Shown: positions 1-38,959, numbered from the stretch's first letter. The stretch: 38,959 bases of DNA from Deltaproteobacteria bacterium (GCA_023248955.1 JAHFDP010000002.1:65634-104592), one strand, 5' to 3'. Numbers and translations are program-made. Notes: generated by a model not told the origin, from the sequence alone.

Positions 1-87
1 TAAGCGCAATCACTCAGGTTAAGCGCCCCGCCGAATTGACAAAAACTCAACTCGTAACGCCAAGGGGGCCCTGACGTATTGGGTCAC

Positions 88-618
88 ATGAAAACGCTAG
101 CCACCGCCTCTCTCCTCGTGATCTTCGTCACAACGGCCTGCCACCCCATCGCGCCGCCGTCGGGGGCCTGCACCGGCAGCGCGGGCGCCACGCCGCTCAA
201 CGTCACCATCGACAGCGAGAGTGAATTCTTCCGCGACTTCGAGATCGTCGATACCGACACGTCGCTCCACCTTAGCTACGGCGGCGATACATTGGCGTTT
301 GAGATCTCGCTAGCCGCGGAACCCAGCGCGACCAAGACGGGCGCCTTCGCTTTCCACGAAGGCGATCGCACCGACAATCCCGACGGCTATATCGAGGAAT
401 GGTCGACGAACATTGCCACCACAACGGCACCGCCGCCCGTCACGCTCGGCAGCATCACCTTCACGAAGGCCAACGCCAACCGCCAAGTGGGCCATTTCGA
501 GCTCACGTTTTCCGACGGAACCACGACGAGCTGCACGTTCGACGTTCCATCGCGCGAAGCGCTCAAGGCCGAAAGTGGTGACGGCGACGGGAATCACCAT
601 CACCACCATCATCATTGA
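88..618 (+). CDS. Small secreted lipoprotein with a natural C-terminal His7 tail
   Basis: The 176-residue product begins with a lipoprotein signal peptide: a Lys, a hydrophobic stretch, then a VTTAC lipobox with Cys at residue 18. I chose the ATG at 88 because it starts right at the signal peptide; a TTG three codons upstream is the only longer option. The mature part has about two further Cys residues and a beta-rich, Thr/Ser-rich composition, but I recognise no family. The C-terminus is acidic (GDGDGN) followed by seven consecutive His encoded by mixed CAC and CAT codons. It converges on the GH57 gene with only 20 bp between the stop codons. A metal-binding role for the His tail is inference. 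Existence of the gene is fairly sure; function is unknown. Confidence 0.72.
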   Translation: MKTLATASLLVIFVTTACHPIAPPSGACTGSAGATPLNVTIDSESEFFRDFEIVDTDTSLHLSYGGDTLAFEISLAAEPSATKTGAFAFHEGDRTDNPDGYIEEWSTNIATTTAPPPVTLGSITFTKANANRQVGHFELTFSDGTTTSCTFDVPSREALKAESGDGDGNHHHHHHH

Positions 619-638
619 TACCTGGTGCTATCGACTCG

Positions 639-3600
639 TTATTGCGCCGCAGAAAACGTCGTCTTGCATCCGGGGTTTCCGTCTTGTCCCGGCGGGCACG
701 GCTTGTCGGCAAAAACATCGTGCACCACAAACCGTTTTACGCCCGTCTTGTCGGTCGTGCCCACCACGAATCCGCGGTACGTCACCGGAAACTCCTCCGT
801 CCCGGGCCAGCTCGCTTCGTCCGACGGAACGCCCACCGTGTATTTGTAATTAAGCGCCATTCCCTTTTGCAGCGCGGTGGTGAATTCCCAAATCGAGGGA
901 TTGTCCGTGCGCTGCGTCATGGCCACCAAATTCGGCGTCCAATCTTTTCCTTTGAGCCCGAGCGCAGTGGTGTTGCCGGCGAGGTAGACCACGCCGCTCC
1001 CTGTGGGCTTGGGCGCATTCGTGCAGCACGATCCGAATTGCCCCAAAGGAACCGATTTACCGCTCGCATCTACACTGAATGTAACAAAGATGGCATTGGT
1101 GGGATCGTCAAAAATGGTCTGCGACAACATCGTCCGCGGTAGCTGCTGCTTCGGCGCAATGTCGATGTCAGCGCCCTCTTGCGAGGCCACCGCGAACTCC
1201 AGCGGATCACCCTTGGCGAGCTTCAGGGCGATAAACGGAACTTTCAATTCGAGGTGATTTCCCTGCGCGGCCGCCGTAACGTTGGTCGATTCCTGCGTCC
1301 AAGCCGTGCCATTCCAAACGTCGATGGATCCAGCAACCTTTCCGCTGCCGTCGAACTTGCACCGAATTGCGCGCGCCGCACCGGCGGAATCTTGGAATTG
1401 AATGGGCGTCCCATATTCCGTGGTCGTGGCAAAAGAGGAAAGGCTCGGACGGCGCGTAAAGGTCCCCGCATTGGCATCCGTCACGTTTTTTTGAGAGACG
1501 TACCAAGTCACTGTGAGCTGCTGGCCATGACCAGCGTCGGCCTTGGCGCGCGCCACGAGGTCGATGCCCGCCTCTTCCGCCAAATAGAGATCCACCGGCG
1601 TCATATCCGGCGGCGTCGCCTTGGGTGCAGCAACGGTATATCCATAATAAACCTTTTTTATTTGGTCAGTCGGATCGTCAATCTGACTGGAGTCAATGTC
1701 ATTAAAGAATCCGCCTTCATTGACCCATTCTGCCTCCGTTGTTTCAAACGTTCCTTCAATGGTGGGCGCCGTGGTAAACGGCCCCGCCGGCTGTTTGCCG
1801 CTGGCCTGCAAAATCACCGGACATTGAAACGTCGGCCAGGCCGCGTCGCCGTTGGCCGCCCGCGCAAGATTCATGAAATTATAAACACCGGCCAAGTGCG
1901 CGCGAAAACCGCGATCAAACGGCGTGTTGTCGTGGGCGGGCGTGATCTCTTTTCCACCGAGCCACCAAAACCAATCGCTTCCCTCGGCGGCATACATCTC
2001 TTCCCACGCCTTATAATTATTCCATGCGAAAGCATCCCCACCTTGGGCCGGCGCGAGCGGGGGCGGCTCGGCGGGATTGGGACGCGGCAGCACCGCGGCG
2101 ACGTCATCACGCACCCGCTTCAGACAGGTCCAAGCCTGATCGCTCGTCGGTGCACCGATCCAAATATCGAACGTCCCACGAATCCAAGATCCCGCGTGCA
2201 AATGATCCAGTTGCCGCAACTTGGCGGGATCATGTGGCGGAATATTCCGCGTTGGATTTCCATCGAGATATTCGCTGGTCGTGGTCGTGATAATTTCGCC
2301 AATGCCCTGTTCGTCCGTCAAACGCTGGTAAAGCTTGCGCTTAAACTCCTTCGCATCGTGCGAATGAACATAGTTCTCCCAGGCATTTTCACCGTCAAGA
2401 ATCACCGTGAGCAAGCGATCATCGTCCGCAATGCCCGGCGCATAATCCAAAATGCCGGCGTGATGTCCGTTGTCTTCATATCCCGACAAAAAGTCCGTCA
2501 CGCCCTGCTCAGGCGTCTCGCCCTGAAATCGAAAACCAATTTCATCCGACAGATCCCGCGCGCGAAACAGCGCCGTGACCGACTGCCCCGCATCGACACC
2601 AGGTGGCGGCAGCGCGCGATAAGGAACCAAGAACGGCGGCACGCCGGGCGGCTTATTTCCGGTCGACTGCTCGATATTCTCTTGCCCCGTCGCGATCCAA
2701 CGAATGCCGTTTTGATGAAACACCTGCACCGCAGCCTGCGACACCGAGCCTTCACCAGGCCACATGCCACTGGGCGCGGCGCCGAAAATATCACGGTAAT
2801 AACGGACCGCTTTGGCGACTTGCGCGCTGGCATCGTCGGGATAGGAAAACGCCGGCGCGGGCAACGGATCCTGCTGTGACTCCTTGGCCGCATCGCTCGA
2901 AATCAGCAGCGGCAATATCGGATGATAGAAGGGCGTCGTAATAATTTCGATTTGCCCGCTTCGCGTTTGCGGATCGAATCGCAGCTGCTTGTGAATGGCC
3001 ACCACGTTCTTCATGACCTTGTAATTCTCGGCCACCAGGCGATTGCAGAGCGCCTCCGTCACGCGCCCACCGGGCGTAAGCGACGTCGTCTTCAAGCTGA
3101 ACGTTTCGAAATTCGGATCCCCTACCGAGTCCTTCTTGATGTCGAGCAGATCCGAGAGGTCGACCTTGTTTCCGTCAGGCATCGTCAAACCGCCCGCGTG
3201 GAGAAATTCCGGATCGAACCAAGCGATCTCAAACCACCCCTTTAATTGCAGAAAATCATCCTGGGTATATGTCGTCGGCGGTTTTCTCCGAAGATCCATA
3301 TAAGCCGGAAAATGCTTCATTAAAGCATCGCTCGTTGAAAGAGACGACCAAGGCGCATTCCAAAAAAGTTCGATTTGCCGCGCGGTCGCGTTGGCCGGAT
3401 CCGGGGTCGGCGTCAGCAGCTGATCAATCCAGGGATCCGTGTGCCCCGCCCACTTGGCTTCGAATCCAGCGGCATCGACCGTGCCATTCTTGATGTCAAC
3501 GAAGGGCCCCAAACGGTCGAGATAAATCTGAAGTTGGGAGAGAAGAACGCTCGTCAAATTAACATTGAGATGAATCGTCGGATAGGCGGTGAGAATCGAC

Positions 3601-4193
3601 GCCATCGTGAAATAGTCTTTGGTGGAGTGTTTCCGTACCCACGGGCCTTGTAATTCATCTTTCACCGCGTCCAAATAAAGCGGCTGATGCTGGTGCCAAA
3701 GAATGTTCAAATAGATAGGCCGCCGCAACGTGCGGTGCGTGCAATCCGCCGTGAGGGGATCGAGGGCCGCGCCATTATCGGCCGCGGTTATTCCGCTCAC
3801 CGTAACCGTATAACTTTTGAGTGAAGCATTGAGCTTGCCGCCCAAGCCCAGGGTAACCGTCGTGCCGGACACCGCCGCGCTGGAGAGCGAAACCGTTGTG
3901 CCGTCGGAGCCGCGCAGCTCGTAATTGGCAATACTCCCCGCGGCTGTCTTTTCCGCGTCACGCGAAAACCGCGCGGTAATTTCGCTCGCCTGTCCGCCGG
4001 CAAAGAAAACGGAAGCCAAACAAAAAGGACCCGGCCCCGACGAAACGCCGCCATCTGGATCCGCGTTGTTGTTGGTCGTGCTCCCGCCGTCCGCGCCGCT
4101 CCCATTTTCCTTGGGCTGCCCGCGGGCAAATCCGCCACATCCGTCGCAGGCGCTAAGAACGAGCACAAAGAGCGATGCGATTATCGCGCGCAT
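639..4193 (-). CDS. GH57 family alpha-glucan hydrolase, lipoprotein with starch-binding-like tail
   Basis: Probably cleaves alpha-glucosidic bonds in starch, glycogen or pullulan-like polymers at the cell surface or in the periplasm. The 1184-residue product has a lipobox (LSAC, Cys16) and an Asp/Gly-rich linker, then an SbsA-like beta domain (about 60-150). The GH57 domain starts at about 160 and carries the HQHQP signature at 167-171. A GMWPGE segment places the likely nucleophile at Glu481, and ILDGENAWE places the likely acid at Asp600, an arrangement like that of GH57 amylopullulanases. A DOMON-like or glucodextranase-like beta domain follows (about 850-1060), then a CBM20-like module near the C-terminus with a YKYT...W.GTEE.P motif. 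An AGGA ribosome site lies just before the ATG, 6 bp after the upstream stop codon. It is the last gene of the locus. Amylopullulanase, amylase and branching enzyme cannot be told apart by eye. Confidence 0.88.
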   Translation of the reverse strand: MRAIIASLFVLVLSACDGCGGFARGQPKENGSGADGGSTTNNNADPDGGVSSGPGPFCLASVFFAGGQASEITARFSRDAEKTAAGSIANYELRGSDGTTVSLSSAAVSGTTVTLGLGGKLNASLKSYTVTVSGITAADNGAALDPLTADCTHRTLRRPIYLNILWHQHQPLYLDAVKDELQGPWVRKHSTKDYFTMASILTAYPTIHLNVNLTSVLLSQLQIYLDRLGPFVDIKNGTVDAAGFEAKWAGHTDPWIDQLLTPTPDPANATARQIELFWNAPWSSLSTSDALMKHFPAYMDLRRKPPTTYTQDDFLQLKGWFEIAWFDPEFLHAGGLTMPDGNKVDLSDLLDIKKDSVGDPNFETFSLKTTSLTPGGRVTEALCNRLVAENYKVMKNVVAIHKQLRFDPQTRSGQIEIITTPFYHPILPLLISSDAAKESQQDPLPAPAFSYPDDASAQVAKAVRYYRDIFGAAPSGMWPGEGSVSQAAVQVFHQNGIRWIATGQENIEQSTGNKPPGVPPFLVPYRALPPPGVDAGQSVTALFRARDLSDEIGFRFQGETPEQGVTDFLSGYEDNGHHAGILDYAPGIADDDRLLTVILDGENAWENYVHSHDAKEFKRKLYQRLTDEQGIGEIITTTTSEYLDGNPTRNIPPHDPAKLRQLDHLHAGSWIRGTFDIWIGAPTSDQAWTCLKRVRDDVAAVLPRPNPAEPPPLAPAQGGDAFAWNNYKAWEEMYAAEGSDWFWWLGGKEITPAHDNTPFDRGFRAHLAGVYNFMNLARAANGDAAWPTFQCPVILQASGKQPAGPFTTAPTIEGTFETTEAEWVNEGGFFNDIDSSQIDDPTDQIKKVYYGYTVAAPKATPPDMTPVDLYLAEEAGIDLVARAKADAGHGQQLTVTWYVSQKNVTDANAGTFTRRPSLSSFATTTEYGTPIQFQDSAGAARAIRCKFDGSGKVAGSIDVWNGTAWTQESTNVTAAAQGNHLELKVPFIALKLAKGDPLEFAVASQEGADIDIAPKQQLPRTMLSQTIFDDPTNAIFVTFSVDASGKSVPLGQFGSCCTNAPKPTGSGVVYLAGNTTALGLKGKDWTPNLVAMTQRTDNPSIWEFTTALQKGMALNYKYTVGVPSDEASWPGTEEFPVTYRGFVVGTTDKTGVKRFVVHDVFADKPCPPGQDGNPGCKTTFSAAQ

Positions 4194-4199
4194 GAATTC

Positions 4200-6554
4200 C
4201 TACCGAAGCTTAAGGGAGACAACATTCGACAGGACGGACTTCGTCTTGTCGCTCCCGGCCTGGTAAGCCGGCTGGGTGGGCAAAACCTGATCCGCGTGGC
4301 ACCCGCTGCACCCCGTCGCATCGCCCGTCAATACAACCGCAACGCTGAGCGCCTGCCCACCGAGAACAAAACTATTATCGGTGAGACAATTCCCGTCGGA
4401 AGGCGGTGCATTATACAGACACGCCAAATGAATCGCCATCTCCACCGCACCAGCGCTCGTACGGAGATAGCTTCCATTGAGCCAGGGGAAATTCGTAAGC
4501 GTCGTCAATGAACGAATTCCGGCGCCGTCGACAAACGCATTCTCACTCGTGGCGCCGCCAACGGTTCCAACTGCGGATTGAAAACTCCACCCGCCGCTCG
4601 TCATGATCGCACTGCCCGCGATGTGTTTGACCAACGCGCCATCCGTCGCCGTGGCTTTGGTGAAATCAGAAATGCCGCTCGTCCCACCGATACTCAGAAG
4701 AGCGACAATCGCATTCGTCGATTCAGAGCCGCCAACAATTCCCAGATAAAGAGTATCCGTCGAATACGCGGCATAAAGGGTTTCAAGATGGTTACTCGCA
4801 CCCCACCCCAGCGAATGACCGTTGGGTGCCGAAGCAATCTGCGCATAGGGCGACCAATCATTCCCGCTCGAAACATCGATATTTCCATCCACCGCTGGAA
4901 CGCGTGCGGCGCGGAGCACGTATTCCCAACCACCCTTTTGCGTCACGATTCCGCCGGCGCCAAAATTAAACGCCATGTCAACCATGCCAACCGCATGGGC
5001 CGGCGCCGTAAAATGAAACGAGCCATCGCTGGCCGACGTCGCCGGCACGTTTTGTCCATCGACCGTGACCCCAACCGCACCGCTTAGACCACTGCCGGTC
5101 ACCGTCACGTCGCCACCGGCCACCGGTCCGAACCAGCCCCCGGTTGTCGCATCCACGAGAGCGGAAATCGCCGGCGCTCCATTTGCTGGTTGGTATTGGA
5201 AACTCTGCGGATAGGTCGTCGAGATTCCGCCGACGGTCACGGTCACATCGACTTTCCCGCGAAATCCCGCTCCACCTTGATTGGGTGCGGTTACGTTAAT
5301 GGTGTGCGGAGCCGCAATCGACGAAATGGTCGCCGACTTCGCGCCAAAAAGAACAGTCGCGCCAGCGGAAAATCCAAGGCCGGTGAGTTTGACCGTCGTC
5401 CCCGGAGGTCCCGCGGCTGGATTCACCAATTGAATGGCCAGCCCGCCGTCCGAATTATCAATACCAGCGTCATTGGAATCAATACCGCCGTCGGTCACGT
5501 TTCCACCATCGGTGGACGTATCGCCGCCATCGGTCGCAATGCCTCCGTCGGAATCCCCGCCGGTCCACGTCACGGAGGCGCCGCCACCCGTTCCGACGGT
5601 AATGGCCGTGTTTTTCGTTGGGCTTCGGCTTTCTTCGCGTAAATCGATTTTCTCACCCGCGAAAACGCCCGGCGTCGCCACATCGGTGGCCACGGCGACC
5701 CCCACGACCGAGCAATCCGTCGGAACCTTGTATTCCGTCGTGTCGTTCAGCAGAAAGACGAATTGGACTTCTTGTTTGGCGGCCAGCAATCCATCGTGCT
5801 TCCCAAATCCACCGTGCACTTTTCGCGCATTCGTATGGTCATAAACGCAATAAAGATCCGAATTGCAATTCATTTGAACCGACTTCCAATTGGTCATCGT
5901 TCCTTTAATGAACGCGCTCGTGAAACCAAGTTTTTCTCCCTCGACCGCTGTATCGCAGGCGGGATTTTCGGCCGGACACACCAACGCCGGATCCAGATGC
6001 TTCAAGTCGAGGGCAAACAAGGCCTGCGCGGTTCCAAAAGCGGCAATCGTCAGCGTGCCCAAATCAAGCGTCTCTTCTGATCCCAGCGCGATCTGCACGG
6101 TTCCATTCTTTTTGGGCCAAATCCAATTTCCGAGCTCGTCGCACATCCCATATTCCAATGGCTTGGCGTCGCCCTTGATAAACACCGCCGCCGAATGAAC
6201 GTGATCACCGGCCTTTTGGCCTTCGGCTTCGTGGCCACTCTCACTAATCGGTCCGTCATCGTAAAGCTGAGGCCAGCCCGCGAGTTGACCATCTGCGACG
6301 CCTCCCCAGGTCGTATCAATGGTCGCGACGTTAGTCTTGGAATCGTATTTCCAGCCGCCCTTCCAATAGATTTGCCCGGAGCCGTAGGTCCTATTGGCCG
6401 TATCATCGACCCTGAGCACCACCGTTGCGTATCCATTGGGGCGAACAAATCGGGCTTTGCCATTTCCACCCGCCCCCTTACCGCAAGCAAGCGAAGGCAG
6501 GATTAACGCTACGGCGATCCGTTGACTAGCGCGAGCACTCAGACGAAAGAACAT
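4200..6554 (-). CDS. Modular lipoprotein with TIG/IPT and CBM9/DOMON-like domains
   Basis: A 784-residue lipoprotein (SLAC lipobox about residue 24) that probably binds carbohydrate on the cell surface. The N-terminal third contains a YDDG...AGD motif of a type also found in the 492-residue neighbour. Next comes a low-complexity DGG/Asp-rich linker (about 330-375), of a kind common in myxobacterial lipoproteins, then a TIG/IPT domain (about 375-455) with the NPAAGPPGTTVKLTG signature. A second Ig-like domain follows, then a beta-sandwich beginning RVPAVDGNID that resembles CBM9/DOMON carbohydrate-binding modules. Near the C-terminus lies CSGCH (about residue 749), which fits the haem c motif CxxCH but stands alone. 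It sits 29 bp after the upstream gene and 6 bp before the GH57 gene, so co-expression is very likely. No catalytic motif was recognised. Confidence 0.8.
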   Translation of the reverse strand: MFFRLSARASQRIAVALILPSLACGKGAGGNGKARFVRPNGYATVVLRVDDTANRTYGSGQIYWKGGWKYDSKTNVATIDTTWGGVADGQLAGWPQLYDDGPISESGHEAEGQKAGDHVHSAAVFIKGDAKPLEYGMCDELGNWIWPKKNGTVQIALGSEETLDLGTLTIAAFGTAQALFALDLKHLDPALVCPAENPACDTAVEGEKLGFTSAFIKGTMTNWKSVQMNCNSDLYCVYDHTNARKVHGGFGKHDGLLAAKQEVQFVFLLNDTTEYKVPTDCSVVGVAVATDVATPGVFAGEKIDLREESRSPTKNTAITVGTGGGASVTWTGGDSDGGIATDGGDTSTDGGNVTDGGIDSNDAGIDNSDGGLAIQLVNPAAGPPGTTVKLTGLGFSAGATVLFGAKSATISSIAAPHTINVTAPNQGGAGFRGKVDVTVTVGGISTTYPQSFQYQPANGAPAISALVDATTGGWFGPVAGGDVTVTGSGLSGAVGVTVDGQNVPATSASDGSFHFTAPAHAVGMVDMAFNFGAGGIVTQKGGWEYVLRAARVPAVDGNIDVSSGNDWSPYAQIASAPNGHSLGWGASNHLETLYAAYSTDTLYLGIVGGSESTNAIVALLSIGGTSGISDFTKATATDGALVKHIAGSAIMTSGGWSFQSAVGTVGGATSENAFVDGAGIRSLTTLTNFPWLNGSYLRTSAGAVEMAIHLACLYNAPPSDGNCLTDNSFVLGGQALSVAVVLTGDATGCSGCHADQVLPTQPAYQAGSDKTKSVLSNVVSLKLR

Positions 6555-6583
6555 GGCGCATACTCACTCGTGAATAATTTCGA

Positions 6584-8059
6584 TTAATGGCAGGTGGTAG
6601 TCAACAACTCAGCGGCCGGCATCCAATAACCGGTCGCCTTGCAGAGTCCCGCCGGATCAATGGGCATCTCCGCGGCGAACGGAGACGTTTTTGAATCGAG
6701 CGTGCCCTTGCCACCATTGGACGGAAGAAGGGCATTCGACTTGTCCTTATTGCTCGTCTCGTCACCAAAGAGATCACGCCGCGCCACCAGCCCATCGCCA
6801 TTCTTGTCTTCGATGCGCAAGAGCCGCTGATTACCCGGCCACTCTTCCGTTCCCGTCCATCCTTGGCCCGGCGTTCCATACGTATATTTGTACGCAATAA
6901 TGGCACCCGCCGGCAGATCGAATTGAACGGTCCAAATATTGTCGCCCGCCTTTTCGTCGCCGTGCGTGCCATCGTCATACATGGGAATCACGTTAGGAAC
7001 CCAGGCCCCGAGCATTTGGTGAATGGTCTGATCTTGCACGGGAGAATCGGCATGAATGCCTCCGGCAAAGAAAATCTGCCGCGAGTCGTGGGCGATCTCC
7101 TTCGGGTCCAGTGATCGAAAACGATCGAGCGGACGGCAATTGCCATCCAACCGACCCGCATTGAAATCGACCGAGACCAGCGTGCGGATACGCTGGGGGT
7201 CGAGACAAACCGTCAGCTTCAGATCCTTGATCGCGGCGACCAAGGCGGCATCGAGCGAAGCCTCTGCCTCATCCGAAGTGTCGTTCACGGAGTCGCCGTT
7301 GAGATCCAGGTTGAGCGCGTGTTTGTCCAGCGCGACCACCGCCGTATCCGACAAGACCGCCGTGGGTTTCCCATCACCGCCGAGCCGCACTGTTCCCAGG
7401 ACAGGCCCCGCGGAGGAAGGCGCGGTCACTGCAGCTTCGATCGATCTTCCAACCAGTTGCGCCAATTGAACGCCAGCGCCATTGGCACTCACCGCGGCGG
7501 TTATCAAACCCTTTGGCTCCAACAGGGGATCGAGGTTGCCGGGACCTGGAATCGCCGTCAGCGAAAGTTGCGCTGGCGGCGCACCCTCCTTGAGACGAAC
7601 CAGTCGCGCCAAAGCTTGAGCTACCAACGACGCCGCGGTCGAAGTGGTATCCAACGGCGCGGCGATGGTGACCTTCGTGCCCTGCATCACCGACGGTGCT
7701 ACGGCTTCCACCACGGCCGCACCGACGATGGCGGCCACTCGCAAATGATTAAAATCGGTACTTGTCGGAAGATTGATGTCGAATAAACCGACTGTGGTTG
7801 CGGTCGCGATTTTCGGAAAATCGATATTCACCGGCGCAACCGTATTGCCCGCCCCATCGCGCAAAAGCAGGACGGGGTTGGCTTTCCACGCAGCACCGAA
7901 AGCGCCAGCAAGCGCCACCGATCCCAGGAGGTGGGTCTCCGGCGGCGGAATCGGCGCGGGGTGATCCCCGCCAAACGAATTCATCGTCAAGGTCTCGAGA
8001 CCACACGAAGCGAGGCTCATGGTGGTCAGGAGGAGACTCGTTCGACGAAGCCGTTTCAC
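6584..8059 (-). CDS. Lipoprotein with starch-binding-like C-terminal module
   Basis: A 491-residue lipoprotein (LASC lipobox). I chose the GTG at 8059 because it overlaps the upstream stop codon as GTGA and has GGAGG seven bases upstream; a TTG one codon earlier is also possible. The first 300 residues contain hydrophobic Ala/Val-rich helices and an EF-hand-like or dockerin-like Asp-rich stretch (LNGDSVNDTSDE), with no recognised family. The last 170 residues hold a MYDDGTHGDxxAGD segment followed by YKYT.G.P..GW.GTEE.P.N.R. That motif also occurs in the tail of the GH57 enzyme, so both proteins appear to carry the same starch-binding-like module. A further Asp-rich calcium-type loop (EDKNGDGL) follows it. 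An accessory glucan-binding role is inference. Confidence 0.76.
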   Translation of the reverse strand: MKRLRRTSLLLTTMSLASCGLETLTMNSFGGDHPAPIPPPETHLLGSVALAGAFGAAWKANPVLLLRDGAGNTVAPVNIDFPKIATATTVGLFDINLPTSTDFNHLRVAAIVGAAVVEAVAPSVMQGTKVTIAAPLDTTSTAASLVAQALARLVRLKEGAPPAQLSLTAIPGPGNLDPLLEPKGLITAAVSANGAGVQLAQLVGRSIEAAVTAPSSAGPVLGTVRLGGDGKPTAVLSDTAVVALDKHALNLDLNGDSVNDTSDEAEASLDAALVAAIKDLKLTVCLDPQRIRTLVSVDFNAGRLDGNCRPLDRFRSLDPKEIAHDSRQIFFAGGIHADSPVQDQTIHQMLGAWVPNVIPMYDDGTHGDEKAGDNIWTVQFDLPAGAIIAYKYTYGTPGQGWTGTEEWPGNQRLLRIEDKNGDGLVARRDLFGDETSNKDKSNALLPSNGGKGTLDSKTSPFAAEMPIDPAGLCKATGYWMPAAELLTTTCH

Positions 8060-10116
8060 CAAGCCACCTCCATCGTCATCTTCGAACGAACAATGCCGAA
8101 ATGGAGCCGCGGGTCGGTTTCTCGAAAGATCGTCTTATTTAGATATTCAAGGTAATAGTGGAGATGAACGCCGCCAAACAAATAGGCCAGCTCAATAAAT
8201 GGTTTCACCTTGCGCGTTTCGTAATCGTTATAACCAGACTCTTTGGTGCCGCTGCGATTTTGTTCGAGCCACCAATCGAGCTGAACCCCTAAATTCCATT
8301 TCAGCTCGTCATTGAACTGATATCCGACGGACGGCCGCGCGATAAAAATATTGCCCACGTAGTCGTCGCACCTCGCCTGGTCCATCAAGAAGCGATCGCC
8401 CAGCCGCCGCATGCAACGCGCCTCGGCATCGCTTCCCGTCGCCGGGCTGTAGGTCGTCGATCGCCCGTCGATATCGCGCACGTACTTGAGCTTGAGTGTG
8501 CTCTCCACCCCTCGCCAAACAGGCAGCTGGTACCCGAGCCATAAGACGCCGATCTGTGTCAGCCGATCCTGATCCTCCGCATAAACAGCGCGCGGATCGC
8601 GGCCACGATCGATGGTCTTGGGGTTGGCATAATCATAAATATCGGTGTCGGTATACCCCTGATTAAATAGAAAAGTTGGATAGACGTTATTAACGTCACG
8701 ACCCTGCTTGTTGGTGTTGTAATTAATGAGCGTGTATTCGGCCTTGATCGAAAAATCACCACGCTGCGCGGTAACCAGTGTTGTTCCGCCGTTCCACCCG
8801 ACAATCGACTCGACCCATTGATCGTCGAAATCGACAAATTCGTTGGCCAGATTCAACGTCGGAAGCTGATTGGGCGCCACGATACCGTCGGTGAGCAAGA
8901 CGTCCGATTCCCGGCGCGCGCCCAGCATGGCATTGAACTCAGATCCGATATTGAAGTACTCGAATTTGACGCCGACTTCCCACGCGCCGCGACTGAGGCC
9001 CAACGTCGACCAGAGATCATCGGCACTCAAGCGCGCAACGCCGGCGGGCGCGGTCGCGTCTTTGTAGGCCATCGGAAAAACGCGACCATTGAGCGCAACC
9101 CCATTGGCGACGTAGCCCGGGTGTCCGGGCGTTCCCGAGTTCAGCCGTTGCAACGCCACCGCCGCGGTGCCGTCGAGCTGAATTCCATGACCCAGGTCGA
9201 GCTTCGCTTCCCCTGTCGCTGCCATATGGCGGTAGCGAGAAACCAGATCGACCGCACCGTCCGCGCAGGCCGTGGGATCTGGAGCGACGCCGTCCTTGCC
9301 GCAAGTTGCCGGTGCGGGAGCCAATGTTCCCTTGGTATCGGGATCGTAAATATTGGCTTCATAATCGTTCGAGAAAACACCGGTCAATGCAACCGGCCCC
9401 GCGGAAAGCGAATGGGAGACCAAGCGCAGCGCGTAAGCCCAATCGTTTTGCGTAAACGGTGAACGTACCAATGAGTTGGCGGGAAAGAATTGATCTTCGC
9501 CAAGGCCCGTCGACCAACCAGGCCCCGCCCACAATTTGGGAAGCGCAATGGCGCCGACTGAATAGTCGAAATTCGCATCGGCGGTTCGACCCGTCGCGAG
9601 AACCGCCTTGGCATTGTCGCGTTCGATGTAGCGAATCTTGCCGACGGTCCAGGGGTTAAACATCCCTAAGTCCGAGGAGCCAAAATGGACCGCGGTGACC
9701 GTGGGAATGGGTGGCTTCAAACGGACGTTAAATCCGGCTAACCGCAAAATCATCGAGTGGTCCGTGCCAAGTGATTGCGCCGACGTATTGGCGGTCGGAT
9801 ATTTAATGTTCCCGTTCTCGTAATAGTCTTGCCAGGTCGCGCCGAAAATCGATTGCAGGTGAATCATTGCGCTGGCCCAATCGGAGACATGGCCGTTCGC
9901 GGTCAAATCCAACGTACTGCAGACGCCATTGTCGCCGGCGAAATCGTCTGGATAAAAAGGATTGCCATAGGAAAGGCAACCGCCCGAGGCATTATTCCGA
10001 TAAAGCCATTTCGTATAAAGCTGGGCCGACAAATCAAAATTGTTCTTGTCCGCCAAAGCGGCGCTTGGCGCGAGCAGCAGCGCCGCGGCGAACACAAATG
10101 AACGAAGGAGGGACAT
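8056..10116 (-). CDS. Outer-membrane beta-barrel protein, porin-like, of the glucan locus
   Basis: The start at 10116 begins a clear signal peptide (MSLLRSF, hydrophobic core, APSAALA cleavage site), giving a mature protein of about 665 residues. A longer in-frame start at 10161 adds a non-signal-like leader and was rejected. The mature protein is built from alternating polar and aromatic strands with many Tyr/Trp and Asn residues and Gly-rich turns, and it ends in aromatic-rich strands finishing with VAW. This is typical of large outer-membrane barrels. Four Cys residues near the N-terminal and middle loops could pair. It begins 13 bp after the upstream gene and overlaps the downstream lipoprotein gene by 4 bp. 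A pore for oligosaccharides is the natural guess from context, but no porin family could be named. Confidence 0.78.
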   Translation of the reverse strand: MSLLRSFVFAAALLLAPSAALADKNNFDLSAQLYTKWLYRNNASGGCLSYGNPFYPDDFAGDNGVCSTLDLTANGHVSDWASAMIHLQSIFGATWQDYYENGNIKYPTANTSAQSLGTDHSMILRLAGFNVRLKPPIPTVTAVHFGSSDLGMFNPWTVGKIRYIERDNAKAVLATGRTADANFDYSVGAIALPKLWAGPGWSTGLGEDQFFPANSLVRSPFTQNDWAYALRLVSHSLSAGPVALTGVFSNDYEANIYDPDTKGTLAPAPATCGKDGVAPDPTACADGAVDLVSRYRHMAATGEAKLDLGHGIQLDGTAAVALQRLNSGTPGHPGYVANGVALNGRVFPMAYKDATAPAGVARLSADDLWSTLGLSRGAWEVGVKFEYFNIGSEFNAMLGARRESDVLLTDGIVAPNQLPTLNLANEFVDFDDQWVESIVGWNGGTTLVTAQRGDFSIKAEYTLINYNTNKQGRDVNNVYPTFLFNQGYTDTDIYDYANPKTIDRGRDPRAVYAEDQDRLTQIGVLWLGYQLPVWRGVESTLKLKYVRDIDGRSTTYSPATGSDAEARCMRRLGDRFLMDQARCDDYVGNIFIARPSVGYQFNDELKWNLGVQLDWWLEQNRSGTKESGYNDYETRKVKPFIELAYLFGGVHLHYYLEYLNKTIFRETDPRLHFGIVRSKMTMEVAW

Positions 10117-10129
10117 CGCGAATGCGGCG

Positions 10130-10969
10130 TTACGGCCGGTAAACGAGCGGGACCACCGCAAGCTTCACTTTGGTGGGATCGTCGCTGCACACGAACTGCT
10201 TGAGAACTTCATATTGAGCCTGGACTTCGCCCGCGGCGCCCTTGGCCGGCGGCATCAAAATGTCAAGAACATGCGGATCGCAATCGCCGTCATTCCCGCC
10301 GCCAAAACGGTGTTCGCCGGCATATTCATTCACCCGCCGGGTCATGAGATCGCCCTTGTCGGGATATCCCTCGTTGGACTCCATGACCACTTGGTATCCC
10401 CAAGCGGCCATTGGAAGGGCCCCCGCCATTTCCAAATCCTTTCGCGAAACCACGGCCACCAACTCCTTTCCGTGCGCAACGGTTCGCTTGGGAATCACCA
10501 GACGGTCTTTCATGTCACGGGCCTTGGCATTGATTTCGGCCATTAATCTCGATCGCGGTTGCGGCGAAATAATCACGCATTTGTCCCAGGCCTGGTCGGG
10601 CGCGAAGCGCACATTCAACCCCGGTGGCGACCGGGTTTCGCCGGGACCAGCCTTGTGGTCCTCATCGAGAAACACGAACGCCATTTGCAACGAAAACCCA
10701 TTGCCCGTCCCTGGCCAGCTCTTGGAATTCCAGGGATCCTCGATTCGCGCGGCCACGGCGATGCGCAATTCAACTTCGTCGCCCTTGTCCTCGATGGAGA
10801 AACGGGTCAGGTCGAACGACCCTTTCGTATAGTCCGATCCCGTTGGGTAAACGTAGGTGCCCGGCCCCTTGTCATCGCCTTCGGGGTCATCAAAAACGAG
10901 CGGGTCGGCCGATGCGATTCGCGCAAAGGCCGCGAGTACCACCGCGACAGACGCACAGGACTTCTGCAT
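10130..10969 (-). CDS. Secreted glucodextranase C-terminal-domain-like protein
   Basis: The 279-residue product has a short signal peptide (about 21 residues, ending in SADP). Almost the whole mature protein resembles the glucodextranase C-terminal domain family. Seen here are the opening LVFDDPEGDDKGPGTYVYPT, a core that begins FDLTRFSIEDKGDEVELRIAV, and a later NGFSLQMAFVFLDED segment. In glucodextranases and Thermococcus-type amylopullulanases this domain is a non-catalytic, surface- or substrate-binding module. Here it is a stand-alone secreted protein, two genes before the lipoproteins and next to the barrel, and it lies 65 bp after the glycosidase-like gene. Role in binding glucan or anchoring the complex is inferred. 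The family call is fairly secure from the DDPxGDD...YxYP pattern. Confidence 0.82.
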   Translation of the reverse strand: MQKSCASVAVVLAAFARIASADPLVFDDPEGDDKGPGTYVYPTGSDYTKGSFDLTRFSIEDKGDEVELRIAVAARIEDPWNSKSWPGTGNGFSLQMAFVFLDEDHKAGPGETRSPPGLNVRFAPDQAWDKCVIISPQPRSRLMAEINAKARDMKDRLVIPKRTVAHGKELVAVVSRKDLEMAGALPMAAWGYQVVMESNEGYPDKGDLMTRRVNEYAGEHRFGGGNDGDCDPHVLDILMPPAKGAAGEVQAQYEVLKQFVCSDDPTKVKLAVVPLVYRP

Positions 10970-11034
10970 GGGGCGCCTGCTAGCACGCTGCGACGCGAAG
11001 GCGCAAGGCTGCCAGTTTACGCCGGCGGACGAAA

Positions 11035-12402
11035 CTACCGCACCGCGTGCAACGTCTCCACCACCGCCGCAGCACCGGCCAAGAAGGGACTTTCAGAAAC
11101 GTACGCCCATGTTCGCCACGGTTTGTGCTCCTGCGCGGGGTCGTACACCTCGGCAATCGCACCATCGCGCTTGGCCATGCGCGTGAGCTCCGCCAAGATT
11201 CGATCGGCCTCGGCATCATCGCCCATCCGGTGCGCCACTTTGGCCGCCTTGGCCATGATCCAGGACCAGTAGAGCTTGTCGTGGTAGCCCGAGAGCCCGA
11301 CCATGCGCACCATCCAGCTCTTGTCGCCGGTCGGGTATTTTTGCGTGACCGCGCCGGGCACGTCGTCCTTGGGCCACAGGTCGCTTGCGCGCAGGGAGAG
11401 GTAGAGTGCTTTGCCCTCGGCGGAATCAGCCGGCACGAACCCTGTGTCTATCGCAAGTAGGTTGTCGTCGAGGTCGATCGTCGGCGCGGGCGGCGCGCGC
11501 ACGAGCCCCTTCGTGAACCAAGCCCACGGCCCAGTGGGCTGCGGCGCGGGCCGATCAAGTGTCGCCCGAAACAGCCCTGTCTTCTCATCGAAGAACGCGC
11601 GCCTGACCGTCGCGGCATGCGCGTCGAGCGCGGCGGCGTCGATCTGCCCGGGCACGTCGGGATCCGCGGCGAGCGCGCGACCCGCCCTCTGGTAGAGGAC
11701 ATTGGTCAGGAAAGTCGGACCCTCGCGCTTCAAGCTGTCTTTCCAGTCGGAGAAGGCAGGCTGCGAGATCAACCCAGCCGCGTCCTTCTTCGAGTCGTAA
11801 AAGCGAAAAACCTTGACCAATCGCCGTTTGCGCGGTGCAAGCCACCCCTGGTCGCTAGTGTGCGCCGCGTAGCCGTAGGCGCCGAGAATCGCCAGCGCAT
11901 TTCCATCGATGGCGATGTTGCCGTACTGGTCCTCGTATTCGGCTTTGAGTTTGCCGCCGATGGCCGGCGCGAATTTTTTGAAAATGCCGGAAGTCCAGGG
12001 CGTCATGAACGACGGCAGAAACCAGGAGATGGTACCAAGCAAGACGCGTGTTTTGGTGTCGACGGAGTCGAGGGAACGCGGGAGCAGGCCGTCTTCGCGA
12101 ACGTGGTCAAGGATAGTCGTGAGCTGCGTGCGCACGGTCTCGGCCCTGTCGGCGGCGAGCAGACCGCGGATGGAGCTCAAAAAGTCGCGCGTCCACGCGG
12201 AGGCGAACTGGTGCGTGCCAGCGGTGACTAGCGTGCCGCGGCGAATGCGGATGGTATCGCTCTCGAGCGAAGCCTTGGCGATGCGCAACAGGTCGGCGTG
12301 TTCGGTTTGGCGATCCACCCGACGCGCCGGGGCTTGCGGCCGGGCCGCGCCCAGGAGCAAGGTGCAGAGGACAGCAGCGACGCGAGACAAGGCACGATGC
12401 AT
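11035..12402 (-). CDS. Secreted six-hairpin (alpha/alpha)6 glycosidase-like protein
   Basis: I chose the ATG at 12402 because it opens a signal peptide (MHRALSRVAAVLCTLLLGAARP); the longer frame to 12525 adds a Cys-rich leader unlike a signal. The 455-residue product has features of (alpha/alpha)6-barrel glycosidases such as amylo-alpha-1,6-glucosidase or GH63/GH15 relatives. These are WTRDFLSSIRGLL near the start, an Asp/Gly loop DGNALAILGAYGYA, then YWSWIMAKAAKVAHRMGD, and a terminal IAEVYDP...W..YVSESPFLAGAAAVV. The pattern D..EVYDP with a following SE is compatible with a catalytic base in this superfamily. It is the first gene of the putative glucan operon, so a debranching or exo-glucosidase role is plausible. 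The exact GH family is uncertain. Confidence 0.72.
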   Translation of the reverse strand: MHRALSRVAAVLCTLLLGAARPQAPARRVDRQTEHADLLRIAKASLESDTIRIRRGTLVTAGTHQFASAWTRDFLSSIRGLLAADRAETVRTQLTTILDHVREDGLLPRSLDSVDTKTRVLLGTISWFLPSFMTPWTSGIFKKFAPAIGGKLKAEYEDQYGNIAIDGNALAILGAYGYAAHTSDQGWLAPRKRRLVKVFRFYDSKKDAAGLISQPAFSDWKDSLKREGPTFLTNVLYQRAGRALAADPDVPGQIDAAALDAHAATVRRAFFDEKTGLFRATLDRPAPQPTGPWAWFTKGLVRAPPAPTIDLDDNLLAIDTGFVPADSAEGKALYLSLRASDLWPKDDVPGAVTQKYPTGDKSWMVRMVGLSGYHDKLYWSWIMAKAAKVAHRMGDDAEADRILAELTRMAKRDGAIAEVYDPAQEHKPWRTWAYVSESPFLAGAAAVVETLHAVR

Positions 12403-12559
12403 GTTTGGTACGCTCGCACGATGTGCAACGTTCGGCGAGGCAAGGCCCGGTGACCCGTTTAAAGGCCAACACCCGGTGTGCTCAACGCACGAGCCGAAGC
12501 GGCAAAAAAGCATCCTGCGCAACATTGCTCAAACGAACTGAATGGGACACGTCACGGCC

Positions 12560-12790
12560 CTAGTTAATGGATGTGGCCTTGGTGAACGGAATGCGCCCCT
12601 CGGGCAGCGGCTTCACGAGGTACTGGCGAGATACATTAAACCTGAAAACCTCAATTGAGAGCTGATCACCTCGCGGGCTCGCGACAAAATCCAACTGTGG
12701 CGCAGTTCGCTTGACGCAACGTAACCATCAAATGTCACTTGGAAATCCGCGATCACTTTTCCGGGAATCCCCTCGAACTGAGGTTTTCAG
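12560..12790 (-). pseudogene. Decayed 3' coding remnant with a frameshift
   Basis: Two overlapping minus-strand frames read like one protein tail. The upstream part contains FEGIPGKVIADFQVTFDGYV; the downstream part, in another frame, reads RTAPQLDFVASPRGDQLSIE and ends in RIPFTKATSIN before a TAG at 12560-12562. A single frameshift near 12705-12720 would join them. No start codon or family was recognised, and the upstream frame is closed by a stop inside the right inverted-repeat arm. It could be a relic of an inserted or deleted gene. Confidence is low, because the case rests on protein-like composition only. Confidence 0.3.
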
Positions 12791-12798
12791 GTTAAATG
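12634..12798. repeat. 165-bp segment bounded by a 20-bp inverted repeat
   Basis: The arms are 12634-12653 and 12779-12798. They match at 19 of 20 positions and share a perfect 15-bp core, AACCTGAAAACCTCA, on one strand and its complement on the other. The segment lies in the 447-bp gap between the glycosidase-like gene and the collar gene and overlaps the decayed coding remnant. It could be a miniature inverted-repeat element, a scar of a small inversion, or a cruciform-forming site. No flanking target duplication was seen. Confidence 0.55.
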
Positions 12799-12822
12799 GA
12801 CAGGCGATTTCCGGAGAATTCA

Positions 12823-12842
12823 TTTTGTCAATATCGACAAAA
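12823..12842 (-). terminator. AT-rich hairpin just downstream of the collar gene
   Basis: TTTTGTC at 12823-12829 and GACAAAA at 12836-12842 form a perfect 7-bp dyad around AATATC, seven bases past the stop codon of the collar gene. It could end transcription of that gene, but the stem is short and AT-rich, and no separate T-run follows. A weak terminator or a regulatory dyad are both possible. Confidence 0.3.
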
Positions 12843-12849
12843 TATCAAG

Positions 12850-14322
12850 TCAGGTCTTGATGATGTAGTTCAACGCCAGGAAGGGCTGCATGTTGTTGTG
12901 CGAACCACCGCTGCCGACGCTGGCGGTGCTCGCCGTGATTCCCGTGGCTGCGGAATTGACCGAGATGCCCGTCGTGTTGGTAGCGGTAGCATACCCAAAA
13001 GAGGTGTTCCAAATGCGAGGAGCCCCTGGATTCCAAATCAGGTTGTCTCCATCCCCTGTTGCGTACCCCAGGATGCCAGTGTGCGCGTGACCTGGGTCGG
13101 AGACACCGTGAGAGTGCCCAGAGTCGCTCACCGTAACCGTATGGCTATGCGCCGGCATCTCCCCCGATGACAAAGTGTGCGATTCCTCTCCGCCAGAGGC
13201 GCCAATCGCGCGGTTCGTCAGTCCCGATCCCTGCCCAATGCCAACGCTCGCACGGCCGCGAAGATCGGGGAGATTGAAGGTCGTGCTTCCGTCGCCAGCG
13301 CCGTAGGTCGTACCGATAGCGGTGAAGAGGGCGGAATAGGTCGCTCGCGAGACCGCGCTCCCATCGCAATTGAGCCAACCGGACGGCGCTGAAGAACCAC
13401 CGTACGGAGAGATCAGACCGGTTGGAACGCTGGAAGGCGCCGCGGCCGGGGCCCAGGAGGTGCTGCCTGAGCTGTACGTGAGCAGCTGTCCGTTGCTTGG
13501 AGAAGTCGCCGCGACCGCGACCCCGCGAAGCCCGGTCACCGTCAGCGCACCACCGCTGGTGATCGTTGCGTCACCGCTCAGCGCGTTCCATGTTGGGTTA
13601 GCCGAACCCTGCCCTACGAGCAGGTTTCCAGATGCGCCGGCGCCGGTTGCCTGCACCGCGCCGGACCCTTCGCCCACTAGGACGCCATATTGCGTGAGCG
13701 TGGTAGCGCCGGTCCCGCCGTTCGCGACAGGCACCGTTCCCGAAAGCGACACGCTTGGGTTCGCGCCGCCCGACGATGACAGCACGCCGCTGGCGCCAAC
13801 CGTGAGCACGCCGCTGTTGTTCAACGTCGTCGAACCACCGAGCACCACAGACCCTCCTCCTGACAGGCCCGTTCCCGCCGTCACCGTGACCGCGTTGTTA
13901 CCCAACATGGCGTTCGTCACGGTGCCCGTGGCAATGCTCGACCGCATGGCGTAGGGCACCGAACCGATCGGTTGACGCGGCGTCAGCGCCCCAGAATCAC
14001 CCGTTACCTGCAACTCGAGGTAGCGCACGCTGCCGTCGAACACCGTGGATCCGAACGCCGTGCCACCCGCGGAAACGTCGCCTAAAAACGTCTCGTAATA
14101 GCCGTTGGTGAGCCCAATGGTCTGGCTCTCCGTCCACAGCTGGGTGCCGCCAGTGAGCGAATCAAACAACCGAAACGCGATGGTCTGCGATCCCGTTTTC
14201 GGCGTTCCGTCGGCGTTGAGCAAGCGGCCCTGGTAACCGATCTTCGACGGTGCCGACTGCGCCGCCGCGAGGCCCGCTGCCAGAATAACCGCAGCGATGG
14301 GAGCCGTCGTATGTATCCGCAT
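12850..14322 (-). CDS. Secreted phage tail-collar domain protein
   Basis: The 490-residue product has a signal peptide (MRIHTTAPIAAVILAAGLAAAQS) and then a beta domain starting SAPSKIGYQGRLLNADGTP that ends in PIGSVPYAMRS. This N-terminal unit is common in bacterial cell-surface proteins with phage-tail-like tails. Gly/Ser/Thr-rich repeats follow (about 135-300). The C-terminal 190 residues match the tail-collar (microcystin-dependent protein) family: LISPYGGSSAPSGWLNCDGS, then FNLPDLRGRASVGIG, a His-rich HSHTVTVSDSGHSHG and a terminal NNMQPFLALNYIIKT. It is followed by the TIG lipoprotein in the upstream direction, with 27 bp between them. The signal peptide argues for export as a surface adhesin-like fibre rather than a phage part. 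A truncated copy of its 5' end lies at 16038-16163. Confidence 0.88.
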   Translation of the reverse strand: MRIHTTAPIAAVILAAGLAAAQSAPSKIGYQGRLLNADGTPKTGSQTIAFRLFDSLTGGTQLWTESQTIGLTNGYYETFLGDVSAGGTAFGSTVFDGSVRYLELQVTGDSGALTPRQPIGSVPYAMRSSIATGTVTNAMLGNNAVTVTAGTGLSGGGSVVLGGSTTLNNSGVLTVGASGVLSSSGGANPSVSLSGTVPVANGGTGATTLTQYGVLVGEGSGAVQATGAGASGNLLVGQGSANPTWNALSGDATITSGGALTVTGLRGVAVAATSPSNGQLLTYSSGSTSWAPAAAPSSVPTGLISPYGGSSAPSGWLNCDGSAVSRATYSALFTAIGTTYGAGDGSTTFNLPDLRGRASVGIGQGSGLTNRAIGASGGEESHTLSSGEMPAHSHTVTVSDSGHSHGVSDPGHAHTGILGYATGDGDNLIWNPGAPRIWNTSFGYATATNTTGISVNSAATGITASTASVGSGGSHNNMQPFLALNYIIKT

Positions 14323-14349
14323 TAGAATCCTCGCATGTAAGTTCTTGGA

Positions 14350-16011
14350 TTAGGGCGGCCCCAACGCGTTGAGCCCACCCACATTGATTGACGTCGCCGT
14401 GGTCTGACGAATGTTCCCGACCGGAACCGGCGGCGTCGGCTCGCCCATCACGCCAACGTTGGTCGTGGTCGCTGTAGTCTGGACCGCACCGCCGTAGGAG
14501 CTGCCCGAAGCAATGGCCTGAAAAACCGCGCCTTGCTCGGGAAGCATGTGGTTGCCCAACGTCAGCGAGTTCGTTCCGTCGGTGCAAAGGTTCGGCGTCC
14601 CAGAGCAGGTCCAGTCGCAGCCTGCGCCTGTACCTCCATCGAGATCGAAATAGCCCAGCGCGCACGGGCTGCGCCCACAAACGGCTGCAACACAGGTCGC
14701 CGAGGAGTGTGCCGCCGTCGCGCACACGTGGGCGCACGATCCACAATTGGCGGCATCCGTGTTGAGGTTCACGCAGATACCGCTGCAAGCAGTCAGGCCC
14801 GCGCCGCAGGAGAGATTGATCGTAAAGGTGGCGTTGCCGCTGGTCCCGCCACCGGGCGCCGGCGTCATCACCGTCACCGTCGCCGTTCCTTGCGAGACGA
14901 TGTCCGTCGCCGGAATGGTCGCCGTGATTCGCGTCGGGCTGACGTAGGTCGTGGGGCGCGTGCTGCCGTTCCACTTCACCGTCGAGGCCGCGAAGAAATT
15001 CGTTCCGTCGATCGTCAAAGTGAACTGTGGAGTGCCCGTGAGCGCGGACGTGGGGTTCAAGCTGGAAATCGTCGGCGCGGTGTAGACCTCGCCCATGAAA
15101 ACGTTGCCGGAGAGGTTGTGGCTGCTGTCCTTGGTGTAGTCGGCCGGATTCGAGGTGTAGAAACCGCGCGCGAGCCACCCGCCGGCGTGGTAGCGCTTCG
15201 AGTACCACCAGGCTACGCCGCCGTTGGTGTCGTTGGCCGGAGTGGCGCTCACGAAAGCATTGAGCGTTCCCTCGGTGTTGGTCTTGACGGTGAGGACGTA
15301 GTTTGTTCCCACCGTGAGCGCAGTGCCGGGCGTCATCGGAATAATCACCCGCGTTTTCTGATTCAGCGTCGGTAAAACGGTTTGCGCGGAGACCGAGCCA
15401 GAAGCCAAAGCGTTCGAGGCGCCCTGATCGTCGACAGCGAGGCCAGCGGTCAAGCTGTGGATCTCCGCCTTGATATTTTGTCCAGCACCACCCGAGACGC
15501 GAATCATGTCCAACTCAACCAGCGTCACCATGCCCGTCGTGGCACCGGACGCGGGCGCCTGGGCTTGAAACGTTTGCGCGGCCCGCTGGTCCACGCGTGT
15601 GTTGCGCTGAATCGGAAACCCGTTGCCAGAGACAACGCCGTTGCCGCCACCACCGTTGTTGAAAGAGCGCACACCCTTGGAAATGGTGACCGACGCCGTC
15701 GCCGTGGTGTTGCTCGCACCGGTGTCGGTCACCGTGACGGTGTCGGTAGCGCCCGCCTGTCCGGGATAACCGGCCGTGTAAAAGCCGCTGCTCGTGATGC
15801 TGCCCGAAGCGCCGCCCTGCAATGCCCAGGTGAAGGGCCCGGTGCCGGTGGCAGTGAACTGCTGCGTCTGGCCTTGCGCCAGCGTCACGTAGAGTGGCGC
15901 GATGGCCGGACTCACCGCGGAAACGCGCGCGCGAAACGCCGGGCCAACAGGCGAGGGCGCCCGGCTGCACGAGAGAAAAGCCAGCGCGAGAACGGTTGCG
16001 GCAAACCGCAT
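14350..16011 (-). CDS. TIG/IPT and Cys-rich surface lipoprotein
   Basis: I chose the ATG at 16011, which opens a lipoprotein signal (MRFAATVLALAFLSC, Cys15); an ATG ten codons upstream lacks signal character. The 553-residue product contains a bacterial Ig-like repeat (PLYVTLAQGQTQQFTATGTGPF...), a beta-sandwich with a QRNTRVDQRAAQTFQAQAP region, and a TIG/IPT domain (NPTSALTGTPQFTLTIDGTNF). A Cys-rich DAANCGSCAHVC motif typical of Myxococcota surface proteins follows. The tail is Gly/Thr-rich with TTATTTNVGVMG repeats. The same TIG...GGGTSG and NCGxC modules occur in the RCC1 lipoprotein at 18361-21843. It is probably exposed on the cell surface, and binding or adhesion is inferred. It is likely co-transcribed with the collar gene. 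Confidence 0.8.
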   Translation of the reverse strand: MRFAATVLALAFLSCSRAPSPVGPAFRARVSAVSPAIAPLYVTLAQGQTQQFTATGTGPFTWALQGGASGSITSSGFYTAGYPGQAGATDTVTVTDTGASNTTATASVTISKGVRSFNNGGGGNGVVSGNGFPIQRNTRVDQRAAQTFQAQAPASGATTGMVTLVELDMIRVSGGAGQNIKAEIHSLTAGLAVDDQGASNALASGSVSAQTVLPTLNQKTRVIIPMTPGTALTVGTNYVLTVKTNTEGTLNAFVSATPANDTNGGVAWWYSKRYHAGGWLARGFYTSNPADYTKDSSHNLSGNVFMGEVYTAPTISSLNPTSALTGTPQFTLTIDGTNFFAASTVKWNGSTRPTTYVSPTRITATIPATDIVSQGTATVTVMTPAPGGGTSGNATFTINLSCGAGLTACSGICVNLNTDAANCGSCAHVCATAAHSSATCVAAVCGRSPCALGYFDLDGGTGAGCDWTCSGTPNLCTDGTNSLTLGNHMLPEQGAVFQAIASGSSYGGAVQTTATTTNVGVMGEPTPPVPVGNIRQTTATSINVGGLNALGPP

Positions 16012-16037
16012 GCGCCATCCTTGATAAAACGTCAATA

Positions 16038-16163
16038 TCACGTTCCGTCGGCGTTGAGCAGCCGGCCCTGGTAACCGATCTTCGACGGCGCCGACTGCGC
16101 CGCCGCGAGGCCCGCGACGAGGAGGCTGACTCCGGTGAAATGAAGCCGCCTATGCAATCGCAT
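16038..16163 (-). pseudogene. Broken copy of the 5' end of the tail-collar gene
   Basis: Reads ATG at 16163 through MRLHRRLHFTG...SLLVAGLAAAQSAPSK, continues IGYQGRLLNADGT, and hits TGA at 16038. The last 25 residues match the start of the collar protein at 12850-14322 almost exactly, and at DNA level the identity runs from the signal peptide to GTTCCGTCGG at about 16041-16050, where it stops abruptly. The first 15 codons have diverged. It may be a scar of unequal recombination between two paralogues, leaving the TIG lipoprotein gene between the fragments. A functional 41-residue secreted peptide cannot be excluded, but a truncated copy is more likely. Confidence 0.75.
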
Positions 16164-16477
16164 CAGGGTTCCTTGCATTAGTTAGAGGTTTATATCCTTT
16201 TCGGCTTGTTCGCAAATAGACACTTTCGTCTACGCCGCGAAATTTCCATCCGAAATCCTCGCCGCGTCTCCGTTCCTTTTTCGCTGCCGGTGGTTCGGTC
16301 GTAAGGTCAGCCACGACCTGCGCCGCTCGTTCAGAACCTCGCTGTGCCCACTGTGCCCAGTGGGTGGCAAAGGCGCTGAAAGCGTTGGAATCCTGCGACT
16401 CTGCGAGGGCGCGGTTGATTCTCCTCGAGCTCTTGGGGCGCGCTGGTCGACAGTAGGGTGGATGACGGAGAGCATGA
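16164..16477. other. Divergent intergenic region without a supported gene
   Basis: This gap separates the minus-strand fragment from the plus-strand abiE operon. Open frames on the minus strand here have no ribosome site and no recognisable family. One hairpin is visible, CCCACTG at 16347-16353 with CAGTGGG at 16358-16364, not followed by a T-run. A promoter for the 5' fragment would have to lie here but is not obvious. A left end of the accessory region could also fall here. Confidence 0.4.
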
Positions 16478-16518
16478 TTGACCTCTGTCAGAAATAGACA
16501 TACACTTCTGACAGAGGT
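16478..16518 (+). promoter_or_regulatory. abiE promoter overlapped by a 13-bp inverted-repeat operator
   Basis: TTGACC at 16478-16483 and TACACT at 16501-16506 are separated by 17 bp and fit a sigma-70 promoter. Over them lies a perfect 13-bp inverted repeat: ACCTCTGTCAGAA at 16481-16493 and TTCTGACAGAGGT at 16506-16518, with a 12-bp spacer. Bound protein would cover both promoter boxes. The right arm also contains the AGAGG ribosome site of the GTG at 16525, so an RNA hairpin could mask it. Known AbiEi proteins repress their own operon by binding inverted repeats, so this is the likely AbiEi site. Confidence 0.72.
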
Positions 16519-16524
16519 GCTGTT

Positions 16525-17118
16525 GTGGCCCACGTCGCCGAGTCCATTCGAAAACTGATCGCGCTTAACGGCGAGGGTGCGCCCGTGATGGCGAAGCAGT
16601 TCCTCCATCTGGCGAGCAGGGCTGCCGTCGATCAGGCGCTCTCCCGGCTGTGCCGCGCCGGTGAACTCCAGCGTGCTGGGCGTGGGGTCTACGTGCGCCA
16701 GGTGACGTCTCGTTTCGGCGTACGGGCACCCTCGCCTGAGCGCGTCGTTGAAGCCCTCGCTGCGCTACGGGGAGAGACCATCGCACCGAGCGGAGCATCG
16801 ATGGCGAACGTTCTCGGGCTGACGACGCAGGTGCCGGTGCGGACCGTGTACCTGACCTCAGGCCCGACGCGGCGGCTGAAACTCGGAGCGCAGGAAATTG
16901 AGCTTCAGCACGCTCGCCCTTGGGAGTTGCTATGGCCCAAGCAGTTGGAGGGGCACGTCATCCGTGTGCTCTCGGTGCTTGGAACTGGGGAGATCGCCCA
17001 CAAGATCGGGGTCCTTCGTCAACGACTCTCACCGCGTGAACGACAGAAGGTTGCCGCTGCCAGCGTGCGGGTTCCCTCGTGGATGGCAGCACGAATGACC
17101 GCTCTTGGCCATGACTGA
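16525..17118 (+). CDS. abiEi: AbiEi-family antitoxin and autorepressor (type IV TA)
   Basis: A 197-residue protein starting at GTG with AGAGG eight bases upstream. The N-terminal 75 residues read as a winged helix (GAPVMAKQFLHLASRAAVDQ then LSRLCRAGELQRAGRGVYVR), and the rest carries RVVEALAALRGETIAPSGAS and LGLTTQVPVRTVYLTSGPTR. This layout matches AbiEi/DUF6088-type antitoxins, which bind DNA with the N-terminal domain and neutralise the AbiEii toxin without a stable complex. The gene overlaps the toxin gene by 8 bp (ATGACTGA). Autoregulation through the inverted repeat just upstream is likely. Family call is strong because both partners and the operator agree. Confidence 0.88.
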   Translation: MAHVAESIRKLIALNGEGAPVMAKQFLHLASRAAVDQALSRLCRAGELQRAGRGVYVRQVTSRFGVRAPSPERVVEALAALRGETIAPSGASMANVLGLTTQVPVRTVYLTSGPTRRLKLGAQEIELQHARPWELLWPKQLEGHVIRVLSVLGTGEIAHKIGVLRQRLSPRERQKVAAASVRVPSWMAARMTALGHD

Positions 17119-18178
17119 AGCGTTCCTCCTTCTGTCTACCGGGGACCGCCGAGAGGCGCTGGCGGTTGCAGCGTCCACGACGGGGCGACCTGCCCACCTG
17201 CTAGAAAAGGATATCTGGGTCGTGTGGACGCTCGACACGATGTTCTCGGCACCGTTCGGTGCTCACCTAGTCTTCAAGGGCGGCACGTCGCTCTCCAAGG
17301 TCTACGCCGTAATTCGCCGGTTCTCGGAAGACGTCGATCTCACCTACGACATGCGAGCGCTCGCAGGCAACCTCGTCGGACATGGGAACGAGCCGACGCC
17401 CGCCTCGACCAGTCAGGCGAAGAAATGGGGCGACAAGATCAAAGCGCTCCTCGCGGAATGGGTTTCAGGTGATGCGCTCACCACCATCAACGACGCCCTC
17501 AAAGGGGCTGGTCTGGCAGCTTCAGCAGCGCTCGATCCCACGGACGCGGCATCCATCATCGTGGACTACGACCCGGCGTCGGCGAAGTCTTTGTACACGA
17601 GTCACGCGGTCAAGCTTGAATTTGGGGCCCGCTCGACTGGTGAGCCGGCTTCCACCCACACCGTCGTGTGTGACGCCGCTGCCACTGTCCCGAGCCTCGC
17701 GTTCCCGAATGCATCGCCGCGAGTCATGCACGCCGAGAGGACCTTCTGGGAGAAGGCGACGGCGATCCACGTGTTCGCCTCAGGTGGAAAATTCCGAGGA
17801 CAGTCGAGGTTCTCTCGCCACTGGTACGACCTTATGCAACTCGACGAAACGGGCTTCGCCGAGAAGGCCCTCGGTGATCGTGATCTCGCGAAGGCGGTCG
17901 CAACGCACAAAACGGCTTTCTTTTCCGAGAGGGATGCCGCCGGGCAGGTCATCGACTACCAGCGTGCGGTCGCCGGAGGGTTGCGCCTCATGCCGGGGGA
18001 TGCCGATCTGGAGAAGCTCCGCGACGACTACGGGAGGATGGTCAGCGACGGACTCCTGTTGGATGCGGCCCTATCGTTCGATGAAGTCTTAAGTCACTGT
18101 CGCGCACTCGAAGTCCGGGCGAACGCCGCAACAACGCGTCCAGAGCAATCGGGCAGTGGCGGCAACTGGAATTTGTAG
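17111..18178 (+). CDS. abiEii: AbiEii nucleotidyltransferase toxin (type IV TA)
   Basis: A 355-residue AbiEii/AbiGii-type nucleotidyltransferase. The ATG at 17111 overlaps the end of the antitoxin gene, which couples their translation. Family motifs are all visible: LEKDIWVVWTLD near residue 30, the nucleotide-binding FKGGTSLSK, and the catalytic RRFSEDVDLTYD at about 80. These are followed by a helical C-terminal region with ARTFWEKATAI-like segments. In related systems the toxin transfers nucleotides to tRNA and stops growth, giving abortive phage defence or plasmid stability. Key residues look intact, so it is probably active. The substrate of this copy is unknown. Confidence 0.92.
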   Translation: MTEAFLLLSTGDRREALAVAASTTGRPAHLLEKDIWVVWTLDTMFSAPFGAHLVFKGGTSLSKVYAVIRRFSEDVDLTYDMRALAGNLVGHGNEPTPASTSQAKKWGDKIKALLAEWVSGDALTTINDALKGAGLAASAALDPTDAASIIVDYDPASAKSLYTSHAVKLEFGARSTGEPASTHTVVCDAAATVPSLAFPNASPRVMHAERTFWEKATAIHVFASGGKFRGQSRFSRHWYDLMQLDETGFAEKALGDRDLAKAVATHKTAFFSERDAAGQVIDYQRAVAGGLRLMPGDADLEKLRDDYGRMVSDGLLLDAALSFDEVLSHCRALEVRANAATTRPEQSGSGGNWNL

Positions 18179-18318
18179 CCCTTTCCTTTCGCGGGTCGGC
18201 CACGACCGGGCGAACTTCGCCGTGCTCCCGCGGCTTGTCTCCTCGCGACAACGATCAGCTCGGAGACCCGCTGCCGGGCGGACGTTCTCTCGTGTGTTAT
18301 CCGCCCAGCATTTACCGC

Positions 18319-18353
18319 TATACTGCTTGATCTTATTTCAATCCCTCTCGGAG
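18319..18353 (+). promoter_or_regulatory. Probable -10 box and ribosome site of the RCC1 lipoprotein gene
   Basis: TATACT at 18319-18324 is a good -10 box, with no convincing -35 at 16-18 bp upstream. GGAG at 18350-18353 lies seven bases before a TTG codon at 18361, which supports TTG as the start of the large lipoprotein gene: the lipoprotein signal begins there, and no ATG or GTG lies between. Confidence 0.42.
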
Positions 18354-18360
18354 AACGCAA

Positions 18361-21300
18361 TTGGCTCGAAGGCGCGCATTTCTCTGTCTCTTGGTTTGCC
18401 TCACCGCCTGCCGAAGCACGTCGCTCCACAAGACGCACCTCTCGATTGCGGTTAACCCGACCGTACTCAACTTTGGCAAGGTCGCACCGGAGACGAGCAA
18501 GACGCTCTCGGTCACCATCACCAACGATGGCCAGAGCACGGTGCACGTTTCCCATGTCACGACCGTCTTCGACACGCGCGGGGCGTTCCGGGTCGGCACG
18601 GTGCCGAACGACCTCAAGGCGCTTGACCAAGGTGCGACCGTCAGCCTCTCGGTGACCTACCAGGCGCCCAAGGCCGAAGGCGGCGACGGTGCGACGCTGG
18701 AGCTCACCACCGACATCGACGGCACGCCGCAAGTCGGCGTCTCGCTCGACGGCCAGTCGGTGCAGCCGTGCGGGTCCGACCAGCTCGACTGCGGCGGTAC
18801 CTGCGTGCACTTCAAGACCGACACCACCAACTGTGGCGACTGCAACGTCAAGTGCGCTGTAGGCGATCTCTGCGAGAGTGGCCGTTGCGTAGCGCCGTCC
18901 TGCACGGACGGCATCCAAAACGGCGACGAGACGGGCATCGACTGCGGTGGAAGCTGTAAGCCGTGTGGCGACGGACTGGGCTGTAAGATTCCGAAGGACT
19001 GCACGTCGCAGCTCTGCAGCGCTCTTGTCTGCACGGCGAAGCCCACGCTCTCGGTCGTCTCCGCATCCGCGGCAAACGATGGGAGCCCGATCACGTTCGC
19101 GGCCACGCTCAACGCGGCCATCGGGGTGGACGTCACCTTCGTTGCCGCGACTCAGGATGGCACCGCGAAGGCCGGCGTCGATTACGTGGGTCTGTCGGCG
19201 ACCCAGACGATCGTCGCGGGTACCACCTCGGCGACCATCTCCATTCTGACCACCGCCGTTGCAGCGTGGCACCCGGACCTGGCGTTCACGTTGGCGATAG
19301 CGAACCCGACCAACGCAGTGCTCGGTAATGCGGTTGGGACAGGCACTATCCACGCCTCGCTGCCGCAGCCGCCGACGGTCACCTACACCACCCCGGTCAC
19401 CTACACCGTGGGGCAGGCCATCGTGCCCGATGCGCCGACGCTCACGGGCGGCGCCGCGGCAACGAGCTTTGCGATCGCGCCGACACTGCCGTCGGGGCTG
19501 AGCATCGACGCGAGCACCGGCGTCATCAGCGGAACCCCCACGGCCGTGGCCGCGCAGGCGACCTACACGGTGACGGCGAAGAACAGCGGGGGCAGCACCG
19601 CTACCGCCTTCGTGATCACCGTGATCGCGCTAACGCCGACCCTCACGAGCCTCACCCCCAGCTCGGCTACGGCGAGCGGAAGTGGCTTCACGCTCACGGT
19701 GACCGGAACGAATTTTCTCTCCACCTCGACCGTGAGATGGGCCGGCTCCGGGCGGACGACCAGCTACGTGTCGAGCACAGAGCTCACGGTGGCGATCGCC
19801 CCATCGGATCTGGCGACGGCGGGCTCCTTCAGCGTGACGGTCACCACGCCCGGCGGCGGGACGAGCGAGGCGCAGCCCTTCTCGGTGAACAACCCGACTC
19901 CGACGACCAGCAGCTTGAGCCCAAGCTCGGCGGCGCTCGGTGCCTCGGCGCTCACGCTGACCGTGACCGGCACGAACTTCGTTTCCACCTCGACCGTGAA
20001 TTGGGCCGGCTCCGGGCGGACGACCAGCTACGTGTCGAGCATACAGCTCACGGCGGCGATCACCGCATCGGATCTGTCAACGGCGGGGTCCTTCAGCGTA
20101 ACGGTTACGAACCCGACGCCAGGAGGTGGAACGAGCGGCGGGCAGCCGTTTACGGTGACTGCGGTTTCAGTGAACGCGGTTTCATACGTGACAGGGGGCG
20201 CCGGCGCGCTCGCCGCGAGCTGGGGCGACACCTGCGCGCTGGTGAACGGCGGGGTGCAGTGCTGGGGGTTTAACGACTACGGCGCTCTCGGAAACAACTC
20301 CGCCGGGAGCCTCGTCCCCGTGCAGGTCGATGGCCTCACGAGCGGCGTGAAAGCGATCGCCGCGGGCGTCAGCCACACCTGCGCGCTGGTGAACGGCGGG
20401 GTGCTGTGCTGGGGGTACAACGGCTTCGGCCAGCTCGGCAACAACTCCACTACCATTAGCCAGATGCCCGTCCAGGTCTATGGCCTCACGAGCGGCGTGC
20501 AGGCGATCACCACTTACGCCTACTACACCTGCGCACTGGTGAACGGCCGGGTGCTGTGCTGGGGGTTAAACGACTTCGGCCAGCTCGGCAACAACTCCAC
20601 CACCAATAGCCAGATGCCCGTCCAGGTCTATGGCCTCACGAACGGGGTGCAAGCGATCGCCGCGGGCGGCGTGCACGCCTGCGCGCTGGTGAACGGCGGG
20701 GTGCAGTGCTGGGGGGACAACGCCTACGGCGTGCTCGGCAACAACTCCGTCACCGAGAGCCACGTCCCCGTGCAGGTCGTAGGTCTAACCAAGGGGCTTT
20801 TGGCAATGAGAACGGCGGGGTTTGGCCGCCACAGCTGCGCCATCGTGAACGGCGGTATGCAGTGCTGGGGCGACAACAGCCACGGTGAGCTCGGCGACAA
20901 CACCTCCACGCCACGCAACATCCCGACCAAGGTTATCGGGCTCACAGGCGGTGTTCAGAGTGTGGGCGCTGGGAATTCTGCGACATGCGCCGTCGTCAAT
21001 GGCGGCGTTCAGTGCTGGGGGAAAGGGTCCAACGGTCAGCTTGGAAATGGCACCACCACGGACAGCGCTGTGCCAGTTCAGGTTTTAGGGCTCACGGCCG
21101 GTGCCCAAGCGGTTCGCGTGGGTATCTCCCATTCCTGTGCGCTCGTAAACGGCGGCGTTCAATGTTGGGGCAGCAACGGGAAGGGCCAGCTCGGAAACAA
21201 CTCTTATAGCGACAGCAACATTCCGGTAACCGTTTCTGGGCTAGCCGGCGCTTCGGCGGTCTCGGCGGGCAACGCTTTTAGCTGTGCGCTCGTGAACGGC

Positions 21301-21843
21301 GGCGTTCGATGTTGGGGCGCTAACGGCAGCGGCCAGCTCGGCAACAACTCAACGACCGGAAGTCCCGTTCCGGTGCAGGTGCTTGGACTTTCGACTGGAG
21401 TCTTCGCAATGGAGGTCGGATATGCTTCTGCCTGTGCCGTCGTCAATGGCGGCGCGCAGTGCTGGGGCGTGGGTGGCATGCTCGGCAACAACAGCACGGC
21501 GGATAGTCCTGTACCGGTTCAGGTCAACGGTCTCGCGAGCGGAGTAGGAGCCGTTTTCATGGGCAGCGAAACAGGTTGCGCGCTGGTCAACGGCGGCGTC
21601 CAATGCTGGGGTGGAAATGACTACGGAGGACTCGGCAACAACACGACGACGGGCAGCACCGTTCCCGTCCAGGTCGTAGGTCTCACGGGCGGCGCGTGGG
21701 ACTACGGCGGCAGCGGCCTCTATCATAACTGCGCGCTGGTGAATGGTGGCGCCCAATGCTGGGGCTTTGCGGTGAGTGGTGCTCTTGGCAACAACAGCAC
21801 GGCCGATGCACACGTCCCCGTCACGGTCTACCCGTTCCAGTAG
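18361..21843 (+). CDS. Large RCC1-repeat surface lipoprotein
   Basis: A 1160-residue lipoprotein (LTAC lipobox, Cys17) starting at TTG. Domains in order: an abnormal-spindle/Hydin-like beta domain (about 25-135, VNPTVLNFGKVAPETSKTLS), a Cys-rich segment with NCGDCNVKC and IDCGGSCKPCG (about 135-225), and a Calx-beta-like domain (DGTAKAGVDYVGLS). Next are a putative-Ig domain (TPTAVAAQATYTVTAKNSGG) and two TIG/IPT domains. Last come eleven RCC1-like repeats of about 50 residues, each with CALVNGGVQCWG...G.LGNN and PVQV.GL. RCC1 repeats fold as beta-propellers; eleven could form one and a half or two blades sets. Myxococcota have many such surface proteins of unknown function. The gene stands alone between two AbiE-like modules and may be older chromosome or cargo. 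Adhesion or ligand binding is inference. Confidence 0.86.
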   Translation: MARRRAFLCLLVCLTACRSTSLHKTHLSIAVNPTVLNFGKVAPETSKTLSVTITNDGQSTVHVSHVTTVFDTRGAFRVGTVPNDLKALDQGATVSLSVTYQAPKAEGGDGATLELTTDIDGTPQVGVSLDGQSVQPCGSDQLDCGGTCVHFKTDTTNCGDCNVKCAVGDLCESGRCVAPSCTDGIQNGDETGIDCGGSCKPCGDGLGCKIPKDCTSQLCSALVCTAKPTLSVVSASAANDGSPITFAATLNAAIGVDVTFVAATQDGTAKAGVDYVGLSATQTIVAGTTSATISILTTAVAAWHPDLAFTLAIANPTNAVLGNAVGTGTIHASLPQPPTVTYTTPVTYTVGQAIVPDAPTLTGGAAATSFAIAPTLPSGLSIDASTGVISGTPTAVAAQATYTVTAKNSGGSTATAFVITVIALTPTLTSLTPSSATASGSGFTLTVTGTNFLSTSTVRWAGSGRTTSYVSSTELTVAIAPSDLATAGSFSVTVTTPGGGTSEAQPFSVNNPTPTTSSLSPSSAALGASALTLTVTGTNFVSTSTVNWAGSGRTTSYVSSIQLTAAITASDLSTAGSFSVTVTNPTPGGGTSGGQPFTVTAVSVNAVSYVTGGAGALAASWGDTCALVNGGVQCWGFNDYGALGNNSAGSLVPVQVDGLTSGVKAIAAGVSHTCALVNGGVLCWGYNGFGQLGNNSTTISQMPVQVYGLTSGVQAITTYAYYTCALVNGRVLCWGLNDFGQLGNNSTTNSQMPVQVYGLTNGVQAIAAGGVHACALVNGGVQCWGDNAYGVLGNNSVTESHVPVQVVGLTKGLLAMRTAGFGRHSCAIVNGGMQCWGDNSHGELGDNTSTPRNIPTKVIGLTGGVQSVGAGNSATCAVVNGGVQCWGKGSNGQLGNGTTTDSAVPVQVLGLTAGAQAVRVGISHSCALVNGGVQCWGSNGKGQLGNNSYSDSNIPVTVSGLAGASAVSAGNAFSCALVNGGVRCWGANGSGQLGNNSTTGSPVPVQVLGLSTGVFAMEVGYASACAVVNGGAQCWGVGGMLGNNSTADSPVPVQVNGLASGVGAVFMGSETGCALVNGGVQCWGGNDYGGLGNNTTTGSTVPVQVVGLTGGAWDYGGSGLYHNCALVNGGAQCWGFAVSGALGNNSTADAHVPVTVYPFQ
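19732..20120 (+). repeat. Two near-identical TIG-domain DNA repeats
   Basis: About 110 bp starting near 19732 recur starting near 19996, with only scattered differences (for example GGGCCGGCTCCGGGCGGACG is identical in both). Each copy encodes the core of a TIG/IPT domain (WAGSGRTTSYVSS...). The high DNA identity points to a recent in-gene duplication or gene conversion. Confidence 0.75.
20215..21843 (+). repeat. Eleven tandem RCC1-coding repeats, period about 150 bp
   Basis: The TGCTGGGG codons of the CWG motif recur at about 20260, 20407, 20557 and 20707 and onward. The first four units are close to identical in DNA (GTGAACGGCGGGGTGCAGTG and variants), with units two and three nearly the same across most of their length. 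Later units differ at third positions (AACGGCGGCGTTCAG style). The pattern suggests recent expansion at the 5' side of the array. Confidence 0.8.
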
Positions 21844-21847
21844 CCGC

Positions 21848-21862
21848 GCTCTCCGGGAGAGC
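21848..21862 (+). terminator. Hairpin directly after the RCC1 gene
   Basis: GCTCTCCGGGAGAGC is a perfect dyad (6-bp GC-rich stem, 3-base loop) starting five bases after the stop codon. There is no T-run, so it is at best a weak intrinsic terminator; protection of the mRNA end is also possible. Confidence 0.35.
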
Positions 21863-21918
21863 AGCATTCACGTGGAGGCGTTGGACGCTCGCTTCGCCAA
21901 CGCGACGCCGAGGAAAAA

Positions 21919-22062
21919 GTGCACCCGATCGAAAGTGATCCGAAGGCAGGTTGTAAAAGTGTCCGCTTCAAGGATCAGCGGGATATCGAGCGCCAGGCTT
22001 CGCTCCGGCGCCTCTCTCAGATGACCGAGGATTTCGGCGGTTACGATCGCGAATCGAAATAA
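21919..22062 (+). pseudogene. Possible remnant of the antitoxin paired with the truncated PIN toxin
   Basis: A 47-codon frame from a GTG at 21919 to TAA at 22060-22062 ends in RRLSQMTEDFGGYDRESK, 14 bp before the PIN fragment. Excisionase-like antitoxins placed before PIN toxins often end in a similar helical stretch with a YD motif, so this may be the surviving C-terminal part of one. There is no N-terminal HTH and no clear ribosome site, and the frame is open further upstream. It is weak evidence by itself; position is the main argument. Confidence 0.3.
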
Positions 22063-22076
22063 GCGCGGCGGCTCGA

Positions 22077-22256
22077 ATGATCCCCGCGCCATTCAGAGTC
22101 GTCCTCGATGCGAACGTGCTTTATCCATTCACGTTGAGAGACACGCTTCTGCGGGCTGCCGCGAACGACTTCTTTCAGGTGCATTGGTCCGAAGCGATCC
22201 TCGACGAGACGACGGGAAATCTCGTAGCGAACGGCATCATGAGCTCCCGCTTCTGA
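22077..22256 (+). pseudogene. Truncated PIN-domain (VapC-like) toxin
   Basis: The 59-residue frame starts MIPAPFRVVLDANVLYPFTL, which carries the first PIN catalytic Asp (VVLDANVLYP), and continues into RDTLLRAAANDFFQVHWSEAI with the second acidic region (LDETTGNL). It then stops at TGA after ANGIMSSRF, where a full PIN domain needs another 80-120 residues with two more acidic sites. The end coincides with the operator region of the next gene pair, so an insertion or deletion probably removed the rest. Too short to be an active RNase. Confidence 0.7.
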
Positions 22257-22257
22257 C

Positions 22258-22315
22258 CAACATGTTGCCGAAATCACAATATTGTTTATGATGGACAACA
22301 TGCCAATAATTGGCA
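22258..22315 (+). promoter_or_regulatory. Palindrome-rich promoter of the second AbiE-like pair
   Basis: Three dyads are packed together: CAACATGTTG at 22258-22267, ACAATATTGT at 22276-22285, and TGCCAA/TTGGCA at 22301-22315 around TAA. CATGTTG at 22261 also pairs with CAACATG at 22296-22302. TTGCCG at 22265-22270 and TATGAT at 22287-22292, 16 bp apart, fit a promoter. Its start point would fall at about 22299-22300, on an ATG, so the message could be leaderless. Autoregulation by the downstream HTH protein is inferred. Confidence 0.48.
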
Positions 22316-23343
22316 ACACTCTATTCAGGGATGGCCTCGAAGAGCTGCGCCAGCGTCTGCCTAGCGGGTGGAAAGTCGGTGAAGCGATCAGTCGCGGCCG
22401 ACGTGGAGCAGACATCTGTGCCAAGATCACCGCTCCCGATCGAAGGACCGCTACGCTCAGTGTAGCGGTCCGAGCGCAGCTCGACCCGCGAAGTGCCCTG
22501 GGCCTCATCGCCCAACTCCGAGAAGATCGAGTCGTAGCTCCCTTGGTCGTAACCCGGCATGTGAGCCTTTCGGTTCGCGATCGCCTTCGAGGGGCTGACG
22601 TTAACTTCGTGGACCTGACGGGGAACGTTCGCGTGGTCGTCGAAAACCCGGGCCTGTTCATCGAGGCACAGGGCGCCCAGAAGAATCCCGACCGCAAGCA
22701 GAGACCCACTCGGTCGCTCCGTGGAGCGAAGGCGGGTCGCGTCGTTCGGGCGCTGATCGACTTTCGCCAGGCGCTCGGTGTCCGCGCGCTTGCCACTCGA
22801 GCTGGAGTCGATGCGGGCTACGCTTCTCGCATCTTGGCGCTCCTCGATTCGGAAGCCCTCATCACGCGAGTTGGTCGTGGGCAGATCGAACATGTCGATT
22901 GGGTGCGGCTACTCCGACGATGGGCGGAGGACGCCCCGTTTGAGTCGCGCGGGCGCGTTCTCTCGTTCCTCGAGCCGCGTGGGCTCCCGGTGCTGCTCGA
23001 GAAACTTGCGAAGAGCAAGATTCGGTATGGAGTGACGGCCTCGCTGGCGGCGGTGAGGATCGCGCCTGTTGCGCCAAGTCGTCTCGCGACCGTGTACGTG
23101 ACGGATGCGCGCATCGCAACACAACGGCTTGGTCTCCGCATGGTTGAGACCGGTGCGAACGTCTTTCTTGTCGAGACGAACGACGAAGGCGTTTTCGAGC
23201 GATCCGAAGTGAAAGAAGGCGTCACCTACACGGCTCCCAGCCAGATTGCCGCGGACCTTCTCACGAGCCCTGGTCGTGGGCCGTCGGAAGGCGAGGAGTT
23301 GATCTCGTGGATGACGCAAAACGAGGAGGCTTGGCGTGGATGA
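22300..23343 (+). CDS. AbiEi-like HTH antitoxin with nuclease-like N-terminal domain
   Basis: About 347 residues; ATGs at 22288 and 22291 or a TTG at 22282 would add four to six residues. The first 130 residues resemble a PD-(D/E)XK-like fold and contain the conserved VNFVDLTGNVRVVV and GLFIEAQGAQKNP. A winged helix follows (VRALATRAGVDAGYASRILA). The C-terminal half holds RYGVTASLAAVRIAP and TGANVFLVETND, then PSQIAADLLTSPGRGPSEGE and a final WMTQNEEAWRG. This is a widespread bacterial family usually placed with AbiEi-type antitoxins and paired with a nucleotidyltransferase. The gene overlaps its partner by 8 bp (GTGGATGA), mirroring the overlap of the first pair. It probably represses its own promoter. 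Whether the N-terminal domain still cuts DNA is unknown; I see no certain catalytic triad. Confidence 0.75.
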   Translation: MPIIGNTLFRDGLEELRQRLPSGWKVGEAISRGRRGADICAKITAPDRRTATLSVAVRAQLDPRSALGLIAQLREDRVVAPLVVTRHVSLSVRDRLRGADVNFVDLTGNVRVVVENPGLFIEAQGAQKNPDRKQRPTRSLRGAKAGRVVRALIDFRQALGVRALATRAGVDAGYASRILALLDSEALITRVGRGQIEHVDWVRLLRRWAEDAPFESRGRVLSFLEPRGLPVLLEKLAKSKIRYGVTASLAAVRIAPVAPSRLATVYVTDARIATQRLGLRMVETGANVFLVETNDEGVFERSEVKEGVTYTAPSQIAADLLTSPGRGPSEGEELISWMTQNEEAWRG

Positions 23344-24157
23344 GCTCTACGTGGTCGCGCGCCGTGTTCTCCTCGATGCGCTGGACGCCCTGGGCAGTCA
23401 TCGCAACGCCGTGATCCTTGTTGGGGCTCAGGCGATCTATCTCCGCGTCGGGGAGGCCAATCTGGCCGTTGCGCCATTCACGACAGATGGGGATCTCGCG
23501 CTAGATCCGTCTCTCCTTGCAGAAGTCCCGCCACTTGAACAGGTCTTGACGGCGGCTGGCTTCTTGCCGAAGGCCAAGGACTCGGTGGGAATTTGGATCA
23601 CGCAACGGCACACGGCCGCGAATCCGAGGACACCCGTCCAGATCGATCTTCTCGTGCCTGCCTCGGTGAGCCCGGGAACTGGACGCCGGGCCGCTCGGCT
23701 CGTCGGGCACGACGCACGCAGCGCACGGATCGTCAAGGGCCTCGAGGGCGCGGTGGTTGATGCTGAGGTGATGCGCATCGGCGCCTTGGAAGAGAGCGAT
23801 GGCCGCGCCCACGACATCCGTGTCGCTGGGCCGGCTGCCCTCCTTGTCGCCAAGATGCACAAGATCGGCGAGCGCGAGGGCACGCTTCGCCAGAACGATA
23901 AGGACGCGCTCGATGTCCTCCGCATTCTGCGCGGCACGAGCACCGAAGAGCTTGGAGAGCGGTATCGGCGCCTCTTGGCGGACCCACGATCCGCCGACGC
24001 CGCGTCAACGGGTCTCGATCTGCTTCGCGGCCAGTTTGCTCGAAGGGCTGGTGTCGGAGTCGAAATGGCAATCCGGTCTGCCGGGCCGCTCGCCAGCGCC
24101 GACGACCTGGCGGCTTCCTCCGAACTGCTCGCGAACGATCTCCTCGAACTGCTTTAA
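23336..24157 (+). CDS. AbiEii-like nucleotidyltransferase, putative toxin of the second pair
   Basis: A 273-residue protein starting at the GTG that overlaps the upstream stop codon. It has the nucleotidyltransferase signatures VILVGAQAIYLRVGE (about 25-40) and FTTDGDLALD (about 50-60, with catalytic Asp residues), followed by IDLLVPA with a third acidic residue. A helical part follows with AGPAALLVAKMHKIGER and NDKDALDVLRIL, typical of this group. This type occurs with the HTH partner upstream in many genomes, and by analogy with AbiEii it may modify tRNA or another RNA. The fold call is good; toxicity is inferred from context. It is more distant from the first AbiEii than the shared motifs suggest, so the pair is likely an independent module rather than a duplication. 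Confidence 0.78.
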   Translation: MDELYVVARRVLLDALDALGSHRNAVILVGAQAIYLRVGEANLAVAPFTTDGDLALDPSLLAEVPPLEQVLTAAGFLPKAKDSVGIWITQRHTAANPRTPVQIDLLVPASVSPGTGRRAARLVGHDARSARIVKGLEGAVVDAEVMRIGALEESDGRAHDIRVAGPAALLVAKMHKIGEREGTLRQNDKDALDVLRILRGTSTEELGERYRRLLADPRSADAASTGLDLLRGQFARRAGVGVEMAIRSAGPLASADDLAASSELLANDLLELL

Positions 24158-24310
24158 GAAGAGCTGACGGACGTTTTTAGCTACGAAGCACGCGAACAGC
24201 CGCCTCGAGTTCCTCGGAATTCAACACCGTTCAACTTGAATTCCGCACGATTCCACGCCGTTCACGGAGAGCTTGCGGAGACGGTTTTTCGCGTGAAATA
24301 GGCACTGAAC

Positions 24311-24351
24311 TTGACTTATCGTGTATAAGATAATTATCGTGTACAAGATAA
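24311..24351 (+). promoter_or_regulatory. Two abutting 18-bp operator-like repeats ending at a start codon
   Basis: TTATCGTGTATAAGATAA at 24316-24333 is followed without a gap by TTATCGTGTACAAGATAA at 24334-24351, identical at 17 of 18 positions. Each unit is itself an imperfect dyad (TTATC/GATAA). TTGACT at 24311-24316 could be a -35 box, with a -10 inside the repeats. The second unit ends on the base before the ATG at 24352, leaving no room for a normal ribosome site. The site is AT-rich against the surrounding DNA. Probably the autoregulatory operator of the next gene. Confidence 0.62.
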
Positions 24352-25521
24352 ATGCTAGATCAACATCAGCGGCTTGTCCACGAGCTTTCGAGCGCCCTGA
24401 AAGACGCGGGGTGGCGTATCGAACGAAAGTCGAAGGGCGTTGGCGTGGACCTCGTCGCCACAGATCAACGCCAACGCTGCTCGATGTTCAGAGTCCTGGT
24501 GGCCGACCAGGTGCGCAGCTCGGCGCTCGAGGGGAAGCTCGCGATAGGCATTCTTGAAGCCAGTGTTTCATCGCTCGGCGGCTACGGTGAACCCGTCATC
24601 GTTGTCGGGGCTTCGCGTGTTACCGACGCCATGCACACTCGGCTTGGAATATTCGCCGAAAAGGTGGCCAGAAAAACATCGTGGGGAATCGTTGATGAGC
24701 GTGGCCATGTTGCGCTTCACGGTCCGGGACTGAAGAGCGTTAGGCGCGCGCCGCGTTATGCGGAGCGGTCTCCCGTCGAAACCAACCACTTCGATCCATT
24801 TTCGGATCTCGGTCAGTGGTGCCTCAAGGTACTGGTAAGCCATCGCCTAAGCGGGAGCGTATACGCTCCGCGGCTCCAGATGCCAAAGCCCACCCGCGGT
24901 CATGTGTTTGAACCGCTCCAGACGGCGATGAGCCTGGCCGCATCCGCTGACGTGTCCGTTCCGGTCGCGTCGCGGCTCGTGGCACACCTTCGGCGCGAGC
25001 ATTTCATCGGAGCAGGGCGACCAGTCGAGCTTGTTCGCGAAGAAGCGCTCTTTGAACGATGGGGCGCCGCCAATGCAAAGTCTCCGGTTGAGGTCGCGGC
25101 TCGGTGGCTTTTGCGGCCCAAGGACACTCTTCGCCATCTCGATGAGGTGCTCAAGCGTCACGAACAACGCCTCGGTTCTCGGGCTTGTCTCGGCCTATTT
25201 GCAGCGTCGGCAAAACTCGGGTTCAATCTCGTGGTTGGCGTCGCACCGCATTTGTATCTTGAGAAAATCTCGCGCGCCGCGCTCGAATCCTTCGGACTAG
25301 TGCCCGCGCGGCCCGGCGAACCGATCGACGTCTTCGTTCGCGAGCCGCGTTTTGCGGAGTCTGTCTTTCGCGGCGCACACGCCTATGCAGGTGACGATGT
25401 CCCGGCGGCGGATTTCGTCCAGGTTTGGCTCGACGTGAGTCACCATCCTGCTCGTGGTGCTGAGCTGGCGAAGCTTATTGAGAACCGGGTACTCGCTCCA
25501 CTCGTTTGGCGACTGGCGTAA
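24352..25521 (+). CDS. AbiEi-like antitoxin or regulator, third module
   Basis: A 389-residue protein whose layout parallels the second module. The N-terminal region is nuclease-like (LKDAGWRIERKSKGVGVDLV, then VIVVGASRVTD), and the middle has a helix-turn-helix (MSLAASADVSVPVASRLVAH, LRREHFIG). The C-terminal part has CLGLFAASAKLGF, DVFVREPRFAESVFRG and QVWLDVSHHPARGAELAKLI. The ARGxELA segment resembles the RGxEqA signature of AbiEi C-terminal domains. No ribosome site precedes the ATG, so translation may be leaderless. The next frame starts at 25521 (TAATG) and begins like a nucleotidyltransferase but is cut short. This gene would therefore be an orphan antitoxin unless another toxin is supplied in trans. 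Confidence 0.7.
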   Translation: MLDQHQRLVHELSSALKDAGWRIERKSKGVGVDLVATDQRQRCSMFRVLVADQVRSSALEGKLAIGILEASVSSLGGYGEPVIVVGASRVTDAMHTRLGIFAEKVARKTSWGIVDERGHVALHGPGLKSVRRAPRYAERSPVETNHFDPFSDLGQWCLKVLVSHRLSGSVYAPRLQMPKPTRGHVFEPLQTAMSLAASADVSVPVASRLVAHLRREHFIGAGRPVELVREEALFERWGAANAKSPVEVAARWLLRPKDTLRHLDEVLKRHEQRLGSRACLGLFAASAKLGFNLVVGVAPHLYLEKISRAALESFGLVPARPGEPIDVFVREPRFAESVFRGAHAYAGDDVPAADFVQVWLDVSHHPARGAELAKLIENRVLAPLVWRLA

Positions 25522-25658
25522 TGGAAGCGTTCAGCCATCAGGCAGCGTTTGTCCGCGCGGGACGTGCGCTCGCGCCGTATCTCGGCGACATCGTCATCGC
25601 GGGCGCGTGGGCGCACCGCAAGTCAAGGACGCCGTCTTCGCCGCCGTTCAGGAGATGA
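25521..25658 (+). pseudogene. Truncated 5' end of a nucleotidyltransferase toxin
   Basis: The 45-codon frame overlaps the upstream stop as TAATG. Its first 32 residues contain FVRAGRALAPYLGDIVIAGAWAHR, which matches the start of AbiEii-like nucleotidyltransferases (the usual form is LVxVGGWAxxL). After AWAH, at about 25611-25617, the sequence turns into low-complexity SRTPSSPPFRR and stops; the DNA beyond belongs to a decayed minus-strand gene. The catalytic Asp motif is missing, so this is a broken toxin. The junction is a recombination scar between two unrelated genes. Confidence 0.65.
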
Positions 25659-25993
25659 ACTCGCTCCTGCGATCCGGCCTTGGTGAGCCGTCGGAGTTGG
25701 TAGCGATGAGTCTTTGGAATTTTCTTGATGAGGCCGTGCGCCCGGAGGAGTCGAAGGCGGCGGCTGACGCTGGCGGAGAGGCGTTTTTGTTCTTTGGGTG
25801 GGAGCGAGTCGGAGTGGGGATGCAGGAGCTTTCGGAGGCCCTTGTTTCGGAAGCCAGCGGTGGCGAACTCACCGTGAGAGATGGCCTCGAACAGAGCGAG
25901 GTCGGCCGCGTCGCCGATGCGTAACGCGCGGAAAGCGGCGACCGTCATCCAGTCAAGCAGGCAGTCGCAGCGGCTGATGCTTTCCGAGATCAC
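25623..25993 (-). pseudogene. Decayed 3' part of a conserved winged-helix hypothetical gene
   Basis: The minus strand reads AAFRALRIGDAADLALFEAI, then GEFATAGFRNKGLRKLL and VSRRLRLLRAHGLIKKIPKTHRYQL. It resembles the C-terminal winged-helix region of a conserved hypothetical protein found across many bacteria, often near mobile DNA. After RRLTKAG the frame is lost: the next homologous piece, EFIS then TAAKTASLT, lies in another frame and is interrupted by TGA. The N-terminal half of the gene is missing. So it has at least one frameshift, one stop and two truncations. Its 3' end abuts the broken nucleotidyltransferase. The family name is unknown to me. Confidence 0.5.
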
Positions 25994-26015
25994 CGATAAC
26001 CATAGTTGCCATTTG

Positions 26016-26051
26016 ATATTTATAAAAATACAATTTACTTTTTATAAATAT
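26016..26051 (+). promoter_or_regulatory. Perfect 13-bp inverted repeat upstream of the excisionase gene
   Basis: ATATTTATAAAAA at 26016-26028 and TTTTTATAAATAT at 26039-26051 are exact complements around a 10-bp spacer. The block is almost pure A/T in GC-rich surroundings and lies 18 bp before the ATG at 26070. It may be the operator of the excisionase/integrase promoter, with TATTAG just after it a possible -10 box. A recombinase or Xis binding site is also possible. Confidence 0.6.
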
Positions 26052-26069
26052 ATTAGTAGAGATCGGACG

Positions 26070-26402
26070 ATGGCAGCAAAACCTGACGACATCTGGCGGC
26101 CTGACGACATCACGATCAAGGAAGTCTGGGGACCGGAGAGATGGCACTCCGCCAATGCCGAATCACCCGCACCCTCAATAAGCGCGGACCCCGGCGATCG
26201 CCCATCCACCGACCACGAGATCCTCACCATCGCCGAGACAGCGCACCTTCTGCGTCACTCGCTCAAGGGCCTCTATCGCCTCGCCGTGAGCGGAGCGTTG
26301 CCCGGTGCACTCAAGATCGGTGGCCGCTGGGCCGTTCGTCGTTCGGAACTGCTAAACTTGCACCCGAGAGGACGTGTGCCGCCGGGGAGAACTCGGCGAT
26401 GA
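26070..26402 (+). CDS. Excisionase-family (MerR-like HTH) DNA-binding protein
   Basis: A 110-residue protein. I chose the ATG at 26070 because it follows the AT-rich promoter block; the frame is open further upstream through non-coding DNA. The N-terminal 45 residues are acidic and Pro-rich (MAAKPDDIWRPDDITIKEVW). The C-terminal part is a helix-turn-helix of the excisionase/HTH_17 type: EILTIAETAHLLRHSLKGLY, then RLAVSGALPGALKIGGRWAV and RRSELLNL. It overlaps the integrase start as ATGA. It likely directs excision with the integrase or regulates it. Confidence 0.83.
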   Translation: MAAKPDDIWRPDDITIKEVWGPERWHSANAESPAPSISADPGDRPSTDHEILTIAETAHLLRHSLKGLYRLAVSGALPGALKIGGRWAVRRSELLNLHPRGRVPPGRTRR

Positions 26403-27667
26403 GCATCAAAGTTAGGCAGTTCAGAACAGGGGGCTACGAAGTGGACATCCACACGATATCTCCCGACGGCGCTTCCATTCGCGAGCGGGTGAAGTCACCC
26501 GTTGGCTCGAAGGAGGCAACGAAGCGGTGGGCGCTTTTGCGCGAGGCCCACCTGGCACTGGCTCATGGACCCAAGGGGTGTTGCTGCAAGGCGCGCCCGT
26601 CGGAGGAGGATGAAAACGACACGACAACGATGACGGTCGAGCGGTTTTTGAACGCCTGGATCGAGCAGCGGAAGGCGGAGCACGTGGCACAGGCGGAAAA
26701 AGACGAAGTGCGCCTGCGTGACCACGTGATTCCCGTTCTGGGGCAGCTGACGCTCGTCGACGTGCGGCCAAGGCATGCGTACCAGCTCGTCAAGAAGCTG
26801 GAGCGTACGCCGTCGCGGCGCGGCGGTGTTTTGGCGCCACGGACGATCCGCGGAATCTTTTTTACCGCGCGGCAGGGATTTCAACATGCCGTGATGGAGG
26901 AGCTGATTCCAGGCAATCCGATGGTTCTTCCCAGAGGCGTTCTGCCGAGGGTGCAGGACAAGGATCCGAGCTGGAGGGCGACGGCGATCTTCACGGGCGA
27001 TGAGGTCGAGCGGCTGATTTCCGATCCGCGCGTCTCGCCGCACCGACGGGTTGCGTATGCGCTGGAGTTCTTCACGGGCTGTCGAACGGGTGAAGTCTCC
27101 GCGCTGCGTTGGGGCGACTATGACGCCGCGATGATGCCGCTCGGCAAGCTGACGGCGGCGCTGTCGTACGACTCCAAGCACAAAATCGTGAAAGCCACGA
27201 AGACCGTGGCCGTCCACGAAGTGCCCGTGCATCCGACGTTGGCGAAGGTGCTGGCCAAGTGGAAACTCACCGGTTGGCGCAAACGCCATGCCCGAGAACC
27301 GCGACCGCAAGACCTCATCATTCCGACGATCAACGGCACCCACCGCGACGTGCGCAAGGCGCTCGAGGATTTTCACGAAGACCTCGGCCGTCTCGGGCTG
27401 CGCAAGCGGCGGCATTACGATGCGCGCAGGACGTTCATCTCGCTCGGCCTCGATGGCGGTGCGAGCAAGGACATTCTGCAGAGCATCACTCACCCGCGTC
27501 CGGCGGATGCGTTCGATTTGTACCGAACGCCCGCGTGGGCGGCGCGCTGCGAGGCGATCTTGAAGCTGAAGATCGAGCTGCGCGAGGGCAAACTGATCCA
27601 GCTGCCGGTGGCGAGAATCGCCTCTGCCACTGGAGAGCTGGCGGAGACGAACGCGATGACAAACTGA
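26399..27667 (+). CDS. Tyrosine recombinase/integrase
   Basis: A 422-residue integrase whose ATG overlaps the stop of the excisionase gene. An Arm-type N-terminal region (SIKVRQFRTGGYEVDIHTIS) precedes a CX2C-like Cys cluster (GCCCK), then a core-binding SAM-like domain (VERFLNAWIEQRKAEHVAQA). The catalytic domain starts at about 200. Visible active-site parts are Arg229 in TGCRTGEVSALRW, the second box YDARRTF (Y340, R343), His in THPRPADAF, and the nucleophile Tyr375 in DLYRTPAW. The second box has Tyr where HxxR is usual, which is uncommon. Located 48 bp from the 3' end of tRNA-Asp, it probably integrates there. The element would extend leftward from the tRNA. Confidence 0.92.
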   Translation: MSIKVRQFRTGGYEVDIHTISPDGASIRERVKSPVGSKEATKRWALLREAHLALAHGPKGCCCKARPSEEDENDTTTMTVERFLNAWIEQRKAEHVAQAEKDEVRLRDHVIPVLGQLTLVDVRPRHAYQLVKKLERTPSRRGGVLAPRTIRGIFFTARQGFQHAVMEELIPGNPMVLPRGVLPRVQDKDPSWRATAIFTGDEVERLISDPRVSPHRRVAYALEFFTGCRTGEVSALRWGDYDAAMMPLGKLTAALSYDSKHKIVKATKTVAVHEVPVHPTLAKVLAKWKLTGWRKRHAREPRPQDLIIPTINGTHRDVRKALEDFHEDLGRLGLRKRRHYDARRTFISLGLDGGASKDILQSITHPRPADAFDLYRTPAWAARCEAILKLKIELREGKLIQLPVARIASATGELAETNAMTN

Positions 27668-27715
27668 GCCGTGGAGGAGAGGCCAGTAAGTTCGGAGGCT
27701 TACGGCTGGAAAATT

Positions 27716-27792
27716 TGGCGGGGTGTAGGGGACTCGAACCCCTGGCCTCTGCCGTGACAGGGCAGCGTTATAACCAGCTTAACTAACACCCC
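27716..27792 (-). tRNA. tRNA-Asp (GTC), probable integration target
   Basis: The minus strand folds as a 77-base cloverleaf, including an encoded CCA. The acceptor GGGGTGT pairs with ACACCCC; the anticodon stem CTGCC/GGCAG encloses CTGTCAC with anticodon GTC; the T-arm has GGGGTTCGAGTCCCC. Its 3' end faces the integrase gene, the normal position for a tRNA attachment site. Confidence 0.95.
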
Positions 27793-27871
27793 AGCGGGGC
27801 GCGATGTAGCAAGGGCGCGTCCCTACTGTCAAGCGAACCTCCGGCAAATTTGCTAGGATGCGCACCGTCTC

Positions 27872-27944
27872 AGGCGGGTAGCTCAGTCGGTAGAGCAGCG
27901 GCTTTACACGCCGCGGGTCGCAGGTTCGAGTCCTGTCCCGCCTA
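27872..27944 (+). tRNA. tRNA-Val (TAC)
   Basis: A 73-base cloverleaf: acceptor AGGCGGG/CCCGCCT, D-arm GCTC...GAGC with AGTCGGT loop, anticodon stem GCGGC/GCCGC around TTTACAC (anticodon TAC), T-arm GCAGG TTCGAGT CCTGT with one G-T pair. The 3' CCA is not encoded (the DNA continues CTA), unlike the neighbouring tRNA-Asp. The two tRNAs are divergent. Confidence 0.93.
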
Positions 27945-27968
27945 CTAGCCGAAGCAAGCGGGGCACGA

Positions 27969-28023
27969 CGCTCGACGACGTGCTCATCGCGAGAGGCGCA
28001 CTCGCGCGGCGCGTCGTCGAGCG
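27969..28023. other. Long GC-rich hairpin between tRNA-Val and the ABM-like gene
   Basis: CGCTCGACGACG at 27969-27980 and CGTCGTCGAGCG at 28012-28023 are perfect 12-bp complements, extended inward by a wobble and two further pairs. It lies between two converging transcription units, so it could stop transcription in either direction. No T-run is present. A gene remnant is the alternative, since the plus frame is open. Confidence 0.38.
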
Positions 28024-28037
28024 CCTGATCGGAAATC

Positions 28038-28394
28038 TTAGTGCTGCGCGCCCGGCTGCTGGGAACCCTTCCCTGCGCCGAATGTTCCCGAGACCGGCTG
28101 CGTGCCTTCAGCCTCGAGTGAAACCTCGCCGACAAACGCATCGGTCGACGCAATGAGGTCGCGCAGGTTGTCCTGCACCCACTTCTGCGCTTTCCTGAGC
28201 GCGGACTCGGCCTGGTTCTTCTCCTCGTATTCGGCAATCGAGATGCCGCGATCGTTCTCGCCCGTCACCACGCGGAATGAGACGAATCCAAGCTCTTTCT
28301 GGAGCAACGGCAGCAGTCCTTGTTGCGCCCTACGCAGCCCTTCGTTGGTCGTGCCCTGCTTGAATTGGAAGATCGATGCACGTGCGTAGCTCAT
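28038..28394 (-). CDS. Small ABM-like (dimeric alpha/beta barrel) protein
   Basis: A 118-residue cytosolic protein. I chose the ATG at 28394 because AAGGAG lies six bases before it; the longer frame has no such site. It reads SYARASIFQFKQGTTNEGLR, then LLPLLQKELGFVSFRVVTGE and GISIAEYEEKNQAESALRKA, the typical strand-helix pattern of antibiotic-biosynthesis-monooxygenase-like domains. The tail (EGTQPVSGTFGAGKGSQQPG) is disordered. No catalytic site was identified, and members of this fold include both enzymes and stress proteins. It is divergent from the histidine kinase gene, with 127 bp between them. Confidence 0.65.
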   Translation of the reverse strand: MSYARASIFQFKQGTTNEGLRRAQQGLLPLLQKELGFVSFRVVTGENDRGISIAEYEEKNQAESALRKAQKWVQDNLRDLIASTDAFVGEVSLEAEGTQPVSGTFGAGKGSQQPGAQH

Positions 28395-28521
28395 GACGTT
28401 CTCCTTGGGTCGGGGCTGGAATGCCCGGCCGGTAGTCTGGGCACGGTACGTCCAACGCGCCACACTCATTCTTGCTTCAGAGTCCCGTGCAGAGCGGGGG
28501 CGAGGTTATTACCTCCTCGGC

Positions 28522-29970
28522 GTGAGCCTCCGATTCATTCTGGTGACGACCATCGCCGCGTTCGCCGTGTTGGACATTCTCGTCAGCGGATTGCTCATCG
28601 TTTTCACCGCGCGCCTAGGAAACATCGCTCACGAAGTCGGGGACTCGGTCGAAAACATTCATCTCGCGGAGGAGATGGAGGTCACCACGCTCACCCACAA
28701 TCGAACGCGAGATCCGGAAGTCATGTTGTCACTGGAGGCCGATCTCCGCCAGTTGATAACCGATGCGTGGCAACACCTCTCCGGGGAGGACGAGCGACTT
28801 CTGCTCCAACAACTTGATCGGGCGTTGGAGGGCTACTTTGTGGCTTCGCATGCCGCCTTGCGAAATCAACCCGCATCTCCCGCCGGGAGCTTGCAGCCGA
28901 CGACCGAATTCGACACCACCTTCGTCCTGTTGCGCCGGTTCGTTTACCTCAATTTGATGGAGGGCCGCCGCGCCGAGCTCAAGGCCGCGCGATGGAGACG
29001 ATTCTCGACCATCTTTGGCACCGCCGGCGCAGCCATCGTTTTCTTGAGCCTGATGACGATCATCTTTTGGCTTCGCGTCTCCGCATTTCGGCCAGCCTCC
29101 GACCTCTCCGCCGCCATCGAGCGCTACGTCAAAGGAGACAAAACGACGCCTGCGCCAGAGCAGGGACCGCGGGAGTTTCGCAGCATCGCCGAACGCTTCA
29201 ACCAACTCACCGCCGAGCTGGCGCATCAGCGTGAGCGGCAGATGGCCTTTCTGGCGGGCGTGGCGCACGATCTGCGTAATCCGCTCTCCGCGCTGAAGGT
29301 GGCCAGCTCCATGGTCGCGCCGGAAAAACAACTGCCGCCGGAACCTCTTCTTCGCCAAATCTTCGGACGGCAGCAAAAACAGATGGAACGCTTGGAACGG
29401 ATGGTCTGGGATCTGCTGGACGCCACACGAATCGAAGCCGGAATTCTCGAGCTCCGTATGGAGGTCTGCGATCTGCGCGACGTTGTCCGAGGCGGCGTGG
29501 AGGTTTTCGAATCGGCGTCGCCGCGCCACCACATCTTGCTGCGCGTTCCCGACAGACCGGTCGCGACCTGGTGCGATCCGGCGCGCATCGAACAGGTGGT
29601 CAGCAACCTGGTAAGCAATGCCATCAAGTATTCCCCGAAAGGAGGAACGGTGGAGGTGCGCGTGGCACGCGATCCCGTGGACGCGTTGATAACGGTGACG
29701 GATCAGGGCGTCGGAATTTCGGCCAGTGAAATCGCGAATCTATTCAAACCATTTCGCCGCGCGGGCCCGACACGGGAGACCATCTCCGGAATCGGTTTGG
29801 GACTTTACGTCGCGCACCAAATCATCGAGGGCCATCACGGACGGTTGGAAGTCCGCAGCGTGGCGGGAGAAGGATCCGTGTTTGAAGTCCGGCTTCCGCG
29901 CCTGGATACCCAGCCGGTGCAATCGCCCAACGGGCCTGCCTCGTCTCCGACGGAAATATTGGTCCACTAA
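28522..29970 (+). CDS. Membrane sensor histidine kinase
   Basis: I chose GTG at 28522 because it begins a first transmembrane helix (SLRFILVTTIAAFAVLDILV) with no signal-like residues before it; there is no strong ribosome site, so the start may be a few codons off. The 482-residue kinase has a periplasmic or cytosolic linker of about 130 residues, and a second membrane helix (IFGTAGAAIVFLSLMTIIFW). A HAMP-like linker follows, then the H-box with phospho-acceptor His249 (AHDLRNPLSALK), the N-box (RIEQVVSNLVSNAIKYSPKG), G1 (DQGVGIS) and G2 (GIGLGLYVAHQ). No response regulator follows; the next gene is a permease. The sensed signal is unknown. Confidence 0.88.
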   Translation: MSLRFILVTTIAAFAVLDILVSGLLIVFTARLGNIAHEVGDSVENIHLAEEMEVTTLTHNRTRDPEVMLSLEADLRQLITDAWQHLSGEDERLLLQQLDRALEGYFVASHAALRNQPASPAGSLQPTTEFDTTFVLLRRFVYLNLMEGRRAELKAARWRRFSTIFGTAGAAIVFLSLMTIIFWLRVSAFRPASDLSAAIERYVKGDKTTPAPEQGPREFRSIAERFNQLTAELAHQRERQMAFLAGVAHDLRNPLSALKVASSMVAPEKQLPPEPLLRQIFGRQQKQMERLERMVWDLLDATRIEAGILELRMEVCDLRDVVRGGVEVFESASPRHHILLRVPDRPVATWCDPARIEQVVSNLVSNAIKYSPKGGTVEVRVARDPVDALITVTDQGVGISASEIANLFKPFRRAGPTRETISGIGLGLYVAHQIIEGHHGRLEVRSVAGEGSVFEVRLPRLDTQPVQSPNGPASSPTEILVH

Positions 29971-30019
29971 AAGCACCGAACTTTGCCTCCCGCGCGGATG
30001 TGTCAGAATCACACCTCGC

Positions 30020-31345
30020 TTGCCCACGCTCGATCACGCATCCCCCAAGCCGAGCCGCATCGGTCTCGCCAGCGCCACGGGGCTGGTGGTGGCCACCATG
30101 ATCGGCACCGGCGTCTTCGTGTCGGCCGGTTTCATGGCGCATGATCTGGACGCAGCGGCGATTCTCATCGGCTGGCTCTTGGGCGGCGTTTTCGCACTGT
30201 GCGGCGCGCTCTGTTACAGCGCGGTAGCGATGAAAATCCCGCGCAGCGGCGGCGAATATCGCTTCCTCTACGAGGCCTACCATCCTTACCTCGGCTGCCT
30301 GGCGGGCTGGATTTCGCTGGTCATCGGATTCGCGGCGCCCATCGCCATGGCCGCCATCGCCGCTGGCGCTTACGCGGAGGTGCTGATCGGCAAAGGCGCG
30401 GCCATGCCACTGGCGATCACGGTGGTGGTGGGGTTTGCAGCGATCAACGCGCTGGGTATCGAGGCAGGCAGCCGTCTCCAAGACCTCGGCGCGCTACTCA
30501 AAGTCGGGCTGATCGTGGCCTTCGTCGTCGGCGCGCTTTTCGGCGGTGTGCACTTCGCGCAAGCCCTGCCCACCGCAAATACATTTACATCATTACACTC
30601 AGTACCGTTTGCCATCGGACTCGTCTACATCGGTTACGCCTACGAGGGCTGGAACGCCACCACCTACATCGCCGACGAAGTCGACAACCCCGTCCGCACC
30701 GTGCCGCGCTCGCTGGTACTGGGCTGCCTCGCCGTCACCCTGCTCTATCTTCTGCTCAACGTGGTCTTCCTCTCCGTGCTCTCGCCCAGCGAGCTCATGA
30801 GCGTCGCGCGGGACGAAACGCACACGCTCACGCTTGGGCACCTGGTGGCCACGCGGCTTTTTGGCGCGGTCGGCGGAACGCTGGTGTCGTGGATGGTTCT
30901 GCTCGTCCTGGTGTCGAGCATCAGCGCCATGACCATTCAAGGCCCGCGCGTGGTGGGCGAAATGGCGCGCGACGGATTTTTGCCCGCCCGGTTTCGCTGG
31001 ACGGCGGGCGCGACCGGCGGACTCTGGGCGATGGGCTTGCAGACCGCGCTCACGCTGCTCTTCTTAACGACCAACACCTTCGAAACACTGCTCGATACTT
31101 GCGGCGTGACGCTGGCGCTCTTCGGCGCGCTCTCCGCATCCGCGATTCTGCGGATCAAGGGATTGGCCAAGCCAGGCCTCGTTTTGGCGCTGGTGGTCTA
31201 CCTGGCGGGCGTCGGCTGGTCGGTTACGCAAAATGTCATGTCGCAACCCAAAGTGCTGATCTGGGCAGCGGTGACGATTGGAGCGGCCAGCATTTCTTAT
31301 TTTCTCACCGGTAAGGGCTGTAGGTGTGCTCGCTTTCATCGTTGA
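30020..31345 (+). CDS. APC-family amino acid or polyamine permease
   Basis: A 441-residue membrane protein with about twelve hydrophobic helices. The first is GLASATGLVVATMIGTGVFV, with the APC signature GTGVFVSAG; later ones include YSAVAMKIPRSGGEYRFLYE and IGYAYEGWNATTYIADEV. The TTG at 30020 is the only start in frame just before the first helix, and it has no clear ribosome site, so the start is provisional. APC carriers exchange or import amino acids and polyamines. It lies 49 bp after the kinase gene, which could be co-transcribed with it; the kinase might therefore respond to the transported compound, but that is conjecture. Confidence 0.82.
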   Translation: MPTLDHASPKPSRIGLASATGLVVATMIGTGVFVSAGFMAHDLDAAAILIGWLLGGVFALCGALCYSAVAMKIPRSGGEYRFLYEAYHPYLGCLAGWISLVIGFAAPIAMAAIAAGAYAEVLIGKGAAMPLAITVVVGFAAINALGIEAGSRLQDLGALLKVGLIVAFVVGALFGGVHFAQALPTANTFTSLHSVPFAIGLVYIGYAYEGWNATTYIADEVDNPVRTVPRSLVLGCLAVTLLYLLLNVVFLSVLSPSELMSVARDETHTLTLGHLVATRLFGAVGGTLVSWMVLLVLVSSISAMTIQGPRVVGEMARDGFLPARFRWTAGATGGLWAMGLQTALTLLFLTTNTFETLLDTCGVTLALFGALSASAILRIKGLAKPGLVLALVVYLAGVGWSVTQNVMSQPKVLIWAAVTIGAASISYFLTGKGCRCARFHR

Positions 31346-31406
31346 GATTCACCGTCCACAAGAAGCCTGCGTCCCTTACGCCGAGCGCGAATTCACGAAT
31401 GAGCGA

Positions 31407-31928
31407 TCAGTAAGCGTTGTTGAGCTCCGGCAGGTCGATGACACCCTGGTCCGTCTGCATATTTTGAATATCTCCCGGCGTGACCGCGACGTGTTGAAGG
31501 CTAATCGGTACCAGCGAGACGGGCCCGTCCAGCGAGACAACCGGCGAAGCGCGGATAATCTTCGCCATACGCCCGCGGATGCTGACGTTGCTTACGTCGA
31601 CATCAACGATGTACGGCACGTGCCAAAAATTGTGGATACCGCGCACACGCCAGTACCAGGTGTACGCGATCTCGCTCGCCGTTTTGCCGTCGACACCGCT
31701 CTTGGCCTAGCTGATGCCATGGAGCTCAACGCCCTCTGGATCATGAACGATGTCGGTCGCAGCCGCTGTAGCATCGAGGTACGTTCCGAGCGGGTCGAAT
31801 TGCGAAAGCGTCCGCGCGCCGGAGTCGTCTTTCGCCGAGGATTGGGCGGCGACATAAGCGGGCGCTCGGCCGCACGCGAGCAGTGCGAGCATCGAAACAT
31901 GCTGGACAGCACTTGACATTTTGATCAT
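31407..31928 (-). pseudogene. Lipoprotein gene interrupted by one in-frame amber codon
   Basis: Starts at ATG 31928 with GAGG eight bases upstream and a lipoprotein signal (lipobox LLAC). It runs in one frame to TAA at 31407, with a single TAG at 31707-31709. Upstream of the TAG the product ends in DIVHDPEGVELHGIS; downstream, in the same frame, it continues AKSGVDGKTASEIAYTWYW, then RVRGIHNFWHVPYIVDVDVS and a regular tail ending LPELNNAY. The continuation has no start codon of its own near the junction and looks protein-like. So this is a 173-residue secreted protein broken by a nonsense mutation, a sequencing error, or a read-through codon. No family recognised. Confidence 0.62.
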
Positions 31929-32149
31929 GGGCTTTTCCTCGCCAAGACGCTGATCTGGATAAGCAGTCACCGTGCCAGCTCGGAATCGTTTGCGGTTTCG
32001 AGGGAGCGACGCTGGAAATGGAGCACCGACGCGCCAATTGCGACGCGCGCGCATGTACCAGATCGGTCGTTCTACCGATGCTCGCCTAAGAAGAAACTCG
32101 AACCCGTTTCCGACGTCGGGGACCGCCGAAGGCCGGTGAAAACTAAACC

Positions 32150-32453
32150 GGAAAACCACAATTGCCGTTACCTACGACGGCCGATCGCGGCCCGTCTACT
32201 TCGGTGCTTGCCGCGCATATTGAAAGCGCGGCCGGCCCGATTGGTGGCGCTGGAAGCGCCCGATCACATAGCGGGCTCCTCCGGTGCCTCCTCAGCGCAC
32301 CCCCAAGTGCGCTTCCGGGGGCTTGCTCGCCGCAAGCGGCCCCCCCTCTGTCGCTGCGCGACATCTCCCCCGTTAACGGGGGAGTCCCCTCGTCCGCGCC
32401 TCGCAGCCGAGCCGCGCTCGACCGTCTCGGTACCACGGCAACTGTGGATTTCC
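32150..32453. repeat. 304-bp inverted-repeat element with four internal hairpins
   Basis: The ends are 19-bp inverted repeats: 32150-32168 (GGAAAACCACAATTGCCGT) and 32435-32453, matching at 17 of 19 positions after complementing. Inside are four tandem dyads: GCGCAC/GTGCGC (32295-32312), GGGGGCTTGC pairing with GCAAGC-GG-CCCC (32317-32343), GTCGC/GCGAC (32350-32362), and the 20-bp palindrome CTCCCCCGTTAACGGGGGAG (32365-32384). It lies between a broken gene and the MYXO-CTERM fusion and occupies most of the 551-bp gap. Such a GC-rich palindromic island looks like a miniature transposable or RPE-like intergenic element; no coding frame in it is convincing. Target duplications were not seen. Confidence 0.55.
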
Positions 32454-32479
32454 GACTGAGCGCGAACAGACGGCGATAT

Positions 32480-34051
32480 TCAAAATAAGAACACGAGCGC
32501 GCAGCCGAGCCCGCCGCCGGAGAGCCGCAGCCCGCCAGCGCCCTGCCACATCGCGCCTGTGTATTCGATCGCCAGCCGCGTCGAGAGAATGCCGAAGCGC
32601 GACTCCAGCGCAGTAGCGGACAGCTCTTCCAGATCATCCAAAACGAGCTGCAACCCGCCCGTATATTCAATACCTCGAGCCCATCCGCCGACGCCGGAAC
32701 GCCAATACGCAAACCCGTAACCGGCCTTCACGAAGGGCGCGAAGGGAATGCCCGCGCTCTCGAGAAAATCGCCCCGCAACGCGACGAGCGCAGAGACAGG
32801 GCGCACTTCGAAGGAGACCGCGTCGGCGGCTTCGCTTTCACTTCCCGCCAGGCGCGCGTGACCGTCGATGTGCCAGCGACCAACCGCGGCGCCGAGCGAG
32901 ATTGCGCCAAAAGCTCCGGACCAGAGCGCGCGCTGAACTTCCAGTCGCACCAGAGGAAGTTGCGAATCGCCGAAGAGATCGCGGTAAGGCGTGCCGGTAA
33001 GTCCGGGCTCGGAATCGATGGCTGGACGGTAAGCGCTAGCACTGAGGAGAACGGCCCAGTGCGAAACACTGGGGGCGCGCGCTTCGAAATCTTGGGCGCG
33101 TGCGGAGGAGGACGCCAGCGCGATTATCAACAGCGCTGCACCTGCGCGCCGTCGCAAGAAAAAGAGCAGTGCCGCCAGCGCCGCGAACGTGGACGCGCCC
33201 GCTGAATTGCATCCCGTGCCGTCATCGTGACCGCCGAGACGCCGGTAGCGGCCGGTGAAATCTTCGCTCGCTTGCGGGACGGCGAAGATCGGGCCGGCGG
33301 GGGCGGATTCGTTTCCGTTCGCGCCAGCCTTATCGACCGCGACGACGGTTACCGCGTAGGTCACGCCATTGGTGAGGCCATCGATCCGCGCGGATTCGGT
33401 GAGCGGGTTGTCCACGTCCACGCTTATTTTCACGCCGGCGGTGGGCTCCGCCGTCACGCGGTAACGCGCGATGCCGCTGCGATCCAAGCTGGTCGTCCCA
33501 GCCGCCATTCGCCAGTGAACCAGCAACGCACTGTCGAGCGCGGTCACATCCATCGAGGCTGGCGCGGCCGGCGGAACGGAGTCGAGGACCAGCAGCGTGG
33601 ACGCGAATACAGGTGCGCCAACGCGCCGCGAAATCCGAACGCACAGGTAGACCGTCAGCTGGGCGCCCGACGGTCCGCCACACGCCACACCAGGAGTGAA
33701 CGCATCGAACAGCGCGCGCGCCGTGACTGGAGCGTCGTCCGGCTTCGGAAACGCATCACTCTGCGTGGTCCGCGCGGTTGGAGAAACGAGATCGAGCTGA
33801 TCCGTCGAGCAGTCCGGCGATCCCGAAACAAAAACCGCGGCCTCTTCGCCCGCAGCCGGAGCCACGGCCGTGGACCAAGAAAGCGCGACGGTGGGTTGCG
33901 CGGCGGCTTCGCAATCCGCTCGAGAAAAAGCGCCGAATTGCGGCGCCAGCAACTTCACCGAAAAACCCTCGATGGTGGGATCGGCGCGCGCCGAGAGACC
34001 CGCGAAGAGCGCCGCCACCACGAAAATCGTGTGAGCAAAAGTTGCGCGCAT
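32480..34051 (-). CDS. Fused MYXO-CTERM protein and MXAN_2562-type outer-membrane barrel
   Basis: I chose ATG 34051, which opens a signal peptide (MRATFAHTIFVVAALFAGLSARA). Of 523 residues, the first 275 hold beta domains with a fibronectin-III-like unit (PASMDVTALDSALLVHWRMA...YAVTVVAVDKAG). At about 278-305 there is a MYXO-CTERM-like motif: a GTGCNSAG Cys281, a hydrophobic helix (ASTFAALAALLFF) and an Arg cluster (LRRRAG). This is immediately followed by a second signal-like stretch (AALLIIALASSSARAQ), then a 200-residue barrel (about 315-523) with alternating strands ending in Phe. It resembles the Myxococcus MXAN_2561 (MYXO-CTERM) and MXAN_2562 (outer-membrane barrel) genes fused in one frame. 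Ribosome site ACAGG is weak. Both parts are probably cell-surface. Confidence 0.78.
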   Translation of the reverse strand: MRATFAHTIFVVAALFAGLSARADPTIEGFSVKLLAPQFGAFSRADCEAAAQPTVALSWSTAVAPAAGEEAAVFVSGSPDCSTDQLDLVSPTARTTQSDAFPKPDDAPVTARALFDAFTPGVACGGPSGAQLTVYLCVRISRRVGAPVFASTLLVLDSVPPAAPASMDVTALDSALLVHWRMAAGTTSLDRSGIARYRVTAEPTAGVKISVDVDNPLTESARIDGLTNGVTYAVTVVAVDKAGANGNESAPAGPIFAVPQASEDFTGRYRRLGGHDDGTGCNSAGASTFAALAALLFFLRRRAGAALLIIALASSSARAQDFEARAPSVSHWAVLLSASAYRPAIDSEPGLTGTPYRDLFGDSQLPLVRLEVQRALWSGAFGAISLGAAVGRWHIDGHARLAGSESEAADAVSFEVRPVSALVALRGDFLESAGIPFAPFVKAGYGFAYWRSGVGGWARGIEYTGGLQLVLDDLEELSATALESRFGILSTRLAIEYTGAMWQGAGGLRLSGGGLGCALVFLF

Positions 34052-34079
34052 CCTGTGTTGTATAGAACACTTCCGCTCA
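34052..34079. promoter_or_regulatory. 28-bp divergent promoter space with a dyad
   Basis: Only 28 bp separate two divergent start codons. They contain GTGTT at 34055-34059 and AACAC at 34066-34070 around GTATAG, with TATAGA on the plus strand and TATACA on the minus strand as overlapping -10-like boxes. Any promoter must reach into the opposing gene, so expression of the two is likely linked. No ribosome site is clear for the secretin gene. Confidence 0.35.
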
Positions 34080-36647
34080 ATGACGAAAAGAACAGTCCGC
34101 GGTCTTCTGGTGATCTTGTCGCTCGTGCTTTCGGATTCGGCGCGAGCGCAGTGGCCACAACAAATTCCGCCGCAACAACCCGTCGATACGGGCCCTATCC
34201 CGGGCACGGATCAGGCCGGACTCAAACCCGGCATCGATTCGTCGGCCTTCGTGGTGCGCTCGCCCACGCTCACCACCGAGGGAACGCGCAAATTTCTCGG
34301 CGAAATCGCGCTCCAGATTCAGCTGCTCTTCGGCTACCTGCCGACCAACGTTAGCGATCAGGTCCGCGCGTCAACCATCCCCGGGCTCACCGAAATTCAC
34401 TCCTTCGGACGGACGCGCAACGGGCAGCCACGTGTGCTGGAAATCGCGGCGCTGCGTGAATCGGGCGGCTACGACATTTATATTTTTGGCGAGGAAGGCG
34501 CGGGCGAACGCCATCCCAATCCCGATCTCACGCAACTGGTCACCGAGGTCCGCGCATTGGCCGAAAGCGAGCGCATGCGCACGCGCGTCACGCTCGGCGA
34601 GGAGATTTACCAACTCGATTACATCCAGTCGGATCGCGCGCTGGCGGGCCTCAAGGCGCTGGGCTACGCGACGGTGGAGTACCAAAACAGCGACGCCGAA
34701 ATTTATGATCGCGTCTACAAACCCATCGAGAGCGGCGAGAAGACGCGGCTGCCGGTGATCGTGAAATTGATCGACGCGCCCAAGACCAGCCTCATGGATT
34801 CCGCGCCACCGCGCTCGAGCGCCATGGGCCCGCAAGGGTTTCCGCAACAGCAGATGCCCAGTTACGGCGGGCAAAGTTCCACCTCGGCCTCGGCCGTGCC
34901 CGACATCGGCGGCACTTATTTGCACCAGACCACCAGCGGCGAGCCGCAAGAGCGGCTGCTCATCATTTACGACACCGCCGATCCCGATGCGCTGGCGCGG
35001 CTGGTGAACGTGTTGCACGACAAGATCGACACGCCGGCGCGGCAGATGGTGATCGAGGCGCTGGTGATCGAAATCAACACCGACCGCATCTCCGATTTGG
35101 GCCTGCAATACTTCGCGTCCAACGGAAAAAATACAGCGGCGCTGGCCAGCGAGCAGCAGAGCGGATCCACGCCGCTGACGATCTCAATGGCCACCTCGCC
35201 GCAGGAGCTGATGCGGCAGTTCGGACTGAATCTACGCGCGCTGGTGGAGCAGGGACAGGCGCAGATTCTCTCCAATCCGTCGGTGCTGGTGCTGGATGAT
35301 CGGCAGGCGCGCATTCAAGTCGGCCAGCAGGTGCCCGTGGTCAAGTCGACTACGACGCTCTCCGGTGTAATATCTTCAGTAGATTATTTTCCCGTTGGTA
35401 TCGTCTTAAACCTGCGCCCACGCACCGCGGAAAATGGGCAGAACGTCACCATGCAAGTGGAGACGATCGTCAGCGCCGTGCACCAAAACGAAACCAGCGG
35501 ATCGTCCAGCGCACCCAATGTGCTGGTGGCGCCAATCGTCGACAACCGCCAGGTGCAGACCTTCGTGCGCGTGGCCGACAACACGCCCTTCATCATCGGC
35601 GGCCTCATCTCCAACACGCGGCAGCGGCAACGCTCCGGCATTCCGCTGCTCTCGGAAATTCCGCTCCTGGGCTACCTCTTCGGGCACACGTCGTACCAGG
35701 ACGTGAAGAAGGAAGTGATCGTCGTCATCACGCCGCACGTGGTGCCGCTCAACGATCCGAGCTTCTCCTACGTCATCCCCAAAGACGCCGACGTTTTCAG
35801 CTCGTTCGGACACCAGCTCTTCCGCAACGCCTACCGCGTGCGCAACAACGACGTGTTCGATCTCAAGTTCGTCTCCGACAGCGAAGCGGTGCAGAAGATC
35901 GCGGCGCGCGTGCAGCGTGTGGTGAAAGCATCGCCGTCGCTCGGCACGCAGGAGCCCTACAAGTCGCTGCTCAAGGGCGGCGTGCCCGGCGAAGAAATTC
36001 TTGTCCGGCGCATGCTTTGGGAAATCATTCTCAAGACGAAGTTCGTCGACAACATCGACACCGATCGCATCATCTTTTTCGAAGAGGCCAGCGATCTCTC
36101 CGACGCGCTGGCCTACAAACCCGAGCAGCTCAAGCAGCGTCTCGCGCAGCTGTCAGCGACGACCAACACGTTGGACCTCGAATTCGATGCGCGGCAGGTG
36201 GTGACCAGCGATCACCCGTTCGCGCAGAGCCGCGCGCGCGTGGTTTCCAGCCAGGTGGCGCCGACGGATTGGTATTCCTACCTGCAAAGTAAAAACGCGC
36301 GCGCCACCGATGGACTCCCGAATCATTGGACCATTCCGCTGGCGGATTTCGCGGTGGGCAGCCACCAGCCCATCGACGTGCTCCGTGGCGCCCTGGTGCT
36401 CAAACGCATCCTGTCGCTCAACCGCAGCCTGCCACTCACGCTCCGCGACTTCAAAGCCGGCCGGCTGGTGCTCTTTCCGTCGGAAAGCGATTTGCGGCAG
36501 AGCTACTGGGTGATCGACCGCGACGTAGCGCAATATTTTTACGAAGCGCTGCTCTACTACCCAGCGTTCGAGGCGGAGTTCAAGGCGCGGCAGGTGGTAA
36601 TCGAAAAGAAGCTGGATGCGTTGGAGACGAAGAGCGCGGCGCCGTAG
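34080..36647 (+). CDS. Secretin (type II/IV pilus family) with a long C-terminal extension
   Basis: An 855-residue outer-membrane secretin with a signal peptide (MTKRTVRGLLVILSLVLSDS, ARAQ). The first half has N-domain-like folds, and a Gln/Ser/Pro-rich linker lies at about 250-280. The secretin core runs from about 318 (ARQMVIEALVIEI) to 555 and includes SNPSVLVLDDRQARIQVGQQ, VGIVLNLRPR, PFIIGGLISNTRQRQRSGIP and LLSEIPLLGYLFG, ending VKKEVIVVITPHVVPL. A further 300 residues of unknown helical/mixed character follow. Most PilQ proteins end with the core and GspD has only a short S-domain there, so this is notable. Stop TAG at 36645. A pilus or type II role is implied by the PilT gene nearby. 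Confidence 0.88.
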   Translation: MTKRTVRGLLVILSLVLSDSARAQWPQQIPPQQPVDTGPIPGTDQAGLKPGIDSSAFVVRSPTLTTEGTRKFLGEIALQIQLLFGYLPTNVSDQVRASTIPGLTEIHSFGRTRNGQPRVLEIAALRESGGYDIYIFGEEGAGERHPNPDLTQLVTEVRALAESERMRTRVTLGEEIYQLDYIQSDRALAGLKALGYATVEYQNSDAEIYDRVYKPIESGEKTRLPVIVKLIDAPKTSLMDSAPPRSSAMGPQGFPQQQMPSYGGQSSTSASAVPDIGGTYLHQTTSGEPQERLLIIYDTADPDALARLVNVLHDKIDTPARQMVIEALVIEINTDRISDLGLQYFASNGKNTAALASEQQSGSTPLTISMATSPQELMRQFGLNLRALVEQGQAQILSNPSVLVLDDRQARIQVGQQVPVVKSTTTLSGVISSVDYFPVGIVLNLRPRTAENGQNVTMQVETIVSAVHQNETSGSSSAPNVLVAPIVDNRQVQTFVRVADNTPFIIGGLISNTRQRQRSGIPLLSEIPLLGYLFGHTSYQDVKKEVIVVITPHVVPLNDPSFSYVIPKDADVFSSFGHQLFRNAYRVRNNDVFDLKFVSDSEAVQKIAARVQRVVKASPSLGTQEPYKSLLKGGVPGEEILVRRMLWEIILKTKFVDNIDTDRIIFFEEASDLSDALAYKPEQLKQRLAQLSATTNTLDLEFDARQVVTSDHPFAQSRARVVSSQVAPTDWYSYLQSKNARATDGLPNHWTIPLADFAVGSHQPIDVLRGALVLKRILSLNRSLPLTLRDFKAGRLVLFPSESDLRQSYWVIDRDVAQYFYEALLYYPAFEAEFKARQVVIEKKLDALETKSAAP

Positions 36648-36683
36648 GCACGGTGTCGTAGGCAGGGTGTCGTAGGCAGGGTT
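36642..36683 (+). repeat. Three tandem 14-bp repeats at the end of the secretin gene
   Basis: Units CCGTAGGCACGGTG, TCGTAGGCAGGGTG and TCGTAGGCAGGGTT lie head to tail, with the first containing the secretin stop codon. Slippage-type repeat; copy number may vary between strains. Confidence 0.7.
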
Positions 36684-36710
36684 GCTGAACAGGGCTGGTC
36701 GTTGTATAAT
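36682..36710 (+). promoter_or_regulatory. Promoter of the BrnT toxin-antitoxin pair
   Basis: TTGCTG at 36682-36687 and TATAAT at 36705-36710 are 17 bp apart, a near-ideal sigma-70 promoter. The start of transcription would fall about 5 bp before the ATG at 36722, so the leader is very short and no ribosome site is visible. The -35 overlaps the last tandem repeat. Confidence 0.62.
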
Positions 36711-36721
36711 TAGGTATATAC

Positions 36722-37036
36722 ATGGACCTAAGCACGGCCCGCGGATTCGAATGGGATGATGCCAATGCAAACAAGCTGCGCGCAAGGCATGACGTCGACT
36801 CTTTCGAGTGCGAAGAAGCGTTCTTCAATCCTTTCTTCCCGGTTCCGGATGAAACGCATTCGCAACAGAAGCCGCGCTTTCAAGCGCTCGGCATCACGAA
36901 TGGGGAACGTCGACTCTTTCTTGTTTTCACAGTTCGCAAGGACCGAATCAGAGTCATCTCCGCACGCGACATGAACAAGAAAGAAAGGAAGCTTTACGAT
37001 GAAAAAGTTGAAGCCGATTCCAAAATTCAAGAATGA
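36722..37036 (+). CDS. brnT: BrnT-family toxin (type II TA)
   Basis: A 104-residue protein matching the BrnT family, RelE-fold ribonuclease toxins: FEWDDANANKLRARHDVDSF near the N-terminus, then EEAFFNPFFPVPDETH, and the conserved LFLVFTVRKDRIRVISARDM with ERKLYDE. The sequence RARHDVDSF replaces the usual KHG(V/I)SF. It overlaps the antitoxin gene by 38 bp, toxin first, the normal BrnT order. An intact toxin held by the co-encoded antitoxin is likely. Confidence 0.88.
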   Translation: MDLSTARGFEWDDANANKLRARHDVDSFECEEAFFNPFFPVPDETHSQQKPRFQALGITNGERRLFLVFTVRKDRIRVISARDMNKKERKLYDEKVEADSKIQE

Positions 37037-37286
37037 AGAGGAGGAGCGCAAGTTCTGGGCGAGTCACGACTCCACGGAGTACGTCGACTGGAGCAAGGCC
37101 AAGCGCACGATTTTTCCGGAGCTCGCGCCGACCACACGCGCGGTGCCGATTCGGTTTCCGATCACGCTGCTCGAGCGGCTGAAGTACTTGGCCAACCAGC
37201 GGAACATTCCGTATCAGTCGCTGGTGAAGTTGTTTCTGCTGGAACGGGTGAAGAAGGAGCTTGGTATTCGACATTCGTCGCGGTAG
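36999..37286 (+). CDS. CopG/BrnA-type antitoxin
   Basis: A 95-residue antitoxin overlapping the toxin gene. The N-terminal half (KPIPKFKNEEEERKFWASHD, then TEYVDWSKAKRTIFPELAPT) is the toxin-binding region, and the C-terminal part (RAVPIRFPITLLERLKYLAN, then QRNIPYQSLVKLFLLERVKK) is a ribbon-helix-helix DNA-binding domain. It matches CopG-family antitoxins that accompany BrnT. It likely represses the promoter at 36682-36710. Confidence 0.85.
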   Translation: MKKLKPIPKFKNEEEERKFWASHDSTEYVDWSKAKRTIFPELAPTTRAVPIRFPITLLERLKYLANQRNIPYQSLVKLFLLERVKKELGIRHSSR

Positions 37287-37292
37287 CTCGGC

Positions 37293-38768
37293 CTACCCCG
37301 CCGCCACTTCACTCCACGGTCCCTTGAACCCGGCCTTCGTCAGAATCGCTCCAAACTCCTTTTTGGAGATCGCGCGATCGTAAGCCTCCTGCGGCTCGAC
37401 CAGGTCCTTCTTCACCAGCTCAATCACCGCATCATTAAGTGTCTGCATCCCGACGTTTTTTCCGGTCTGCATCAGCGATGGAATCTGGAACGTCTTTCCT
37501 TCGCGAATCAGGTTCGCCACTGAAGATGTTCCAATCAATATCTCCAGTGCCGCGATGCGCCCGCCGCCCTTTTTCTTGAGCAGCGTCTGCACCACCACGC
37601 CCTTGAGCGACTCCGACAACATCGCGCGCACCTGCGGCTGCCGGTCCGTCGGAAACTGATCGATGAGCCGGTCCACCGTCGACGCCGCGGTGTTCGTATG
37701 CAGCGTCCCGAAAACGAGATGCCCCGTCTCCGCCGTCTCGATGGCGATGGCCACCGTCTCCAAATCGCGCATTTCGCCGACCAGCACGATGTCGGGATCT
37801 TCGCGCAAAGCCGCACGCAGCGCGTTCTTGAAGCTCTTCGTGTGCGTATTAATTTCGCGCTGCGTGATGTGGCACTTCTTGTCTTTGTGAACGAACTCGA
37901 CCGGATCCTCGATGGTGATCAAGTGGTCGTCGCGGTTGGCGTTGATCCAATCGATCATTGCGGCCAGCGTGGTCGATTTGCCACTCCCTGTCGGCCCCGT
38001 CACCACCACCAGGCCCTTGTCCAACTCGCACAACCGCATCACCGCCAGAGGAAGGTTCAGCTGCTCAGCGGTCAGAATCTTCGAGGGAATCTGCCGAAAC
38101 ACCGCGCCCACGCCCACCGTCTCGCGAAAAACGTTGGACCGCATGCGCGCCCGCGTCCCCAACTCGTAAGCGAAGTCGGTGTCGAAGGTCTCCTTGAACT
38201 CCACCTTGTTGCGATCCGGCATGATGCTGAGCGCGAACTCGTGCACCAGCTCAGCGCTCAACGCGGGCCGCCCGGGCATCGCCAGCATGCTACCGTCGAG
38301 CCGCACCATGGGAACTTTGTCGGACTTGAGATGTAGGGCGGAAGCTTTCAAATCGAGCATCTGGTGGAAAAGCTCATCGATGTGTTTCGGCGCGGTAATT
38401 GGTACGGGCGTGCTCGTCACGATCGGCTCAGCCGCGGCGGCCGGTGGTGCAACTGACGCAGCGCTGACTTCATCCGATCGCCGCACGCGCAAACTCACGC
38501 CGTTTGTCGCACGCGCCAAGGCGATGGTCACCGCGCCAATTGGGCTCTGGTAGCTCAATTCGCCAGCGCCGCCATTGAGTGTATTCACCGAATCGACACC
38601 GACCGCTTCCGTCAGCAAGCTCATTATCTGCGCCGCAGCGACCGGCTTCGCAGAAAGCGGTCGCGACACGCCACCTACGATCAAGCCAACCGCCGCGCCA
38701 CTTTCGAAAACCAGGGCCTCGCCCCGTTGCTTCGACATTGCTTCGAGGAATCGATCGATCATCGGCAT
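37293..38768 (-). CDS. pilT: PilT-type retraction ATPase with duplicated N-terminal domain
   Basis: A 491-residue hexameric ATPase that powers retraction of type IV pili. The canonical part starts at about residue 130 (KHIDELFHQMLDLKASALHL) and has Walker A (GPTGSGKSTT), Asp box, Walker B (DPDIVLVGEMRDLET) and His box (GHLVFGTLHTNTA). Typical PilT is about 345-370 residues. The extra N-terminal 110 residues (MIDRFLEAMSKQRGEALVFE...) resemble the PilT N-terminal domain itself, linked by Pro/Ala-rich sequence. No ribosome site is visible before the ATG at 38768; a Met two codons later is also possible. The Walker residues are intact, so activity is expected. A secretin gene is on the opposite strand upstream. 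Confidence 0.87.
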   Translation of the reverse strand: MPMIDRFLEAMSKQRGEALVFESGAAVGLIVGGVSRPLSAKPVAAAQIMSLLTEAVGVDSVNTLNGGAGELSYQSPIGAVTIALARATNGVSLRVRRSDEVSAASVAPPAAAAEPIVTSTPVPITAPKHIDELFHQMLDLKASALHLKSDKVPMVRLDGSMLAMPGRPALSAELVHEFALSIMPDRNKVEFKETFDTDFAYELGTRARMRSNVFRETVGVGAVFRQIPSKILTAEQLNLPLAVMRLCELDKGLVVVTGPTGSGKSTTLAAMIDWINANRDDHLITIEDPVEFVHKDKKCHITQREINTHTKSFKNALRAALREDPDIVLVGEMRDLETVAIAIETAETGHLVFGTLHTNTAASTVDRLIDQFPTDRQPQVRAMLSESLKGVVVQTLLKKKGGGRIAALEILIGTSSVANLIREGKTFQIPSLMQTGKNVGMQTLNDAVIELVKKDLVEPQEAYDRAISKKEFGAILTKAGFKGPWSEVAAG

Positions 38769-38959
38769 TGGGGGGATCAGAATAACTCAGGTGGCTGCAG
38801 GCGGAAAAATTGGAATTGCCTGCGCTACGTGTCTGCAAACCATCATCGAATCGAAAATCCACTTCACTATCCTCGGGTCGCGACAGGCGGGCGGACTCCG
38901 TGCGGTGCGCGACCGGAGCCTCAAGAGGTTGCCAACTCCTCCAAGGGCCCCCTCGCACG

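Follow-up and report, generated by a model that had tools for sequence, protein, structure and literature searches.

The window, that is, the whole stretch of DNA analysed here (38,959 nucleotides from a Deltaproteobacteria bacterium, GCA_023248955.1 JAHFDP010000002.1:65634-104592), carries six open reading frames on its minus strand, which are transcribed in the order GHx, GdxC1, an outer-membrane barrel, CBMlp (492 residues), TIGlp, and GH57lp (Table 1). The gaps between them, recomputed from the coordinates, are 65, 13, − 4, 29, and 6 bp, exactly as first reported. Convergent with the GH57 gene lies a small lipoprotein-like reading frame on the plus strand (79-618) with a TTG start, a lipobox-like TACH, and seven terminal histidines; upstream (12850-16041) are genes for a lipoprotein that contains the cysteine-rich segment GLTACSGICVNLNTDAANCGSCAHVC and for a protein part of which resembles a phage tail collar, both apparently unrelated to the glucan locus.

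Table 1. Features of the six-gene locus, with coordinates counted from the first letter of the window.
Feature	Coordinates	Strand	Basis
GH57lp, GH57 amylopullulanase-type lipoprotein with C-terminal CBM20	639..4193	-	Pfam GH57, 5e-45; lipobox LSAC
CBM20 (YKYT) module of GH57lp	702..1040	-	profile, Pfam, Foldseek
TIGlp, TIG-repeat lipoprotein (N-terminus, two YDDG-type beta modules; C-terminus, DOMON-like)	4200..6554	-	Pfam TIG, 3e-15
CBMlp, lipoprotein with C-terminal CBM20-type YKYT module	6584..8059	-	LASC lipobox; alignment, profile match
CBM20-type (YKYT) module of CBMlp	6758..7003	-	tblastn and hhalign to the GH57lp module
Outer-membrane beta-barrel of an undescribed family, putative malto-oligosaccharide channel	8056..10116	-	signal peptide, C-terminal W/F, LamB replacement
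GdxC1, secreted Glucodextran_C (PF09985) protein	10130..10969	-	Pfam, 1e-54; Sec signal peptide without lipobox
GHx, secreted (alpha/alpha)6 glycosidase-like protein, distant kin of GDE_C (amylo-alpha-1,6-glucosidase)	11035..12402	-	Pfam GDE_C, partial

The catalytic pair of GH57lp is intact (nucleophile E481, proton donor D600), and comparison with the logo positions in PMC6037648 recovered the conserved regions WHQHQP, WPGEGS with E481, ILDGENAWEN with D600, and AEGSDWFWW, the last of which we read, from the numbering in that paper, as the fifth GH57 conserved region. Among the 1602 GH57 sequences of that study, the two terminal Trp of the last region were linked to amylopullulanases, "although not unambiguously"; the agreement of GH57lp with this class consists solely of the WW fingerprint and a Trp at position 12, from which cleavage of both bond types is predicted. 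Another GH57 gene (G000, contig C13, 91898-93148) sits beside a GlgC-like nucleotidyltransferase gene and probably belongs to glycogen metabolism.

The first-pass annotation had noticed that CBMlp and GH57lp share a YKYT motif. This likeness goes well beyond chance: profiles built from ten GH57lp C-termini and seven CBMlp C-termini aligned in hhalign with a probability of 99.4% (E 9e-22), and the CBMlp orthologues, most of which have a lipobox, contain the invariant pattern YKYT..G..G..WTG.EEWPGN. Pfam CBM_20 matched only weakly in the full-length GH57lp and in CBMlp, but all ten GH57lp C-termini matched it as modules (best 2e-8), that of the window above the curated cut-off when taken in isolation. 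The closest solved relative was the starch-binding domain of Aspergillus niger glucoamylase (E 0.002), with three aligned Trp that we take to be W543, W563, and W590, the starch-site residues of the Aspergillus domain. A model of the YKYT module (pLDDT 67, moderate) gave pullulanase, glucoamylase, amylase, SusF, and CBM20 structures as its top Foldseek matches, with weak E-values, and the CBMlp profile found no match in the PDB. Both YKYT modules are thus homologous and of the CBM20 type, a carbohydrate-binding fold.

TIGlp (784 residues) is more than a TIG protein, as it begins with its two YDDG-type modules; its N-terminal 300 residues are conserved in homologues of 29-39% identity from other families, and its HMM matched in 12 barrel loci. 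A single CxxCH haem-type motif (CSGCH) occurs in its DOMON-like C-terminus and is missing from the aligned proteins of L035, L036, and L041. The match of GHx to GDE_C (5e-6, 26 bits) covers only residues 96-170, about 75 of 367 positions, and no PDB relative was found. Homologues of GHx at roughly 40-50% identity were present in two other genomes of 195, unlinked in both, and share with it the motifs WTRDF, SDWxDS, and AEVY; the slot that GHx occupies in the window holds a GH13 amylase in relatives. GdxC1 matched PF09985 with 185.8 bits against a cut-off of 22 and glucodextranase (PDB 1ug9) at 1e-13; most of its orthologues have a plain signal peptide and a few a lipobox.

The barrel carries a signal peptide and, in 26 of 26 orthologues examined, ends in W or F, the usual C-terminal residue of outer-membrane proteins. 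Its mature length is about 660 residues, and a crude periodicity analysis suggests about 24 strand-like peaks; the pLDDT of a single-sequence AlphaFold model was only 29. Searches returned no Pfam match for the barrel, nor a meaningful one in any of 15 aligned family members, no NCBIfam match, and no sequence relative in the PDB by profile search. The first-pass annotation had set the locus apart from the SusC/SusD system of Bacteroidetes, and this was borne out by Pfam, which detected no SusC-type TonB receptor or plug in the barrel or its 15 relatives and no SusD match in any of the six proteins. The idea that the barrel is a distant LamB was rejected by hhalign profile comparison (E 0.3, probability 0.2%).

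The barrel HMM matched in 63 of 195 phylum genomes, which represent ten families in addition to that of the window; this search scored only the top candidates of each genome, and a gene missing from a draft genome may have been lost to an assembly gap. The window itself probably belongs to Myxococcota, as named MAGs recur in the phylum set with unchanged coordinates and scores. No barrel was found in three Chloroflexota genomes searched or in 39 genomes of the phylum of L043, the latter a result that proves little by itself. A second, divergent barrel paralogue occurs in G077 (L121, 6839-10801) without any of the usual neighbours. Neighbours in the DNA around 34 barrel genes were mapped in stop-to-stop frames with HMMs built on a subset of these loci. 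GdxC1 adjoined the barrel in 30 of these 34 loci, and this pair of a Glucodextran_C protein and the adjoining barrel forms the core of the locus across the phylum. In four families (f4, f5, f7, and f17) the neighbourhoods held GH13 enzymes and components of MalKEFG together with a pullulanase of the PulA type, as checked against Pfam, with CBMlp, TIGlp, and a second Glucodextran_C protein (GdxC2, missing from the source genome) present in addition in f5, f7, f17, and part of f4. The barrel lies directly with MalKEFG in f4, f13, and f25 and near CBMlp in f11, f12, f14, and f19; in f11, f12, and f19 no MalKEFG was found within the fetched barrel neighbourhood. PulA or GH57lp was present in 53 of the 63 genomes with a barrel and in 5 of the 132 others (Fisher 2e-31, not corrected for phylogeny). 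Of the 44 genomes with both PulA and the barrel, 40 had the two no more than 20 kb apart, and the other four had them on separate contigs.

Nine phylum genomes encode GH57lp with CBM20; each of them has a barrel and none has PulA, which was itself present in 49 genomes. Among barrel-bearing genomes this exclusivity has a Fisher p of 4e-6, not corrected for descent, and by family it places GH57lp in f1, f11, f12, and f19 and PulA in f4, f5, f7, and f17. Among the named MAGs, the barrel occurred elsewhere in 9 of 10 genomes with a CBM20-bearing GH57, as against none of seven in which GH57 lacked CBM20. PF11852 (PulA) was not found in the source genome, where GH57lp is present instead. Since GH57lp and PulA never co-occur, GH57lp, with its amylopullulanase-type fingerprint, probably substitutes for pullulanase at the window.

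The strongest evidence for the role of the barrel is its replacement by LamB. In G034, G011, G078, and G038, all from families f5 and f7, the operon GH13a-MalK-MalE-MalF-MalG-GdxC1 is followed directly by LamB (L160, about 9434-10741; L162, about 9719-10942; L164, about 10001-11230; L167, about 9182-10423), and these four genomes gave no barrel match; in G034 about 87 bp separate GdxC1 from the likely start of LamB. LamB was not found in the source genome. As the same slot after the same partner holds either the barrel or LamB, whose family is proven to channel malto-oligosaccharides, the comparison of gene order points to the barrel as a malto-oligosaccharide channel. GdxC1 precedes either channel and is therefore tied to the operon, not to a particular type of channel. 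Two other genomes, of family f4 (G106 and G110; stretches L173 and L172), have PulA and a MalKEFG-GdxC1 operon; the stretch read showed neither barrel nor LamB adjoining GdxC1, so a channel is not always encoded there.

The first-pass annotation had also presented the six genes as a unit, and in this respect it was not supported: the exact set was found only in the source genome, and the neighbourhood maps, the rarity of GHx, and the separate lie of two blocks speak against a conserved six-gene operon. GdxC1-barrel-CBMlp and TIGlp-GH57lp are apart in families f11, f12, and f19, and the GH57lp gene follows TIGlp in the named MAGs L035, L036, L041, and L042; given that the two sub-operons stand apart elsewhere, the window is therefore the junction of both. 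It is a derived arrangement in which these were joined, a rare glycosidase-like gene was added, and MalKEFG is on another contig (C64 of the source genome; ABC_tran with OB_MalK, SBP_bac_1, and two BPD_transp_1), which ends 1.3 kb past MalG. The six genes look like one variant of a Myxococcota-wide, mal-type locus for starch and glycogen uptake. The alpha-glucan function originally proposed, comprising binding, cutting, and uptake, is well supported by the identity of the CBM20 modules, by GH57, and by synteny with PulA, GH13, and MalKEFG.

We read the locus as the outer-envelope half of an uptake system for alpha-glucans (starch, glycogen, and pullulan) that works like the enterobacterial mal/pul regulon, and give this reading a probability of roughly 0.8; within it, we infer the sides faced by the lipoproteins, the channel activity, the hand-over by GdxC1, and the substrate of GHx. 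The lipid-anchored CBM20 proteins (CBMlp, TIGlp, and the CBM20 of GH57lp) would hold the glucan at the outer membrane, where GH57lp would cut alpha-1,4 and alpha-1,6 bonds, the work of PulA and the GH13 amylase lipoproteins in relatives, and GHx might trim the oligosaccharides. Malto-oligosaccharides would then cross the outer membrane through the barrel, as they would through LamB in some relatives, and GdxC1, beside either channel, may bind the sugar at the outer membrane or immediately beneath it and hand it on for import by MalE-MalFG-MalK.

The side of the membrane on which binding and cutting take place bears on the foremost rival, an unlikely though serious one, in which the barrel would act as a wide, passive porin that lets in short glucans, to be bound and cut inside by periplasm-facing lipoproteins and enzymes. 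Lipoboxes are present in GH57lp, CBMlp, and TIGlp, and in relatives also in PulA and most GH13 proteins; such an anchor is compatible with either side, GdxC1 mostly carries a plain signal peptide, and in E. coli sugars that enter through LamB are ordinarily handled in the periplasm. CBM20 modules and pullulanases, however, act on large glucans, too big for a maltoporin, and the PulA of relatives has the same Pfam architecture as that of Klebsiella, a surface lipoprotein (PMC7857515). By analogy with that enzyme, and given the large size of the glucans to be bound and cut, the lipoproteins of the window would be exposed on the outer surface. A role of the barrel in export or surface display, either of the lipoprotein enzymes or of a self-made glucan, is considerably less probable: its large size and its frequent position adjoining lipoprotein genes would suit such a pore, but in four relatives its slot is taken by an import channel, LamB, in three families it stands directly with an importer, and the scanned loci showed no polymer synthase. 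Least credible of all is turnover of the cell's own glycogen, for which one might cite the other GH57 and GH13 genes of the genome, including the GH57 gene beside the GlgC-like gene, yet that gene is on a different contig and every product of the locus has an export signal.

For the barrel family itself we advance a more tentative proposal, one that we consider possible but somewhat more likely to fail than to hold in full, namely, that it comprises new outer-membrane alpha-glucan channels of Myxococcota, of an origin independent of LamB and SusC, that have GdxC1 as their constant partner in a two-part gate, take larger or branched maltodextrins than LamB does, and were swapped with LamB at the same operon position. 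If true, the barrel would be another independent route, besides LamB and SusC, for starch fragments across the outer membrane. The starch-degrading enzymes of myxobacteria are well surveyed, but the literature searched, which took in few subscription papers and preprints, lacks the step of uptake across the outer membrane: it yielded enzyme surveys and no uptake system. The main text of a 2025 survey of 61 genomes (PMC12093494) does not contain the words "porin" or "transporter", and in the Sandaracinus genome paper conserved synteny around the amylases could not be traced. The initial impression that no system of such composition had been described agrees with this search, which found none within the same coverage. 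The locus supplies a candidate channel that is present in one third of the phylum genomes searched, and the natural swap between LamB and the barrel at the same position makes the function of the barrel directly testable.

Several known systems share parts with the locus. The Glucodextran_C module is common to GdxC1 and the C-terminus of glucodextranase (PDB 1ug9/1ulv), from which GdxC1 differs in being a stand-alone secreted protein that lacks a catalytic domain and is encoded next to an outer-membrane channel. Chloroflexota have GH57-Glucodextran_C fusions (L051-L058) with the GH57 catalytic residues and conserved-region fingerprint of GH57lp; in these, Glucodextran_C is fused at the GH57 C-terminus, whereas the window has the two as separate genes and GH57lp has a C-terminal CBM20 and a lipobox. 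The MalM gene adjoins LamB in E. coli, and the position of GdxC1 recalls this arrangement, as an analogy only. Like the SusCDEFG system of Bacteroidetes, the locus sets lipid-anchored starch-binding proteins and a likewise lipid-anchored amylase beside an outer-membrane barrel; unlike it, the locus is devoid of Pfam-detectable SusC-type and SusD components, and import would be via an ABC transporter. The closest parallel is the mal/pul regulon of E. coli and Klebsiella (LamB, PulA, MalEFGK2), whose logic the Myxococcota loci follow: the loci of relatives share with it a lipoprotein of PulA architecture, GH13 enzymes, a CUT1-type MalKEFG, and a channel by the operon, which is LamB itself in four. 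They depart from it in having an unrelated barrel as the channel and in the addition of GdxC proteins and CBM20 lipoproteins, and the window departs further, with GH57-CBM20 in the stead of PulA and with MalKEFG unlinked, the importer itself being present in the genome.
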